Assembly (NCBI GenBank): GCA_947626635.1 | Contig: CANQSY010000004.1 | Span: 1-55,376 of the forward strand | Direction of reading: 5' to 3' | DNA length: 55,376 nucleotides | Origin: an uncultured Akkermansia sp. | GTDB lineage: Bacteria > Verrucomicrobiota > Verrucomicrobiia > Verrucomicrobiales > Akkermansiaceae | Part shown: positions 1 to 55,376 of the stretch, piece after piece | How positions within the stretch are numbered: position 1 is the first letter of the stretch | Layout: every line of letters begins with the position of its first letter | The notes under the pieces: generated by a model | What the model was told of the DNA's origin: nothing | What the model saw: the letters and a program-made list of their open reading frames with translations, nothing else | Databases searched by the model: none | Translations under genes and position numbers: made by a program

Positions 1-12
1 ATTGCGGAACAC

Positions 13-72
13 TTCGGTACACTAATTATGTCCGAACGCTTTTCTTTTTTTCGGTACACTATTTTTGTCCGA
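13..72. repeat. Two direct repeats with hairpin potential beyond murJ
   Basis: A 23-bp unit beginning TTCGGTACACTA and ending TGTCCGA occurs at 13–35 and again at 50–72, differing at only a few positions, with a T-rich 14-bp spacer. Each unit is a weak inverted repeat (TCGG/ACA against TGT/CCGA with one bulge). They lie directly beyond the murJ stop codon at 73. On the murJ strand they could act as tandem stem-loops or be the edge of a longer array cut by the window boundary; the role is not known. Confidence 0.55.
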
Positions 73-1920
73 TCACGGACAACGACCCCACACGCGAGCG
101 AGAAAAGAGGTAAGCTCCGGCACGCGGAAGACGAGGGACGCCATAAGGTAAACGGCGCCGGCCACCAGCGTCGCTATGGCCATTGTGCTGAGACGAGTGA
201 GCAGCGCCGAATGGACGAGGTCCTGTAGGTAGCAGCGTTCAACCAGCCAGCAGAAGCAGGCTAGCACCACCCCCGCGGCTGTGATACGCAGCACGCCCGG
301 GATAAGCACTCCGCAGGCCATATTGCCGAGCAAATGTCTCAGGTAGAAGAAAAGAAAGAGGAAATTGAGCGTTGTGATGCAGGAAGTGGTCAACGCCAGC
401 CACGAGACATCCAACGAGAGAACAAAGACGAAGATGTAATTCAGACTGACAGAGACCCCGGCCGCGCACAAGGCAATCCACGCCGGCGCCCATGGCTTCT
501 CCAGCGCCATGAAGACCGGCTGCAGCACCTTCATGCCCGCATATCCCAACAATCCGATTGAATAGGCGGCCAGCACCTGACCGCACACCACCGATGCGCG
601 CGCGGTGAACCGTCCGTGTTGGTAAAGCAAGCTGACGATTTGCTCGCCCCAGAATCCCAGCAAAACCATCGAAGGCACGGCAAAAAAAGCGACAAAGCGC
701 ATGGCCTCTGCCAGCCGAGTCGGTATATCCGTGTTGGCGGAGGTGATGGACATCCGCGATATTGTGGGAAGAACAACCATACCGACTGCGACACCGAAGA
801 GAGCTACGGGGAGTTGCCAGAGATGGAAGGCGCAATTGAGGGAGGTAACGGCGCCCTCGGGGAGGTGCAAGGCGAATGAGGTATTGATGAAGACGGTAAG
901 CTGAGTGATGCCGGCTGCGATCGCCCCGGGAATCATGAGCAGCCAGACGGAGCGGACACGGGGGTCCGCAAGCAATAGGCGATAATGATCCCGGACAAAA
1001 CCCAGGTCCCAACGGAAGCGATAGCCATTTTTGCGTAAACGCGGAAGTTGGATCAGAATCTGCGCCACCCCGCCGCAGACAACTCCCACTGCAAAACCAT
1101 ACAACGCCCGCGGGCCATACGCGGGATCAACCAACCAACCCACCGCCAGCCCTACCGCAATCGTCGTCAGGTTAAAGGCAGCACTCGCCATATTCGGCAA
1201 CCCAAATATGCCGAACACATTCAACGCCCCCATGCTGAGGGCCGAGAGCGAGGCTAACAGAATGTACGGCCACATGATCCGACACAAATCAACCGCCATA
1301 TCGAGGTAGGACCGCGGCGCCACCAACAAAGCCCCGGCAGGTCGTCCTGCTCCTTGTGTTGCGAGCACCACTTCCTCACCCTCCCGGATGCGGTCGAGGA
1401 ACTTGGCATTCATACGACTCTCGTGCGACAGGCCATCGAGCGGAGCCGACGCTACAAAGTGCGCGACCGGCAGTCCATCCGCATCTGTGCCCATGCCGGT
1501 ATAGACCGCCCGAACGCAAACCTGCGGGGACGTCGATAGATGACGCTGCTCCAGCTGCACTCCGACATTTTTCGGATAAAGCACCTGCATACAGGCACCC
1601 GCCATCAGAACCCCAACGGCTACGATGCATACCATCAGCGATATCAACTGTGAGGATACCCGATGGGCCAGCGTCCACGCCGCCTCCCGACCCTCCGTCT
1701 GCTCCACCTTGCTCATCACGCTCGTAAAGCTCTGCGAAAGGGCACCCTCCGCAAACATGTCGCGCAGCATATTGGGTATACGAAATGCCGTGTAGAACGC
1801 ATCCAGCGCCCCGGTTGCTCCGAAGAGCGTGGTATAGGTCACCTCACGCAAGAGTCCGGTAAACCTGCAGCAGAAGATGGCTGCTGTTGCAATAAGGCTC
1901 TTGCGGTGCAGGGATGACAT
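73..1920 (-). CDS. murJ: Lipid II flippase MurJ (MviN family) with enlarged periplasmic loop
   Basis: Polytopic membrane protein of 615 residues, expected to flip lipid II across the inner membrane for peptidoglycan synthesis. The N-terminus carries MurJ hallmarks: Arg19 and Arg25 in the first helix region, LDAF near 39–42, and the PNMLRDMFAEGALSQSF block around 49–65, matching the conserved central-cavity segment of E. coli MurJ. It is about 100 residues longer than E. coli MurJ, mainly because of about 80 extra residues at roughly 118–200, between predicted TM3 and TM4. The Asp after the second Arg in E. coli is Glu here. It lies 16 bp after a TPR protein gene and is the last gene of the hom–lysC–TPR–TPR–murJ run. 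Family assignment is firm; the role of the insert is unknown. Confidence 0.95.
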   Translation of the reverse strand: MSSLHRKSLIATAAIFCCRFTGLLREVTYTTLFGATGALDAFYTAFRIPNMLRDMFAEGALSQSFTSVMSKVEQTEGREAAWTLAHRVSSQLISLMVCIVAVGVLMAGACMQVLYPKNVGVQLEQRHLSTSPQVCVRAVYTGMGTDADGLPVAHFVASAPLDGLSHESRMNAKFLDRIREGEEVVLATQGAGRPAGALLVAPRSYLDMAVDLCRIMWPYILLASLSALSMGALNVFGIFGLPNMASAAFNLTTIAVGLAVGWLVDPAYGPRALYGFAVGVVCGGVAQILIQLPRLRKNGYRFRWDLGFVRDHYRLLLADPRVRSVWLLMIPGAIAAGITQLTVFINTSFALHLPEGAVTSLNCAFHLWQLPVALFGVAVGMVVLPTISRMSITSANTDIPTRLAEAMRFVAFFAVPSMVLLGFWGEQIVSLLYQHGRFTARASVVCGQVLAAYSIGLLGYAGMKVLQPVFMALEKPWAPAWIALCAAGVSVSLNYIFVFVLSLDVSWLALTTSCITTLNFLFLFFYLRHLLGNMACGVLIPGVLRITAAGVVLACFCWLVERCYLQDLVHSALLTRLSTMAIATLVAGAVYLMASLVFRVPELTSFLARVWGRCP

Positions 1921-1936
1921 AACCGGCAGGGAAAAA

Positions 1937-3574
1937 TCAACGCCGTTTCTCCGGCAGGTCCTCGTGGATCTTGCGGATGATCACGCGCGCCAGATCACGA
2001 TCCCCGGTGAGCAGACAAGTACGCGCATACTCGCGTACGGCTGTTGCATAAAGACTCTTGTCCGTCGTGTCCAACTTCTGGCGCAGAGCCGGCTCCATTC
2101 CTTCAATGACGCGCACAATATCACGCAGTCTCCGCATGGCAGCCATGTCATCCCCCTTCTTTCGCTGCAGCAGCGCCAGTTTAAGGCTCGCTCGCAACGC
2201 CTTGCCGTCCGATAAATCCGGGTAGGCGTCCTGCGCCGCGCGCATGGCCTCCACCCCCCACTTCACAGCTTGCTCCTTGGCGTTGCTTTCGGCGTTAATG
2301 TCGGCTATTTCCCCGGCGATGCGTGCCCGCTCAATCTTGTCCTCCCGTGTCGTGCGCGGCTGCGCCTGCATCACGCTCCACAAGCGGGAAAGCATTTTCT
2401 CCCGCTCAGAGCCCGTCGTATTCGCCGACAGGAAGGTGAGGGCGGACATAAGGGCCTCCGGAGAGGACTCGTGCTCGGCCAGGAAACGGCAATCCTCCAT
2501 AGCTTCGGACTTGGCGCCACGAGACATATTTGCCTTGGCTCGCAGGCGTGCAACGCGCAGCTGCCAGTCCAAACCGGTTTCCCCATAGCCCTCGGCAAAA
2601 GCCGTCGCAAGAGTCAGCGCCTGAGCGCAGCCCGCATAGTCACCGAGACGCAGTCGCAACTCGCCGAGCACAAGGTAGCACTGCGGCAGTTTGTGCTCCT
2701 TGTCGGAATACTCCAGCAGGGCGTCTCTGCACCGCAGTAGCTTCTGCTCGATTTCCTTGAGCGAGCTCTGTGTGAGTGCAGGGTTGTCATTCAGCGCAGT
2801 TGAGACCTCTTCCAGCATGAGACGGGAAGTTGCGAGACACGGTGGCCAACCGGCCTGCTCCAAAATGTTGCGCACAAGCTGGAGGGCATGCTCCTTGACT
2901 GCGCTCACGTCCACACGCAACATCTGGAGATCCGCGGCCTCGGCAGCGAGTTGGGGTGTTGAAAGGCGGGCGAGCAGTGTCGGTTCATCCAATCGACTGA
3001 TGGCCTTGACAGCCTCCTCACTGTTGTGCATACGAACACAAGTTTCCGCCGTGCGACGTATGGAACGCAGCAGGAGTTCCGTCTCGGCCGGTTGGTGCAT
3101 CACGGCGTCCTGCAGTTTGTGATCCAGGCGCAGCTGGAGTTCGTAATCCTCGTGATCCAGGGCCTCCTCCGCCAGTCGCTCCAAATTCTGCGGAGTCACG
3201 ATATCCTCAACCTCCGGCAGGATGCGCACGGCCTCTTCCCACAGACCCTTATCCAGCAAACGCGTCATAAGAATGAAGCGGAAGCGACGTCGTGTCGCCT
3301 CATCCTTGATCCAACCAAGGCGCGCCTGGCTATTTTCCGCGAGACCGAGCAGCTGGGCCTTGTCACCGGAAAGATCGGCAAGCAAGCGAGAGAGGTTGGC
3401 ATTTGCCTCGGAGTTATCAGGATAGTAAATCGTCTCGCCTTCAAAGTAGCGCAGTATCGCCTCGCCTTTGGCGATAACCACCCAGAGGAGAAGGGAGACG
3501 GCTACGATGCCAAGAGCGATCATGGGAACGGTATAATTGCTGTTCCTGCGGTGGGGTCTGTATCGACGGTTCAT
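1937..3574 (-). CDS. Membrane-anchored helical-repeat (TPR-like) protein, function unknown
   Basis: A 545-residue protein with a basic N-terminus (MNRRYRPHRR), one transmembrane helix at about residues 17–37, and a long mostly helical body rich in Leu, Ala, Glu and Arg that reads as degenerate TPR-like repeats. The Met at 3574 was preferred over an in-frame start at 3631 because it gives the usual basic–hydrophobic anchor and avoids overlapping the upstream gene, leaving a 25-bp gap. It sits between another TPR protein and murJ, so a scaffolding role near envelope synthesis is possible, but this is only contextual. No catalytic motif is visible. Confidence 0.75.
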   Translation of the reverse strand: MNRRYRPHRRNSNYTVPMIALGIVAVSLLLWVVIAKGEAILRYFEGETIYYPDNSEANANLSRLLADLSGDKAQLLGLAENSQARLGWIKDEATRRRFRFILMTRLLDKGLWEEAVRILPEVEDIVTPQNLERLAEEALDHEDYELQLRLDHKLQDAVMHQPAETELLLRSIRRTAETCVRMHNSEEAVKAISRLDEPTLLARLSTPQLAAEAADLQMLRVDVSAVKEHALQLVRNILEQAGWPPCLATSRLMLEEVSTALNDNPALTQSSLKEIEQKLLRCRDALLEYSDKEHKLPQCYLVLGELRLRLGDYAGCAQALTLATAFAEGYGETGLDWQLRVARLRAKANMSRGAKSEAMEDCRFLAEHESSPEALMSALTFLSANTTGSEREKMLSRLWSVMQAQPRTTREDKIERARIAGEIADINAESNAKEQAVKWGVEAMRAAQDAYPDLSDGKALRASLKLALLQRKKGDDMAAMRRLRDIVRVIEGMEPALRQKLDTTDKSLYATAVREYARTCLLTGDRDLARVIIRKIHEDLPEKRR

Positions 3575-3599
3575 GAGCGGAAGTTTTTGGGGATAGGGA

Positions 3600-5243
3600 T
3601 CAGCGACGGCGACGGCGCGTCTGCGTCGCACGTCGTGATGACGCGGCGCTTGACTTGGTCGGTTTCGTGCGCTTAGGGGGTTGGGTTACGGTAGGGGGGT
3701 GAGTCTGGACAACCGGCTGTCGGGCAGCGGCAGCATTTTTGCGGCATTTCTCAATCTGCTCCGCAATATCTTCGCGTTGTATCATGTCTTGCTCCGGGAT
3801 GAGAGGCAACTCCTGCTCCCACGTGCGCGCGGCCTCCTCCCACTTTTGTTCCTGCATCAACACCGTGGCGCAGGCCGAGAGCGCCGCCGACCGAGCCATC
3901 GGATCGCCCGTCATGATTCCTGCGGCGCGACTGTAATTCCTCTCCGCCTCCTCCAGTCGCCCCGCCTGTTCATTCGCCTGCCCGAGCAGCATATTCAACC
4001 GCGCAAGGAACGGCTTGTCCTCCGGCATGGATTTCTCGCAGAGCATGACGCTTTCATGAGCTGTCGGCAATGCTTCCTCCGGCCGTCCCAAGGCGAGATA
4101 GCATCGAGCTATACCCTCCAAGGGGTACACGCGCAACCCCTCTTCCCCGGGCGGTATCATTTCAAGTTGCCGTTGAAAGAGCGCCAACGCATATTCGTAG
4201 TCATGCGCCATGTAGAGCGCCCAGCCGCGACCCCCCGCGATTTCCGGTTGGAAAAGGATGCCCGACGGTAAAATATCTCGCGTCTCAGCGCCGACACGCT
4301 CCAGCAGCGCGAGCGCCGCCTGCGAGTGATCAAGATTCAGCGATATCGTTGCCAGGTCACGCAGCGCCAACGCCCGGTACATACGCGACGTCACATCGTC
4401 CCCCTGCAGCTGAGCAATCCCCTCACGAAGACAATCCACAGCCGCTTCTTCCTCACGCAGCGCAAGATGCGCATATCCACGGCAGATAAGCAGGGTCGGG
4501 GCCATCGCGGAGTCGTCGTCCTGTTGCTGCCTGTCCGCAACCTGGCGCAGGTTGGAATCCGCCAGCTCCAGATTGCCCATGCTGCGGTGCAATTTGGCAA
4601 GGAAAACGCGGAGTTCTGCGCCGAGAGTTGAAGATGTCTCGGCAGGCACCTGCGCCAACCACCCCTCCAGCGTGGCGATACGCTCCTGCCGAGAGTTCCC
4701 GCAACCCGCGGCCAGCAGCACCGCCCTCTCCCTCATGATCTGCTCCATACCCCTGCCGTGTTGCTGCAGACGGTAACTCTCCAGCGCCGCATCATAGTAC
4801 TGCTGCGCCTCTTGCCATTTGCCGGCGTGCACCAGCGCGCGCGCCACATCCAGCAGCCGCTGCGTCCATGTTGCGGACGTTGTCGCCTGCGCCGGCAGCA
4901 CGGCGAAAACTTCCTGTTGCGCCTCAGGGAGAAGACCGCGGGCGATGACTTGCCGCACCAGATTCCAAGCTAACTCACGCTCCAGATCGCCGGAATCCTC
5001 CGACGCCCCGGCTGCGGCATTTTTCAGCTCAGCCAACAGTCCTTCCTTGGGGCCTTCCCCCGCCTGCAGGATTCGCACAGCCTCGCTGTCCGCGCTCCGG
5101 TTCGAAACTCGTCTGAGCACAAGCAGCGTCGTGCAGCAAACCAGCAAGAACAATACAAGCCCACCGCACCAAATGAACGGTTCCAGTCTCTTCGCCGGAA
5201 GCGGGTATTTACCGGATAATTTCTCAAGTATTCCTCGTCGCAT
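3600..5243 (-). CDS. Membrane-anchored TPR protein
   Basis: A 547-residue protein: short cytoplasmic N-terminus, one transmembrane helix at about 24–44, then a long TPR array. TPR-type spacing is clear in segments such as LEGIARCYLALGRPEEALP and LNMLLGQANEQAGRLEEAE. The C-terminus is a Pro/Thr/Lys/Arg-rich tail ending in RRRRR. TPR domains mediate protein–protein contacts; the partner is unknown. It starts 33 bp after lysC and is followed 25 bp later by a similarly built protein, so the two may form a pair made by duplication or co-function. Confidence 0.85.
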   Translation of the reverse strand: MRRGILEKLSGKYPLPAKRLEPFIWCGGLVLFLLVCCTTLLVLRRVSNRSADSEAVRILQAGEGPKEGLLAELKNAAAGASEDSGDLERELAWNLVRQVIARGLLPEAQQEVFAVLPAQATTSATWTQRLLDVARALVHAGKWQEAQQYYDAALESYRLQQHGRGMEQIMRERAVLLAAGCGNSRQERIATLEGWLAQVPAETSSTLGAELRVFLAKLHRSMGNLELADSNLRQVADRQQQDDDSAMAPTLLICRGYAHLALREEEAAVDCLREGIAQLQGDDVTSRMYRALALRDLATISLNLDHSQAALALLERVGAETRDILPSGILFQPEIAGGRGWALYMAHDYEYALALFQRQLEMIPPGEEGLRVYPLEGIARCYLALGRPEEALPTAHESVMLCEKSMPEDKPFLARLNMLLGQANEQAGRLEEAERNYSRAAGIMTGDPMARSAALSACATVLMQEQKWEEAARTWEQELPLIPEQDMIQREDIAEQIEKCRKNAAAARQPVVQTHPPTVTQPPKRTKPTKSSAASSRRATQTRRRRR

Positions 5244-5276
5244 GGTACTGCCGGTCCTTTTGTGTTCTCGAAGACG

Positions 5277-6500
5277 TCAGGCTCCCTCAGCCAGGTGGAA
5301 CGCTGCATGCACTACCCTCGCGGCCTGTTCGATGTCGGATGCCTCCACCGTTGTGGAAATACGTATTTCCGACGTCGCTATCATCCCCGTTGCGATCCCC
5401 GCGTCCGCTAACGCGCGAAACACCGTCGCGGCTACACCTGAGTTTGATCGCATCCCCACTCCCACCACGGAAAGCTTCGCCAAACCGGCTTCCGTCTCCA
5501 GTCTTGCTCCTTCACCGAGCTGAGGCAGGACCTTCTTGAGCGCGGCCTGTGCAGCCCCCAACTCGCTCATATTCATCGTGAACGACTGACGAGCCTTGCC
5601 GTCGTGCGCCGTGTTCGCGACGATCATGTCAATGTTGATTTCTGCCTCCGCAAGGGCGGTAAGAATGATGGCGGTATAGGCGACCGGAGCCGTGATACCG
5701 GAGACGGTGACGCGCGCCTGGTTCCTCTCAATGGAGATACCTCGAACGGCCAGCGACTCCATCGCCGAATTTTCTTCTTGCACGATTGTGCCGGGATTGT
5801 TGTTCATAGAATTGCGTACTTCAAAACGGACTCCATATTTCTTAGCCAACTCCACAGAACGCGCCTGCATCACCTTAGAACCGCTCGAGGCCATCTCCAG
5901 CATCTCCTCGTAGCTGAGCAGCGGTATTTTGCGCGCATCTTTCACCACCCGCGGGTCGCAGGTGTACACCCCATCCACATCTGTGTATATCTGGCACAAG
6001 TCCGCCTTCACGGCCGCGGCAAGCGCTATGGCCGACAGGTCGGACCCCCCGCGTCCCAGCGTATGAATCTCCCCCTCCGGCGTCGTTCCCTGAAAACCGG
6101 CGCACACCACGATGTTACCTTCCTTCAAAGCAGCAAGGATGCGCTCCGGGGAGATGGATTCGATTCGTCCGCGGGTGTGGCTCCCGTAAGTGCAGATACC
6201 CGCTTGGGAACCGGTAAAACTCACCGCCTTGCCGCCCATATCGGCAATGGCCATACAGAGGAGCGCAACGGATTGTTGTTCACCGGTGGAAACGAGCATA
6301 TCCAGCTCGCGCTCCGGCGGATCGGCCATGACCTGGTGCGCCAAACCGATCAGCTTATCGGTGATGCCACTCATTGCAGAGACCACAGCCACCACCTCGT
6401 TGCCGGCCTGCTGCGAGTCCATCAACCGCCGCGCCACATTGCGTATGCGGTCTATCGTGCCCACAGAGGATCCGCCGTATTTCTGTACTATCAAGGCCAT
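5277..6500 (-). CDS. lysC: Aspartate kinase (monofunctional, ACT domains)
   Basis: Phosphorylates aspartate to aspartyl-4-phosphate, the entry step for Lys/diaminopimelate, Thr and Met synthesis. The 407-residue product starts with the kinase signature MALIVQKYGGSSVG, contains the GFQGTTPEGE and GRGGSDLSA blocks of the amino-acid-kinase fold, and ends in two ACT-type regulatory repeats (about 265–400). The start at 6500 was chosen because the family begins with this KYGGSS strand; in-frame sequence further upstream lies inside hom. Only one base separates it from the hom stop codon, so the two enzymes are a tightly linked pair, a split version of ThrA-type fusions. Feedback control by Lys and/or Thr is likely but cannot be assigned from sequence alone. 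Confidence 0.97.
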   Translation of the reverse strand: MALIVQKYGGSSVGTIDRIRNVARRLMDSQQAGNEVVAVVSAMSGITDKLIGLAHQVMADPPERELDMLVSTGEQQSVALLCMAIADMGGKAVSFTGSQAGICTYGSHTRGRIESISPERILAALKEGNIVVCAGFQGTTPEGEIHTLGRGGSDLSAIALAAAVKADLCQIYTDVDGVYTCDPRVVKDARKIPLLSYEEMLEMASSGSKVMQARSVELAKKYGVRFEVRNSMNNNPGTIVQEENSAMESLAVRGISIERNQARVTVSGITAPVAYTAIILTALAEAEINIDMIVANTAHDGKARQSFTMNMSELGAAQAALKKVLPQLGEGARLETEAGLAKLSVVGVGMRSNSGVAATVFRALADAGIATGMIATSEIRISTTVEASDIEQAARVVHAAFHLAEGA

Positions 6501-6501
6501 A

Positions 6502-7824
6502 TTAAGTTTCTCGGAAGGCTTCAATGCGGAACACAACCGGCTCCGACACCACACACGGCAATACCTCGATCTCACTCAGCGCACTCTCCAACTGACCCAG
6601 CTTGCAGGCGTGCAGCATGAACACCAAGTGATTCCACGGTTCCCTATCCTGCATACCCTCCCCGTCCTGCGAGGATGTGGCAGATATTCCTATGTCATAC
6701 TTGGCAAAAATTGCAGCGATGGAAGCTATGACGCCGTGCTGATCACGCACACGAAAACGCACGTAATACGGCGTCACTGTCTCGCGCACGGGAAGAACCG
6801 CTGTCTCTTCCGCGTAGGGATGAAAACCTGTGTGGTAGTCCGGCAATCTGCATTCACGCATGGCAAGCACGACGTCTCCCAGCACCGCGCTACTCGTCGG
6901 GTTCTTCCCGGCGCCACGTCCGTAAAAGATCGTCTCACCCACGATATCCCCGCGAACAGCTATGGCATTGAACACTCCGTCCACTTTCGCCATGATGTGA
7001 TCCAGAGGCACAAAGCTCGGTTGAACGCGCAGCTCCAGTGTTCCCTCCCCCTTGTGGCGTTTAATGACGACGAGCAGCTTGATGGTATAACCCAGACGAT
7101 GCGCAAATTCGAAATCAGCCGGCTGAACGTCCTCAATGCCGTTCACCGCTATGGCATCCAAACTCAGCGGGGTGCCATACGCCAGCATGGCAAGGATAAG
7201 GCCCTTGTGCGCCGCATCCCATCCATTGATGTCCAACGTGGGGTCCGCTTCTGCGTAGCCCTTTTCGCCGGCGCGGCGAAGAGCCTCCGCAAAAAGCAAA
7301 TTACCCTTCTCCATGGATGTCAGGATGTAGTTACTCGTCCCATTGATGATTCCCACAATGGAGTCCACCTTGTTGCATATCAGAGAATTTTGCAGCGACT
7401 GCACAATAGGTATCCCGCCACCGCAGGATGCCTCAAAATAGAGCGGTACGCCCTTGCTCTGGGATAGACGGAACAACTCCGCCCCATATTCGGCCAGCAG
7501 CGCTTTGTTCCCCGTCACGACGGGTTTACCGTTCGAAAGCGCAGCGCGTATCAGCTCCAGCGCCTCCTCTCTCCCCCCTATCAGCTCAATGATGATGTCA
7601 ATGCTATCGTCCTCAACCAAATCATGCCAATCCTCCGTTAGCTCTCCCTCCTCAATGGACACCTCCCTCTTCTTCCTTTTGTCCCTGACTGCTACCCTTC
7701 TTATCTCGTACGATATCTGCGCACGTGCCTCCAAGAGGCTGCGATTGCGGAGCAACGCCTCGTACACGCCGGAGCCCACCGTTCCCAACCCGGCCAGGCC
7801 TATCTGTAACTTCTCACCTATCAT
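6502..7824 (-). CDS. hom: Homoserine dehydrogenase with C-terminal ACT domain
   Basis: Reduces aspartate semialdehyde to homoserine, the branch point to Thr and Met. The 440-residue protein has an N-terminal NAD(P)-binding fold (IGLAGLGTVGSGV), the GNKALLAEYG segment, and the catalytic-domain signature around GIINGTSNYIL and GYAEADPTLDINGWDAAHK. An ACT domain follows at about 350–435 (YYVRFRVRDQHGVIASIAA). It is first in the run leading to lysC. A near-consensus promoter (TTGAAA, 17 bp, TATAAT) ends only 10 nt before its ATG, so the transcript probably has almost no leader. Confidence 0.97.
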   Translation of the reverse strand: MIGEKLQIGLAGLGTVGSGVYEALLRNRSLLEARAQISYEIRRVAVRDKRKKREVSIEEGELTEDWHDLVEDDSIDIIIELIGGREEALELIRAALSNGKPVVTGNKALLAEYGAELFRLSQSKGVPLYFEASCGGGIPIVQSLQNSLICNKVDSIVGIINGTSNYILTSMEKGNLLFAEALRRAGEKGYAEADPTLDINGWDAAHKGLILAMLAYGTPLSLDAIAVNGIEDVQPADFEFAHRLGYTIKLLVVIKRHKGEGTLELRVQPSFVPLDHIMAKVDGVFNAIAVRGDIVGETIFYGRGAGKNPTSSAVLGDVVLAMRECRLPDYHTGFHPYAEETAVLPVRETVTPYYVRFRVRDQHGVIASIAAIFAKYDIGISATSSQDGEGMQDREPWNHLVFMLHACKLGQLESALSEIEVLPCVVSEPVVFRIEAFRET

Positions 7825-7834
7825 GGGCGCGGTT

Positions 7835-7863
7835 ATTATACGCCCTTTCCCCGCTCATTTCAA
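7835..7863 (-). promoter_or_regulatory. Promoter of hom–lysC–TPR–TPR–murJ
   Basis: On the minus strand, -35 TTGAAA (7858–7863), 17-bp spacer, -10 TATAAT (7835–7840), then 10 nt to the hom ATG at 7824. The hexamers are near consensus. The expected start point falls within a few bases of the ATG, and no Shine–Dalgarno sequence fits in the leader. Confidence 0.75.
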
Positions 7864-7897
7864 GCCAAACGCCCGGTCGCTATGCAAAAATCTGCTC

Positions 7898-9259
7898 CTA
7901 TCTCTCCTTCTTTCCTTCGGACATATCGCGCAAGTGCTGCATACGTTCGGCGATCCGTAGCTCCAAGCCGTTGCTGGTAGGATGGTAGTACACGCGCCCC
8001 TCAGGGAGGTAGGCCTGCGGCACGTAGTGCTCTTCGCCGAAATCATGCGCGTACTTGTAGGTTGTGTCTTCCGCGCTGACGCCACGTAGTCGCGCCAGCT
8101 TTTTGCGCGTTGGAGTCGCCAAATGGTCCGGCACGGGAAGCGTCTTGCCTTCCTTGACGTCTTGCATGGCGGCTTCGAATGCCATGTAGGCAGAATTACT
8201 CTTCGGCGCCGTAGCTATGTACACCGTGGCATGCGCAAGCGGAATGCGAGCCTCGGGCATCCCCACCATTTCCGCTGCCCGGGCCGCTGCTACGGCGACG
8301 CGCAGTGCGTTGGAATCCGCCAATCCCACATCCTCGCTCGCACAAATAACAAGACGTCGTGCAATGAAGCGGGGGTCCTCCCCTGCATTGAGCATGAAAG
8401 CCAGCCAGTAGAGCGCCGCGTCGGGATCACTACCGCGCATGGATTTAATGTAGGCGGAGATGGTGTCGTAATGACCGTCGCCTGCCCGGTCGTAGCGCAC
8501 GGCTTTCTGCTGGATAGATTCCTCCGCCACCTCGAGAGTAATGTGGATTTTTCCATCCTCAGCCGGCGGAGTCGAGAGGGCCGCTACCTCCAAGGCAGTA
8601 AGACCCTTCCGTGCATCACCATCCGCCTTGAGCGCCATGTGCTCGAGCGCCTCGTCCGTGATATCCAGCGGCATCTTGCCCAATCCCCGTTCGACATCAG
8701 CTGCGGCACGTCTGAGGAGCTTGGAGATTTCCTGCTGCGGGATGGGCTCCAGAGGGAAAATCTGGGAGCGCGAAAGCATGGCTGAATTGATGGCAAAGTA
8801 TGGATTCTCCGTCGTAGCTCCGATAAAGCGTACCGTGCCCCTCTCCAAATGCGGCAGCAGCACATCTTGTTGCGCCTTGTTAAATCGATGCAACTCATCC
8901 ACGAAAAGGATCGTTTTCTGTCCATGAAGCGTCATACGTGCCTTTGCTTCGGCTATCTTGTCGCGTATCTCGCTCACATTCGACTCCACTCCGTTCAGCA
9001 TCACAAAGTAAGCGCTCGTGTGCTTGGCAATCACGTAGGCCAACGTCGTTTTTCCGACACCGGGCGGACCGTAAAAGATCAGTGAGGAGAAGCGGTCTGT
9101 CTCTATGGCGCGACGGAGCAGCTTGCCCGGTCCCAGCAGATGCCGCTGTCCTGCTATCTCATCCGGGGTTTCCGGCCGCATTCGCGCAGCCAGAGGCATG
9201 CTGTCCCCATGGGACATCGCTTCATGATTGCTGCCGTAAGGTGTGAATAAATCGGCCAT
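7898..9259 (-). CDS. rarA: Replication-associated recombination protein A (MgsA/RarA AAA+ ATPase)
   Basis: AAA+ ATPase acting at stalled replication forks, related to clamp loaders and RuvB. The 453-residue product begins MADLFTPYGS and contains the RPETPDEIAGQRHLLG block, Walker A GPPGVGKTT, Walker B ILFVDELHR, sensor-1 region FIGATTENPYFAIN, and the typical C-terminal half with GSDPDAALYWLAFML and the DVGLADSNAL motif. The start at 9259 was chosen from family alignment; the longer open frame upstream overlaps the neighbouring GTPase gene and has shadow-like composition. It follows the GTPase gene by 32 bp, so the two are probably co-transcribed. Confidence 0.96.
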   Translation of the reverse strand: MADLFTPYGSNHEAMSHGDSMPLAARMRPETPDEIAGQRHLLGPGKLLRRAIETDRFSSLIFYGPPGVGKTTLAYVIAKHTSAYFVMLNGVESNVSEIRDKIAEAKARMTLHGQKTILFVDELHRFNKAQQDVLLPHLERGTVRFIGATTENPYFAINSAMLSRSQIFPLEPIPQQEISKLLRRAAADVERGLGKMPLDITDEALEHMALKADGDARKGLTALEVAALSTPPAEDGKIHITLEVAEESIQQKAVRYDRAGDGHYDTISAYIKSMRGSDPDAALYWLAFMLNAGEDPRFIARRLVICASEDVGLADSNALRVAVAAARAAEMVGMPEARIPLAHATVYIATAPKSNSAYMAFEAAMQDVKEGKTLPVPDHLATPTRKKLARLRGVSAEDTTYKYAHDFGEEHYVPQAYLPEGRVYYHPTSNGLELRIAERMQHLRDMSEGKKER

Positions 9260-9291
9260 ATTCGTTGGAAATGGAGGATAAGGGAACGGGG

Positions 9292-10956
9292 TCAGAGATA
9301 CGGTTTCAGCGTGCGCAACTGAATGTGGATTGCGGAGCAGCGCGTCTGAAGCGGGCGCAGGGTGTCCGCCTGCCGCGTCACTTTCTGTCGCGGAATCGCG
9401 TAAAGTTGGCGATAGGCGGCTATACGCGAAATGAGCATGCGATTCAGTATCGCGTGGAGAGCTTGACCGACCTCTTGCGCCAAATCGTGGGAGAGACTCG
9501 TGATCTCCCTGCCGATCTGTTTGCACGCAAATCGGTGCCCTACACAGCCCGCCGCCCACACCATCACCGCCGCCACAACACAAACCAGCCCCAGGAGATC
9601 CTGACCGACGCACCCCAACATACCCGCCACCGTCAGAAGGATGCAAATGCTGATAATACACAACCGCATCCAATTGGTCTGCGCAATGAAGATATTGAAA
9701 AATTTACGCCGCAAATTTGCCGCGGCCAGGGGTTCGCAGATGTCCCGGCAGAGTCGCGAACGCAGCGTGCAGAGTTCCTTGTCTAACTTTTCCACAGGAA
9801 AGGCTCCTATCTCGCATTCCAGCGTCTTCTTCATACGCGGACGCACGATTCGCCAATGTTGTGCGCAGTACGCCTTAAACTGCTCATCGGCCTCCTCCTG
9901 CTGATGGGTGACTAACTCCTCGATGTTGTAATGCAGCTCCCGATCCGCCACCGTCCCCATGAGCTCCAGCCGCAGCAGAGTCACCGGCGAAAGCACATAG
10001 CCCAACCGCCGCCTGACCGCCATCGTCAGCTGCGGCAGCGCCTGCAGAATGGTCGCACTCAACCCCTTTTGATACTCATTGATACCGGTCATCTGCTGTT
10101 TGAGCATATCATCAATTTCCTGCTCGATACCGGCTAGGAATCCACTATCCGTACGGCTCACCGTTTCGCGCGACCTCAGCACACGGTTCTGTTTATCCAC
10201 CAGGTCGGACGCTCGTTCGGCGAGGGTGCGTATTGAACTGCGGATGGCATGAGGTCCCTCCAGAGTCTCCTGCACCCTCTCGCGAAAGACATCCGCATCT
10301 CCCTGCCCGGGCGCTGAAAGAAAGTAAATAGGCAGAGCCTTTCCGACTTGCTGCCGACATAACTCACGGACCGATTCCTTGAGCGCAACCGCCTCCCTCG
10401 CCGCCAGACGGTCCGAATGCGTCACCGCCACAGCACAGCCTCCACCCTGAGCGCGACCTGCCGCCTCCGCCAGCAAACTCCATACCCCATCGGCGGCAGG
10501 TTTCTGAGCATCAATGACACCGATGATGACATCGGCCCCCTGCATCAGCGCGCGACAGGTCACGCGTACATCCTCTTGCTCGCAATCCGCCGTGTCCACT
10601 AATTCCAGACCTTCCAGTTGATTCACCGGCAGAAAACGCGAATGAGTCGGGTCTCCATCTCGACACGTGTAGCGCCAGCAGAGGTAATGACCTTCCATAC
10701 GATAATTCTCCACGAGGGGCACATTGACAAGGCGCGCCAATATGGCCGACTTCCCGCTCCCGGCGCCGCCTATCACGATAATCCTGCGATCTCTCTGCAA
10801 GGCATGCAGCGCTTGTTCAACCGGCTCACGGTATTCCTCCAAACTTTCATCATCTATATCACGGCACAAAGCTTCCGCCTGCTCAGCCCAATAACTGACC
10901 AAGCTCTCCTGCGTCTGGTATGCCCGTCTCAACTCCACCGGGGGCATTATAATCAT
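9292..10956 (-). CDS. Dynamin-like/YfjP-type membrane GTPase
   Basis: A 554-residue protein with a P-loop GTPase domain at about 55–230: G1 GGAGSGKS (63–70), a degenerate G3 (VDTAD, without the usual Gly), and a G4-like THSD in place of N/TKxD. A long helical region follows, then a hydrophobic hairpin near 440–490 (two closely spaced membrane segments) and a short helical C-terminus. This order (GTPase, helical stalk, membrane hairpin, helix) is that of bacterial dynamin-like and related membrane-remodelling GTPases. The variant G3 and G4 motifs are unusual and raise doubt about nucleotide specificity. MIIM (10956) or the Met three codons later could be the start. It precedes rarA by 32 bp. 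Confidence 0.7.
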   Translation of the reverse strand: MIIMPPVELRRAYQTQESLVSYWAEQAEALCRDIDDESLEEYREPVEQALHALQRDRRIIVIGGAGSGKSAILARLVNVPLVENYRMEGHYLCWRYTCRDGDPTHSRFLPVNQLEGLELVDTADCEQEDVRVTCRALMQGADVIIGVIDAQKPAADGVWSLLAEAAGRAQGGGCAVAVTHSDRLAAREAVALKESVRELCRQQVGKALPIYFLSAPGQGDADVFRERVQETLEGPHAIRSSIRTLAERASDLVDKQNRVLRSRETVSRTDSGFLAGIEQEIDDMLKQQMTGINEYQKGLSATILQALPQLTMAVRRRLGYVLSPVTLLRLELMGTVADRELHYNIEELVTHQQEEADEQFKAYCAQHWRIVRPRMKKTLECEIGAFPVEKLDKELCTLRSRLCRDICEPLAAANLRRKFFNIFIAQTNWMRLCIISICILLTVAGMLGCVGQDLLGLVCVVAAVMVWAAGCVGHRFACKQIGREITSLSHDLAQEVGQALHAILNRMLISRIAAYRQLYAIPRQKVTRQADTLRPLQTRCSAIHIQLRTLKPYL

Positions 10957-11158
10957 CCCGAGGGATAATGTCCATGATATTTTGCAGCCTCAGCAGACAG
11001 ATGATCTTCCTCATACGACTTCGACAAAAAACCGGAAAACGTCCACGTCGCTGCTCCCCCTGCGCTTCCGTCCGAAGCTTTTCCCGTCCGAGCGTTGACG
11101 ACGCCGTTTGAGCAGGTGACAACAAAACAGTCTGTATCATCCGGCTAACAGTGATGGA

Positions 11159-11180
11159 TTCTCCGACGCTCATCGGAGAA
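11159..11180 (+). promoter_or_regulatory. Perfect 8-bp stem-loop just upstream of ferritin start
   Basis: TTCTCCGA, a 6-nt loop, then TCGGAGAA. The stem ends 12 bases before the ferritin ATG at 11193. The GGAG that would be the nearest ribosome-binding sequence lies in its 3′ arm, so folding could hide it. A TATCAT -10-like element sits at about 11135–11140. A role in controlling ferritin translation is inference only. Confidence 0.4.
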
Positions 11181-11192
11181 AATATCCCATGT

Positions 11193-11678
11193 ATGAATCC
11201 TGATATCGCAGACGCCATGAATCGCCAAATCGGCATGGAATTCAATGCCGCCTTTCTCTACCTCTCTTTCTCCGGGTTGATGAATGAATACGGCATGCGC
11301 GGCACCGGTCGCTGGCTACGAGCCCATTTCCATGAGGAATGCGCGCATGCTCTCAAAATCCTTGATCACCTCGAGCTGCGCCGCACCACCGCCGTCCTCC
11401 CCACCATTTCCTCTCCTTCGTTCAACTGGGAAACTCCCGCTGATTTATTCCGCATCGCTCTGGACCACGAAAGAGTCGTCACCTCTTCCATTCACTCCCT
11501 TCTCTCCCTCTGTCGCCGTGAAAATGACTTCGCCGGCGAGCAACTCATGATGGATTTCGTCCGCGAACAACTCCACGAGGAAGCGACGTTTGCCTCTATC
11601 TTCCACGCGCTTGAATGTGCTGCCCACGACCCGGCTGCCCTCCTTCAAATCGATTCCCAGCTCGCCGACCAACTGTAA
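11193..11678 (+). CDS. ftnA: Bacterial non-haem ferritin
   Basis: Iron-storage protein that oxidises Fe(II) and stores the mineral in a 24-subunit shell. The 161-residue product has the four-helix ferritin pattern with ferroxidase ligands in place: Glu in IGMEFNAAF, Glu and His in HEECAHAL, Glu in DHERVV, and Gln/Glu in VREQLHEE. The Met at 11193 gives the family's usual N-terminus (E. coli FtnA has the first ligand Glu at 17; here 16). In-frame GTG/ATG codons at 11151/11154 would add 14 residues and cannot be excluded, because a -10-like TATCAT lies about 10 nt before them. It is monocistronic, convergent with kbl, with a shared stem-loop between them. Confidence 0.93.
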   Translation: MNPDIADAMNRQIGMEFNAAFLYLSFSGLMNEYGMRGTGRWLRAHFHEECAHALKILDHLELRRTTAVLPTISSPSFNWETPADLFRIALDHERVVTSSIHSLLSLCRRENDFAGEQLMMDFVREQLHEEATFASIFHALECAAHDPAALLQIDSQLADQL

Positions 11679-11732
11679 CCCCCTGCCGGACATCCTCCTT
11701 ACCTCCATCGACGGCGGGACGCGAATAAGCAA

Positions 11733-11763
11733 AGCCTTGCCGCGAACGAGTCGGGGCAAGGCT
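11733..11763. terminator. Bidirectional stem-loop between ferritin and kbl
   Basis: AGCCTTGCC (11733–11741) pairs perfectly with GGCAAGGCT (11755–11763) across a 13-nt loop. It lies between convergent ferritin and kbl. The minus-strand side is followed by TTTGCTTATT, a modest T-rich tract, so it most likely ends kbl transcripts and perhaps ferritin transcripts. Confidence 0.6.
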
Positions 11764-11799
11764 GAAAAGACGCGAAGGGCTCTTGTGTGCGGACGGCGT

Positions 11800-12999
11800 T
11801 CAGCTGATGACGCCCAGTTCCTTGCCCGCTTGAGCAAAGGCGGCGATGGCGCGGTCCAGCTGCTCCTCCGTATGAGCGGCGGAGAGCTGCGTACGTATGC
11901 GTGCCTGGTCCTTCGGAACGACCGGATAGAAGAAGCCCATGGCATACACGCCGAGCTCGAGGAGGCGGTTGCTCATGCGCTGTGAAAGCGCGGCATCCCC
12001 GATCATGACCGGAACGATGGCATGCCCGGCTCCGGCCAACTTAAACCCGACTTGCTCCATGCCTCTGCGGAAGTAGGCGGCATTGTGCTGAACCCGCTCC
12101 GTGAGCTCCGTTGAAGCCTCCAGGATATCAAGGGCCTTGAGTGTTGTTGCCGCAATGGCCGGCATCACGCTGTTGGAAAAGAGGTACGGACGAGCTTTCT
12201 GCCTCAGCACATCCACAATCTCCTGAGGGGCGGAAACGAAACCGCCGGAAGCGCCACCCAGCGCCTTGCCGAAGGTTCCCGTAATGATGTCCACTTTGCC
12301 GAACAAACCGCAATGTTCATGGGTGCCGCGCCCGCGCTTGCCGAGCACGCCCGTCGCGTGCGACTCATCAAAGTGCACCAAAGCCCCGTACTTGGCTGCC
12401 AACTCATGAATTTTATCCAATCGGGCAATAATGCCATCCATGGAGAACACACCGTCAGTGGAAATCATGATCGTGCGCGCGCCGGCAGCTTGGGCCTCCT
12501 TAAGCTTGGCCTCGAGATCCTCCATGTCGTTGTTCGCATAACGATAGCGCGCCGCCTTGCAGAGGCGCACGCCGTCAATAATCGAAGCGTGGTTCAGAGA
12601 ATCCGAAACAATGGCATCCTCCTTATCCAACAGCGCGCCGAAAAGCCCCCCGTTGGCATCAAAGCACGAGCCGAAGAGGATGCTTGCCTCCGTCCCGAGA
12701 AAGGCGCTCAGACGCTCCTCCAGCTCCCGGTGCAACGTCTGCGTGCCGCAGATGAACCGGACGGATGCCATGCCGAAGCCCCAACGATCGATTGCCTCGC
12801 GAGCCGCCTTCTCCAATTCAGGGTTGTTGGCTAGTCCGAGGTAGTTGTTGGCGCACATATTGATCACCTGGCTTCCATCCTCCAAGCCGATTTCTGAGAA
12901 CTGCGGCGTGCTGATGTAGCGTTCTTCCTTGTAGAGCCCGGCGGCCTTCAGTCCTGAAAGGTCTGCCACGATGCGTTTCTTAAAATCCTGGTTGTACAT
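11800..12999 (-). CDS. kbl: Glycine C-acetyltransferase (2-amino-3-ketobutyrate CoA ligase)
   Basis: PLP enzyme of the alpha-oxoamine synthase family, joining or splitting glycine and acetyl-CoA against 2-amino-3-oxobutyrate in threonine breakdown. The 399-residue product shows NYLGLANNP, the [10 protein letters not shown] block, [10 protein letters not shown], and the Schiff-base lysine in [11 protein letters not shown]. The start at 12999 (MYNQDFKKR) matches the family N-terminus; the longer frame to 13041 runs into the promoter. No threonine dehydrogenase gene is adjacent, so AKB synthase or another member of this fold (for example KAS-type enzymes) is possible, though the close fit favours Kbl. 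Terminator at 11733–11763. Confidence 0.92.
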
Positions 13000-13028
13000 A
13001 AAGCGTAATCGTTTCGCTAACTTCCGGC

Positions 13029-13057
13029 ATTGTAAGTCCACCTCCCTGCCCTGTCAA
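13029..13057 (-). promoter_or_regulatory. Promoter of kbl
   Basis: Minus strand -35 TTGACA (13052–13057), 17-bp spacer, -10 TACAAT (13029–13034); about 29 nt from the -10 to the kbl ATG at 12999, so this gene has a true short leader, unlike several neighbours. Confidence 0.7.
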
Positions 13058-13249
13058 GTGCGAAGCATTCTCCACGGCAAACCGGCGTCCGTTCCCGTCC
13101 GGTCGATGATGAAATCTAAGAGTCAGGGCATAAGGAATAAAACGACTTGAGGCGGGGAGCACGGTCGCGTGGTAAAAATTGTTGAGAATTCCGGGACCAC
13201 TCGACTGTACCATGGCGAAAGGGCCACAGCCGGAGAAAACTCTTTAGGT

Positions 13250-13278
13250 TTGCATGATCCGCTTCATTGCGCTATGAT
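13250..13278 (+). promoter_or_regulatory. Promoter of tal–galE
   Basis: -35 TTGCAT (13250–13255), 17-bp spacer, -10 TATGAT (13273–13278), then 13 nt to the first of two tandem ATG codons (13292, 13295). The predicted leader is under 10 nt. Confidence 0.6.
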
Positions 13279-13291
13279 AGGCGCTGTCAAC

Positions 13292-14260
13292 ATGATGAGC
13301 TCTCTTCTCGAACAACTCAAGCAGTACACCACCGTTGTGGCAGACACGGGCGATTTCCGCCAGATGGAGGAATACGCACCACAGGATGCAACCACCAATC
13401 CTTCTCTCATTCTCTCTGCTGCCAAGGTGCCGGAGTACCGTCCTGTCCTTGATGCTGTGGTAACTGCATATCGCAACTCCCCTCTCAGCGGCGAGAAGCT
13501 CGCAGCTGAGTTGATGAACAAGGTCATCGTCTCCTTCGGACTGGAAATACTCAAGCGCATCCCGGGTCGCGTGTCCAGCGAAGTGGATGCCCGACTCTCC
13601 TTCGACACGGCCGGCACCATCTCCAAGGCGCACGAAATGATGGCTCTCTATGAAAAGGCCGGCATCCCTCGGGAGCGCGTGCTCATCAAGATAGCATCCA
13701 CGTGGGAGGGCATACGTGCAGCGGAGGTGCTGGAGAAGGAAGGCATCCACTGTAATCTTACGCTTCTGTTCAGCGCCGTGCAAGCTGCGGCATGCGCTGA
13801 GGCGGGGGTGCGACTCATCTCTCCGTTTGTGGGTCGCATTTTGGACTGGTACAAGAAAAATACCGAGGAAGAATACACGGCTGAAACGGATCCCGGCGTA
13901 CTTTCTGTGCGCAACATCTTTCACTACTACAAGAAGTACGGCTACCCTGTGCAGATCATGGGAGCCTCCTTCCGCAACACGGGGGAAATTCTAGCCCTTG
14001 CCGGGTGTGATCTGCTCACCATTTCCCCCCAGCTGCTCGGCGAGCTCGCTACGGCGCAAGGCTCTCTGCAACGCAGCCTCGATGCCGCTGACTCGGCAAC
14101 GATGGATCTCACGCGCATACCGGCGGATGAGTTAAGCTTCCGCTTCCTCCTCAACGAGGACGCAATGGCCACGGAAAAAACAGCCGAAGGCATTCGTCGC
14201 TTCGCCGCCGATATCCGCAAACTCGAGCAACTCCTCCTTCAACTTCATTCTTCACTCTAA
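13292..14260 (+). CDS. tal: Transaldolase
   Basis: Transfers a dihydroxyacetone unit from sedoheptulose 7-phosphate to glyceraldehyde 3-phosphate in the non-oxidative pentose phosphate pathway. The 322-residue product is of the TalB class: VVADTGDF with the first barrel Asp, [18 protein letters not shown], the Schiff-base lysine in [19 protein letters not shown], and [11 protein letters not shown]. Two adjacent Met codons (13292 and 13295) can serve as start; the upstream in-frame extension to 13169 overlaps the promoter and was rejected. galE follows 12 bp after its stop, so the two share a transcript. Confidence 0.96.
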
Positions 14261-14272
14261 CTCGACTTTACC

Positions 14273-15262
14273 ATGAAAATTCTCGTTACCGGCGGCGCCG
14301 GCTATATCGGGTCACACACCGTGCGTCTCCTCACCCGCAAGGGCGCGGACGTTACCGTGCTGGACAGCATGATCTACGGACACCCTGCCGCCTTGGACGG
14401 CAGTGGCGCCAAACTCGTGAAGGGAGATCTCGGCGATCCCTCAATCGTGTATCCCCTCCTCGCGCGGGAGAAGTTCGACGCGGTTGTGCATTTTGCGGCG
14501 TTTATCCAAGTGGGAGAATCTGTACAAGACCCCCTGAAGTACTACGAAAACAACATAGCTAAGCCGCTCACCCTGCTGCGTGCCATGCTCCTGGCCGGCA
14601 CAAAGAAGTTCGTCTTCTCCTCCACGGCTGCCACTTATGGCGTTCCCTCTCAAATGCCCATTCCCGAGACCGAAAAGCAGCAGCCCATCAACCCATACGG
14701 CGCCTCAAAACTCATGCTGGAACGCGTGTGCCGTGACTGCGAAAAAGCCTATGGCCTCAAAGCGGTCTTCCTGCGCTACTTCAATGCCTCCGGCTCCGCC
14801 GGTGATGGCTCCATCGGCGAGGATCACGACCCCGAGTCGCACCTCATCCCCGTCATCCTTCAAGCCATCAAGGGAGAACGCGAGGGAATCACTGTCTTCG
14901 GCACGAATTACGATACGCCGGATGGCACGTGCGTGCGCGACTACGTTCATGTCGATGACTTGGCGGATGCCCACTGGCGTGCGCTGGATTATCTCATGAA
15001 GGGGGGAGAGACCCAAGGCTTCAATCTCGGCACCGGCAAGGGGCTCTCCGTCAAAGAGATTATTGACGCCGCTGAGAAGGTCACCGGCAAAAAAGCTCCC
15101 GTCCGGTACGGTCCACGCCGCGAAGGCGACCCGCCATACCTCATTGCAGACGCCACCAAGGCCCGGGAGATTCTCGGCTGGGTTCCGCAATACCAGGATG
15201 CTCTCCGGATCGTTAAAACCGCTTGGGACTGGACGAACGGACCGCGCGGCGGACACTATTAA
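14273..15262 (+). CDS. galE: UDP-glucose 4-epimerase
   Basis: NAD-dependent interconversion of UDP-glucose and UDP-galactose (in some members also the N-acetyl forms). The 329-residue short-chain dehydrogenase fold starts with GGAGYIGSHT, has the catalytic Ser in SSTAATYG and Tyr/Lys in NPYGASK, then RYFNASG and the CVRDYVHVDDLADAH block typical of GalE. It is 12 bp downstream of tal. It supplies UDP-galactose for surface glycans or handles galactose released from host glycans; which of these cannot be told. Confidence 0.95.
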   Translation: MKILVTGGAGYIGSHTVRLLTRKGADVTVLDSMIYGHPAALDGSGAKLVKGDLGDPSIVYPLLAREKFDAVVHFAAFIQVGESVQDPLKYYENNIAKPLTLLRAMLLAGTKKFVFSSTAATYGVPSQMPIPETEKQQPINPYGASKLMLERVCRDCEKAYGLKAVFLRYFNASGSAGDGSIGEDHDPESHLIPVILQAIKGEREGITVFGTNYDTPDGTCVRDYVHVDDLADAHWRALDYLMKGGETQGFNLGTGKGLSVKEIIDAAEKVTGKKAPVRYGPRREGDPPYLIADATKAREILGWVPQYQDALRIVKTAWDWTNGPRGGHY

Positions 15263-15291
15263 AAAACTCTTCACATTGCACCTGTGCTGAT

Positions 15292-15831
15292 ATGAGGGGA
15301 CTCATCTTTATTCTCTGCTTGCTGTTCTTGTTCACCGGACCTGCAGCTCTTGCGCGTCCGGACGGCAAACAAATCATGCACGACCTCCTGCAGGCCGGTC
15401 TCCAAGCCGTAGAGGAGAACACGCGCCATCCGCAACAACCGGTCGGGGAGTCCACGGAGGACACCACCGATGGTTCGACCGGACAGGATGTCCCGGCACC
15501 ACAACGAACCTCCTCCACGGCAATGTTGGTCCGCGCTGTACGCGACTCCCTTCAACCTGCCCTTGAGTCCCTGAAGGAGCAGTACAAGGAAGAAGGCAAG
15601 GTTTACGTTCGACAGTTGGGCGATTTGCTGGCGGAGCGTATAGCACACAACCCGCGCATCCAAGCCACCCTCACGCTGATCAAGACTCTCTGTTGGGTAC
15701 TTGTCATTTACCTCATTATCGTGTCGCTGGCACTGCTTGTGAGCATGGGTCGACTGCGCAGGAACGACCGCGAGATTCTTCGACTATTGCGCGAGATACG
15801 CGATGCGCAGCAGAACACGGAGCGCGACTAG
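15292..15831 (+). CDS. Small exported/membrane protein of unknown function
   Basis: A 179-residue protein with an N-terminal signal peptide (about 1–19, MRGLIFILCLLFLFTGPAAL), a Thr/Asp/Pro/Gln-rich stretch, a helical charged segment (about 80–125), one strong transmembrane helix near 138–158, and a short basic, helical cytoplasmic tail. No recognised domain. It begins 29 bp after galE on the same strand. Its stop codon overlaps the mpl stop codon on the other strand (shared CTAG at 15828–15831). Confidence 0.65.
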   Translation: MRGLIFILCLLFLFTGPAALARPDGKQIMHDLLQAGLQAVEENTRHPQQPVGESTEDTTDGSTGQDVPAPQRTSSTAMLVRAVRDSLQPALESLKEQYKEEGKVYVRQLGDLLAERIAHNPRIQATLTLIKTLCWVLVIYLIIVSLALLVSMGRLRRNDREILRLLREIRDAQQNTERD

Positions 15832-17231
15832 TTTGATCGCCCCAGCGCGGTAAGCAGTTTGGTGTGGATGCCACCGAAACCGCCGTTACTCATCACGAGC
15901 AAGACATCCCCCGGCTTCGCCCTCTCCACCACGTACGCAACGATCTCATCTATTCCTTTTCCCAAGTAGCATTCCTTCCCCTGCGTTTCAACGTCCGAGC
16001 ACAAGGCTTCTTCATCCAGCCGGTTTTCTTTGGCCACCTTCTTATAGTTCTCCACCGGAGCGAGAATGACGCGATCCGCTTTGGAAAGAGCCACGGCGAT
16101 ATCGTGTTGAAAGATGTTGCGAATCATCGTATTGCTCCGCGGGTCAAAAAGCACCCAAAGTCGACTCTGCGGATATCGCTGTCGGAGACCGTCGATCGAC
16201 TGGGCCACAGCTGTGGGATGGTGCGCAAAATCATCCACCACCGTGACGTCATTCACCGTACCGCGCACCTCCTGGCGACGGGCAACTCCCTCAAATTTTT
16301 TAAGGGAAGCGCGTATCTGCTCCGGTGAAAGACCGGCTTCCAACGCGGCATTGGCAGCCATTGCGGCGTTGCGCACGTTAAATTCACCCACCATCGGAAC
16401 CTCGTAGGTCTCCCCGCGCATACTGAAACGGCAGCCATTCGGCTCTAATTCTATCGACGTGATGCGCACATCCGCATCCTCGCTCGTACCCACACTCACA
16501 AGCTGCACGCAGCCTCCCAACTCCTCCTCCGCCCGAATGCGCACTTCCCGGCAATTGGGACAATCCGCGTTGATGAAAACCACCCCATCCCTCGGTACCA
16601 CACGAAGGAGACGACGGAAGGAGAGCTTGATTTCATCAACATTGTTGTAGATATCCGCGTGGTCCATTTCTATGTTGTTCACAATGACCACGTGCGGGAG
16701 GTAATGCAGGAATTTGGAACGTTTGTCAAAAAATGCCGTATCATACTCATCCCCTTCCAGCACACAAGATGACGAGTCGGTGAACCTTCCGCCACGTCCC
16801 AAATTCCGCGCTATCCCCCCGATCATAAAGCTCGGCTCTCTTCCGTTATCTTCCAGCATCCACGCCAGCATGGAGGTCGTCGTCGTCTTGCCGTGCGTCC
16901 CGGTCACAACGTAGTTCTTCTTCCCCCACAGGAAAAATTCCTTCATCGCCTCCGGCAGGCTCATGTATCGCAGCCCGCGCTCCAGCACGGCCTCCACCTC
17001 TGCATTCCCTCGACTTATCGCGTTCCCTATCACCACCATGTCCGTCCCATCCGGTATATTCTCCGCTCTGTACCCTACCTTCACCTCTATCCCTTCGGCC
17101 GCCAGAAAAGTCGACATCGGCGGATACACGTTCTCGTCGCTCCCCGTCACCACATATCCCTTTCGTGCCATCGCCGTCGCCACAGCACCCATCGCCGTCC
17201 CGCAAATTCCTAAAAAATGTATCTTCTTCAT
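15828..17231 (-). CDS. mpl: UDP-MurNAc:L-Ala-gamma-D-Glu-meso-DAP ligase (murein recycling)
   Basis: Reattaches recycled tripeptide to UDP-MurNAc in the cytoplasm. The 467-residue Mur-ligase fold matches Mpl rather than MurC: ICGTAMGAVA at the N-terminus, SDENVYPPMSTFL, GNAISRGN, the P-loop GTHGKTTTTSM, EGDEYDTAFFDKRSKFLHY, DDFAHHPTAV, DPRSNTM, and VMSNGGFGGIH near the end. All of these blocks have close counterparts in E. coli Mpl. The start at 17231 is preceded by GGAG. meso-DAP peptidoglycan is implied. The gene is convergent with the previous one and the two stop codons overlap. Confidence 0.95.
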   Translation of the reverse strand: MKKIHFLGICGTAMGAVATAMARKGYVVTGSDENVYPPMSTFLAAEGIEVKVGYRAENIPDGTDMVVIGNAISRGNAEVEAVLERGLRYMSLPEAMKEFFLWGKKNYVVTGTHGKTTTTSMLAWMLEDNGREPSFMIGGIARNLGRGGRFTDSSSCVLEGDEYDTAFFDKRSKFLHYLPHVVIVNNIEMDHADIYNNVDEIKLSFRRLLRVVPRDGVVFINADCPNCREVRIRAEEELGGCVQLVSVGTSEDADVRITSIELEPNGCRFSMRGETYEVPMVGEFNVRNAAMAANAALEAGLSPEQIRASLKKFEGVARRQEVRGTVNDVTVVDDFAHHPTAVAQSIDGLRQRYPQSRLWVLFDPRSNTMIRNIFQHDIAVALSKADRVILAPVENYKKVAKENRLDEEALCSDVETQGKECYLGKGIDEIVAYVVERAKPGDVLLVMSNGGFGGIHTKLLTALGRSN

Positions 17232-17251
17232 CTCCTTTTCTCCGACCGCTG

Positions 17252-17280
17252 AGGGTACCTTATTCCGCCCTCCATGGCAA
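17252..17280 (-). promoter_or_regulatory. Promoter of mpl
   Basis: Minus strand -35 TTGCCA (17275–17280), 17 bp, -10 TACCCT (17252–17257), 20 nt before the ATG at 17231, with GGAG motifs in the short leader. Confidence 0.5.
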
Positions 17281-17297
17281 GTCTTTTCTGTTATACG

Positions 17298-17554
17298 CCA
17301 GGGCAAACGCATTAGGAAATGCGTTCGCCTATTTACGATTTACGATTTACGAATTACGATATGGATGCTAGCGCGCTGCGCGCGGGGAGACAAAGCCGCC
17401 GAGGGAGCGGAGGCGGATTGGATAAAAGCAACCGCTTTTGCCCGCAGAGCGCTGAGGTAGTGCGGTACCGAAGCGTCAAAGCGTATGCGTAGCGGAACTG
17501 TCGGAATCGTTGCGTGAGGGGTAGTAGAAACGCATATGAAATGCGTTCGCCCTT
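17298..17554. mobile_element. MITE-like non-autonomous element flanked by 9-bp direct repeats
   Basis: Both ends of this 257-bp non-coding stretch carry a palindrome of the GCAAACGCAT/ATGCGTTTGC type (17301–17330 and about 17529–17553). The 9-mer TGTTATACG occurs immediately outside on both sides (17289–17297 and 17555–17563), like a target-site duplication. Inside are four heptamers (17331–17358) and a 34-bp core (17363–17396) that recurs inverted at 32177–32210 with 31 of 34 matches. No transposase is encoded, so any movement would need one in trans. It lies upstream of mpl and downstream of the glycosyltransferase gene. Confidence 0.6.
17331..17358. repeat. Four tandem heptamers (ATTTACG type)
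   Basis: ATTTACG three times and then AATTACG, exactly in register. They abut the palindrome at 17301–17330. The same module (four heptamers next to a palindrome) recurs at 32116–32162, 32212–32266 and 35082–35141. Confidence 0.85.
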
Positions 17555-17656
17555 TGTTATACGTCTTGTTTCTGATGAATACAAGAGGATAAAAGAGGTT
17601 CCCTCTGCTTCAACGTTCATCTGCCCCGGGATGGGCAAACCTCGGCTCATGGATGG

Positions 17657-18412
17657 TCAGAGCCAATAATCTGCAATCCAAGGCGCGGGAAGCGTGCGGT
17701 GGTGGAGCACGCCATCGTTGAACCCAACGGTGGCTTGGTCAGGGTCCGGAAGACCATGAAAAACGAGAACCTTGGTATCGGGCTTGCGGGGAGCGCGCAG
17801 GAGATTCAGAGGGAAAACCGGGACGCAATAACGCTTGAAACTGAGCACCCACTCATCCGGCCACCAATAGACCTCTCCCATCGCATGAGTCAGAAAGGCC
17901 TGCTCCGTCGTATAGCACGAGTGGTCGTTGGCTTGCCGGAACTCACGCACAAAGGCGTCATAGACGTAGCCGGATTGACCGGCTTCAAATCGAAAGAGCG
18001 AGGAGTTGCCTACGTGAGGCAACCCACGGAACAACGTCTTATGCCACGGCAACCAGTTGTGAATGATGCAATTTTTCCCGGGCATGTAGTCGAAAAAACA
18101 ATCCAAATCCTCCATGATCACGACGTCCACATCGAAAAAGAGGGTCGGTCCCACCAAATCCGCAAATCCCTCCTTGAACAGACACAGCTTCATAAACACA
18201 TTCGGCCACATCCCCTCACCATATCCGGGATTTTCCGCAAACTTCACCGCCTCAATACCCTTCTCCAAGCCGCTCGGGTCATCCGTGACGCACACAAATC
18301 GAAACGGTCGCGACAAATGTCTTTTAACCGATCGATAAAGTCTGTTCGTATATTCAGCAGGATACCTTGTTCCCCACTTAAGACATACGATGTTTACGTG
18401 CGTGCCCTGCAT
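17657..18412 (-). CDS. Glycosyltransferase-like protein with DxD motif
   Basis: A 251-residue protein resembling GT-A fold sugar transferases of the GT8-like kind. An N-terminal Rossmann-like strand (VNIVCLKWGTRYP) is followed by YTNRLYRSVKRHL, FRFVCVTDDP, and the metal-binding motif FFDVDVVI (DVD at about 94–96), then LFRFEAGQSGYVYDAF. There is no signal peptide, so it acts on the cytoplasmic side, probably in surface glycan synthesis. Acceptor and donor sugars cannot be inferred. It has its own promoter; no partner genes for polysaccharide synthesis are adjacent. Confidence 0.75.
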   Translation of the reverse strand: MQGTHVNIVCLKWGTRYPAEYTNRLYRSVKRHLSRPFRFVCVTDDPSGLEKGIEAVKFAENPGYGEGMWPNVFMKLCLFKEGFADLVGPTLFFDVDVVIMEDLDCFFDYMPGKNCIIHNWLPWHKTLFRGLPHVGNSSLFRFEAGQSGYVYDAFVREFRQANDHSCYTTEQAFLTHAMGEVYWWPDEWVLSFKRYCVPVFPLNLLRAPRKPDTKVLVFHGLPDPDQATVGFNDGVLHHRTLPAPWIADYWL

Positions 18413-18708
18413 ACGATCCTCGCCTTGTAAGATTGTCGTATTCTACAACATGGATTCTCTCCCCGTCAAGCACAATTGTCCATCGAGATCGTAGTGGAAA
18501 TTACAAGAATCAATGCACGATATGACAGAAAAAGTTGATGCCACACGATGAGAACATCAAACAGCGACGAAAGGATTCAACCACCTGCCGGCGGTCCTTT
18601 CCCCAACGGGGCCGGCGTTCAATTTGATGCCGCCCGGAGACGGTGTCATACTTGAAGTGATAACGAAGAAGTTGGGGACGATGCCGACCTCCTTTTCCGA
18701 AGGAATGA
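18413..18708. other. Intergenic stretch, about 296 bp
   Basis: Holds the glycosyltransferase promoter (18440–18469). The rest, downstream of the porin gene, contains a CCGGCGG…GCCGGCG inverted sequence near 18582–18614 but no T-tract. No gene or RNA was recognised. Confidence 0.5.
18440..18469 (-). promoter_or_regulatory. Promoter of glycosyltransferase gene
   Basis: Minus strand -35 TTGACG (18464–18469), 18-bp spacer, -10 TAGAAT (18440–18445), 27 nt to the ATG at 18412, with a GGCGAGG ribosome-binding-like sequence in the leader. Confidence 0.6.
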
Positions 18709-20199
18709 CTAGAATTTGAAAACACCCTGGAGTTGAAGTACAAGAGCACCATCGTGGTCGGTTGCATAGACGGAGTTGAAGATGTACTGGATGTCGGGCT
18801 GGATGTAGAATGTGGGAGAGAGCTGGACGACGGCGGAGAGCTCAATGCCGTACTCATCCTTGTTCGTATAGGGTTTAGCCGAACGCGCTGCGCGTTCCCA
18901 GAGGAATCCCAGCGCTACCTGATCGCTGTTGCTTTTACTGCCCCAGCCGCGGGAGGTGAAAGGAGCCTGGAGGACAAAACCGGCGGTGGCGCAGGCTCGC
19001 GCATCACAAACGGTAGCGGCATCCTCGTCCAAAAAACCGCAACGGGTAAAGAACCCGAGGCGGGAAGAAGCCCCGAGTTGCTGCTGAAAATTGAAGGCGA
19101 CTCCGGCGCCATTCTCCCCCTCATAGCGAGTCGTCGTATACTGGAAACGGTAGACTCCCGGCCCTAGCCCAAGGAAGTTTTCCGTGATCAGACCAAGTTC
19201 AGCGATGTGCACCCAGGCATTACCGGATATGGAAGGGAAAGGATTGTGGTTGATGGAGCCATTGCAGCCGGTCGTTGCGTACATGGTGTAGAAGTTTTTG
19301 GTGGGCTGCCACGCCGTAAGATATCCCCAATTGCCCCACTCCAGGGGAAGGCAGGGGTTGTTGTTGAAGGACCGATTGGTGAGATTGCCGCTCCAGCTCG
19401 CCGAATATCCATTTTGATCCAGGAAATCGGAAGCATCCAGTGTACCGATCATACCGACCCATTGTCCATTGAAGCAGCTGTACCCGAGCGCAAGGTTCGG
19501 GATAAATACTCCATGTCCCTGCCGCCAACTACCCTGAGGAGGGGAAAGCGAGCCTATGCTTTTTTTCGCGCTTGCGCTACGTTCGCTGACACCGATGCCC
19601 TGCCCCCAGTCGGCTTCCAGTGAGAGGAAAAGCCCTTGACTGTTATCGCAATCTTTGGCTAAGAACCATGTTGCATTCACGACGTTGTTGGTCGCCGTAA
19701 AATGGCGTTTTTGTCCGCGGAAGTGTTGCGGCAAGTCCGTGTAGTTCATCGAGAGTGTCGCTTTGTACTGAAAGCCATAGCGCGACAGGTGGGTCTTCAC
19801 CCTTTGGGCGGCAGTAGAGACGGCATCATGCGCGATGAAGGCGCAGGGCCGGACGCAGGTATTGCCCGGCACAAAAATGCTGTCCAAATAAGGCATGAAG
19901 CGTTGAGGCTTCGCGGGGAGAATCGTCCATCCACGGCATGTATTTTCCTTCCCGCTGGCATCCAGATACACCTCAAGCTGGCGCAACAAACTCTCGTGCG
20001 TTGGCACACCGGGGTAGCGAGTGCTCTGTTGTTCATGCGCGTTGCACATCCCACGGCGCAAACTGGCACTCGCCTCACCGGGTTCCATGCTGAAAGGGTT
20101 GCGACCGAACATGGTCTCCATGTACTGCCAGGGATATTGCGCATGCGCAGCAAAAGAAATGAGACAACCGATAAAAACGAGTAAAACTGCCCTTTTCAT
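18709..20199 (-). CDS. OprB-type carbohydrate-selective outer-membrane porin
   Basis: A 496-residue outer-membrane protein. A signal peptide at 1–20 (cleavage after AAHA) is followed by a long beta-strand-rich sequence with alternating aromatic and glycine residues, ending in LQLQGVFKF with a terminal Phe, as expected for BAM-inserted barrels. The C-terminal region (E-x-G-I-E-L…LSPTFYIQPDIQYIFN) matches the OprB signature. About 120 N-terminal residues with several Cys (for example CNAHEQQ, CRGW, CVRPC) precede the barrel and are unusual. It probably lets sugars cross the outer membrane. An 11-bp inverted repeat lies immediately before the start codon. Confidence 0.8.
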   Translation of the reverse strand: MKRAVLLVFIGCLISFAAHAQYPWQYMETMFGRNPFSMEPGEASASLRRGMCNAHEQQSTRYPGVPTHESLLRQLEVYLDASGKENTCRGWTILPAKPQRFMPYLDSIFVPGNTCVRPCAFIAHDAVSTAAQRVKTHLSRYGFQYKATLSMNYTDLPQHFRGQKRHFTATNNVVNATWFLAKDCDNSQGLFLSLEADWGQGIGVSERSASAKKSIGSLSPPQGSWRQGHGVFIPNLALGYSCFNGQWVGMIGTLDASDFLDQNGYSASWSGNLTNRSFNNNPCLPLEWGNWGYLTAWQPTKNFYTMYATTGCNGSINHNPFPSISGNAWVHIAELGLITENFLGLGPGVYRFQYTTTRYEGENGAGVAFNFQQQLGASSRLGFFTRCGFLDEDAATVCDARACATAGFVLQAPFTSRGWGSKSNSDQVALGFLWERAARSAKPYTNKDEYGIELSAVVQLSPTFYIQPDIQYIFNSVYATDHDGALVLQLQGVFKF

Positions 20200-20200
20200 A

Positions 20201-20228
20201 GCGAACGGTGAGATTCCTCACTGTTCGC
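20201..20228 (-). promoter_or_regulatory. Near-perfect inverted repeat abutting the porin start codon
   Basis: GCGAAC-N-GTGAG, 4-nt loop, CTCAC-N-GTTCGC: eleven of twelve positions pair. One base separates it from the porin ATG (20199). It could be an operator for a dimeric regulator or an mRNA hairpin that blocks ribosome entry; the sequence alone does not decide. Confidence 0.55.
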
Positions 20229-20273
20229 ACCTGTTTGATAACAATTAAATGCTTGTTTCGGGTCCCCAACGAC

Positions 20274-20867
20274 CTACCTCACGCGGGCATAATTCTCGAT
20301 ATACTTGGCAAGCATGTCCCACTCAATATCCACCGCCGTGCCGACAGCATATTGCGGCATCACGGTTTGATGCCAGGTATGTGGCGTTAGCCAGAATTCG
20401 AGTTCGCTCCGTTCTCTGTCAATGTCTGCGATGGTGAGTGATACACCGTCAACAGCTATGCTTCCCTTATCGATGCAATATCGAAGGTGGGGCACACGCA
20501 CGCGCAGAACGTGGTCTTGTCCCTCTTGGCGCAGATGAGAGATCTCGCCGGTGCAATCGACATGACCGGACACAAAGTGTCCACCGAGACGGGATTGCGG
20601 GAGGAGAGCACGTTCTAAATTGCACAGAGACCCCACGGCGAGCTGACCGAGAGAAGTGACACGAAGGGTCTGAGTCAGGAGGTCAAAACCTGCTGTGCCG
20701 GCGGAAGAATCGAGCTCATCCACCGTGAGACAGCAACCATTCACCGCCACAGAATCACCCAACGACAACTCCGCACAAAAGGGAATCTGCACCATGTAGC
20801 GCGCCCCCTGCGCTACCGGAGTGCAACTGACAACCCTCCCCGTGGCTTCTACCAGACCTGTAAACAT
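20274..20867 (-). CDS. ribE: Riboflavin synthase alpha chain
   Basis: Dismutates two 6,7-dimethyl-8-ribityllumazine molecules to riboflavin. The 197-residue product begins MFTGLVEATG and has the two repeated barrel domains of the family, each with a GDSVAVNGCCLTV or KGSIAVDGVSLT motif, plus GGHFVSGHVD. Length is typical. A strong ribosome-binding site (AGGAGGGG at 20871–20878) overlaps the stop codon of the upstream antiporter gene, so the two are translated from one mRNA. No other riboflavin genes are near. Confidence 0.96.
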   Translation of the reverse strand: MFTGLVEATGRVVSCTPVAQGARYMVQIPFCAELSLGDSVAVNGCCLTVDELDSSAGTAGFDLLTQTLRVTSLGQLAVGSLCNLERALLPQSRLGGHFVSGHVDCTGEISHLRQEGQDHVLRVRVPHLRYCIDKGSIAVDGVSLTIADIDRERSELEFWLTPHTWHQTVMPQYAVGTAVDIEWDMLAKYIENYARVR

Positions 20868-20876
20868 TTTCCCCTC

Positions 20877-22781
20877 CTAAAATAGGTTGAACATCAAAAA
20901 CATAATAACCGTCGGCAAAAAGGCCCAGGCAAAGAGTTTCGGCGCACTGATACCGGATTTAAAATACTTGCCGAGGATAGCTTGTCCGGCGGGATTGGGC
21001 GCATTGGCGATGACGGTAAGACCTCCGCCCGTAACAGCGCCCGCAACAATGGCGTAGCGGATCGATTCCGGGAGGTTGGGCACCGTGCTGGAAAGGAAGG
21101 TGACAGAGGCGTTGTCGTTGAATGCTGTGAGCACGCTGGCTACGCCCATAGTGGCTTCAGCGCCGATATCGGCCAGTCCTTGAAGCACCGGCTGCATCCA
21201 CCAACCCTGGACGCCACCTAAAATCAACAAGCCCGCCAGGAAGAAGGCCACAAGCAATGGCACTTTGATGGAGAAAGCATTTTGGTATTGGGGAGTCGCC
21301 ATCGTGAATCCCAAGAAGAACAAGAAACCTCCGATGAAAATCGCAGGATGATGCGCAAAGAATACCGTCCATGCGAGGAAGAGGATGGAGACAAGATACA
21401 CCCAAACGGGGATGACGTCCTGGCGGTCTTCCCACGAAGTGGGGACAGAGCTCCCCGCGGCGGAATTCCTCCGTTGTAATTCAGCGAGGCGACGGAATTC
21501 TTTTGTAAAGAGGAAGAAGTAGATGAGGTTGGCCAGGATGATGCCGGTGACAGCCTTCCAGCCAAAGTGAGTAAACATATGAGCCATGTCCCAATTCCAT
21601 TTACCCGCCACCATGACGATAGGCGGCGCAGCAAAGTGCGTCAGGGTACCGCCGACTGATACATTGACAAACAACAAGGCTATCGTTGCATAGCAGAAGT
21701 TCGCACTCGGCCGCAGCTGGTAGATCTTCTTACCCAGCAGGATAGCGGAAAGAGTCATCGCAGCCGGCTCTGTGATGAACGAGCCTAGCAGGGGAGCGAT
21801 GCACAGGACAGAGAGCCACCACGCCGCGGGAGATCCCTTGCCGAGCTTTGCCGCAAGCTGGAGGGTGTTTTCCGCGAGCCGGTAAATGGGTCTTGAAGAA
21901 GCGATCACCATAATCACCGCCACAAAGAGAGGTTCTGTGAAACTCGTATCGCGGTCGATGTAGCGCAGGAAGTCCTCCATGGAATAGTAGTGCTGGCATA
22001 CCAGGCAAAACGGTATAATCCATAGACCGAAAACAACCTCGACTTCACCAAGAAAATGAAAAATCGTTGAGAGCAGCGAAACGGGTACCCGTTGCTCCGG
22101 GTGTAAAATACGAAAGTTTGATGCGAGAAGGCGCTCCTTGTAGCGTTTTTCCAACTTGTGCGCCAGGGATTGGAAAAACGGCGCCATAAAGGTGTGAAAA
22201 ATAGCGAGCAGGAAGATGAGTGTAGCGGCTAAGTTGAAAGGATCAACGTCCACGCGATGACAAAGCTTCTGCCAGATTCCCATTCCGTCCTCTTCTTGGA
22301 CGTACGTAGCGAGCGGTATGGGAAAACGGCTGTACTGATCTCCCTTCCCCGTGTAGTGATGGGTCCACGCCGGCGCGGGTCCATCCGGGTTGGTGTTGTG
22401 TACGGTCTTTCCGCAGTCGGGACAAGTCCTTCCCTCCAGCGGCGGCACGAAGCGCACCTTCATGCGCGCGTGGTCCAGCACGCTGTGCCCGTCGTACGCA
22501 TGATGAGGATAGGCCAGATAGGTCTTGAGAGACTCATAGCTCATGGCCTTGGCTGCATCCAACAGGGCCGGGCGCACATGATCCGGCAGGGAAGCATCGG
22601 AGATGAGCTTCCGTTTGAGGTGTTCTTCCGTCAGTGTCTGTTCGTCGGAGACAGAAGATGCCGCAGTGAGGGTAGCTGCGGACTCCGGAGCAGGCGGCGC
22701 AACGAGAGGGGAGGCATCCTGACCGAAACCCGACGAGATGCCCAGCGCAGCCACTATCAGGGGAAAAATCAGTTCTTTCAT
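20877..22781 (-). CDS. Putative Na+/H+ antiporter (PF07399-like)
   Basis: Polytopic membrane protein of 634 residues. It has a signal-like N-terminus (MKELIFPLIVAALGISSGFG), about 150 soluble residues containing CPDCGKT, then a membrane domain with many helices. Landmarks are LFVAVIMVIASSRPIYRLAEN, LGSFITEPAAMTL, GGTLTHFAAPPIVMVAGKW, and FNDNASVTFLSSTVPNL. The last two resemble the paired helix-break motifs of ArsB/NhaD-type ion transporters. The family is annotated as putative Na+/H+ antiporter; ion specificity is unproven. The start at 22781 matches the signal-like segment. It shares a transcript with ribE. Confidence 0.8.
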   Translation of the reverse strand: MKELIFPLIVAALGISSGFGQDASPLVAPPAPESAATLTAASSVSDEQTLTEEHLKRKLISDASLPDHVRPALLDAAKAMSYESLKTYLAYPHHAYDGHSVLDHARMKVRFVPPLEGRTCPDCGKTVHNTNPDGPAPAWTHHYTGKGDQYSRFPIPLATYVQEEDGMGIWQKLCHRVDVDPFNLAATLIFLLAIFHTFMAPFFQSLAHKLEKRYKERLLASNFRILHPEQRVPVSLLSTIFHFLGEVEVVFGLWIIPFCLVCQHYYSMEDFLRYIDRDTSFTEPLFVAVIMVIASSRPIYRLAENTLQLAAKLGKGSPAAWWLSVLCIAPLLGSFITEPAAMTLSAILLGKKIYQLRPSANFCYATIALLFVNVSVGGTLTHFAAPPIVMVAGKWNWDMAHMFTHFGWKAVTGIILANLIYFFLFTKEFRRLAELQRRNSAAGSSVPTSWEDRQDVIPVWVYLVSILFLAWTVFFAHHPAIFIGGFLFFLGFTMATPQYQNAFSIKVPLLVAFFLAGLLILGGVQGWWMQPVLQGLADIGAEATMGVASVLTAFNDNASVTFLSSTVPNLPESIRYAIVAGAVTGGGLTVIANAPNPAGQAILGKYFKSGISAPKLFAWAFLPTVIMFLMFNLF

Positions 22782-22853
22782 AGCTGCTGACTCATTTCTC
22801 TTCCATGATTCTGCCTCACCATATACCACATTCCCCATCGAAAGAAAAGGAAA

Positions 22854-24410
22854 TTAATTTTCATTTTGAGCGAGCCATGAGGCAAACTGCTCAGCCCATG
22901 CACGGGAAATGCCGGGGATCTCGGCGAGCTGCTCCGGCGTGAGGCGCCGCAATTTATCCACGCTGTGGAAGCGAGCCAGTAGGAGTTGCTTACGGCGTGG
23001 GGTCATCCCCGGACAAGCATCCAATCGGCTTTCGCGCACGCGTTTGCGCATCAGCAGCTCATTGTAGTTGTGAGCAAAGCGGTGCGCCTCATCACGCAGC
23101 CGCTGAAGCAAGCGCAGAGCTCCACTCTCCCGTGGCAGCACAATCGGCTGCTCCCGGTGGGGGAACCATACTTCCTCATCGCGTTTTGCAAGACCAATCA
23201 CAGGCATCTCGCCCAGACCGATTTCCTGCAACACGCGCACCGCTGTGCTCAGCTGTCCCTTTCCGCCATCCACCACCACCAAATCCGGCACGGTGATGGG
23301 AGCTTGACCTCTCGCACGCAACTCCTGCAGCCACGCGTACGTGCTTTTCGTCGGGTCTTTCTCAAAGAGGGCGCTATTCTCGCCGATAATGCGGGAGTAG
23401 CGCCGCTTCACCACCTCGAGCATGGAGGCAAAGTCGTTCTGGGTGTCAATACTGCGAATACGATAACGGCGGTAGGCTGCGTGATCCGGTTTACCCTCAG
23501 TGAACCGTACCATGGAAGCAACGATGAAATTATCGGACAGGTTGGAAATATCAAAGCACTCCATGATCTGCGGCTCCGGGATACTCAGGGCCTGCGCCAG
23601 TTCGGCGAGGTCCGCCTTCGGGTTGACGGTCCCCGGCAAATCACCACGACCGAGCCGAGCAAAACGACGAGCCGGCTCCAAAGTCTTCTCAATATTCTCG
23701 CGGATATCGCGCAACTTAGCCGCCTCCTCGAAATTCAGCGACTCAGCAGCTTCCTGCATTTTCTCCGTGAGTTCGTGGAGGTGCTCCCGCACTCCCCTCC
23801 CCTCCAACAGCTCCAGCGCCGCCTCGAACTGCTTGCGATAAGCCTCCCGCGAGATGCGACCCATACACGGGGCCGAACAGTGTCGGATAACATCGTCGTG
23901 GCAGTGTTTGTAATCGTTTTCACCGGGACAGCGAGCGGGACAGGTACGCAGGCGGTAGCGATGGTTGAGCCATTCGACGGTTTCTTTGAGCGCGCCGCTG
24001 TGGACGAAGGGACCTATGTAGCGCGCGCCATCGTCCTTCCGCAGACGCACCAGGGAAAACCGCGGCAGTTCCTCCCCGCAATCGGCGCGCAGCAGAAGGT
24101 AGCGTTTGTCATCGCGCAACTGCACATTATACCGCGGACGATATTGCTTGATGAGTTTTTGCTCCAACAACAAGGATTCTTGCTCATTGCGTACCTCGTA
24201 GTAATCAAAATCCTCAATCGCAGCGATGAGAGCACGTGTCTTCCCGTTGTCCAGTGTGGCGCGTGAAGGGGAAAAGTAATTGGCCAGTCTCTTGTGCAAG
24301 TCCTTTGCCTTGCCGACGTAAATGACACTTCCGCCGAGCCCGCGCATCAGATAGACCCCGGGACAATGGGGCGTTTCTCGCCATTTTTGCTTGAGTTCAC
24401 TCGCTGTCAT
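22854..24410 (-). CDS. uvrC: Excinuclease ABC subunit C
   Basis: Makes both incisions in nucleotide excision repair. The 518-residue protein shows a GIY-YIG nuclease domain (PGVYLMRG…VIYVGKAKDLHKRL, about 16–95), a Cys cluster (CPARCPG…HCSAPC, about 155–180, the position of the reported Fe–S site), a UVR motif (LNFEEAAKLRDIRENIE, about 225), the RNase-H-like domain with VVDGGKGQLS, and C-terminal helix-hairpin-helix repeats (LRRLTPEQLAEIPGIS). It is shorter than the 610-residue E. coli protein. The gene lies 45 bp after ispG. Confidence 0.96.
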   Translation of the reverse strand: MTASELKQKWRETPHCPGVYLMRGLGGSVIYVGKAKDLHKRLANYFSPSRATLDNGKTRALIAAIEDFDYYEVRNEQESLLLEQKLIKQYRPRYNVQLRDDKRYLLLRADCGEELPRFSLVRLRKDDGARYIGPFVHSGALKETVEWLNHRYRLRTCPARCPGENDYKHCHDDVIRHCSAPCMGRISREAYRKQFEAALELLEGRGVREHLHELTEKMQEAAESLNFEEAAKLRDIRENIEKTLEPARRFARLGRGDLPGTVNPKADLAELAQALSIPEPQIMECFDISNLSDNFIVASMVRFTEGKPDHAAYRRYRIRSIDTQNDFASMLEVVKRRYSRIIGENSALFEKDPTKSTYAWLQELRARGQAPITVPDLVVVDGGKGQLSTAVRVLQEIGLGEMPVIGLAKRDEEVWFPHREQPIVLPRESGALRLLQRLRDEAHRFAHNYNELLMRKRVRESRLDACPGMTPRRKQLLLARFHSVDKLRRLTPEQLAEIPGISRAWAEQFASWLAQNEN

Positions 24411-24455
24411 CTCGTTGCCCGGACCGGGAATGAGTTCCTCACCCTTGCTCCGTTT

Positions 24456-26207
24456 TCATCGCGTCGGTTCCGTCCACCTGCCGTGCTGCTTGATTAAACG
24501 CACAAGATGGTCCACCGCCTCTTCCTGAGGGATATTGATCTGCACCGGCGTGTGACCTACGTAGAGATTGATCTTGCCGGGAGCCCCTCCCACGTAGCCG
24601 AAATCAGCATCGCTCATCTCGCCGGGACCATTCACGATACAGCCCATGATGGCAATCTTGACGCCCTTCAGATGTCCGGTAGCCGCTCGTATGCGCGCTG
24701 CCGCCTCGCGGATGTTGTAGTGCGTACGCCCACAGGAGGGACATGAAACGTATTCCGTCTTGCTGAGCCGAACTCCCGCCGCCTGCAGTACATTGTAGGA
24801 CAGAGTCAGGGCTTTTGCCGGGTCCTTCTCCGTGCGCACTAAAATCGCCTGGCCGATGCCGTCTGCCAGCAGGCTCCCCATGTTGAATCCTGCCGCCATG
24901 GGAGGAGGTAATGTCTCCGCTTCGCCCAACGTGTCCTTCAACATGATGGGAAACCTCGCCGGGATACGCGCCGCCAGAAGTCTGAAGGCCTGCACAAGCT
25001 GCATCCTGACTCCGTCCTTCACCGTCACTAATCGCAGTTCTCCCTGCTCCAACTCCCGCAGCTCGTCATCATTCAACGGATCCACCTCTGCGACCCCGGA
25101 TTGCTCATACGGGATCTCCGGCGGAGTGTCCTTCAACTCACCCGCACGCGGAAGAAGCGCGTCCATCACCGCCTGCGGCAACACGATACGGACCGGGTCC
25201 TCTCCGCCCAGCATGACCCCATCCACACTGAGCGACTCACTCCGCCGCCGCCGGAAAACATAGGGATGAAACGGCGCAGGCGGCAGGGGGTGCGGCAGCT
25301 CCGACGACTCCGACACGCGACCAAAGGCCCGTGCCAATTCAAAGCCGGGCGCCACCTCGTTCACTGCCTCCTCTGTAAGAGAGACGCGCAAGGTATCACC
25401 TATGCCGTCTGCCAGCAGGGAACCTATCCCCATAGCGCTTTTTATGCGCGCGTCCTCCCCTTCGCCGGCCTCCGTCACACCCAAATGGATCGGGTAGTTC
25501 CAGTCATCCCCCTCCTCCTGCAGCCGCTTGACCAAAAGTCGATACGCCTGAATCATCACCTTGACGTTGGATGCTTTCATGGAAAAGACCAGCTCATGGT
25601 ACCCGCAGTCTCTCGCCACGCGGGCAAACTCCAACGCGCTCTCCACCATCCCCTCCGGCGTGTCGCCGTAACGGTTTAATATCCGGTCTGAAAGCGACCC
25701 ATGATTGGCGCCCAATCGCATCGCGCGTCCATGCTCCTTGCAGAAAAGCACCAGCGGAGTAAAAGCCTCCCGTATTCTCTCAAGTTCCTCCGCGTACTCA
25801 ACATCGGTATAATCACGCCGGACGAATTTCCTCTTGTCCACAAAATTCCCCGGGTTGATGCGGATCTTTTCCACCCACTTTGCCGCCTCCATCGCCGCAT
25901 CCGGTTTGAAATGAATGTCCGCCACCAGCGGCACGCGACACCCCGCTGCTCTCAGCTCCCGCGCTATATTCTCCAAGTTCGCCGCATACACCTTGGTCTG
26001 AGCCGTCAACCGTATCACCTCGCACCCGGCCTCCGCTAATTCCAAAGCCTCTTCCACACACCCCTTTGTGTCCAGTGTATCGTGCGTCAGCATCGACTGG
26101 ACTCGTATCGGGTTCTTCCCTCCGATTCCGACCTCCCCCACCATCACTTCTCTCGTCTCGCGCCTTTCGCGCCTGTACACGTTCGGACAATACAACCTGC
26201 TGCTCAT
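24456..26207 (-). CDS. ispG: 4-hydroxy-3-methylbut-2-enyl diphosphate synthase, large (domain-inserted) form
   Basis: Converts MEcPP to HMBPP in the MEP isoprenoid pathway. The 583-residue product has the N-terminal TIM barrel (GGKNPIRVQSM, VADIHFKP, KIRINPGN, RLGANHGSLSDRI), an inserted middle domain at about 300–460, and the C-terminal Fe–S domain with CPSCGRT and GCIVNGPGE, which supply three cysteine ligands and the Glu ligand. E. coli IspG is about 370 residues without the insert; the long form is known from plants, chlamydiae, Bacteroidetes and relatives. The start at 26207 was chosen because a promoter lies 10 nt before it and the family N-terminus begins near here. Confidence 0.95.
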   Translation of the reverse strand: MSSRLYCPNVYRRERRETREVMVGEVGIGGKNPIRVQSMLTHDTLDTKGCVEEALELAEAGCEVIRLTAQTKVYAANLENIARELRAAGCRVPLVADIHFKPDAAMEAAKWVEKIRINPGNFVDKRKFVRRDYTDVEYAEELERIREAFTPLVLFCKEHGRAMRLGANHGSLSDRILNRYGDTPEGMVESALEFARVARDCGYHELVFSMKASNVKVMIQAYRLLVKRLQEEGDDWNYPIHLGVTEAGEGEDARIKSAMGIGSLLADGIGDTLRVSLTEEAVNEVAPGFELARAFGRVSESSELPHPLPPAPFHPYVFRRRRSESLSVDGVMLGGEDPVRIVLPQAVMDALLPRAGELKDTPPEIPYEQSGVAEVDPLNDDELRELEQGELRLVTVKDGVRMQLVQAFRLLAARIPARFPIMLKDTLGEAETLPPPMAAGFNMGSLLADGIGQAILVRTEKDPAKALTLSYNVLQAAGVRLSKTEYVSCPSCGRTHYNIREAAARIRAATGHLKGVKIAIMGCIVNGPGEMSDADFGYVGGAPGKINLYVGHTPVQINIPQEEAVDHLVRLIKQHGRWTEPTR

Positions 26208-26217
26208 CTTGCCTTCC

Positions 26218-26246
26218 ACTCTACCACATCTGCCCTTCTCATGCAA
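26218..26246 (-). promoter_or_regulatory. Promoter of ispG–uvrC
   Basis: Minus strand -35 TTGCAT (26241–26246), 17 bp, -10 TAGAGT (26218–26223), 10 nt to the ATG at 26207. It fits the leaderless pattern seen at other genes in the window. Confidence 0.6.
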
Positions 26247-26537
26247 GCGCGAGATCCACCATCCGAGGACCATCGCAGGGAACGGCGATTGCCATGAAGG
26301 ACATCTGAATTTCTCATTCTGAATACATTGGTCTTACGTATCATGTGGATATCCCGAACGATTGAAACGGATGCGCTCATGTCGGAGCGCCTCCTCTCAC
26401 CCCAACGGTGCCCTCTCTTCATTTTCGAAGATGCAACACCGAGGGAATAAACCCTGACGAACAGGCGGCCCTTCCACCCGACCTCTCACGGGTGGCCCGT
26501 CTTCAAAGTCCGCCGACCCCACCGCGGAAGGTCGAAA

Positions 26538-26555
26538 CACGCCAAAGACGGCGTG
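26538..26555 (-). terminator. Weak terminator after pfk (end of sialic-acid operon)
   Basis: Minus strand CACGCC, 6-nt loop, GGCGTG, then TTT. It begins 12 bases past the stop codon at 26567. The stem is short, so it is only a candidate. Confidence 0.35.
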
Positions 26556-26566
26556 CAGGGAAGATC

Positions 26567-27649
26567 TCACTCGTCACCGAAGGAAATGCCGATTTCCTTG
26601 GCGGCTTCAACGAGCTGACTGTTGCCATCCACAAGGTGGAGAGAACGAACGGCATCCTCGATGGGCATAGAAATGATTTCATTGTGCTCAAGCGCCACCG
26701 TGTCGCCGAACTTACCCTCCGCAATGAGATCAATCGCCTTAGCGCCGCAGCGTACGCCGAGCACACGGTCGAAGGGGATAGGAGCGCCGCCACGCTGTAC
26801 ATGACCCAACACGCAGTAACGGGTCTCAATGCCGGTGATGGTTTCCAGCTTGGTGGAAAGGAAGGAAGCGATTCCACCGAGACGCACCTCGCCCTTGGTC
26901 TCTTCATCAAGAGTCAGCAACTTGCCACCGATCTTGGCTCCCTCGCTCACGACAACAAGAATCTCGCGCTGACCAAGAGCCTTGAGCAGCTCCACCTTGC
27001 GCACGATCTCCTCTAGCTTGAACTCTATTTCCGGAATCAAGATGACGTCCGCGCCACCGGCTATGCCGCCGTAAAGAGCGATCCAGCCCGCATGGCGTCC
27101 CATAACCTCCACCACCATCATGCGCTGGTGAGCGTCTGCCGTCGTGCGCAGTCGATCAAGGTTGCTACTCACCACCGAGACAGCAGTCCAAAATCCAAAG
27201 GTGTAATCCGTAGAGCCGAGATCGTTGTCTATCGTTTTCGGCACGCCGACGATAGGAAGACCAATCTGGCGCAGCTCCAAACCAATCGTCTGGGATCCGT
27301 CTCCTCCCACGACGATGAGGGCCGAGAGGTCAAGCCGCTCAACCGTCTCGCGGCTCTTTTGCAGCACCTCCTCAGCAATTTGCAGGCGTCCGCCTACGCC
27401 GCTCTTCACGGTAAAGTTTCCCTTATTCACCGTGCCGAGAATCGTGCCACCCTGCGAACGGATATTGAGGCAGTTGGCCGGCGTGAGGATACGCCACCTC
27501 TCATTGTCCGGCGTGGATAGCAACCCCTCAAAGCCATCGTAAAATCCATAGACTGTCCAACCGCGAGCTGTAGCGGCTCCCACCGCTCCCTCAATGACTG
27601 CGTTGAGACCGGGGCAATCGCCTCCGGCGTTGAGTATTCCTATGTTCAT
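26567..27649 (-). CDS. pfkA: 6-phosphofructokinase with intact active site (probably ATP type)
   Basis: Phosphorylates fructose 6-phosphate. The 360-residue protein has the PFK core: NAGGDCPGLNAVIEG, GGTILGT, VVGGDGSQ (Asp117, Gly118), PKTIDND (Lys138, catalytic base Asp141), VEVMGRHAGW (Arg185), VVSEGAKIG, and VLGHVQRGG. Gly at the position after the first Asp is the ATP-type residue (PPi enzymes have Asp there), whereas Lys138 is shared with PPi and trypanosomal-type enzymes, so ATP use is likely but not certain. It is the last gene of the nanA operon, 15 bp after the S11-like gene, and closes the route from sialic-acid-derived fructose 6-phosphate into glycolysis. Confidence 0.92.
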   Translation of the reverse strand: MNIGILNAGGDCPGLNAVIEGAVGAATARGWTVYGFYDGFEGLLSTPDNERWRILTPANCLNIRSQGGTILGTVNKGNFTVKSGVGGRLQIAEEVLQKSRETVERLDLSALIVVGGDGSQTIGLELRQIGLPIVGVPKTIDNDLGSTDYTFGFWTAVSVVSSNLDRLRTTADAHQRMMVVEVMGRHAGWIALYGGIAGGADVILIPEIEFKLEEIVRKVELLKALGQREILVVVSEGAKIGGKLLTLDEETKGEVRLGGIASFLSTKLETITGIETRYCVLGHVQRGGAPIPFDRVLGVRCGAKAIDLIAEGKFGDTVALEHNEIISMPIEDAVRSLHLVDGNSQLVEAAKEIGISFGDE

Positions 27650-27664
27650 GGAAGTAATGAGTGA

Positions 27665-28615
27665 TTATTTAGGTACGGCGATAAATTTTGTTTTATCAGA
27701 GAAGTCGGCTGTCTTCTGCCAGTCCTCCCATGTTTTCCAGCAGTCGCGCAGCAAAAGGCTGGCCACCTTGTAGCGGCTCTGCGAGGTGTGCGCGCCCAGG
27801 ATGACAATCAGCAAACGCTGCGGGTAGGTGTCCTCCTTCCCGGTTTGCGGATTTTTGAGCTTCACGGAAGCACGGTTGGCAGACGCGAGCAAACAGGCAC
27901 CGGCAGAGGCAGAACGAGCCGCCCTCACTCCGTCTACTGAGCCGTAGCTGAGCATCTGGTTGGAATTCAGAATGGTCACGGTGCGGGAGTGATTGACCGT
28001 GGCAACGTAGCTGCGCTGCGAACAGATGCTGCGGAACCCGGGCTTCTGCATGGCGTACATCCCCAGCTTGGCCATATCATGCGTATCCGATTGGGTGATG
28101 ACAGCGCCGCTGGAGCCTTTGAAGCGGGTCGATTTCATGCCGATGGCACGTCCCATCTGGTTCATCTGAGCGACGAAAGCGCCCTCAGGGTCCGCTGCGT
28201 TGATGGTGGTCCCACATGCGTGCGCCAGGGTTGCCGCGCAGGCGCTGTCATCCCACATGATGGTAGAATGCAGGGCATCGCGTAGTGAAATGGTATCACC
28301 GGGCTTGAGCTTGAGCAGATTCGTCTGCGGCCATCGACAAGCCGACGCCGGAACGGTGAGCTGCTTATCCATGTTGATTCCCCGGGCATTCACCCAATCG
28401 AGCACCACGAGTGCCGTCGCCACATTAGCCAGCATCCCTACGGGACGCAGCTCATTAGGATTGCCCGTATAGAGAATGCGTCCCGAGTACGTCTCTATGG
28501 CGAGATAACTGGGTACGCGCTCTGTCGGTGAGGACGGCGTCGGATTGAGCTCCGAGCACGAGGCTCCGATCAACCCCACCAACGCCCATACGACAATGTG
28601 AAATTTTACCCTCAT
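27665..28615 (-). CDS. S11 peptidase (DacA/PBP5-like) lipoprotein lacking catalytic motifs
   Basis: A 316-residue protein with a lipobox (LIGASC, lipidated Cys20) and the body of a D-Ala-D-Ala carboxypeptidase: GMLANVATALVVLDW, LTVPASA, LKPGDTISLRDAL, MNQMGRAIGMKSTRF, and VDGVRAARSASAGACLLASA. The three catalytic motifs are changed. SxxK is M61…N64 in a block that otherwise aligns residue for residue (RPVGMLANVATA against the usual RPPASLTKMMTA), SxN is S114-A-C, and KTG is R221-A-A. It is thus probably not a peptidase; it may bind glycan strands or act as a regulator. Its ATG overlaps the stop of the upstream PFK paralogue (ATGA), so translation is coupled. Confidence 0.85.
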   Translation of the reverse strand: MRVKFHIVVWALVGLIGASCSELNPTPSSPTERVPSYLAIETYSGRILYTGNPNELRPVGMLANVATALVVLDWVNARGINMDKQLTVPASACRWPQTNLLKLKPGDTISLRDALHSTIMWDDSACAATLAHACGTTINAADPEGAFVAQMNQMGRAIGMKSTRFKGSSGAVITQSDTHDMAKLGMYAMQKPGFRSICSQRSYVATVNHSRTVTILNSNQMLSYGSVDGVRAARSASAGACLLASANRASVKLKNPQTGKEDTYPQRLLIVILGAHTSQSRYKVASLLLRDCWKTWEDWQKTADFSDKTKFIAVPK

Positions 28616-29748
28616 TTTTCTACAGTCTCTTGCTTGACCTCGTGTTCACGCAACGCATCCGGTTTGCGGTCGCCGAATATGATGCCCAAATCGCGAGCTG
28701 TGTGCAACAACTGGCTATCTGTACGCACCACGCGCGGCTCACGGATGGCATCGTGGATAGGGATGTGTCCGACGTTGAGCCCCTGCAGCACCAGCGAGCA
28801 ACCAAAGATATTTTTCTCAATAAGTTTGACGGCCTCTACTCCGAAACGTATCCCGAGGATGCGATCAAAAGAACAGGGGCTGCCGCCGCGCTGAGTATGC
28901 CCCAACACGCAGTAGCGCGACTCGATGCCGGTCATTTCTTCCAGTGCATGGCACAGGCGGTTGCCGATACCGCCAAGTCTCTCCTCGCCGTTGTCCTTAT
29001 TGCGCACGGTGATGAGTTGTCCGTTAAAGCGGGCGCCCTCCGCCACGACGACGATGATTTCCCGCTGTCCTGCCTCCTTACGAGCCTTCACGCACTCCAC
29101 CACGTTCTCCAGTGAATACGGAATTTCCGGAATGAGCACCACATCCGCAGCAGAGGAGATACCGCTATGCAGAGCGATCCAGCCGGAGAGATCACCCATG
29201 ACTTCGATCACCATGATACGCTGGTGCGCATTCGCCGTCGTCCGGATGCGGTCAATGGATTCCGTCACCACGGAAACAGCGCTCTGGAAACCGAACGTAA
29301 AATCCGATGCCGGGCAGAGATCGTTGTTGATCGTCTTGGGGATAGAGATAACGGGGAGTCCCTCCTCGGAGAGCAGACTGGCCGTGCGGGCGGAGCCGTT
29401 GCCGCCGATGACGGCAAGAGCCTGCAAGCCAAGCGCGGTTATGGTCTTCTTCGCCTTCGCCATGGTAGCGGGCTCAACCTGGGCTCGCCCCAGCTTGTTC
29501 ACCTGGACAGCAAAATTCCCCGTGCTCGTTGTACCCAAAATCGTGCCCCCGAGGGAGCGGATCTTATGAGTCTTGATCGGGGTGAGAATCTCGTACCGCC
29601 GACCCCCCTCTATGGGCAGCAAGCCCTCAAAGCCATCATGGAACCCGATCACGCGCCAGCCGCGACTGTATGCGGCCGAAACAAAACCTTCAATAACTGC
29701 ATTGATGCCCGGACAGTCGCCGCCGGAATTGAGAATGCCTATAATCAT
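28612..29748 (-). CDS. Phosphofructokinase paralogue with replaced catalytic residues
   Basis: A 378-residue PFK-family protein, collinear with the intact paralogue at 26567–27649 (NSGGDCPGINAVIEG, GGTILGT, FTFGFQSAVSVVTESIDRIRTTANAHQR, VLGHTQRGG). Key positions differ. The GGDG motif is GGNG (Asn117), the catalytic base in TIDND is Asn (PKTINND, Asn141), and MGR is MGD (Asp186). In E. coli PfkA the matching Asp103, Asp127 and Arg171 serve Mg-ATP binding, catalysis and substrate binding. It may be inactive and act as a regulatory partner of the active PFK, or use a different chemistry. The start at 29748 is set by the family N-terminus (MIIGILNSGGD). It is 11 bp after the epimerase gene. Confidence 0.88.
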   Translation of the reverse strand: MIIGILNSGGDCPGINAVIEGFVSAAYSRGWRVIGFHDGFEGLLPIEGGRRYEILTPIKTHKIRSLGGTILGTTSTGNFAVQVNKLGRAQVEPATMAKAKKTITALGLQALAVIGGNGSARTASLLSEEGLPVISIPKTINNDLCPASDFTFGFQSAVSVVTESIDRIRTTANAHQRIMVIEVMGDLSGWIALHSGISSAADVVLIPEIPYSLENVVECVKARKEAGQREIIVVVAEGARFNGQLITVRNKDNGEERLGGIGNRLCHALEEMTGIESRYCVLGHTQRGGSPCSFDRILGIRFGVEAVKLIEKNIFGCSLVLQGLNVGHIPIHDAIREPRVVRTDSQLLHTARDLGIIFGDRKPDALREHEVKQETVEK

Positions 29749-29759
29749 GGTTGTTGGAT

Positions 29760-30959
29760 TCAGTTGGTAGGATGTAATGGAGCCGCCGCCGGAATGGCGC
29801 CGAGGAAATGCGCGCAATTCCACATCGCGCGTGGGTGATGGAAGAAAGATTTCCAGAGAGACCCTTTGAGTCCGTTGGCGGGACTGCCGTCTCTCTCGCA
29901 GTACCCGTACCACTCACCGTGCTTGCTGTCCTGCAGGTGGGAAAACGACCACTCATGGATTCTCTCGTGCCACTGCGCATACTTCTCATCTCCCGTCACG
30001 ACGTAGGCCAGGCATGTCCCGATCAGCGCTTCGTCATGCGGCCACCAAAATTTCATGTTGTGCCAGTACTCCTGGACAGGTTTGCCGTACACATCCGTGT
30101 AGTAAAGCAAACCGCCATGCAACGAGTCCCACCCGCGTTCCAACGACCAGTCAATCATCTTGCATGCGATTTCCACAAGATGGCTATCTCCGCCGCGGAT
30201 TTGAGATTCCGCCAGCAGGAACCATGCCCCCTCAATGGCATGCCCCGGATTCTGAGTACGCTCATCAAAGTGATCGATGATGCTTCCGTCCGGCGCCACA
30301 TTCTCCAAAACGGCCCGTATGTCCTCGTGCAAAAAGAGCCTCTTGAGGTCCGCCACGCAGCGGTCAATCCACCCCGTGTACACTCCCCCATCCTCCCCAA
30401 GGTATTTACGCAACTCCTGACAGGTCACCAGCATAATCATGCGGCAGCCTAAGTTCTCCGTCGGTCGCTTGCCCGTTGTCTTCGGCACCATGCGTCCCGG
30501 CGTGAAGAAGATGTCCGCAAAAAGGGAGAACCAGTGACGGGCGCGCTCAGCGCTGTGCGGATCGCCGGTAGCGCCATAATGGGCGGCCCACGCGATGGCG
30601 GCGAAACACTCGCTGTATGCGTAGCGTCGCTTGCGCAAGGGAGTCCCGTCCTCTGTTACGTGGAAGAAAAGACGTCCATCTGATGGATCCGTACACTTTT
30701 GCTCAATAAATTGAAGCGCACTCTCCGCCCAGCGCAGCCATTCCGGCTTCTGCTCAATGCTCACGTACATCGTCAGCAGCATCCACGCCATGCGCCCTTG
30801 AGCCCACACGCTTTTGTCGCTGTCCACCATCGTACCGTCGGCATCGAAGCAATGGTACAGCCCGCCGTGTTTCTCGTCCACGGCGCGCGGGAACCAAAAG
30901 GGAACAATCTCATTGAGAAGCTTGTCCCTGTAGAACTTCCCGAGCTGTTGGGTATTCAT
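29760..30959 (-). CDS. N-acylglucosamine 2-epimerase
   Basis: Interconverts N-acetylmannosamine and N-acetylglucosamine, the step after sialic acid cleavage in organisms that use an AGE-type rather than NanE epimerase. The 399-residue protein has the (alpha/alpha)6-barrel signatures of the family: WFPRAVDEKHGGLYHCFDADG, WAQGRMAWML, YAYSECFAAIAWAAHY, GHAIEGAWFL (catalytic His region), and WWPHDEALIGT. It begins 24 bp after nanA and ends 11 bp before the PFK paralogue. Cellobiose 2-epimerases share the fold, but the nanA neighbour argues for ManNAc/GlcNAc. Confidence 0.92.
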   Translation of the reverse strand: MNTQQLGKFYRDKLLNEIVPFWFPRAVDEKHGGLYHCFDADGTMVDSDKSVWAQGRMAWMLLTMYVSIEQKPEWLRWAESALQFIEQKCTDPSDGRLFFHVTEDGTPLRKRRYAYSECFAAIAWAAHYGATGDPHSAERARHWFSLFADIFFTPGRMVPKTTGKRPTENLGCRMIMLVTCQELRKYLGEDGGVYTGWIDRCVADLKRLFLHEDIRAVLENVAPDGSIIDHFDERTQNPGHAIEGAWFLLAESQIRGGDSHLVEIACKMIDWSLERGWDSLHGGLLYYTDVYGKPVQEYWHNMKFWWPHDEALIGTCLAYVVTGDEKYAQWHERIHEWSFSHLQDSKHGEWYGYCERDGSPANGLKGSLWKSFFHHPRAMWNCAHFLGAIPAAAPLHPTN

Positions 30960-30983
30960 GGTCGATCTTCCTCCCTCACGTGC

Positions 30984-31907
30984 TTATTTGTTGATTGCCC
31001 AGTCGAAGAACCCTATGGCCTTCAGTTCATCCTTGAGCGCAGCCACGGTCGCCGTATCCGGCGTTCCCATCGGCAAGCGCGCCGGACCGAGATCGACCCC
31101 CCACCAGCCCATGATAGCCTTACAGCACCCCATGTAGCCCTTGGCGGCGATGATGTTGATCATCTTGACGGACAACTGCTGCAGGTGCCGCGCCTCCTTC
31201 ATATCTCCCGCCTCAAAGGCGCGGATGAGGTCTTGGTAGAGCTTGGGGGCGTAATTGAACGAGGAGCCCACACCGCCCTTGGCGCCCGTGGCCAGCGCGG
31301 CGAGGAACCACTCATCCACCCCCCACGGGATATCGTACTTGCCGTCCTCAAAGTTGAGCGCTTCCATGTAGAGCGCCAGATCCGGGTTGGTAAACTTGAC
31401 CCCGCAGAAATTCGGGATTTTCTTGGCCGCCGCAGCAATCACCTGGCAAGGGTTGAACGCTACATGCGTCAGCGCCGGGATGTCATAGAAGTAATAGGGA
31501 AGCTCCGGTGCACCGCCGGCCTCATACGCCAGACAATCCACAAGCGCATCGACACTGCCCGGCTTGAAGTAACAGGGCGAGTTGCTCGCCGTGGCCACCG
31601 CGCCGCACTTTACCGCGTACTCTGCCAACTCCCGTCCGTCATAGACGCTGTTGCCCCCCGTGTGAACGACGAAATTGATGCCGTGTTTTTTGGAGGCCTC
31701 GCCCCACGCGGCCATGTTCTCCTTTCTCTCGGCAAGCTGCATGTGGGCCGATTCACCGGTCGACCCGGTGATAAACACCAGCTTGATACCCTGAGCAGCG
31801 AGAAACGCTGCCTGTCCGTCCACTGCATCTGGGTTGCAGCTCCCATCGGCCCTCATCGGGGTATGGGATGCCGCCACCAGCCCATGTAATTTCAACTCGG
31901 TCTGCAT
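30984..31907 (-). CDS. nanA: N-acetylneuraminate lyase
   Basis: Aldolase splitting sialic acid into ManNAc and pyruvate. The 307-residue TIM barrel of the DHDPS/NAL family carries FITGSTGES, the catalytic Tyr in YYFYDIPALT, and the Schiff-base Lys in CGVKFTNPD; the latter two blocks are typical of NAL rather than DapA. The ATG at 31907 was chosen over an in-frame TTG 12 bases upstream. It is the first gene of the operon nanA–AGE–PFK-like–S11-like–PFK, so released ManNAc would be epimerised and enter glycolysis. No sialic acid transporter, NagA or NagB gene is in the window. Confidence 0.93.
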   Translation of the reverse strand: MQTELKLHGLVAASHTPMRADGSCNPDAVDGQAAFLAAQGIKLVFITGSTGESAHMQLAERKENMAAWGEASKKHGINFVVHTGGNSVYDGRELAEYAVKCGAVATASNSPCYFKPGSVDALVDCLAYEAGGAPELPYYFYDIPALTHVAFNPCQVIAAAAKKIPNFCGVKFTNPDLALYMEALNFEDGKYDIPWGVDEWFLAALATGAKGGVGSSFNYAPKLYQDLIRAFEAGDMKEARHLQQLSVKMINIIAAKGYMGCCKAIMGWWGVDLGPARLPMGTPDTATVAALKDELKAIGFFDWAINK

Positions 31908-31949
31908 AGTTCCAATCAAAGGGGGGTTCCCTTCCCCTCTTGCCTCTAG

Positions 31950-31978
31950 TTTCTACCCCATTCCTCCAACTTTTTCAA
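31950..31978 (-). promoter_or_regulatory. Promoter of the nan operon
   Basis: Minus strand -35 TTGAAA (31973–31978), 17-bp spacer, -10 TAGAAA (31950–31955), about 42 nt before the nanA ATG. The -10 is imperfect. Confidence 0.45.
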
Positions 31979-32115
31979 GTGAATTCTTCTCAATGCTCAT
32001 TTTTTGTGGACGACAAAGTCGCATGCACACCGGAACCAAAAACGGAAAAGGTCAGCCCTTTCCCTCACGTGTCCCCATAAAATCCTCACCGCGCCCCGCG
32101 CGCGAACTCTCCACA

Positions 32116-32266
32116 TCGTCAATCGTCAATCGTCAATCGTAAATAGGCGGTGGAACACCGCCCAGGGCCGTCGGACGCTTTGCCTCCCCACGCGTAGCGC
32201 GCTAGCATCCCAATTCGTAATTCGTAACTCGTAAACAGGCAAACACATTTCTGGTGCGTTTGCCCT
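32116..32266. repeat. Compound repeat: two heptamer–palindrome modules around a shared core
   Basis: Module 1 is four heptamers (TCGTCAA ×3, TCGTAAA; 32116–32143) followed by the perfect palindrome GGCGGTG-GAA-CACCGCC (32146–32162). A 34-bp core (32177–32210) follows, which is the inverted, 31/34-identical partner of 17363–17396. Module 2 is three heptamers (AATTCGT ×2, AACTCGT; 32212–32232) and a palindrome at 32237–32266. The block fills the nanA/ilvC divergent gap and is probably a degenerated copy of the 17.3-kb element. Confidence 0.8.
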
Positions 32267-32285
32267 GATTTATACGCTCCCCACC

Positions 32286-32314
32286 TTGACATTGGAGCGT
32301 TGCGGTGATAGTCT
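32286..32314 (+). promoter_or_regulatory. Promoter of ilvC
   Basis: -35 TTGACA (32286–32291), 17 bp, -10 TAGTCT (32309–32314), about 50 nt before the ilvC ATG. It starts 20 bp after the repeat palindrome at 32237–32266. Confidence 0.6.
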
Positions 32315-32364
32315 GAGGGAGTGCGCGGGAATCGTGCGCACAACAAACAACCCAAAGAGCAGTT

Positions 32365-33345
32365 ATGGAAATACTTCATGATAAGGACGCCGATGTAAGC
32401 GTACTGAACGGAAAGACCGTGGCCGTCATCGGCTACGGAGCACAGGGAAGAGCGCAAGCTCTCTGCATGCGCGACAGTGGAGTGCATGTCATCGTTGGGC
32501 TGCGCCCCGGCAAAAGCTGGGACGCCGCCGTGCAGGATGGATTTGAGGTGATGGCGGTCGATGAAGCAGCGAAGAAAGGCGACATTGTTCACCTGCTGCT
32601 GCCGGACGAGAAACACGGCGAAGTTTACAAGGCCCAGATTGAGCCGGCTATGAAAGCGGGCAAGACACTTTGCTGCTCTCACGGGTTTGCGTACGTGTTC
32701 AAGGTGATTGAACCGCCGGCGGATGTGGATGTCATCATGGTGGCGCCAAAAGGTCCGGGTACAGAGGTTCGTCGCGTCTTTGAGGAAGGATTCGGCTGTC
32801 CCGGACTGATAGCGGTATTCCAGAATCCGAGCGGACACGCCCGGGAGGTGGCATTGGCTATCGCGAAGGCAGAGGGTCTTACCCGAGGCGGGGTGCTGGA
32901 ATGCACGATGGAACAAGAGACGTATGAAGATCTCTTCGGCGAGCAGAATGTCCTCTGCGGCGGAATGGTGGATTTGATGAAGTACGGATTCGAAACGTTG
33001 ATAGAGGCAGGATACCCGCCGGAGATGGCATACTTCGAATGCGTCCACGAAGCGAAACTCATCGTCGACCTCATCTATACGGGAGGCATCCAGCGAATGA
33101 ACGCCGTCATCTCCAACACCGCCGAGTTCGGAGAGTACTACAACGGCCCACAGATCATCGGACCGGAAGTGAAGGAAAAGATGAAGCAGTCGCTCAAGCG
33201 CATCGAAAGCGGGGAATTCGCTAAAGTATGGATGGAAGAGGCCGCAAAAGGCGCGCCCAACCTGCAGGCCAAACGCGCTGCTCTGGCTGACCATCCGGCC
33301 GAGGTGGTGGGCAAAAAGATCCGCGCCCTTTTCGAGCGCAACTGA
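32365..33345 (+). CDS. ilvC: Ketol-acid reductoisomerase (class I)
   Basis: NADPH- and Mg-dependent isomeroreductase, second common step of valine, leucine and isoleucine synthesis. The 326-residue product is the short class I form: GKTVAVIGYGAQGRAQAL (Rossmann), LLPDEKHGEVY, SHGF, VMVAPKGPGTEVR, the metal-binding ETYEDLFGEQNVLCGG, and the FECVHEAKLIVDLIY knot helix. It has its own promoter and a strong terminator (33374–33420). No ilvB, ilvN or ilvD gene is adjacent. Confidence 0.97.
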   Translation: MEILHDKDADVSVLNGKTVAVIGYGAQGRAQALCMRDSGVHVIVGLRPGKSWDAAVQDGFEVMAVDEAAKKGDIVHLLLPDEKHGEVYKAQIEPAMKAGKTLCCSHGFAYVFKVIEPPADVDVIMVAPKGPGTEVRRVFEEGFGCPGLIAVFQNPSGHAREVALAIAKAEGLTRGGVLECTMEQETYEDLFGEQNVLCGGMVDLMKYGFETLIEAGYPPEMAYFECVHEAKLIVDLIYTGGIQRMNAVISNTAEFGEYYNGPQIIGPEVKEKMKQSLKRIESGEFAKVWMEEAAKGAPNLQAKRAALADHPAEVVGKKIRALFERN

Positions 33346-33373
33346 TCAACGCTCACGCTTCATGTATTTTCTC

Positions 33374-33420
33374 CACGCCCGTGCGTCGGCCCGTAACGCC
33401 TCCCCGCACGGGCGTGTTTT
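33374..33420 (+). terminator. Rho-independent terminator of ilvC
   Basis: A perfect 12-bp stem (CACGCCCGTGCG, 33374–33385, with CGCACGGGCGTG, 33405–33416), 19-nt loop, then TTTT. It is 29 bases past the ilvC stop codon. Confidence 0.8.
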
Positions 33421-33456
33421 ACCTCATCGCCCTCACCCAACGAATGGAGATCGTCT

Positions 33457-34242
33457 ATGCCGGATGCCATACGAATTGAAAACGCCAACCTGTACCTCTC
33501 TGGCAGACAGGTTCTGCACGACATCAACTGGCGTGTGAAGAGGGGAGAGCGCTGCTTTATCCTCGGTGCAAACGGAGCCGGCAAAACGACGCTTGTGCGC
33601 ATGATCATGGGCTACTCCTGGCCACTCTACGGAGCTACGGTAGAAGTACTGGGGCGCCGCTTCGGCACGGTGAATCTGCAAGAGTTACGCCGCCGCATCG
33701 CATGGGTGAGTCCGCTCATGCACCAATGGCTGGGCGACCGATCATGGACAGGTCTGGAAATGGTTCTGTCCGGACCGGATGGCACCATCGGGCTTTTTCG
33801 GAAAGCAAAAGAGGAAGAGATACAGCGAGCGCATGACCTGTTAACAAGTTTGCGCGCCGAGTACCTGGCAAAGCGCACTGTGGTCACCATGAGTTCCGGC
33901 GAGCAGGTCAAGGTGCTCATCGCGCGAGCTCTTATGACGGATCCCCAGTTGATGATTCTGGACGAGCCGAGTGTATTTCTGGATATAGCCGGACGCGAAT
34001 TCCTGCTGCGCACAGTAGGTCAGCTTGCCGAGCAACGCCCGGAACTTACCCTGATTTTCATCACGCAACGCATTGAGGACATCCTCCCCGCTTTTACCAA
34101 CGGCCTTATCCTGCGGGAAGGCAAAATCCTCGCTCAGGGAGCAAGGGAATCGATCCTTACGGAGTCCGTTCTGCATCGTGCCTTCGATCTCCCCATCCGC
34201 CTTATCCCCGGCAGTGAAGGCAGGCTTTGGACGGTCATCTGA
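33457..34242 (+). CDS. Stand-alone ABC transporter ATP-binding protein (YlmA/ModF-like)
   Basis: A 261-residue ABC ATPase: Walker A GANGAGKTT, Q-loop region WVSPLMHQWLG, signature MSSGEQVKV (the usual LSGGQ is SSGEQ), Walker B LMILDEPSVFLD, and the switch His replaced by Gln (FITQRIED). YlmA-type ATPases share the stand-alone layout. No permease or binding protein is adjacent, so its partner and substrate are unknown. A good ribosome-binding site (GGAG, 6 nt before the ATG) fixes the start. It is convergent with the SprT-like gene, with 11 bp between. Confidence 0.85.
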   Translation: MPDAIRIENANLYLSGRQVLHDINWRVKRGERCFILGANGAGKTTLVRMIMGYSWPLYGATVEVLGRRFGTVNLQELRRRIAWVSPLMHQWLGDRSWTGLEMVLSGPDGTIGLFRKAKEEEIQRAHDLLTSLRAEYLAKRTVVTMSSGEQVKVLIARALMTDPQLMILDEPSVFLDIAGREFLLRTVGQLAEQRPELTLIFITQRIEDILPAFTNGLILREGKILAQGARESILTESVLHRAFDLPIRLIPGSEGRLWTVI

Positions 34243-34253
34243 TGTCTCCCCGC

Positions 34254-34847
34254 CTACGCCGACTCGTTTGAAGGGGAACCCTCGGGACGCAGGTCGATGA
34301 TGTTGAGTTTGCCATACGTGGATTTCTTTTTCCCGGGAATATAGCAAAAGCGCAGCTTATATGCGCTGAGGCGCGGACGCCGGTAATAGTAGCGATATAC
34401 CTCGCCTGTCTCTTTGTGGCACAGGGCAAACAGGGGCGCCCGCCGTCGCTCCCGGGGCGCAAAGTCATCGCAGTGACACACCGAGCGCTCATCCGAGATA
34501 CCAAGGCAATAACACATATAATGCCATGCCGGTCCATGATTTCGCTCGTGGTACTTCTCCCACGCCAGGGCATGCGCAAGCTCATGCAAAACCGTCCGCC
34601 GAATCAGCTCGGGATCTTTGAATAAATACGTCTCGGCAAAAAAACGAGAAATGCTGATAACCCGCTGATTAATTTTGCAACAACCCAGCCGCCGTACAGC
34701 ATCATCCCACTGCATCCTCCAGCCCTCCGGTCCGCAAACGTCGATACAGGCACGCGCGTAATCCTCCACGTCCTGCAGAGTAACCCATACACCCGGTTGC
34801 GGCAGCAACAGCAACTCCGGCGGACCTTCCGGCACTCTTTTCCCCAT
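34254..34847 (-). CDS. SprT-like zinc metalloprotease domain protein
   Basis: A 197-residue protein with the SprT/Spartan-like site VLHELAHALAWEKYHERNHGPAWHYMC (HELAH plus a downstream His in the HGPAW block) followed by a basic C-terminus with CHCDD and CH residues that may bind a second metal. Related proteins act on DNA-associated proteins, but function here is unproven. The start was set at 34847 because TTGCAG-17-TTTAAT ends 7 nt before that ATG; in-frame TTG (34904) and ATG (34856) would lie upstream of or inside this promoter. Confidence 0.75.
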   Translation of the reverse strand: MGKRVPEGPPELLLLPQPGVWVTLQDVEDYARACIDVCGPEGWRMQWDDAVRRLGCCKINQRVISISRFFAETYLFKDPELIRRTVLHELAHALAWEKYHERNHGPAWHYMCYCLGISDERSVCHCDDFAPRERRRAPLFALCHKETGEVYRYYYRRPRLSAYKLRFCYIPGKKKSTYGKLNIIDLRPEGSPSNESA

Positions 34848-34854
34848 GAGATGC

Positions 34855-34883
34855 ATTAAATCACGATGTCCTCCGACCTGCAA
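34855..34883 (-). promoter_or_regulatory. Promoter of SprT-like gene
   Basis: Minus strand -35 TTGCAG (34878–34883), 17 bp, -10 TTTAAT (34855–34860), 7 nt before the ATG at 34847. It decides the start choice for this gene. Confidence 0.45.
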
Positions 34884-34902
34884 GCGAAAAGTCTCTCCGT
34901 CC

Positions 34903-34916
34903 AAGGCAACGCATTA
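34903..34916. repeat. Fragment of the palindromic repeat
   Basis: AAGGCAACGCATTAGG matches one arm and loop of the 17301–17330 palindrome with one base missing; the other arm is absent. It is a likely decayed copy. Confidence 0.4.
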
Positions 34917-35081
34917 GGAAAAGAGATTGATCAACAGCGAAAATGCTCTTATTGACTGATAGAAGCGTTGAAACGCATCATCAATCATGACGATAAGCGG
35001 TCATCATGTTGATGGCTCTCTAGCACTCCCTGCATACGTTCATCATTCGGGAAAAACTGCGCAACGCGCACGTGATCAAAA

Positions 35082-35141
35082 TCGTAATTCGTCCATCATA
35101 ATCCGTAAATAGGCAAACGCATTTCCCAATGCGTTTGCCCT
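35082..35141. repeat. Heptamer–palindrome repeat, intact copy
   Basis: Four degenerate heptamers (TCGTAAT, TCGTCCA, TCATAAT, CCGTAAA; 35082–35109) run straight into a perfect 12-bp palindrome: GGCAAACGCATT (35112–35123), loop TCCC, AATGCGTTTGCC (35128–35139), then CT. It has the same order and orientation as modules at 32 kb and, inverted, 17 kb. Confidence 0.85.
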
Positions 35142-35192
35142 GTCTCTCCGTCAGACATGGCGCAAAAAACGCATCAGGCAGTCAGACTTGAC

Positions 35193-35221
35193 TTGCCATC
35201 AAGCGACGATTTGGGTAGAAT
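35193..35221 (+). promoter_or_regulatory. Promoter of the transglutaminase-like gene
   Basis: -35 TTGCCA (35193–35198), 17 bp, -10 TAGAAT (35216–35221), 20 nt before the ATG at 35242. Confidence 0.55.
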
Positions 35222-35241
35222 GATAGGCAGACGGTACTGTT

Positions 35242-37908
35242 ATGTCTTCAAAATTGATCAAACTCATCCTAGCCCTCGCTGTTGCCATCGCCCTGGGGTA
35301 CTTCAGCTATCCGCTTTTTTACGGCGAGACTTCAGGCAAGCACCGACAAATTGCCCAAATTCCCACCAACGGCACTCCTAAGGGAAAAGACCCCTCTGAC
35401 GTTCCCCCCGAAACACCTCAGCCCTCTGCACCGACTGAAATATCCGACGGCGCTTCTGATGATGACTGGCAAAAGGGATTTGAGGAAACTTCCGACCAAC
35501 AGGAAGAAGAGGAAACAACAGCCGAAAACGACACGAGCGAGGGAGGCGACAACTCCTTCATGTTCACCGACGGCGACCCGGATCTACGCGGCATAACCGA
35601 AGAAAAGGATGCCCCGGAGGTCGCCGGGCAAACAGATGTGGTACCTCCTGCCCTGACCGTTCAACGCGAGCACTCCATCGTAGATGCCGCTAAAAACCTT
35701 GCAAATGCCTTCCAGCAGCAAGCAAAAAAGCCCACACCGCCGCAAACTAAGCCGGAATTCGACGCAGAGGCATGGAAACAGCCCCAAAAGATCTACAAGA
35801 CCGTGATGGAGCGCGTGCTGCAGAAGTTGGGCGATAAACCGACGCCGGAGAGCATTCTTTCTTTCCTCGGCAATGCGGAGAATCGCTCTGATATTGCCTT
35901 GATCTCCCTCTGCCGCAAGGCCGGTCTTTCCGACCTGAAGGACGTAGCGAGTCGTCCTATGGGGGGAAAACTGCTGGAGACTCTGAGCAGTGACCCGGAC
36001 TGGCTGTGCAATACAATGTTTTCCGGACCGGTTGATAAACTCGGACGCGGCCTCATGTACATGGAAACGATTTTCCAGGCTTCCCCTCAGGACATGATGG
36101 AGCCGATCTCGCGCCGCATCGCTACCACGGCTGCCACGGAATTTGCCCGTGAAGGCTGGGACAAAGAAGGAATGCTCGCTCGCTACAATTACTACAACAC
36201 CAGCTACAAGGAAGGCAAACTCAATAAGGCCTTCAACTCACTCAAATACTGGGAAACCCGATTCGTAACCGGCAATCGCGAACACGACACATGGGGAAGT
36301 CCCCAATCCCTCGCCTGGGAACGCGATAATGTGCGTCTCCCACTTGAGCGCTATTTAGATGCCTCAAGCCAACTGCATTATCGTATGAAAAATGCATTTG
36401 GCGACTCGGTACACGGTCCGGACTACTTGGCTCCCGTGCGCGCGGCTATGGGCAATATCACGCCGCTCATGCACCGTGAAATAGGCGGGGTTTGCGGCGC
36501 CTGCTCCCACTACGGCGCTTACGCTGCCTTAGCCGCCGGCATCCCCGCTATGACTATGGGCGAACCCGGCCACTGCGCCTATACGGTTCGAGTCAACAAC
36601 GACTGGAAAAAAGGGTACACGATCTTTTGGCAGCACAGCATGCACAAAACCTTCTGGAACCTGCACGATTGGGAATTCCTTATCCTCGCCCAAAAATTGT
36701 ACGAAGATCGTGAGAACACCCTTGTGTCGGACCACCTCGCCGCCGTGGCCGACCTCCTCGCCGCGCGTCGCTTCACGCGAGCCGCCATCGAGTGCTTCAA
36801 CGCCGCTACCGTCGTCCAACCGCTCAACTGGCCTGCCTGGCAGGCGGAAGCCGGCTTCCTCAAACAGAAGGCTCCTAAGAACAAGGCGAATTGGACGGAT
36901 CTCTGCCTGCGCGTCTCCAACACAATGGCGGAGAATTTCCACGATGCCGCGGCAACATTCCTGGCCCGCTACGTGTATCCTCAGCTGCTTCCTCTGGTAC
37001 CCAATCTGAAAGAGCGCAACAAACTTTTCGCCGCCTTCTTCAACAAATGCAACGATTATGGCGTGCATCATTGGGATATCGCTCCTCTGTTGAATGCGCA
37101 ATTTGAAGGCTGCCGCACAGATGCTGAAAAACTCGACTACATGAAAACGGCTCTGTCCGTCCTCATGAGCAAGCCCGACTATTCCGGCTCTGTTCTGGCC
37201 TGGGGACTGGATGCTGCCGGGCGCTCTGCCGGTGAGGAGGAGGGACAAAAGAACAGCCACCTGCAAGAGGAATTCAGCAGACTCATCATCTCCGCCATGT
37301 CGCACATGCGCGCCTCCAAAAAGGACCAAAACGCAACATGGAATGGCTTGGGCGAGGCCATGTGTGCTGCTGAGAACAACAACGATGAACGCACGTTCCA
37401 AGCCATCGGCAAACTCGCCATGCAGAAGTGTAAAAAGAACTTCCCTAAATACAAGTTTAAATTCAAGTCCTTCTCCGGCAAGGTCATCTCCACAAAAGGT
37501 CTCATCCAAACGACGCACAAACTCAACGATGCAGCCGTGCGCGATGGATGCCTGCATTGGGGCGTCCTCCAAAAAACCGGCGGTTCCATCCCCATGCCTG
37601 CGGGAGGTGATGGAAGCGTCTCGGTGAAAATGGACGAGGGAGGTCAAATCAACGGAGTGGTCATCCTTTTCGATAAACCGATTGAGGATGGTCAGAACTA
37701 CACCCTCGAAACGTCCGAAGATGGACAGAATTGGTCGAAAACGAACGCAGAGGCTCAGCTGAATGTATCTGTCATGAGGTTTGACCTCCAGGAGCATGGA
37801 ATCAATGCGCGTTATGTGCGCCTTGTCAAAGCAGGTTCCGACAAAAATTCCACAACTAATCTCGTCGGTTTCTACGTATACGGAAAACCCAATAAAAGCA
37901 AATCCTAA
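35242..37908 (+). CDS. Membrane-anchored transglutaminase-like protein with C-terminal discoidin-like domain
   Basis: An 888-residue protein: signal anchor (about 5–26), an acidic Glu/Asp/Thr/Pro-rich linker (to about 150), and a large helical domain. A transglutaminase-fold-like core follows, with GGVCGACSHYGAYAAL (Cys418/Cys421), GIPA, then GHCAYTV (His444) and NNDW (Asp454). A helical middle follows, and a C-terminal F5/8 type C-like beta-sandwich comes at about 770–880 (YTLETSEDGQNW, ARYVRLV, FYVYGK). The Cys–His–Asp order and the GIPA hinge are what suggest the transglutaminase/cysteine-protease fold; the His–Asp spacing is short. Discoidin domains often bind sugars, so it may act on surface glycoproteins. 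It is paired with the next gene, 8 bp away. Confidence 0.6.
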   Translation: MSSKLIKLILALAVAIALGYFSYPLFYGETSGKHRQIAQIPTNGTPKGKDPSDVPPETPQPSAPTEISDGASDDDWQKGFEETSDQQEEEETTAENDTSEGGDNSFMFTDGDPDLRGITEEKDAPEVAGQTDVVPPALTVQREHSIVDAAKNLANAFQQQAKKPTPPQTKPEFDAEAWKQPQKIYKTVMERVLQKLGDKPTPESILSFLGNAENRSDIALISLCRKAGLSDLKDVASRPMGGKLLETLSSDPDWLCNTMFSGPVDKLGRGLMYMETIFQASPQDMMEPISRRIATTAATEFAREGWDKEGMLARYNYYNTSYKEGKLNKAFNSLKYWETRFVTGNREHDTWGSPQSLAWERDNVRLPLERYLDASSQLHYRMKNAFGDSVHGPDYLAPVRAAMGNITPLMHREIGGVCGACSHYGAYAALAAGIPAMTMGEPGHCAYTVRVNNDWKKGYTIFWQHSMHKTFWNLHDWEFLILAQKLYEDRENTLVSDHLAAVADLLAARRFTRAAIECFNAATVVQPLNWPAWQAEAGFLKQKAPKNKANWTDLCLRVSNTMAENFHDAAATFLARYVYPQLLPLVPNLKERNKLFAAFFNKCNDYGVHHWDIAPLLNAQFEGCRTDAEKLDYMKTALSVLMSKPDYSGSVLAWGLDAAGRSAGEEEGQKNSHLQEEFSRLIISAMSHMRASKKDQNATWNGLGEAMCAAENNNDERTFQAIGKLAMQKCKKNFPKYKFKFKSFSGKVISTKGLIQTTHKLNDAAVRDGCLHWGVLQKTGGSIPMPAGGDGSVSVKMDEGGQINGVVILFDKPIEDGQNYTLETSEDGQNWSKTNAEAQLNVSVMRFDLQEHGINARYVRLVKAGSDKNSTTNLVGFYVYGKPNKSKS

Positions 37909-37916
37909 TTTCATTT

Positions 37917-38786
37917 ATGAACCTAATCCGGAAAAAAATCGCGCTGGGTATCGTGGCTCTTATGGGGGTGACCTCTGCATTCGGAGCTCAAGCTCGCTCC
38001 TACCCAGATGCACTCGCTAAAGCCGGCAAATCCAAACCGGTCATTCTCTTTTGCTATGGAGCCAACTACGATCAGGTGAGTCAGGAGACGTACGAAACCT
38101 TCATCCACAGCAAAAACAAGGAGATCATACGTGCGCTGGGGAAGGAAAGCTGGGTTGTTGTCCCGGTTTTTCAGGAACCCAACGAAAAGGAGAAGAAAGA
38201 ATACGAGAAGGTGATGGGCAACAAGCATCTCCCGGGCGAGATGTGGAGCCTCCCTTGCTTCCTTATCATGGATGGGGCGGGAAACTTTCGCGGAGCTGTG
38301 CAAAGCAAGGAGGAAATGGAATCGCCGGAAGCCGCTGCTACTGCTCTCACCACCTTGCTGAAGAATTTTGCCGTACAACAAAAACTGATTGAAGAAGCGG
38401 AACGCTCAAACGGCGAAAACAAGAAAAAAGCCCTCCAAAAGGCCCTCGACATCCCCCGTCTCTCTGTGCCGGGTCATAAAAGCTATGACCCCGTCTACTC
38501 CGGGCTCCTCGATAAGGTACAGACCATGTCCATCCCGGAGGCCACTGACACCGTACGCAAAGAGCTGGCCGGCGGTCCCTTCACCCCTCTCGAACGCCAG
38601 ATGATACTCGCCACCCTTGCGGGGCACGTGCGCCACAAAGGCGGATCCGCGGACCTATTGCGCTCTCTCTACACAGAAATCAAGGAAATTGATCCTACCT
38701 CCGCCTTTGGTATCTATGCCGAGGGTGCCATCAAACTATGGGCCGGCGGCGGCAATGGATCAGCGCCGACTCAACAGGCGCAATGA
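37917..38786 (+). CDS. Secreted thioredoxin-like protein without CxxC
   Basis: A 289-residue protein with a signal peptide (about 1–24, cleavage near AFG-AQA), then a thioredoxin-like alpha/beta segment (KPVILFCYGANYD…VVVPVFQEP…LPCFLIMDGAGNFRG) that lacks the redox CxxC pair, followed by a helical region with TPLERQMILATLAGH. It is probably a non-redox binding or structural protein. It begins 8 bp after the transglutaminase-like gene and is co-transcribed with it, which suggests a common extracytoplasmic process. Confidence 0.6.
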   Translation: MNLIRKKIALGIVALMGVTSAFGAQARSYPDALAKAGKSKPVILFCYGANYDQVSQETYETFIHSKNKEIIRALGKESWVVVPVFQEPNEKEKKEYEKVMGNKHLPGEMWSLPCFLIMDGAGNFRGAVQSKEEMESPEAAATALTTLLKNFAVQQKLIEEAERSNGENKKKALQKALDIPRLSVPGHKSYDPVYSGLLDKVQTMSIPEATDTVRKELAGGPFTPLERQMILATLAGHVRHKGGSADLLRSLYTEIKEIDPTSAFGIYAEGAIKLWAGGGNGSAPTQQAQ

Positions 38787-38817
38787 CGCGCACACACGGC
38801 AGGGGGAACGCCTCTGC

Positions 38818-39681
38818 TCAACAGTCGGTCTCAGTATCACTGCCGCCTATCATCTCCGGCGTGATCGTGTAAAGCACCCCACAGCGCGGACAGGATACCT
38901 CCAATTTACCCTGCTCAGAAAGCTCGTCAGCAAAATCCTTGCGCATAGCCCGGATCACCGGCAAGATACGCTCCGTCGTACACCCGCAGCGAAAGGTAAA
39001 GCGACGGGTCTCAAGCAGCTTCACGTCCTCCGTCGATTCAAGGTCCCGCAACTGCTCGGCCTGCAATTCCGCAAGCCAATCGTAATCTGCTCCCGGCTGG
39101 GCTGTGACAAGTGCGTATTCATCACCTTCCCCGACGAAAGCGCGCGCCGTTCTCTGTTCACTGAGCCGGTAGTATGTCTCCACTTTTGCTGCAACGTCCC
39201 CCGGCGGAAGAGGAACGACCGACGTATGAATATCGCGCCCTGCACACATATTCTGCGCGTAGAGCATATCCGTCTCCGGCTCGCGGACGTCTTCGGTAAA
39301 AACCCGTCCTACCACGTCCTCCGTCAGTGAGGACCCCGCCACGAAGTAGTTGGCCGTGGTAGGGTGCTTGACATTAAGCGTCCACGCATGGTGTTCTTTC
39401 CACGGGCGGGAGACCACGTAGAGAGTGAAGAAAGCAAGCAACTGCTTGAAGAATGTATCCTCCTGCTCGTTGTTGTGCAGCCCGTGCTGCATCAAGTGCA
39501 GGTAATATCCTACAAAGAGCGGCGAGAAATCCGCGCGTAGAAGCAAACAATTTCTCCGGTGGACATAGTAGGCCCGCACCGTGGTGTATTCTGCCACGAA
39601 TTGACTATCGTCGGGCTGCAGCGCTCCATCCGCCATCCTGCCTGTCATCATAGCACCGCCTTCTCCGACGTGCAAGCTCAT
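38818..39681 (-). CDS. hslO: Redox-regulated chaperone Hsp33
   Basis: Cytoplasmic holdase switched on by oxidation. The 287-residue product shows the Hsp33 fold (VRAYYVHRRN near the N-terminus in place of the usual RGxxV) and, decisively, the C-terminal zinc centre FRCGCTTERI…VSCPRCGVLY (CxC then CxxC). It has an unusually acidic tail ending in TETDC with a fifth Cys. An alternative start (Met11, preceded by GGAG) exists. It is divergent from osmC, another oxidative-stress gene. Confidence 0.9.
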   Translation of the reverse strand: MSLHVGEGGAMMTGRMADGALQPDDSQFVAEYTTVRAYYVHRRNCLLLRADFSPLFVGYYLHLMQHGLHNNEQEDTFFKQLLAFFTLYVVSRPWKEHHAWTLNVKHPTTANYFVAGSSLTEDVVGRVFTEDVREPETDMLYAQNMCAGRDIHTSVVPLPPGDVAAKVETYYRLSEQRTARAFVGEGDEYALVTAQPGADYDWLAELQAEQLRDLESTEDVKLLETRRFTFRCGCTTERILPVIRAMRKDFADELSEQGKLEVSCPRCGVLYTITPEMIGGSDTETDC

Positions 39682-39725
39682 TTCTCTCTTTTTCGAGCTT
39701 TTCCCACGTATGTTAGCGAGTTAGG

Positions 39726-39755
39726 TTGACGACGACACCGGCCACGCGTTACGAT
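39726..39755 (+). promoter_or_regulatory. Promoter of osmC
   Basis: -35 TTGACG (39726–39731), 18 bp, -10 TACGAT (39750–39755), 10 nt to the ATG at 39766. An earlier ATG at 39754 would overlap the -10 and is not used. Confidence 0.55.
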
Positions 39756-39765
39756 GCCTCTCGCC

Positions 39766-40176
39766 ATGAACACCATCCATTACACCTCAACAACCCAATT
39801 GGAAGATCGTATGCGTTGCCACTCGATCATGGAGCGCGACGACAAACCTGAATTCTGCACGGACGTCCCGGAACAACTCGGCGGACGCGGTGCAATGCCC
39901 ACGCCGGGTGAAATGCTCGCCGCGACGGTTGCCTCCTGTATGCTCAGCATGATCGCTTTTACAGGCGCCAAACGACATATCCCCGTTCAAGGCGCTTCCA
40001 TCCAAGCAGCCTGCGGCGAAGGAAAATCAGGAATCGGGAGTTTGCACTTCCGTATCCATCTTCCTCACGTGCACGACGAAGAGCAGCTGCACATCCTCAA
40101 AAACGCCGTGGCTTCCTGCCCCGTAGGAAGTTCTATCAGACCTGAAATTCATCAAGAGCTCATCTGGGAGAGCTGA
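39766..40176 (+). CDS. OsmC/Ohr family protein
   Basis: A 136-residue member of the OsmC/Ohr superfamily of thiol-dependent hydroperoxide reductases. The first reactive Cys lies in EMLAATVASCMLSM and the second in the NAVASCPVG block, and the TPGEMLAATVASC helix is the family signature. The general OsmC fit is firm; the Ohr versus YhfA-like class is not resolved. Its promoter and start position support Met at 39766. It is divergent from hslO, so both redox genes may respond together. Confidence 0.85.
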   Translation: MNTIHYTSTTQLEDRMRCHSIMERDDKPEFCTDVPEQLGGRGAMPTPGEMLAATVASCMLSMIAFTGAKRHIPVQGASIQAACGEGKSGIGSLHFRIHLPHVHDEEQLHILKNAVASCPVGSSIRPEIHQELIWES

Positions 40177-40191
40177 GGCCCATGCAGAAGA

Positions 40192-41199
40192 ATGTTTACA
40201 GGCGGGCGTCGATACGCTACAAGGCGCGCCCTGAAGAGGGGTCGACTCTTCGCGCTGGTCATCACTCTGCTGCACATCTTCCCGCTTGCCGCTCCGATCG
40301 GAGCTCAGGACGCGCTGAGTGCCATCGGTCGGAAGGTCTGGCAGAATGAGTGCGCCGGTTCCATCCAAGGCTTGGTGAGCTGGAATGCCGGTGAGGATTT
40401 TCCCTCGCTCGGCATCGGACATTTCATTTGGTACCCGGCCGGCAAAACCGGACCATTTGACGAGAGTTTCCCGAAGCTCATGGATTTTGCCACACATCGC
40501 GGAGTACAAGTGCCAACCTTCTTCCGCGGAGCCGCTCCTTGGCGAGACCGCGCCTCTTTCATGGCTGATCGGAGAGGCGTGGCCAATCAAATGCGGCAGT
40601 GGCTTGCCCGGCATCTCGACCTGCAGGTGCAGTTCCTTGTCGCCCGCTGCCGCGCCGCTCTCCCCTCCATGCTCCGCATCGCTCACGATCCGGTCTCCGT
40701 GGAAGCGCGCTTTGCCATGCTCTCCCGGTCCCCGCTCGGTCTCTACTGTCTCGTAGACTACGTGAACTTCAAAGGCGAAGGCACCAAACTGACCGAGCGA
40801 TACAACGGCCAAGGTTGGGGATTGCTTCAGGTGCTCGAGGAAATGCGCGGTTCCCCTTCTACCCCGGACGCAGCAGCTGCTGAGTTCAGCCGAGCTGCAG
40901 CGGCGGTGATGACCCGACGAGTGAAGAATTCACCGCCTGCACGCGGAGAATCACGGTGGTTGAACGGTTGGCTCAATCGTTGCCGGTCCTACGCTCCAAC
41001 TCGGCGCTGGGGAGCAGTCTCAACGCCGCGCGCCCGACGGTCCTTTATGGAGGGCCGGGGTTTCGCACCTGCCTTATTATGTATCGCGGGCAGAATTTTC
41101 ACGACCCGTGAACACCCGTACGCCGCCGTTACTGCTCTACCTTCAAGGAATAGATTTTACCGTGGAAATTGCGTCCGAGAGTTCGCAACGGAAGGATGA
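40192..41199 (+). CDS. Conserved secreted protein with SLGIGHFIWYP motif; altered C-terminus
   Basis: A 335-residue protein with a basic N-terminus and signal peptide (hydrophobic segment about 17–36, cleavage near IGA-QDA). The body, with NECAGSIQGLVSWNAGEDFPSLGIGHF and CLVDYVNFKGEG, resembles a widely conserved uncharacterised secreted family whose members end soon after a RWLxGWLxR motif. Here that motif (ESRWLNGWLNRCRSY) is followed by about 65 residues of Arg/Ala-rich, low-confidence sequence with rare-looking codons that run 71 bp into the opposite-strand GH20 gene. A frameshift or lost stop near 41000 would explain this; another frame ends at about 41110. The gene is 15 bp after osmC. 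Confidence 0.6.
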   Translation: MFTGGRRYATRRALKRGRLFALVITLLHIFPLAAPIGAQDALSAIGRKVWQNECAGSIQGLVSWNAGEDFPSLGIGHFIWYPAGKTGPFDESFPKLMDFATHRGVQVPTFFRGAAPWRDRASFMADRRGVANQMRQWLARHLDLQVQFLVARCRAALPSMLRIAHDPVSVEARFAMLSRSPLGLYCLVDYVNFKGEGTKLTERYNGQGWGLLQVLEEMRGSPSTPDAAAAEFSRAAAAVMTRRVKNSPPARGESRWLNGWLNRCRSYAPTRRWGAVSTPRARRSFMEGRGFAPALLCIAGRIFTTREHPYAAVTALPSRNRFYRGNCVREFATEG

Positions 41200-43396
41200 A
41201 GGTGCAGCGCAATCCTTTTGTTCGTTTGTGGAATCCCTCCTCTGCGTTCACGTAATTATCCAACTGCATTCTGGAAACAACTTCACCATCCAGCAACAGC
41301 TTCGTATACCCCTTCTCGCCGATAAGCTCCAATTTCACCCGCTTGCCTATCGGCAGCTTTGCCTCGTAAGAGAACTCCATCGTGTCGGCGCGACGGAACC
41401 CGATCGTCCCGTCTTTCATCACGCCGAGCAGTTCACCCTCCGGGGCTGAAAGCAGCGCCTGCTCCTCACCTTCCGGAGCCTCGGTAAGTTCCACTTCCAT
41501 GGTGAGATGATAATTCGGTCCCAGAGCAGGCAGACCGATCTCCTGCGGCAGGTTATCAGCATGAATCTCCACGGGCTTTTTCTCCTCCCAAATGAAGAGG
41601 GGATTAATGAGCGGCGCAAACCCTATGGCTCGAGCCAGTTTCCTGTGCTCATCGTAGGTATCCGGTGACTGCGGCGTACCCCACATCTTCTGAGAAAGCA
41701 CATCCATGGAGTCCGAGATCGTGTACCATATATCATACATACCGTAGCCCGTGTGCCGCAAATCCGTCGCGTCATTCCATACGGCAAAGGCCGCGCCGAG
41801 GAGTTGCGGATGCCCGGCAGGGAGCTGCTCCTGGTACATCATGTGCGGCTGCCAGTGTTCATACAACCAGTCCAAATTCTCATCCATGCGGTAATAATCC
41901 GCAAAAGGCACAATGTAGAGATAGGCGTCGTTTGTGTTGATCACGTCGTAGCCCAGATTGACCGCTTCCCATGCGCGCATCCAAGTGGTGTTCCAGAGAT
42001 TCATCTGCACTCCCTTGGCAAGCACGGGAGTCTTCCCGGGTTTGGAACTCTGGCTCCCCCAAACCCGCGGCTTGTACCCTCGACTCACCACATAGCGCAG
42101 TATCCCGTCCGTGTATTTTCGGTAATCCTCCGCATCGCCGAAAAATTCATCCGCGCCCACGTGGATGGTACATCCTTCAAACACGGCCCGTCCCAACCCC
42201 TGGTCCTCCAGCAGATACTCGTCGAAACACTCCTCCACAAAACGAAGGGTCTCCGGGTTTGCGGCATCCAACATCTCGCAGCGCCTCTTTTCGTGCCTCT
42301 TCATCGGCCCCTTGTAGATGAGATCCGGACGAATGCGGGTGAGCGCCAAGGCGTGGCCCGGCGTGTCCAACTCCGGCACAATATCCACACCACGGGTCTT
42401 CGCATAATCAATGAGTGCACGAAAATCCTTCTTGCTGTAGGAAACGTCTTTTGACGTGAGAGGTTGCCCATCGGCTCCCTTCACGACGGATTCCAGGCGA
42501 AAGGAAGAGTAACTCTCCTTGAAAGGATCACGTCCCGCATCCACGTACGCCTCGTGAAAGATGAAGTTATTGTTGATGACAAGGTGAAGATCGTTCATCT
42601 TGTACCATGCCATCGTGTTAATCACATCGCGCAGCTCGGAGAGCGCGTAGTGCGTGCGCGCTATATCCAGGATGAACCCCCGCAGCCCATAGCGCGGGAA
42701 ATCGACCGCCGTGCCACAAGGAAGTTTATCCTTCTGCGTTTTGAGCATCTGGAGCAGACTGCGCGTCGCCCACCACATCCCCTTCGCGCCGCCGCCTACT
42801 ATTTCCACCCGTTCCGGGGCAATATGAAGCTCATATCCTTCCTCGCCAATCTCCGTTTTTCTCTCCTCGCCGGCTTCGGTGAAGATGAGATCGGCCGCCT
42901 CCTCACTTCCCTCCTCAAGAATCCTTACCTTGCCCCCCACAGTCGCCTCGAGTTCCGCTTTGAGCAATTCCGCCCTTTCACGATCACTCCAGCGCACTCG
43001 TATGACCTCGCCCGGTTTCCACTCCCCCTCCCCTCCCTGCCACTGCAGAAGATCAGGAATCACCTTCGGTTTCGGATTCCCCGGCACAACATTACTCGTC
43101 ACCCAAACTTCATAGTCGCGGCTCAGCGCCTCTTCCCCATTCTTGACGACACGAAAGAACACATGCACAGGCACGTCCGAAATCACCGAGCGCACCGTCC
43201 CGTCTCGCGTGATGACCTGCTCATAGTCCGCCCCCGCCAACTCGACCACGGCCCCTTCCGCTGTCGGCATAATCAGTCGACCATTCGCTGCATCCAACTC
43301 GGGTGCAGGCAGAGCGTCTGCTATCTCCTGGGCACTTTGCCCCATGAGCAGCGCTGGTGTCATCATACACATTGCAGTCCAGAATATCCTTTTCAT
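41129..43396 (-). CDS. Secreted GH20 beta-N-acetylhexosaminidase
   Basis: Removes terminal GlcNAc or GalNAc from glycans. The 755-residue product has a signal peptide (1–19), an N-terminal GH20b-like domain, the (beta/alpha)8 catalytic domain from about 237 (YGLRGFILDIARTHY) with the catalytic Asp–Glu pair in IHVGADEFFG and the WGSQSS/AFAVWND strands, and a C-terminal beta-sandwich (about 650–755) that resembles a laminin-G or lectin-type module. Together with nanA and the epimerase it fits degradation of mucin-type glycans; no sulfatase or fucosidase lies nearby. The 3′ end overlaps the convergent gene by 71 bp. Confidence 0.93.
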   Translation of the reverse strand: MKRIFWTAMCMMTPALLMGQSAQEIADALPAPELDAANGRLIMPTAEGAVVELAGADYEQVITRDGTVRSVISDVPVHVFFRVVKNGEEALSRDYEVWVTSNVVPGNPKPKVIPDLLQWQGGEGEWKPGEVIRVRWSDRERAELLKAELEATVGGKVRILEEGSEEAADLIFTEAGEERKTEIGEEGYELHIAPERVEIVGGGAKGMWWATRSLLQMLKTQKDKLPCGTAVDFPRYGLRGFILDIARTHYALSELRDVINTMAWYKMNDLHLVINNNFIFHEAYVDAGRDPFKESYSSFRLESVVKGADGQPLTSKDVSYSKKDFRALIDYAKTRGVDIVPELDTPGHALALTRIRPDLIYKGPMKRHEKRRCEMLDAANPETLRFVEECFDEYLLEDQGLGRAVFEGCTIHVGADEFFGDAEDYRKYTDGILRYVVSRGYKPRVWGSQSSKPGKTPVLAKGVQMNLWNTTWMRAWEAVNLGYDVINTNDAYLYIVPFADYYRMDENLDWLYEHWQPHMMYQEQLPAGHPQLLGAAFAVWNDATDLRHTGYGMYDIWYTISDSMDVLSQKMWGTPQSPDTYDEHRKLARAIGFAPLINPLFIWEEKKPVEIHADNLPQEIGLPALGPNYHLTMEVELTEAPEGEEQALLSAPEGELLGVMKDGTIGFRRADTMEFSYEAKLPIGKRVKLELIGEKGYTKLLLDGEVVSRMQLDNYVNAEEGFHKRTKGLRCTFILPLRTLGRNFHGKIYSLKVEQ

Positions 43397-43656
43397 CAGT
43401 TGACAGCAGTTCCCATCCTCTGTTTATATCATACGGAAGAACAAGATGTTTTCTTTCATTGTTTTGTTCTTTCATGACGCCACAGGGTCTTTCGTTTCTC
43501 ATACGAAATATAAGCCGCCGTATAACAGCGCACGAAAAACCTCCCCCTTTCATGCAGGGCGCCGCCCCATCGTATTCGACGCGCACTTCAACCCTACCCA
43601 ACTAGGCATCACCGGCAGAGAAGTCTCTGAAAGGAAGCGCCGCGACAGGAAGTCCT
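43397..43656. other. Intergenic stretch, 260 bp
   Basis: Upstream of GH20 there is a TATGAT/TATAAA-like -10 around 43425–43435 on the minus strand with no clear -35. The rest is unassigned; a short open frame here only shadows GH20 codons. Confidence 0.4.
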
Positions 43657-44424
43657 TCACAGCTCAATCCACGGAAGACGCTCGAACTGTCTGGCCACGT
43701 GAAGCTGCACGTTGGGAGCCACCTCATCCAGCACGCCTTGCATCGCTTTCCGGGCGCAGTCCGGCGTGTTGCACTCCGGACTGATATGGGCGAGAATAAC
43801 ATGGCGTAAACCACTGTGGGCAAGGTCGCGCACAACCACGCCGGCCTGATCGTTGGAGAGGTGGCCGGCTATACCTTCAATACGCTCAATGAGACTGTAG
43901 GGACGCCCCGAGTTATGGAGCATGTCCTCGTCGTAATTGGACTCCAAATAGAGGGCGTGCACCCCCTCAAGCGCGGCGAGCATCGCCCGCGTGCTCTGCC
44001 CGGTATCCGTCACATACCCCAGCCTCACCCCGGCGGCTTCAAACACGTACCCAAGCGGATCCACCGCATCATGACTCACCGATATGGGGGTCACCTCCAG
44101 CTCGCCCACCTTCACCTTCTCCCCCGGCTCTATGTATTTAAGCGTAGCGTTGGGCGCCACCGCGCGCAGGTCATTTCTCAGGTAGCGTGAGCAGTATATC
44201 GTAAGCTCATACTTGTTATTCAGCGTTCCCAGACCACATACGTGATCCGTATGCTCATGCGTGATGAATATTCCCTGAACTTGTGAAAAATCCAACCCAC
44301 ATTCCGCCAGACCGTTGCAAATACGTCGGGCGCTGATACCCGCATCCACCATCACGGTCGTACCCCCCGAACGAATGACGGAGGCATTCCCACGACTGCT
44401 GCTCGCTAATACAGAAATTTTCAT
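43657..44424 (-). CDS. MBL-fold hydrolase (YycJ/WalJ-like)
   Basis: A 255-residue metallo-beta-lactamase-fold protein: LASSSRGNASVI at the start, metal motif THEHTDH, then SHDAVDPLGYVFE, VTDTGQST, and HLSNDQAG / HISPEC near the end. These blocks match the YycJ (WalJ) group, which are nuclease-like enzymes linked to DNA handling and cell-wall signalling. The start at 44424 begins directly with the family MKISVLASSS. It follows efp by 102 bp and may be co-transcribed. Confidence 0.85.
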   Translation of the reverse strand: MKISVLASSSRGNASVIRSGGTTVMVDAGISARRICNGLAECGLDFSQVQGIFITHEHTDHVCGLGTLNNKYELTIYCSRYLRNDLRAVAPNATLKYIEPGEKVKVGELEVTPISVSHDAVDPLGYVFEAAGVRLGYVTDTGQSTRAMLAALEGVHALYLESNYDEDMLHNSGRPYSLIERIEGIAGHLSNDQAGVVVRDLAHSGLRHVILAHISPECNTPDCARKAMQGVLDEVAPNVQLHVARQFERLPWIEL

Positions 44425-44526
44425 CTGAAGGGAGACGCCTGAGCAAAAGAGAGAGGACAAAGTCTGGCTCGACATACCACCCTGGTCGCCCAACATGGTC
44501 CCCTGCGATTTCAGGCGCAAGCACGT

Positions 44527-45096
44527 TTAGCTGTTGACTCGACCGAGATAGGTGCCGTCCTCGGTCTTCACAGAAATACGCTGACCGGCGCTGATGAACA
44601 AGGGGACCTGAACCACAAGACCTGTGGTCATTGTCGCGCTCTTGTACACATTGTTCGCAGAGTTTCCCTTAACACCCTCCGGCGCATCGGCCACTTCCAT
44701 CGTGATCGCCGCCGGCAACTCGATCGAACACACCGTCTCATCCGTAAAGAGCAACACGTAGGAATTCCCTTCAATCAAGTAATCCTTCACCGGTTCTACA
44801 ATATCCTCGCTCACGCAGACGTCTTCGTAGGTCTCCGTGTTCAAGAAGTGATACCCCATCCCATCCACATACGAAAACTCCATCTCTTGTCGCGTCAGCA
44901 TGACGCCCTCCAAGAAATCATTCGACGTCAAGCGCAGGTTGTAATCCTTCTTGGTCGCTATGCTTCGTATCGTCATCTGCACATACGATGCCATCCGCGG
45001 CGGCGTCTTCAGCTGACTCTCGCGCACAACGCATATGTCTCCGTTGTAATTGACCGCATGTCCCTTGCGTAACTGTATCACCGGTACTTTAGCCAT
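44527..45096 (-). CDS. efp: Elongation factor P, variant tip loop
   Basis: Rescues ribosomes stalled at polyproline stretches. The 189-residue protein has the three-domain EF-P layout (MAKVPVIQLRKGHAVNYNGD…EFSYVDGMGYHFLNTETYE…VKGNSANNVYKSATMTTGLVVQVPLFI…YLGRV). The tip that normally reads PGKGQA has LKTPPRMASYV, with Pro aligned at the Lys34 position and Arg one residue on. Modification by EpmA-type lysylation or EarP-type rhamnosylation therefore cannot be assumed. It has its own promoter 9 nt from the ATG. Confidence 0.93.
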   Translation of the reverse strand: MAKVPVIQLRKGHAVNYNGDICVVRESQLKTPPRMASYVQMTIRSIATKKDYNLRLTSNDFLEGVMLTRQEMEFSYVDGMGYHFLNTETYEDVCVSEDIVEPVKDYLIEGNSYVLLFTDETVCSIELPAAITMEVADAPEGVKGNSANNVYKSATMTTGLVVQVPLFISAGQRISVKTEDGTYLGRVNS

Positions 45097-45105
45097 AACG
45101 CGCGC

Positions 45106-45134
45106 AGCGTAGCACCATCTTCACCATTAGTCAA
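45106..45134 (-). promoter_or_regulatory. Promoter of efp
   Basis: Minus strand -35 TTGACT (45129–45134), 17 bp, -10 TACGCT (45106–45111), 9 nt to the ATG at 45096. Confidence 0.55.
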
Positions 45135-45183
45135 GCTATTTTTATTTGCAATCACGGTTGGTCGACAAATAGCGGTCTTTTCG

Positions 45184-45219
45184 CAATAAAAAAGGTCGTT
45201 TCCCGGAGGAAACGACCTT
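45184..45219 (-). terminator. Rho-independent terminator of the HU gene
   Basis: A perfect 12-bp stem AAGGTCGTTTCC (45192–45203) with GGAAACGACCTT (45208–45219), 4-nt loop CGGA. On the minus strand it is followed by TTTTTTTATT. It lies 29 bases past the HU stop codon. Confidence 0.9.
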
Positions 45220-45248
45220 GATGAAAAACCGAAGGGAAAAAGGAGAGA

Positions 45249-45548
45249 TTACTTCTTCTTCGCGGGCTTCTTGCCACCCTTCTTCTTGAAAACAGAAGAC
45301 GGCTTGAATGCAAGCGTGGTGGAAGCGGCGATCTTCATCGGAGCTCCGGTCTGAGGATTGCGACCCGTGCGTGCAGAGCGAGTCTTCATCTCAAACGTAC
45401 CGAAACCAATCAACTGAACCTTGTCGCCCTTCTTGACGGCAGCAGTGATGGAATCCAGAACAGCGCTGAGAGCAGCCTCGGCGCACTTCTTGGTAGCGCC
45501 ATCACCAAGCTTAGCATGAATGCTGTTTACAAGTTGAGTTTTGTTCAT
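45249..45548 (-). CDS. hup: HU-family nucleoid DNA-binding protein
   Basis: A 99-residue histone-like protein that bends and compacts DNA. It has MNKTQLVNSIHAKLG, a helical body, GFGTFEMKTRSARTGRNPQTGAPMKI (the DNA-binding arm with its Pro-bearing tip) and AFKPS. A lysine-rich tail (KKKGGKKPAKKK) extends beyond the usual 90 residues. HU or IHF subunit status cannot be told apart, but HU is more likely. It has a promoter only 8 nt from its ATG and a strong terminator, so it is monocistronic. Confidence 0.95.
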   Translation of the reverse strand: MNKTQLVNSIHAKLGDGATKKCAEAALSAVLDSITAAVKKGDKVQLIGFGTFEMKTRSARTGRNPQTGAPMKIAASTTLAFKPSSVFKKKGGKKPAKKK

Positions 45549-45556
45549 AGGCCTTT

Positions 45557-45584
45557 ATGATAGCATTCCAGGCGGGTAATTCAA
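45557..45584 (-). promoter_or_regulatory. Promoter of HU gene
   Basis: Minus strand -35 TTGAAT (45579–45584), 16-bp spacer ending in an extended TGC, -10 TATCAT (45557–45562), 8 nt to the ATG at 45548. Confidence 0.6.
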
Positions 45585-45689
45585 GCGCAAAAGCGCGCTT
45601 CTATGCGAAAAAATCAGTATTTGCGGGCTTTTTTTACGAGAATTTCGGTATGACAAACCCACGACTTGCAAATTCGCGTCGAATTTACC

Positions 45690-46166
45690 TCATTGTTCGA
45701 CCTCTGCTCGGGATAGCTGCCTACCTGCGGCACGCAATTCATCGCGCAATTCCCGCACATCTTCCAGCGCGAAGAGTCGGCTGCTCACGATGCATTTTTT
45801 ACCGTGAGAAAAGATGAAGACCAAGGTGCACGAGGCAATCTCATTGTCATCGCTTTCTTCAAGCACGATTTGCTGCAAGTCGGTCCATGGATAAAATCGC
45901 CTGTGGAGGACCCACGCGCTGAACGTCATTCCCGCCTCATCGAGCTTCACCCATAGACTCGCGTAGTAGCCGCCCCAGACAATGACGATCATCGCGGCGA
46001 CCACGCCGGCTGCGCATTGCCAGGGTTCCTGCATCTTGCCGCTCACCAAACTGTAGATCACAGCCCCGACCGTACCCATCATCATCACGGCGCACAGGAT
46101 TCCATTTGCAGCACGCAGGAGACGTTCTGTCTCTCCATTCCTGATCACTGGCTGATTCTCATTCAT
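45690..46166 (-). CDS. Two-TM membrane protein with PH-like domain
   Basis: A 158-residue protein: two transmembrane helices (about 22–43 and 51–70) followed by a beta-rich C-terminal domain with LDEAGMTFSAWVLHRRFYPWTDLQQIVLEESD, the strand–loop–helix pattern of bacterial PH-like (bPH2/YdbT-type) domains. Likely membrane-associated binding; ligand unknown. It begins 40 bp after the L,D-transpeptidase gene on the same strand. Confidence 0.6.
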   Translation of the reverse strand: MNENQPVIRNGETERLLRAANGILCAVMMMGTVGAVIYSLVSGKMQEPWQCAAGVVAAMIVIVWGGYYASLWVKLDEAGMTFSAWVLHRRFYPWTDLQQIVLEESDDNEIASCTLVFIFSHGKKCIVSSRLFALEDVRELRDELRAAGRQLSRAEVEQ

Positions 46167-46206
46167 ATTTTTGATGAACGGAGGGAAGGCGATACCATGA
46201 GGAATT

Positions 46207-47085
46207 TCATCGATGCGCCGTACGGAGCCGAGAAGGCGGAAGATCTCGATAGTCGCCGCCGGGACGGTACTTCACGTCTTCAGGAAGCACATTCCCGCCG
46301 GAAGTGTAATCCTCCACAGCGCGAGAAATATACACGGGAAGACCCAACACCGTATGCTCATACAATTTGCGTGCCGTCGCGAACGGCGTGCGGATGCAGC
46401 CATGCGACAGTCTTCTGCCGGGAATCACTCGTCCACCATGCAGCCCCACACCATCCCACGTGAGTCGCTGCCAGCACGGCATCGATGAAGGCCGGAAACG
46501 GGCACCGTCCGGAGTTCCGCGGGCAAGATCGGCATTCCCGTCAATCACCCTGCCACGGTCATTCACCCATTTGCCATAGCGAGCGGAATGATGACTCCGA
46601 CTTTTTTCCATGATGCGGAACACACCCGTCGGAGTTTCGTGTCCATCCGTTCCGGTTGATACAGGCCAATCCATCGCGACTCTGCCATAGACGTAGAGAC
46701 GTGCGCGCTGCTGGGGCAGGCAAATGATGATTTTGCTGTTGGTCGCCGTGATGTGCGAAAGGAGCAATTCATCGGCGTAAACTTTGGAAGTGACCGGGTA
46801 TTCTTTCTGAGCCGCAAAGTTTTCGTAGCTCCCGACCGGGAAAGGATTAGCATAGCCCGCGACATTCTTATTCGGCATCTCCAAGGGATTCATCCCCTTC
46901 GTGTCAACTCGTTCCGGTAAATAGTCCGGAGGCGTGTCATCCATCGCCACACTCCCATTACCCGGATGTTCCTCCCGTGGCGCATTCGTACTTGCTGTCT
47001 GCTGCGGTCTGATGCCTCCCTCACAGCTCAATAGTCCGAGCGCTGCCACCGCCGTCAACCACGCTCTCCAGCATGTTACCCTCAT
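46207..47085 (-). CDS. L,D-transpeptidase (YkuD domain) lipoprotein
   Basis: A 292-residue envelope enzyme that makes 3-3 crosslinks or anchors proteins to peptidoglycan. It has a signal with lipobox (LLSC, about Cys21) and a Gly/Pro-rich linker, then the YkuD domain: KIIICLPQQRARLYVYG, TGTDGHETPTGVFRI, and the catalytic GVGLHGG…RRLSHGCIRTP (His then Ser-His-Gly-Cys). It begins 9 bp after a LysM lipoprotein gene with a GGAGG signal before the ATG. Co-location with two LysM proteins fits cell-wall remodelling. Confidence 0.92.
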   Translation of the reverse strand: MRVTCWRAWLTAVAALGLLSCEGGIRPQQTASTNAPREEHPGNGSVAMDDTPPDYLPERVDTKGMNPLEMPNKNVAGYANPFPVGSYENFAAQKEYPVTSKVYADELLLSHITATNSKIIICLPQQRARLYVYGRVAMDWPVSTGTDGHETPTGVFRIMEKSRSHHSARYGKWVNDRGRVIDGNADLARGTPDGARFRPSSMPCWQRLTWDGVGLHGGRVIPGRRLSHGCIRTPFATARKLYEHTVLGLPVYISRAVEDYTSGGNVLPEDVKYRPGGDYRDLPPSRLRTAHR

Positions 47086-47094
47086 GATGTCGCT

Positions 47095-47727
47095 TTACCT
47101 CCCCGCAGGCATACGCAAAGTTTGTCCGGCGCGTACTTGATCCGCCTGATCTTTTTTCATGCCGTTTGCCTTCAAAATTGCCGACACGGTTGTGTGATGC
47201 CGCGCCGCTATACCTCCCAGGGTCTCGCCGGGCTTCACCTTGTAGGATGACATGCCGCGCCGTTTCTTCTTGGTCGATTGAGTGGCGGAGGATGCTGTAC
47301 GGACAGAACGTTGGGCAGACGATGAGGAGGCCGATGTCGCCGCACGAGCAGCGCGCGGAAGGGTGAGCTTCTGCCCCGCACGGATGGTGGAGGTAGTCCC
47401 TCCCAGACCATTGGCTTTCGCTAAATCGGCGACACGAACGCCATTGCGCTGAGCAATCCCTGTGAGGGTGTCGCCCGGCTGCACCGTGACCTGTCTCCCG
47501 ACCGCCGGAGAGACGGAGGGCGACTGCACCTCGTGAAGTGTTTCCGTCATAGCTACGGCGGGCAAACCACCTGCGCCGGATTCGACCACCACCTGGTCCT
47601 CTTGGGCGTTGCGCACCGATGCTGAAAAAAGCGACACGTTCTTGCCAAGAAAATTACCACACGAGGATAGTCCTGCTACCGCGGGCAGAACGATCAACAC
47701 AGCTGCTAGGCACTTGGCTCTTGACAT
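47095..47727 (-). CDS. LysM lipoprotein (two LysM domains)
   Basis: A 210-residue protein with a signal peptide and a lipobox-like SSC, then two LysM domains, about 78–124 (VQPGDTLTGIAQRNGVRVADLAKANGL…AGQKLTLP) and 161–207 (KVKPGETLGGIAARHHTTVSAILKANGM…AGQTLRMP). LysM binds GlcNAc-containing glycan such as peptidoglycan. No catalytic domain is present. It lies 25 bp after a similar LysM gene and 9 bp before the L,D-transpeptidase, suggesting one transcript. Confidence 0.9.
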   Translation of the reverse strand: MSRAKCLAAVLIVLPAVAGLSSCGNFLGKNVSLFSASVRNAQEDQVVVESGAGGLPAVAMTETLHEVQSPSVSPAVGRQVTVQPGDTLTGIAQRNGVRVADLAKANGLGGTTSTIRAGQKLTLPRAARAATSASSSSAQRSVRTASSATQSTKKKRRGMSSYKVKPGETLGGIAARHHTTVSAILKANGMKKDQADQVRAGQTLRMPAGR

Positions 47728-47752
47728 GGTCGTTGCTTATGGCATGGGATGA

Positions 47753-48607
47753 TTATCTCTTGCCGGGAATCACCAGCTTGCGACCCACCTGGAGCTTACT
47801 TGCCTGCGAGGCGCTGATGCCGTTTGCCTTCATCAGTTTCGCCGTGCTCACTCCATACTTAGCCGCAATCCCGGATAAGGTCTGCCCGGCTTTCACCGTA
47901 TGCGTCTTTGACGAGGATTGCGTTTTGCCGCCCTTACTGCCCTTGCCGGAATTCTTCTCGGGCTTATAGCCTTTAGGCGTATAGCGCACCTTGATGACCT
48001 GTCCCGGATAAATGGTGCTGCCCTTGATGTTGGAATCCCTACGTATCTGAGCCACCGTCGTGTTGCTGCGCTTGGCGATCACGGTCAGGTTATCGCCCGG
48101 ACGCACCTTGTACACGATCATCGTCGGCTTCTGGGGCTTCTTGCCGGGCTTCGCACCCTTGCCGCCCTTCTTGCCTCCGGAAGCTTTCGTGCCGCTCGTG
48201 CCGGCAGATCCATGACTCACTCCTTCATCCGGAGCCGCAACCTGAGCGGAAGCAAGTGGGTCCACTCCCGCGACAACGCCGCTCTCCACGATGGTTCCAT
48301 CTGCGCCGGTCTCTGCCGGCTTAGGCTGGTTCTGGCGAGTAGAGGCCGTTGCCGACGATGATGAAGTCCCTGGCTCCGGTATAGCGAAGTTATTACGGGA
48401 AACCGCCGTCGGCGTATGCGTGCCCGCGCCTACCTGCCCGCCGTTGCTTCCATCGTCCTCCAACAGCCAGGGCGGTATCTCGCCATCCGCCACCTCACTC
48501 ATCGGCAGAGCTGATTCCGCATACCCATCACCGTCCGTGCTGCGGCACGACGGGACCATCAAAAGGAGACTTGCCCCCAACACAGGAGCGATGTATTTCT
48601 TTTTCAT
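47753..48607 (-). CDS. LysM lipoprotein (two LysM domains, Lys/Gly-rich linkers)
   Basis: A 284-residue protein with lipobox VPSC after a short signal (about 1–20), a Ser/Thr/Pro/Ala-rich low-complexity stretch, a Lys/Gly-rich linker (SGGKKGGKGAKPGKK), then LysM domains at about 175–222 (YKVRPGDNLTVIAKRSNTTVAQIRRDSNI) and 237–284 (HTVKAGQTLSGIAAKYGVSTAKLMKANGI). The start at 48607 is set by a promoter ending 8 nt before it. It probably leads a short operon with the next LysM gene and the L,D-transpeptidase. Confidence 0.88.
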   Translation of the reverse strand: MKKKYIAPVLGASLLLMVPSCRSTDGDGYAESALPMSEVADGEIPPWLLEDDGSNGGQVGAGTHTPTAVSRNNFAIPEPGTSSSSATASTRQNQPKPAETGADGTIVESGVVAGVDPLASAQVAAPDEGVSHGSAGTSGTKASGGKKGGKGAKPGKKPQKPTMIVYKVRPGDNLTVIAKRSNTTVAQIRRDSNIKGSTIYPGQVIKVRYTPKGYKPEKNSGKGSKGGKTQSSSKTHTVKAGQTLSGIAAKYGVSTAKLMKANGISASQASKLQVGRKLVIPGKR

Positions 48608-48615
48608 ACGCGGTA

Positions 48616-48644
48616 AGACTAACACACCTGCGCCACCATGGCAA
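48616..48644 (-). promoter_or_regulatory. Promoter of the LysM–LysM–L,D-transpeptidase run
   Basis: Minus strand -35 TTGCCA (48639–48644), 17 bp, -10 TAGTCT (48616–48621), 8 nt to the ATG at 48607. Confidence 0.6.
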
Positions 48645-48812
48645 GCGTGAATTTCGCCCGCTACCCGCATTTTGGCGTGCGCTGCCACGCAAAACGTCGA
48701 GCTCCTGATACGACCGGAAAACGTTTGTTCTCTGTCCCGTAGCCTCCCATGCTGCCGCCTGTTGCGCCCCCACAACCTCGGCAGGATTTCCCTCTCGTCG
48801 TTGAAAAGGTTC

Positions 48813-51368
48813 TCAGTTGGATCTGGCTGCCCGCTCGAGCATCAAGCGGAAACCTACCGTAGGAGCTGCGGCATCTACCGGACGGGGGGTTCTGCTACCG
48901 GGGGAAAGCTGAGCAGGGCGGAACGAGCCAAAGTCACCGCCGCGGGTGACGCCGTAGTGTCGAAAAGCAAATCCTGTCGGTCCGCCGTACTCATCACTCA
49001 CCCACTCCTGCACATTCCCCTCCATATCGTGGAACCCCAGCTTGTTCGCCGCAAAAGAGCCCACGGGAGCCGTGAAAGGAAAATTGTCCGTATAGTACTC
49101 CAAGACGTGCTGCGGTGCGACATAGGCACGTGCGGATACGTCAGAAAAATTGCCCGAACCGGGCGGTGGAGGCCACTCAAGCCCCCAATAGAAATCCGGA
49201 CGCGGTCCCTTGCCTCCGACTTGTCCTCTCTCGTACGGGCTTGCTCCTTTCTCGTCCTTCAGCCCCGCCATGGCGCTCCACTCCTCATCTGTTGGCAACC
49301 GGTACTCATCTGTCGCCTCAATGAGGCCGGCTTCACGTTCCTGCGCGGTGAGCCACCGAGCGAAGCGCTCCGCCATTGCTCGTGTGACGCCCACGACCGG
49401 GTGCTGAGGACTCTGCACAAAATCCGTAGGCGGCGGAATGGGGGCGCCCGTTGTCGCCGCAAACGCGTGGAAATCTGCCACGCGCACTTCCGTAGTGCCG
49501 GCCAACAAATTCGGCAGCAGCGGCTTAAAGTTCAGTCCCAGACTGTTTGTCCACTCCTTCCCGAAGGAAACTGAATTATTCAGCTTCATGGTGACATCAA
49601 GCGATACGTCTCGCGGCGACATCCCACTGAATCGTTCCGTCGCGAATCCCGCCATCTTGATCTCGATGAAGTACGGCGCCAGCGGCACCCGAACGCCTTG
49701 AAGCGGCGTCACTCCAAGCGATTTACCATTCAACCACACCATAGCCCCGGGCGGCGACGTGCGCACGGTGATGGGCACTTTCTGCACCGGTCGCGTCACC
49801 AGCCGGTAGGCGCACAACTGCCCGCCATCTCCCGTCCCCGGCTCGGCCTCCGCCACCAATGTGTGGTCGCCACCCAGAAAACCACGAATTTCACACATGT
49901 GCAGCAGCCAGAGGATGTAGGCTCCGATCCCCTCCTGAGTCGTGCGCACATATTGTCCATCCGCTGTCTTGTCGTAGGGTATATTGACCTTGGGGCGCAC
50001 TCGTCTCAGGTAGCTCTCGAATTGCTGAACGGTTACCGGAGCGGAAGCCTTGTGTTCGCCTGCATCGGGATAATAAATGGTACCCAAAGCGTCCATCCAT
50101 TCTTCGCCACGTTGCGGAGGACGGTAAGGCTGCAACTCGCTCCCCAGCGCCAATACTCCTCCGCGAGGAATCTGCCCGCTCACCTCGCAATCCGCATACC
50201 CCTCCTTACGCAGAGTGAAGGCCACCTCTGTTCCGGGTTTCTCCTCCACAGGTCCGTACGGTGTTTCATCCACATACGTTCCATCCGGCGTATAAATGGA
50301 TGCCCCTGCGGGAACCGATGAAATGAAGAGCTGCCCCGTATCGTCTCGTGGAGTTTTTTTCTCAACCTTGGCATGATGATTCCCCCTTGTGGCACTAATA
50401 AGGCGTTCGCGCGTCTGCCGCGGCAGCAAAAGAAAGGCAATGAACACGCCCAAACTGAGAACAAGAGTCGTGAGCATCGCGATGGTGATCCAACGGCGGC
50501 GCCGGAGGCTGATCAATTTGTGGTGCGGCGCATACTGACGAAGCGCATCCAGTCGATCCGCCAACTCGGCTGCCGTGATGATGGTCGACTTGTCAGCTCG
50601 CGGTTCCGCAGCGGCACAAATGATCTCGTTGAACTCCAGCCACCGCCGATGTGTGGACCCTTCCGGCACCTTATCAGGCAACTCCGGGAAATCCAACCTG
50701 TCTTTCCCCGTGCTCATCTCGTAGAGCACCTTGGCCAAGGCGTACACATCCGCCCGCGGCGTCCCGGCCCCATCCGGAGGTAAATACCCCTCTGTCCCGG
50801 CAAACGATAGATTGTTGCTCTGCGCCACAGAGCCCGCATCTGCCAATTTGGCGCGTCCATTGACGAAAACGATATTGGAGGGTTTGACGTCGCGGTGCGA
50901 AAGTTTCTCACAGTGCATGCCATCCAGCGCATGGGCCAACTGGCTTCCCACCTCCAGCACGTAATCCAAGGGCATGGGATTATTGCCGTAAAGCTCCATG
51001 TCGCTGTGCAACGTGCGCGGCACATAACTCTCCGGGTCAATGTGGATTCCCGTGTACGCATCATCCGCCAATTCCATCACGTAATAGTAGTACTCGCTGT
51101 GCTTCTGCCCCACATGCAAGATATGCACCACTCCGGGGATTCCTCGCGCTACCGGCTCATACTGCTGGATGCTCTCAAACTCCCGCACATACGTCGCTTC
51201 GTCCTTGTAATCGTGCCGCCATACGACCTTCACCGCACGGTATGTCCCGGTCAGCGACCGCGCCAGCCACACCTCGCCATAGGCCCCCTTACCGATCAAC
51301 CGCAAAATCTCGTGATCGGGTATCTCCGGGCGCGTCGTCCCTCCCATATTGGGGCTTGCTTCTCTCAT
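48813..51368 (-). CDS. Ser/Thr protein kinase with two PEGA domains and a SUMF1-like domain
   Basis: An 851-residue receptor-like protein. The cytoplasmic kinase domain at about 18–280 has the glycine loop IGKGAYGEV, Lys47 in AVKVV, HRDVKPSN (Asp160) and DAG (Asp177) in place of DFG. Then come a TM helix at about 293–315, an extracytoplasmic PEGA domain (about 345–410), a second PEGA-like one (about 530–600), and a C-terminal formylglycine-generating-enzyme-like (SUMF1) domain (about 640–851: EYRLPTDEEWSAMAG, GFHDMEGNVQEWVSDEY). It lacks the late Cys pair of true FGE, so the SUMF1 domain is probably a binding module. Likely an envelope sensor; targets unknown. Confidence 0.9.
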   Translation of the reverse strand: MREASPNMGGTTRPEIPDHEILRLIGKGAYGEVWLARSLTGTYRAVKVVWRHDYKDEATYVREFESIQQYEPVARGIPGVVHILHVGQKHSEYYYYVMELADDAYTGIHIDPESYVPRTLHSDMELYGNNPMPLDYVLEVGSQLAHALDGMHCEKLSHRDVKPSNIVFVNGRAKLADAGSVAQSNNLSFAGTEGYLPPDGAGTPRADVYALAKVLYEMSTGKDRLDFPELPDKVPEGSTHRRWLEFNEIICAAAEPRADKSTIITAAELADRLDALRQYAPHHKLISLRRRRWITIAMLTTLVLSLGVFIAFLLLPRQTRERLISATRGNHHAKVEKKTPRDDTGQLFISSVPAGASIYTPDGTYVDETPYGPVEEKPGTEVAFTLRKEGYADCEVSGQIPRGGVLALGSELQPYRPPQRGEEWMDALGTIYYPDAGEHKASAPVTVQQFESYLRRVRPKVNIPYDKTADGQYVRTTQEGIGAYILWLLHMCEIRGFLGGDHTLVAEAEPGTGDGGQLCAYRLVTRPVQKVPITVRTSPPGAMVWLNGKSLGVTPLQGVRVPLAPYFIEIKMAGFATERFSGMSPRDVSLDVTMKLNNSVSFGKEWTNSLGLNFKPLLPNLLAGTTEVRVADFHAFAATTGAPIPPPTDFVQSPQHPVVGVTRAMAERFARWLTAQEREAGLIEATDEYRLPTDEEWSAMAGLKDEKGASPYERGQVGGKGPRPDFYWGLEWPPPPGSGNFSDVSARAYVAPQHVLEYYTDNFPFTAPVGSFAANKLGFHDMEGNVQEWVSDEYGGPTGFAFRHYGVTRGGDFGSFRPAQLSPGSRTPRPVDAAAPTVGFRLMLERAARSN

Positions 51369-51382
51369 AGCTCCTCGTCTTC

Positions 51383-51411
51383 ATTATACCGACACCTGCC
51401 GCGTAAAGCAA
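51383..51411 (-). promoter_or_regulatory. Promoter of the kinase gene
   Basis: Minus strand -35 TTGCTT (51406–51411), 17 bp, consensus -10 TATAAT (51383–51388), 14 nt to the ATG at 51368. A GAGGAG ribosome-binding sequence lies inside those 14 nt, so the leader is very short but includes it. Confidence 0.7.
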
Positions 51412-51508
51412 TGGCAAATCTGCCGTCGCTGTCGCTTCCGGCTCGACAACCCCGAGCGGAGCGCGCCAGCATTCAAATCGCAATTCGTCGGGAGGCAACC
51501 GCATTTTC

Positions 51509-51537
51509 TTGCCAGGGAGGCGCGAGGGTGGTAGAAT
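51509..51537 (+). promoter_or_regulatory. Promoter of the lipoprotein gene at 51545
   Basis: -35 TTGCCA (51509–51514), 17 bp, -10 TAGAAT (51532–51537), 7 nt to the ATG at 51545; the predicted start of transcription would be at or next to the ATG itself. Confidence 0.6.
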
Positions 51538-51544
51538 GCGGGGC

Positions 51545-52384
51545 ATGAATAGGCGCATGCGAGCGCTGTTGCTCACGGTGGCGGGACTTCTTTCTGCCGC
51601 ATGCCAGCAGACCGCACCCTCGTCGAATACCCCGGCAGAGGGAGCGGAGTCCACGGCCATAGCTGAAAAGCCGGAGGGCTACACAGCCCTTCCCGGTCGG
51701 GCTGCCACATCGTCGACTCCCACGGAAACAACGACCGCTTTTGAGATCGCTGCCGCCGCCTACAATGCGCAGCCATCCTCTGCTTCTCCTGCTTCCCGAA
51801 CAGCGCGCGCGACGTCTTCTCCCACGGTACCGACTACTGCCCATCCGCCTCTCCCGATCTCTATTCCCGCCACGGTGCCCTCGGCCCCGCCCATCCCGGA
51901 CCCACGTCCTGTACGCGATTCCACGGAATCATCCGAGAATACAAGCGCTCCCGCCAAAATTTCGTCCTCCGCGCCCTCGGTCGGGGCAGCCACCATCTCT
52001 GCCGGCGAATCTATGAGCCGGACCACCTCTGACACCGGAGGCTACGCGGTGCAGGTGACTAATGGAACGAGCGGTCGCCTTTTTGTGGAGATGCATGATG
52101 ACTCCGGCAATATATTCCCCTTCGGCTTCATGTACGCCGGCCAACGAATTGCCTCCCGACCGCAGGCCCCCCGTCCCATCAAGGGACGCCTTACTCTGGT
52201 CATACGCGACCCCGACCAGCCCAGCGCGCCGGAATTGCGGCGCTATCATGTCGATGCTCCTCCCCATTACCTAGGTCATACCTTGGGCATCACCATCCTA
52301 CCGGGTGGACGCTACCGCACGGCTGTGGACGGGAAGGTGTACTACACCTCGCCGGAGCCCGGACAGCCGACTCCCGCACAGTAA
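51545..52384 (+). CDS. Lipoprotein with low-complexity linker and small C-terminal domain
   Basis: A 279-residue protein with lipobox LLSAAC (about Cys20), a long Ser/Thr/Pro/Ala-rich spacer (about 25–165), and a compact C-terminal beta-rich region (about 170–270: YAVQVTNGTSGRLFVEMHDDSGNIFPFGF…RLTLVIRDPD). The spacer resembles an envelope tether. No known family was recognised. It is divergent from the kinase gene. A second Met at 51557 is possible but the promoter favours 51545. Confidence 0.65.
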   Translation: MNRRMRALLLTVAGLLSAACQQTAPSSNTPAEGAESTAIAEKPEGYTALPGRAATSSTPTETTTAFEIAAAAYNAQPSSASPASRTARATSSPTVPTTAHPPLPISIPATVPSAPPIPDPRPVRDSTESSENTSAPAKISSSAPSVGAATISAGESMSRTTSDTGGYAVQVTNGTSGRLFVEMHDDSGNIFPFGFMYAGQRIASRPQAPRPIKGRLTLVIRDPDQPSAPELRRYHVDAPPHYLGHTLGITILPGGRYRTAVDGKVYYTSPEPGQPTPAQ

Positions 52385-52460
52385 AGGCCGGCTCCCCCGA
52401 CGCCGCATCATCCGAGGGCGTCCTCACCCGGGGCAAACGTATGCGAGCTACCTGAGATCG

Positions 52461-53777
52461 TCAATCCGTCCGCCGAGAAACGCGCCATTGGTACGCGAGC
52501 AGCTCCAGCCAGCAAAGAACCCAAGTACACAGGCTCATCCACATCCCCTCGCGGAACCACAGCCAACTGAGCAACCAAAAACCCGCCAGTCCCGCCAGAA
52601 GCAGCGTGCCGCGCAGAAGTCCGGGAAACAGCTGAGGGAGACGCGGTAGTCCCAGTAGGCACAGAAGAAGGATAGCACCTAGAATCACGCGCCCGACCAC
52701 GGTGCGTTGAAGCGGGTTCAGTTCCAGTATATGGGCTCTCTCCGGTCTCATTCCCGGCAAATAGACCACCCTCTCTTCTGCCAACAAAAGCGATACCGTG
52801 CCGGCCAATGCCCGGGCCCGCTCCTCACCTGAATGAAGCTGGGGACGCAACACGATCGCGCTGCGCTCCCCCTGCTCTCGTCCCTCTTCCTCCCTGTCCG
52901 GACTCAGCAATTCATTCAGGGACAGAGAACGCGCCCGTGCCGAACCCAAGGGCGTGCGTCCGTGCTCATCCAGCGGCAGCACGCGTTTGCCGAGTCGTAT
53001 GCTTTTTCCGGGTCGAGCAAGGACATCCTGAACGCTCAGTCCCATCTGCTCCATGGCAAGCCGCAGAGCCAGCGTGGGCCAAACTCTATCATTCCACTTC
53101 ACCAACAGCGGCACAGAAAGATTCCTCTGCTCGGCTTCCCTCTCCGTCAGCAATTCATCCTCCACAAAATCCGGCACAACGACATAGACTCCCTCCCCCT
53201 CGCCGGGCAGCTCAAAAGACCTCTCGCAGTTAGCCATGGGCAATTGCGATGTATCTCCCTCCACTCGCTCGGTCGGGAATGCCCCCTCGCGCATCTCCAC
53301 CGGCGTATCATGCGCTTGAGCTGCGTTGTACCCGCGCACCCCTACGATCACCCGTTTCACCTCTCTCAACGCACCGTCGAGCATGACGCGCGCCATCTCG
53401 TCCTTCCGGTCCTGCCAGGTCAGGGGCGAGGAGAGCCCCACCCATCCCGTGGCGTAGCGGGTGGCGAGGCAGTGAAGGATGGTGGCGAGTTCCTGCATCT
53501 TGGCGCGTGAAGCCTCCTCGCTACCCCATTCTGAGTCAGTATCCCAGCACACGTACACCACCTCCGGATAATGAGGCATCCTGTAACTCGTGAGCACTTT
53601 CTGCATGCGCGTCTGTTCCCCGGGAGTGAGCAGCCGAATCGGCTTGCCATCTTTCCCGGCAAAGACGTTATAAATCATTTCGTCCGCTGAGCGCAGCAGA
53701 CCCGGTCCGTACACCGCCGTGAGCACCAAGGCGCAGATAGCGAGCGTCAGTGTGAGAAGAGAGCGTTTTGTATACAT
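52461..53777 (-). CDS. Membrane protein with CHASE2-like architecture
   Basis: A 438-residue protein: an N-terminal TM helix (about 8–27), a large extracytoplasmic domain (about 30–350) with YPEVVYVCWDTDSEW near its start and YVVVPDFVEDELLTEREAEQ later, and three C-terminal TM helices (about 368–425). This is the layout of CHASE2 sensor domains, but no effector domain follows. The assignment rests on architecture only. The start at 53777 overlaps the end of the APH-like gene by 31 bp, implying co-expression. Confidence 0.5.
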   Translation of the reverse strand: MYTKRSLLTLTLAICALVLTAVYGPGLLRSADEMIYNVFAGKDGKPIRLLTPGEQTRMQKVLTSYRMPHYPEVVYVCWDTDSEWGSEEASRAKMQELATILHCLATRYATGWVGLSSPLTWQDRKDEMARVMLDGALREVKRVIVGVRGYNAAQAHDTPVEMREGAFPTERVEGDTSQLPMANCERSFELPGEGEGVYVVVPDFVEDELLTEREAEQRNLSVPLLVKWNDRVWPTLALRLAMEQMGLSVQDVLARPGKSIRLGKRVLPLDEHGRTPLGSARARSLSLNELLSPDREEEGREQGERSAIVLRPQLHSGEERARALAGTVSLLLAEERVVYLPGMRPERAHILELNPLQRTVVGRVILGAILLLCLLGLPRLPQLFPGLLRGTLLLAGLAGFWLLSWLWFREGMWMSLCTWVLCWLELLAYQWRVSRRTD

Positions 53778-54736
53778 GCTGCCATGGGAGCTGCGGGTGC
53801 ATCTGATGAAATAGCCGCACACACTTCACTGAGGATGCGTATGCCCGTCGGGATAAGTTCAAGATACCACGCGTTGCCACGATGATAGCCAATGTTGGCG
53901 TAGGCCCCCAGCGCCTGCATGAGCCTCTGCAGCGAACACGCTTGCAGACGTTCGCCATTGATGCGCCCTCCATACAACGTCAGCGCATCGTTCAGCAGTT
54001 CCCCGCGGAGTTCAGCGCTCACCTCCATGTAGGGATCATAGAGAAGCGAGGCGAGGTCATATTCCGGAAGCCCATACCTCATTCCCTGGAAGTCAATAAG
54101 GTAGGCCTCCGTGCCGCACATGATGATATTTTGGCTCTGAAAATCGCGGTGCACGGCGCTCCTCTCCTGTCCGGCCAGCCACTGCGCCAATTCTCTGCTT
54201 TCCGAGCGCTCGCTGAATCCCACCGCCGCGGGACGATGCAGGTGCGTTCCCAGAAGATGCTCAGCGAAATAATCCTGCTCCCATCGGTAGAGAGCTGCAT
54301 CAAAGGGAGGCTGCAAGTCCCAATCCGGTTGCACCTCATGCAGCGCATGCACACTCCTCAACGCCGCCCGGTAAGCCTTTCCCAGCTCCGACTCCGCCGC
54401 CCCCTTCATACTGAGCAAACTCCGTTCTCCTAAATCCTGCACAAGACATGCCCCCCTCCCGCCGCCGTAGTCCGCACGGGCGTACACCTCCGGCACGGGG
54501 ACCCCGGCCCGACGCAACCCATCTGCCGCCGGTAAGAATGCCCCGTTATCTTCCCTTTCCGCCGTCCAGTAGATGCCGATGATCCCCTGGCACGCCGGAT
54601 GGGAGCTTCGCACAATACAGCGTCCGGACGCTCCCTGAGCCACCACCTGCAAATCCGAGACACCGACACGGGCGCCGGTATGATCGCCTAGCAGCTGCGC
54701 AAGCGCCCGCATTCCGCTCATGCCGACTTGTCTCAT
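53747..54736 (-). CDS. APH-family phosphotransferase, possibly an amino-sugar kinase
   Basis: A 329-residue small-molecule kinase of the aminoglycoside phosphotransferase/choline kinase fold: VHRDFQSQNIIM (catalytic Asp and metal-binding Asn), LIDFQGMRYGLPEYDLASLLYDPY (the DFQ replaces DFD). Such proteins include AmgK-type MurNAc/GlcNAc anomeric kinases used in cell-wall recycling, which would fit mpl in the window, but substrate is not shown by the sequence. Met at 54736 is preferred; the longer frame is very Arg-rich and overlaps the neighbour. It starts 16 bp after the small membrane protein gene. Confidence 0.75.
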   Translation of the reverse strand: MRQVGMSGMRALAQLLGDHTGARVGVSDLQVVAQGASGRCIVRSSHPACQGIIGIYWTAEREDNGAFLPAADGLRRAGVPVPEVYARADYGGGRGACLVQDLGERSLLSMKGAAESELGKAYRAALRSVHALHEVQPDWDLQPPFDAALYRWEQDYFAEHLLGTHLHRPAAVGFSERSESRELAQWLAGQERSAVHRDFQSQNIIMCGTEAYLIDFQGMRYGLPEYDLASLLYDPYMEVSAELRGELLNDALTLYGGRINGERLQACSLQRLMQALGAYANIGYHRGNAWYLELIPTGIRILSEVCAAISSDAPAAPMAACIQNALFSH

Positions 54737-54752
54737 GCAAAATAAAAGGAGG

Positions 54753-55256
54753 TTACACCTTGAAGAAACTGAGTCCCGAAGGGGGTGGGTCCTCCTTCTT
54801 GTCCTCGGCAGGCTTCTCCTCGGCCTTCGGCGGCGTCTGCTCGTGATGATCGAAAGGCGGTGGTGTCGCAAATTGGGTGGGATTCGCCGCCACAGCCTGC
54901 TGTCGAACGACGGGTTGCTGCGGCAACGGCTCTCCGTTCAGATTAAAGTAGGACACCTCCTCCTGCGGCTTTTCAGCACGACCCGCCGACGCTCCTCGAT
55001 GCACCATGGGACTCTCCGGAATCTCATTCCGGTTCTCCTGGGTCTCGACCACCCCCGCCGTCAAATTCTGGTGCAGCCGTATATCCACCAGCATAAACAG
55101 CACCGCCGCTACGCCCAATGGCCACGCTTGCAGCAGCAATCCGGCGAGGAAGGGTTCAAACGGATCTCGCGGCGTTTGCGCTATGTAGATCCCCATGTTT
55201 AAACACCCCGCCATGAAGAAAAACAACGACACCAGTAATGCAGCAATAATCGGCAT
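54753..55256 (-). CDS. Small two-TM membrane protein with Pro/Glu-rich tail
   Basis: A 167-residue protein: two TM helices (about 3–24 and 36–57) and a cytoplasmic, Pro/Gln/Glu/Lys-rich tail ending PSGLSFFKV. Function unknown; no family recognised. It is the first gene of the minus-strand set that continues with the APH-like kinase and CHASE2-like protein. Its promoter ends 6 nt before the ATG. Confidence 0.65.
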   Translation of the reverse strand: MPIIAALLVSLFFFMAGCLNMGIYIAQTPRDPFEPFLAGLLLQAWPLGVAAVLFMLVDIRLHQNLTAGVVETQENRNEIPESPMVHRGASAGRAEKPQEEVSYFNLNGEPLPQQPVVRQQAVAANPTQFATPPPFDHHEQTPPKAEEKPAEDKKEDPPPSGLSFFKV

Positions 55257-55262
55257 GAACTC

Positions 55263-55291
55263 ATTTTACATTTTTACTGTCCATAAAGCAA
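55263..55291 (-). promoter_or_regulatory. Promoter of the small membrane protein–APH–CHASE2-like set
   Basis: Minus strand -35 TTGCTT (55286–55291), 17 bp, -10 TAAAAT (55263–55268), 6 nt to the ATG at 55256. Confidence 0.6.
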
Positions 55292-55301
55292 GCCCCGATC
55301 C

Positions 55302-55317
55302 CAGGGCAAACGCATTT
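55302..55317. repeat. Half-copy of the palindromic repeat
   Basis: AGGGCAAACGCATTTG matches one arm and flank of the palindromes at 17301 and 35111; the second arm is absent or diverged. It is 46 bp upstream of the last gene's start codon. Confidence 0.55.
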
Positions 55318-55376
55318 GAAAACTGGATTCATTTTAAGGAAAGAGACAAGAGGTTCATTTATGCTCTAAATCGTTG

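Follow-up and report, generated by a model that had tools for sequence, protein, structure and literature searches.

The PFK-fold protein P0001 of an uncultured Akkermansia sp. is, on a modest balance of the sequence evidence, probably a catalytically dead subunit with a predicted capacity for F6P binding; it would assemble with and regulate the active phosphofructokinase (PFK) encoded two genes downstream, and so act on a central step in sugar catabolism. Its gene lies on a stretch of 55,376 nucleotides, here called the window (contig CANQSY010000004.1, assembly GCA_947626635.1). A preliminary description of this DNA had raised the possibility of a regulatory pseudoenzyme, and the pseudoenzyme half of that proposal is well supported by a fixed replacement of the catalytic base, an intact F6P pocket, purifying selection and an apparent operon with an active paralogue. 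The genes and codons concerned are the following:

26567..27649, minus strand: P0002, the partner PFK; 360 aa, with GGDGS, PKTIDND and MGR motifs
27665..28615, minus strand: Peptidase_S11/D-Ala-D-Ala carboxypeptidase-like gene (dac) between both PFKs; fast evolving
28612..29748, minus strand: P0001, the PFK-fold pseudoenzyme; 378 aa, ATG start, open reading frame without internal stops
29760..30959, minus strand: AGE, N-acylglucosamine 2-epimerase-family gene directly upstream of P0001; PF07221 above cut-off
30984..31919, minus strand: nanA-like gene of the DHDPS/NAL superfamily; best NCBIfam match N-acetylneuraminate lyase
29521..29523, minus strand: codon of Thr76, at E. coli position 73, beside Arg72
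29398..29400, minus strand: codon AAC of Asn117, at the E. coli Asp103 position
29326..29328, minus strand: codon AAC of Asn141, at the E. coli Asp127 position, the general base
29191..29193, minus strand: codon GAT of Asp186, at the E. coli Arg171 position

Active-site residues of P0001

P0001 is 53% identical to the collinear P0002. Alignment to PfkA from NC_000913 places the three differences named in the preliminary description correctly: GGNG (Asn117), TINND (Asn141) and MGD (Asp186) occupy the positions of E. coli D103, D127 and R171, at which P0002 has Asp, Asp and Arg. A fourth change, beyond that description, is Thr76 at E. coli position 73, which is found in 45/45 orthologues, while 40 of 42 partner PFKs carry Lys. 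Residues D129, G104 and S105 are retained in P0001, as are the seven F6P residues T125, R162, M169, E222, R243, H249 and R252, which P0002 shares. The cross-subunit residues R162 and R243 are among those kept. By the usual site assignments for E. coli PfkA, T125, M169, E222, R243, H249 and R252 are F6P-site residues, and R243 reaches into the neighboring subunit's site in bacterial PFKs. E. coli-type effector-site residues are mostly not conserved in either P0001 or P0002. A 2025 review (PMC12203962) gives Asp127 the established role of general base in bacterial PFK and has R162 reach into the site of the neighboring subunit. P0002 looks self-sufficient by its residues and is predicted to be an active, ATP-dependent enzyme. 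Just past TINND, P0001 has one extra residue, an invariant Cys at residue 145 (29314-29316); it is present in 120/120 of the best 120 of 7,945 homologues and absent from the active paralogue.

The three named positions are conserved to different degrees. Among the best 120 of 7,945 homologues (76 to 100% identical, P0001 included), Asn fills position 141 in 120/120. Position 186 carries Asp in 116 sequences and Asn in the other 4, and at position 117 there are 67 sequences with Asn, 45 with Ser, 7 with Asp and 1 with Gly. This list is ranked by similarity to P0001 and is therefore biased toward look-alikes; the counts cover 120 of 121 proteins, P0002 being kept apart. Independent checks are provided by a set of loci with 45 nonidentical orthologues and by a motif census. 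The residue alignment of the locus set contained 77 pseudoenzyme and 49 active rows, reduced to 45 and 42 after identical sequences were dropped, with 4 rows set aside (two PPi-type PFKs, L003 and L144, one small PFK, L143, and a repeated E. coli row); among the short active rows, four carry a flag and the others appear as gaps. The catalytic-base position is Asn in 45/45 of these orthologues, position 186 is Asp in 42 and Asn in 3, with Arg171 in 0/45, and position 117 is Asn in 23, Ser in 15, Gly in 4 and Asp in 3. All seven F6P residues as well as Gly104 are invariant in 45/45. Of the three positions singled out earlier for a conservation check, Asn141 is thus fixed and Asp186 nearly so; position 117, where Asn, Ser, Gly and Asp all occur, is not fixed but relaxed. 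The most divergent orthologue (genome G222, 74% identical) combines a kept Asp103 with Asn127 and Asp171, suggesting that loss of the base preceded the relaxation of position 103.

Comparison with other PFKs

The base change in the P0001 orthologues is far from chance when set against 109 other PFKs (42 of the partner type, 6 of the single-copy type, 15 from the order, 41 from other phyla and 5 small PFKs): Asn at position 127 occurs in 0/109 and Asp in 109/109. The other changes have counterparts among the 41 PFKs from other phyla, where position 103 is Asn in 8, position 171 is His in 18 and Asn in 1 and position 73 is Thr in 11, always together with Asp127. Two further PFKs of the family (L199 and L200) combine Gly or Asn at position 103 with Asp127. 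Since Asn103, His171 and Thr73 are found in PFKs keeping Asp127, the argument for a dead enzyme is carried by the base, and the changes at positions 103, 171 and 73 do not by themselves appear to be marks of inactivity. Besides the base, the pseudoenzyme clade has its own residues at E. coli positions 16, 73, 122, 153 and 173 and at P0001 residue 84, a clade-specific site being defined as at least 95% fixed in the pseudoenzyme clade with another residue in at least 80% of the active, single-copy, family and order groups. Sites 122 and 173 adjoin the changed motifs in sequence. The P0002 type shows clade-specific changes of its own, for example at E. coli positions 108 (Thr to Ile), 141 and 267.

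P0001 scores above the curated cut-off of the PFK family PF00365, consistent with a PFK fold, and reaches 324.3 against the NCBI ATP-PFK model NF002872 (cut-off 253). Its score against the long PPi-PFK model TIGR02477 is 68.7 bits, under the cut-off of 587.95. The GGDG motif with Gly104, as opposed to the GGDD motif of the PPi type, is interpreted here after PMC12203962; a PPi-dependent enzyme is rejected in view of the kept Gly104 and the low PPi-PFK model scores. The AlphaFold model of P0001 based on a wider alignment has a pLDDT of 88.3, compared to 64 on a shallow alignment, and predicts a full PFK fold. A Pfam search of P0001 detected no added DNA-binding or other Pfam domain.

Genomic context and selection

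The genes nanA, AGE, P0001, dac and P0002 are separated by 24, 11, -4 and 15 bases, with the ATG of dac overlapping the stop of P0001 by 4 bases, and this close spacing suggests that the five-gene cluster is one transcript. The best NCBIfam match of the AGE gene is AGE (319.4 bits, under the model cut-off of 600), and the nanA-like gene scores 125.4 bits against the N-acetylneuraminate lyase model, under the cut-off of 281. The source genome (2.16 Mb, 155 contigs) contains three PF00365 matches, namely, P0001, P0002 and a long PPi-type PFK on another contig. It also encodes nagB (TIGR00502, 252.8 compared to a cut-off of 236.9) and a putative ROK-family sugar kinase. Judged by gene content, the nanA-like and AGE genes upstream and nagB and the ROK-family kinase elsewhere can supply F6P.

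The comparison of loci covers 39 from named records out of the best 80 loci, below which the matches fall to 47% identity and to other phyla. Titles name Akkermansia, Akkermansiaceae or Candidatus Akkermansia in 37 of these records and an "uncultured bacterium" in 2. Isolate names point to goat, sheep, deer, buffalo, cattle and horse gut samples, and the names "Lapin" and "intestinigallinarum" suggest rabbit and chicken hosts. The order nanA-AGE-pseudoPFK-dac-PFK is found in 38/39 loci; the remaining one (L041) is truncated by a contig end inside the pseudoenzyme gene. The sialic-acid setting assumed in the preliminary description is borne out for the clade, with nanA-like and AGE genes directly upstream in 39/39 loci.

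Median NG86 dN/dS values are 0.131 for the pseudoenzyme, 0.093 for the active PFK, 0.117 for nanA, 0.090 for AGE and 0.343 for dac. The two PFK values derive from 38/40 pseudoenzyme and 39/40 active sequences (39 loci and the window), restricted to pairs with a dS of 0.1 to 1.5 (448/703 and 486/741, respectively). The earlier statement that the gene is under selection with its fold signatures kept holds, with a dN/dS of about 0.13 and F6P residues invariant in 45/45. The dN/dS of dac is about three times that of its neighbors, yet its position is kept in 38/39 loci, and dac is also found beside the single PFK in 9/9 loci of relatives.

Partial correlation of divergence is 0.41 between the pseudoenzyme and the active PFK (0/999 permutations as high) and 0.51 between the pseudoenzyme and dac. 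Codivergence is hence not specific to both PFKs, operon history can explain the signal between them, and the mirror-tree approach was set aside as evidence of PFK-PFK contact. Distances of nanA and AGE (33 loci) correlate at 0.86 with each other, at 0.37 to 0.43 with those of pseudoPFK and dac and at 0.64 to 0.71 with those of the active PFK, which hints that the two halves of the cluster differ in history.

Distribution and phylogeny

Of 76 genomes belonging to the window's genus, 58 carry the pseudoenzyme (bit score of at least 597), and in 57 of these 58 carriers, a P0002-type PFK lies ∼1 kb downstream on the same contig and strand; the exception is G139, where a contig end truncates the gene. 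The match is free of internal stops in 55/58 carriers. G016, G307 and G001 count one stop each, which is probably the natural end, since their open frames measure at least 372 aa. The counts of 69, 58, 57, 18 and 17 genomes in this section were made by hand on the basis of bit scores, with sequences read for part of the genomes. The DNA pattern for PKTINND occurs in 51/69 sampled genomes of the same genus and in 1/317 other genomes of the order; this one match (G209) lies on a 4,652-base contig without a PFK match and is taken as chance. Phylum-wide, the pattern is present in 9/387 genomes, all within the genus. A PKTINND motif in a PFK was therefore not found outside the genus among the 317 genomes of the order and the phylum-wide sample of 387. 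These counts are lower bounds, because genomes were sampled and the pattern misses true members such as G222, and rarer or E. coli-type (PGT) variants elsewhere are possible.

The pseudoenzyme is absent from 18/76 genomes of the genus; related PFKs can accordingly do without it. Sixteen of these 18 noncarriers have one PFK of P0002's family (11 read, all with Asp127), and 17 have an E. coli-type small PFK of about 321 aa (10 read, all with Asp127). G034, a noncarrier that is 76% complete, has a PPi-type PFK only. No small PFK occurs in the 58 carriers among the matches listed to an E value of ∼6e-17, every small PFK scoring at 2.4e-28 or below. This mutual exclusion follows an apparent single split of the genus and for that reason looks like one event. 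Of nine noncarrier loci examined, three show nanA-AGE-dac-pfk without the pseudoenzyme between AGE and dac, and six show dac-pfk, with nanA or AGE not found in the stretch fetched. One cluster with a single-copy PFK is named for Akkermansia sp. N21169.

In phylogenetic trees, the pseudoenzymes form one clade (100/100) outside the active and single-copy PFKs (98/93). A constraint tree joining pseudoenzymes and active PFKs gives an AU p value of 0.041 with family outgroups and 0.083 with order outgroups. The trees sample 14 of 45 pseudoenzyme and 14 of 42 active rows (15 each in the family-outgroup tree), chosen by length and identity. Derived residues are shared by active and single-copy PFKs at 5 sites, by pseudoenzymes and single-copy PFKs at 1 and by pseudoenzymes and active PFKs at 0, a pattern that points in the direction of the trees. 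A recent duplication in the carrier clade only is tentatively rejected, with the outside position of the pseudoenzyme clade (98/93) and both AU values as counterevidence. The simplest reading, likewise tentative, is a duplication in the genus stem and loss of the base, followed by loss of the pseudoenzyme in the single-copy clade. Long branches meet in the PFK tree, as flagged by a treekit warning, so that the date of the duplication is tentative and moderately supported. The stem branch of the active-partner clade is long (0.35), as if this clade had changed after the pair formed.

Possible functions of P0001

With the base gone, two further charged transfer-site positions changed in most orthologues and the sugar pocket untouched on both sides of the interface, P0001 fits a subunit required to bind F6P or FBP without transferring phosphate. 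A structural filler, whose mixed tetramers with the active PFK would adjust only how much of that enzyme there is or how stable it is, without ligand sensing, would be compatible with the gene pairing and the kept cross-subunit residues R162 and R243; it is very improbable, as its own F6P pocket (M169, E222, H249, R252 and T125), needless for a pure scaffold, is also invariant. An unlikely but still serious candidate is a sugar-phosphate sensor that works on its own: P0001 would form dead homo-oligomers unmixed with the active PFK, bind F6P or FBP and act on a target other than the paralogue, such as a different protein, RNA or transcription. F6P residues that stay invariant while the base has changed and the location beside nan-like genes agree with such a sensor, and with an identity as low as 53%, the PFKs may each self-assemble separately. 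The adjoining P0002-type PFK in 57/58 genomes, with the single exception cut by a contig end, and the lack of any added domain in the Pfam search speak against it.

Decay of a redundant gene copy can be dismissed. The variable position 117 and a dN/dS slightly above that of the active copy would agree with decay, but it is refuted by the conservation pattern: genus-wide long open frames, a dN/dS of 0.13, a fixed Asn141 and an invariant sugar pocket. Changed or weak chemistry would mean that Asn127 is tolerated and that the enzyme slowly phosphorylates F6P or another sugar phosphate or performs the reverse reaction. The kept PFK fold with Gly104, Ser105 and Asp129, the strong selection, the NF002872 score of 324.3 against a cut-off of 253 and the base-keeping PFKs with similar changes at positions 103, 171 and 73 are in its favor. 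Moreover, with Gly104 and Ser105 kept and Asp103 present in 3/45 and 7/120 sequences, nucleotide binding and some remaining activity are both possible. Such chemistry is nevertheless rather unlikely: none of the orthologues read retains the general base, a role in which Asp127 is established for bacterial PFK (PMC12203962), and the unchanged F6P pocket does not suggest a new substrate.

In the preferred reading of P0001 as a regulatory subunit, the lone protein would carry out no phosphoryl transfer, and P0001 and P0002 would form mixed tetramers. The retained sugar pocket of P0001 would serve as an effector site for F6P or FBP, and its occupancy would shift P0002 between high- and low-affinity states. 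Such regulation could match glycolytic entry to the supply of amino sugars (sialic acid/GlcNAc). The net effect may be either activation or inhibition.

Relation to known systems and significance

Bacterial PFKs are textbook homotetramers; PFKs regulated by a dead duplicate are known in eukaryotes. PfkA of E. coli and Geobacillus forms a homotetramer with Asp127, Asp103 and Arg171, unlike P0001. At the level of residues, P0001 corresponds to a eukaryotic regulatory half, being a duplicate of a catalytic PFK with the base lost and the sugar pocket kept. In the alignment, the second half of muscle-type PFK has TVSNN for TIDND and MGG for MGR. According to the 2025 review, the C-half of PFK in yeast and mammals, which is inactive, has lost the ATP pocket, and its F6P pocket has turned into a sugar effector site (PMC12203962). 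P0001 resembles this C-half of PFK-1 as a duplicated PFK unit in which catalysis was apparently lost at the same site. It differs in being encoded by a separate gene, with one gene between, whereas the eukaryotic halves are fused in one chain, and in its substitutions (Asn/Asp), with Asp129 and Gly104 kept. Given the genus-only distribution, P0001 would have originated independently of the eukaryotic C-half.

Other systems offer partial parallels. Plant PFP consists of a regulatory alpha and a beta subunit, encoded by separate PFK-family genes and assembled into a heterotetramer (PMC3653104). The separation of regulatory and catalytic genes would be similar in P0001/P0002; in contrast, plant PFP is of the PPi-dependent type, and P0001 scores 68.7 compared to 587.95 on the long PPi-PFK model. 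The yeast PFK alpha/beta hetero-octamer likewise illustrates coassembly of paralogous subunits (PMC12203962). Its alpha and beta subunits each own an active-site N-terminal half and, unlike P0001/P0002, are no dead/live pair of simple subunits. The prozyme of trypanosomatid deoxyhypusine synthase, according to PMC3663545, is a dead paralogue that activates its partner 3,000-fold in a heterotetramer. The likeness lies in the catalytically dead paralogue; the prozyme belongs to an unrelated enzyme of a eukaryote, and activation of P0002 by P0001 would be hypothetical. A bacterial dead-PFK partner was not found among the top-ranked matches of the open-licence literature (titles and starts of abstracts), which is no proof of absence.

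It is tentatively proposed, at a little under even confidence, that an Akkermansia lineage independently arrived at the way eukaryotes control glycolysis, with a two-gene hetero-oligomeric PFK in which a dead paralogue with an F6P/FBP effector site would be coexpressed with sialic-acid catabolism and would replace a second active PFK. Among the matches listed, the few orthologues with a name from their source are all called "6-phosphofructokinase," most of them with the addition "ATP-dependent"; these names, and a model NF002872 that passes P0001, may lead metabolic models of these gut bacteria to include a likely nonenzyme. If the proposal is true, a bacterial dead/live pair would open the evolutionary step before gene fusion to direct test, in proteins of 360 to 380 aa.
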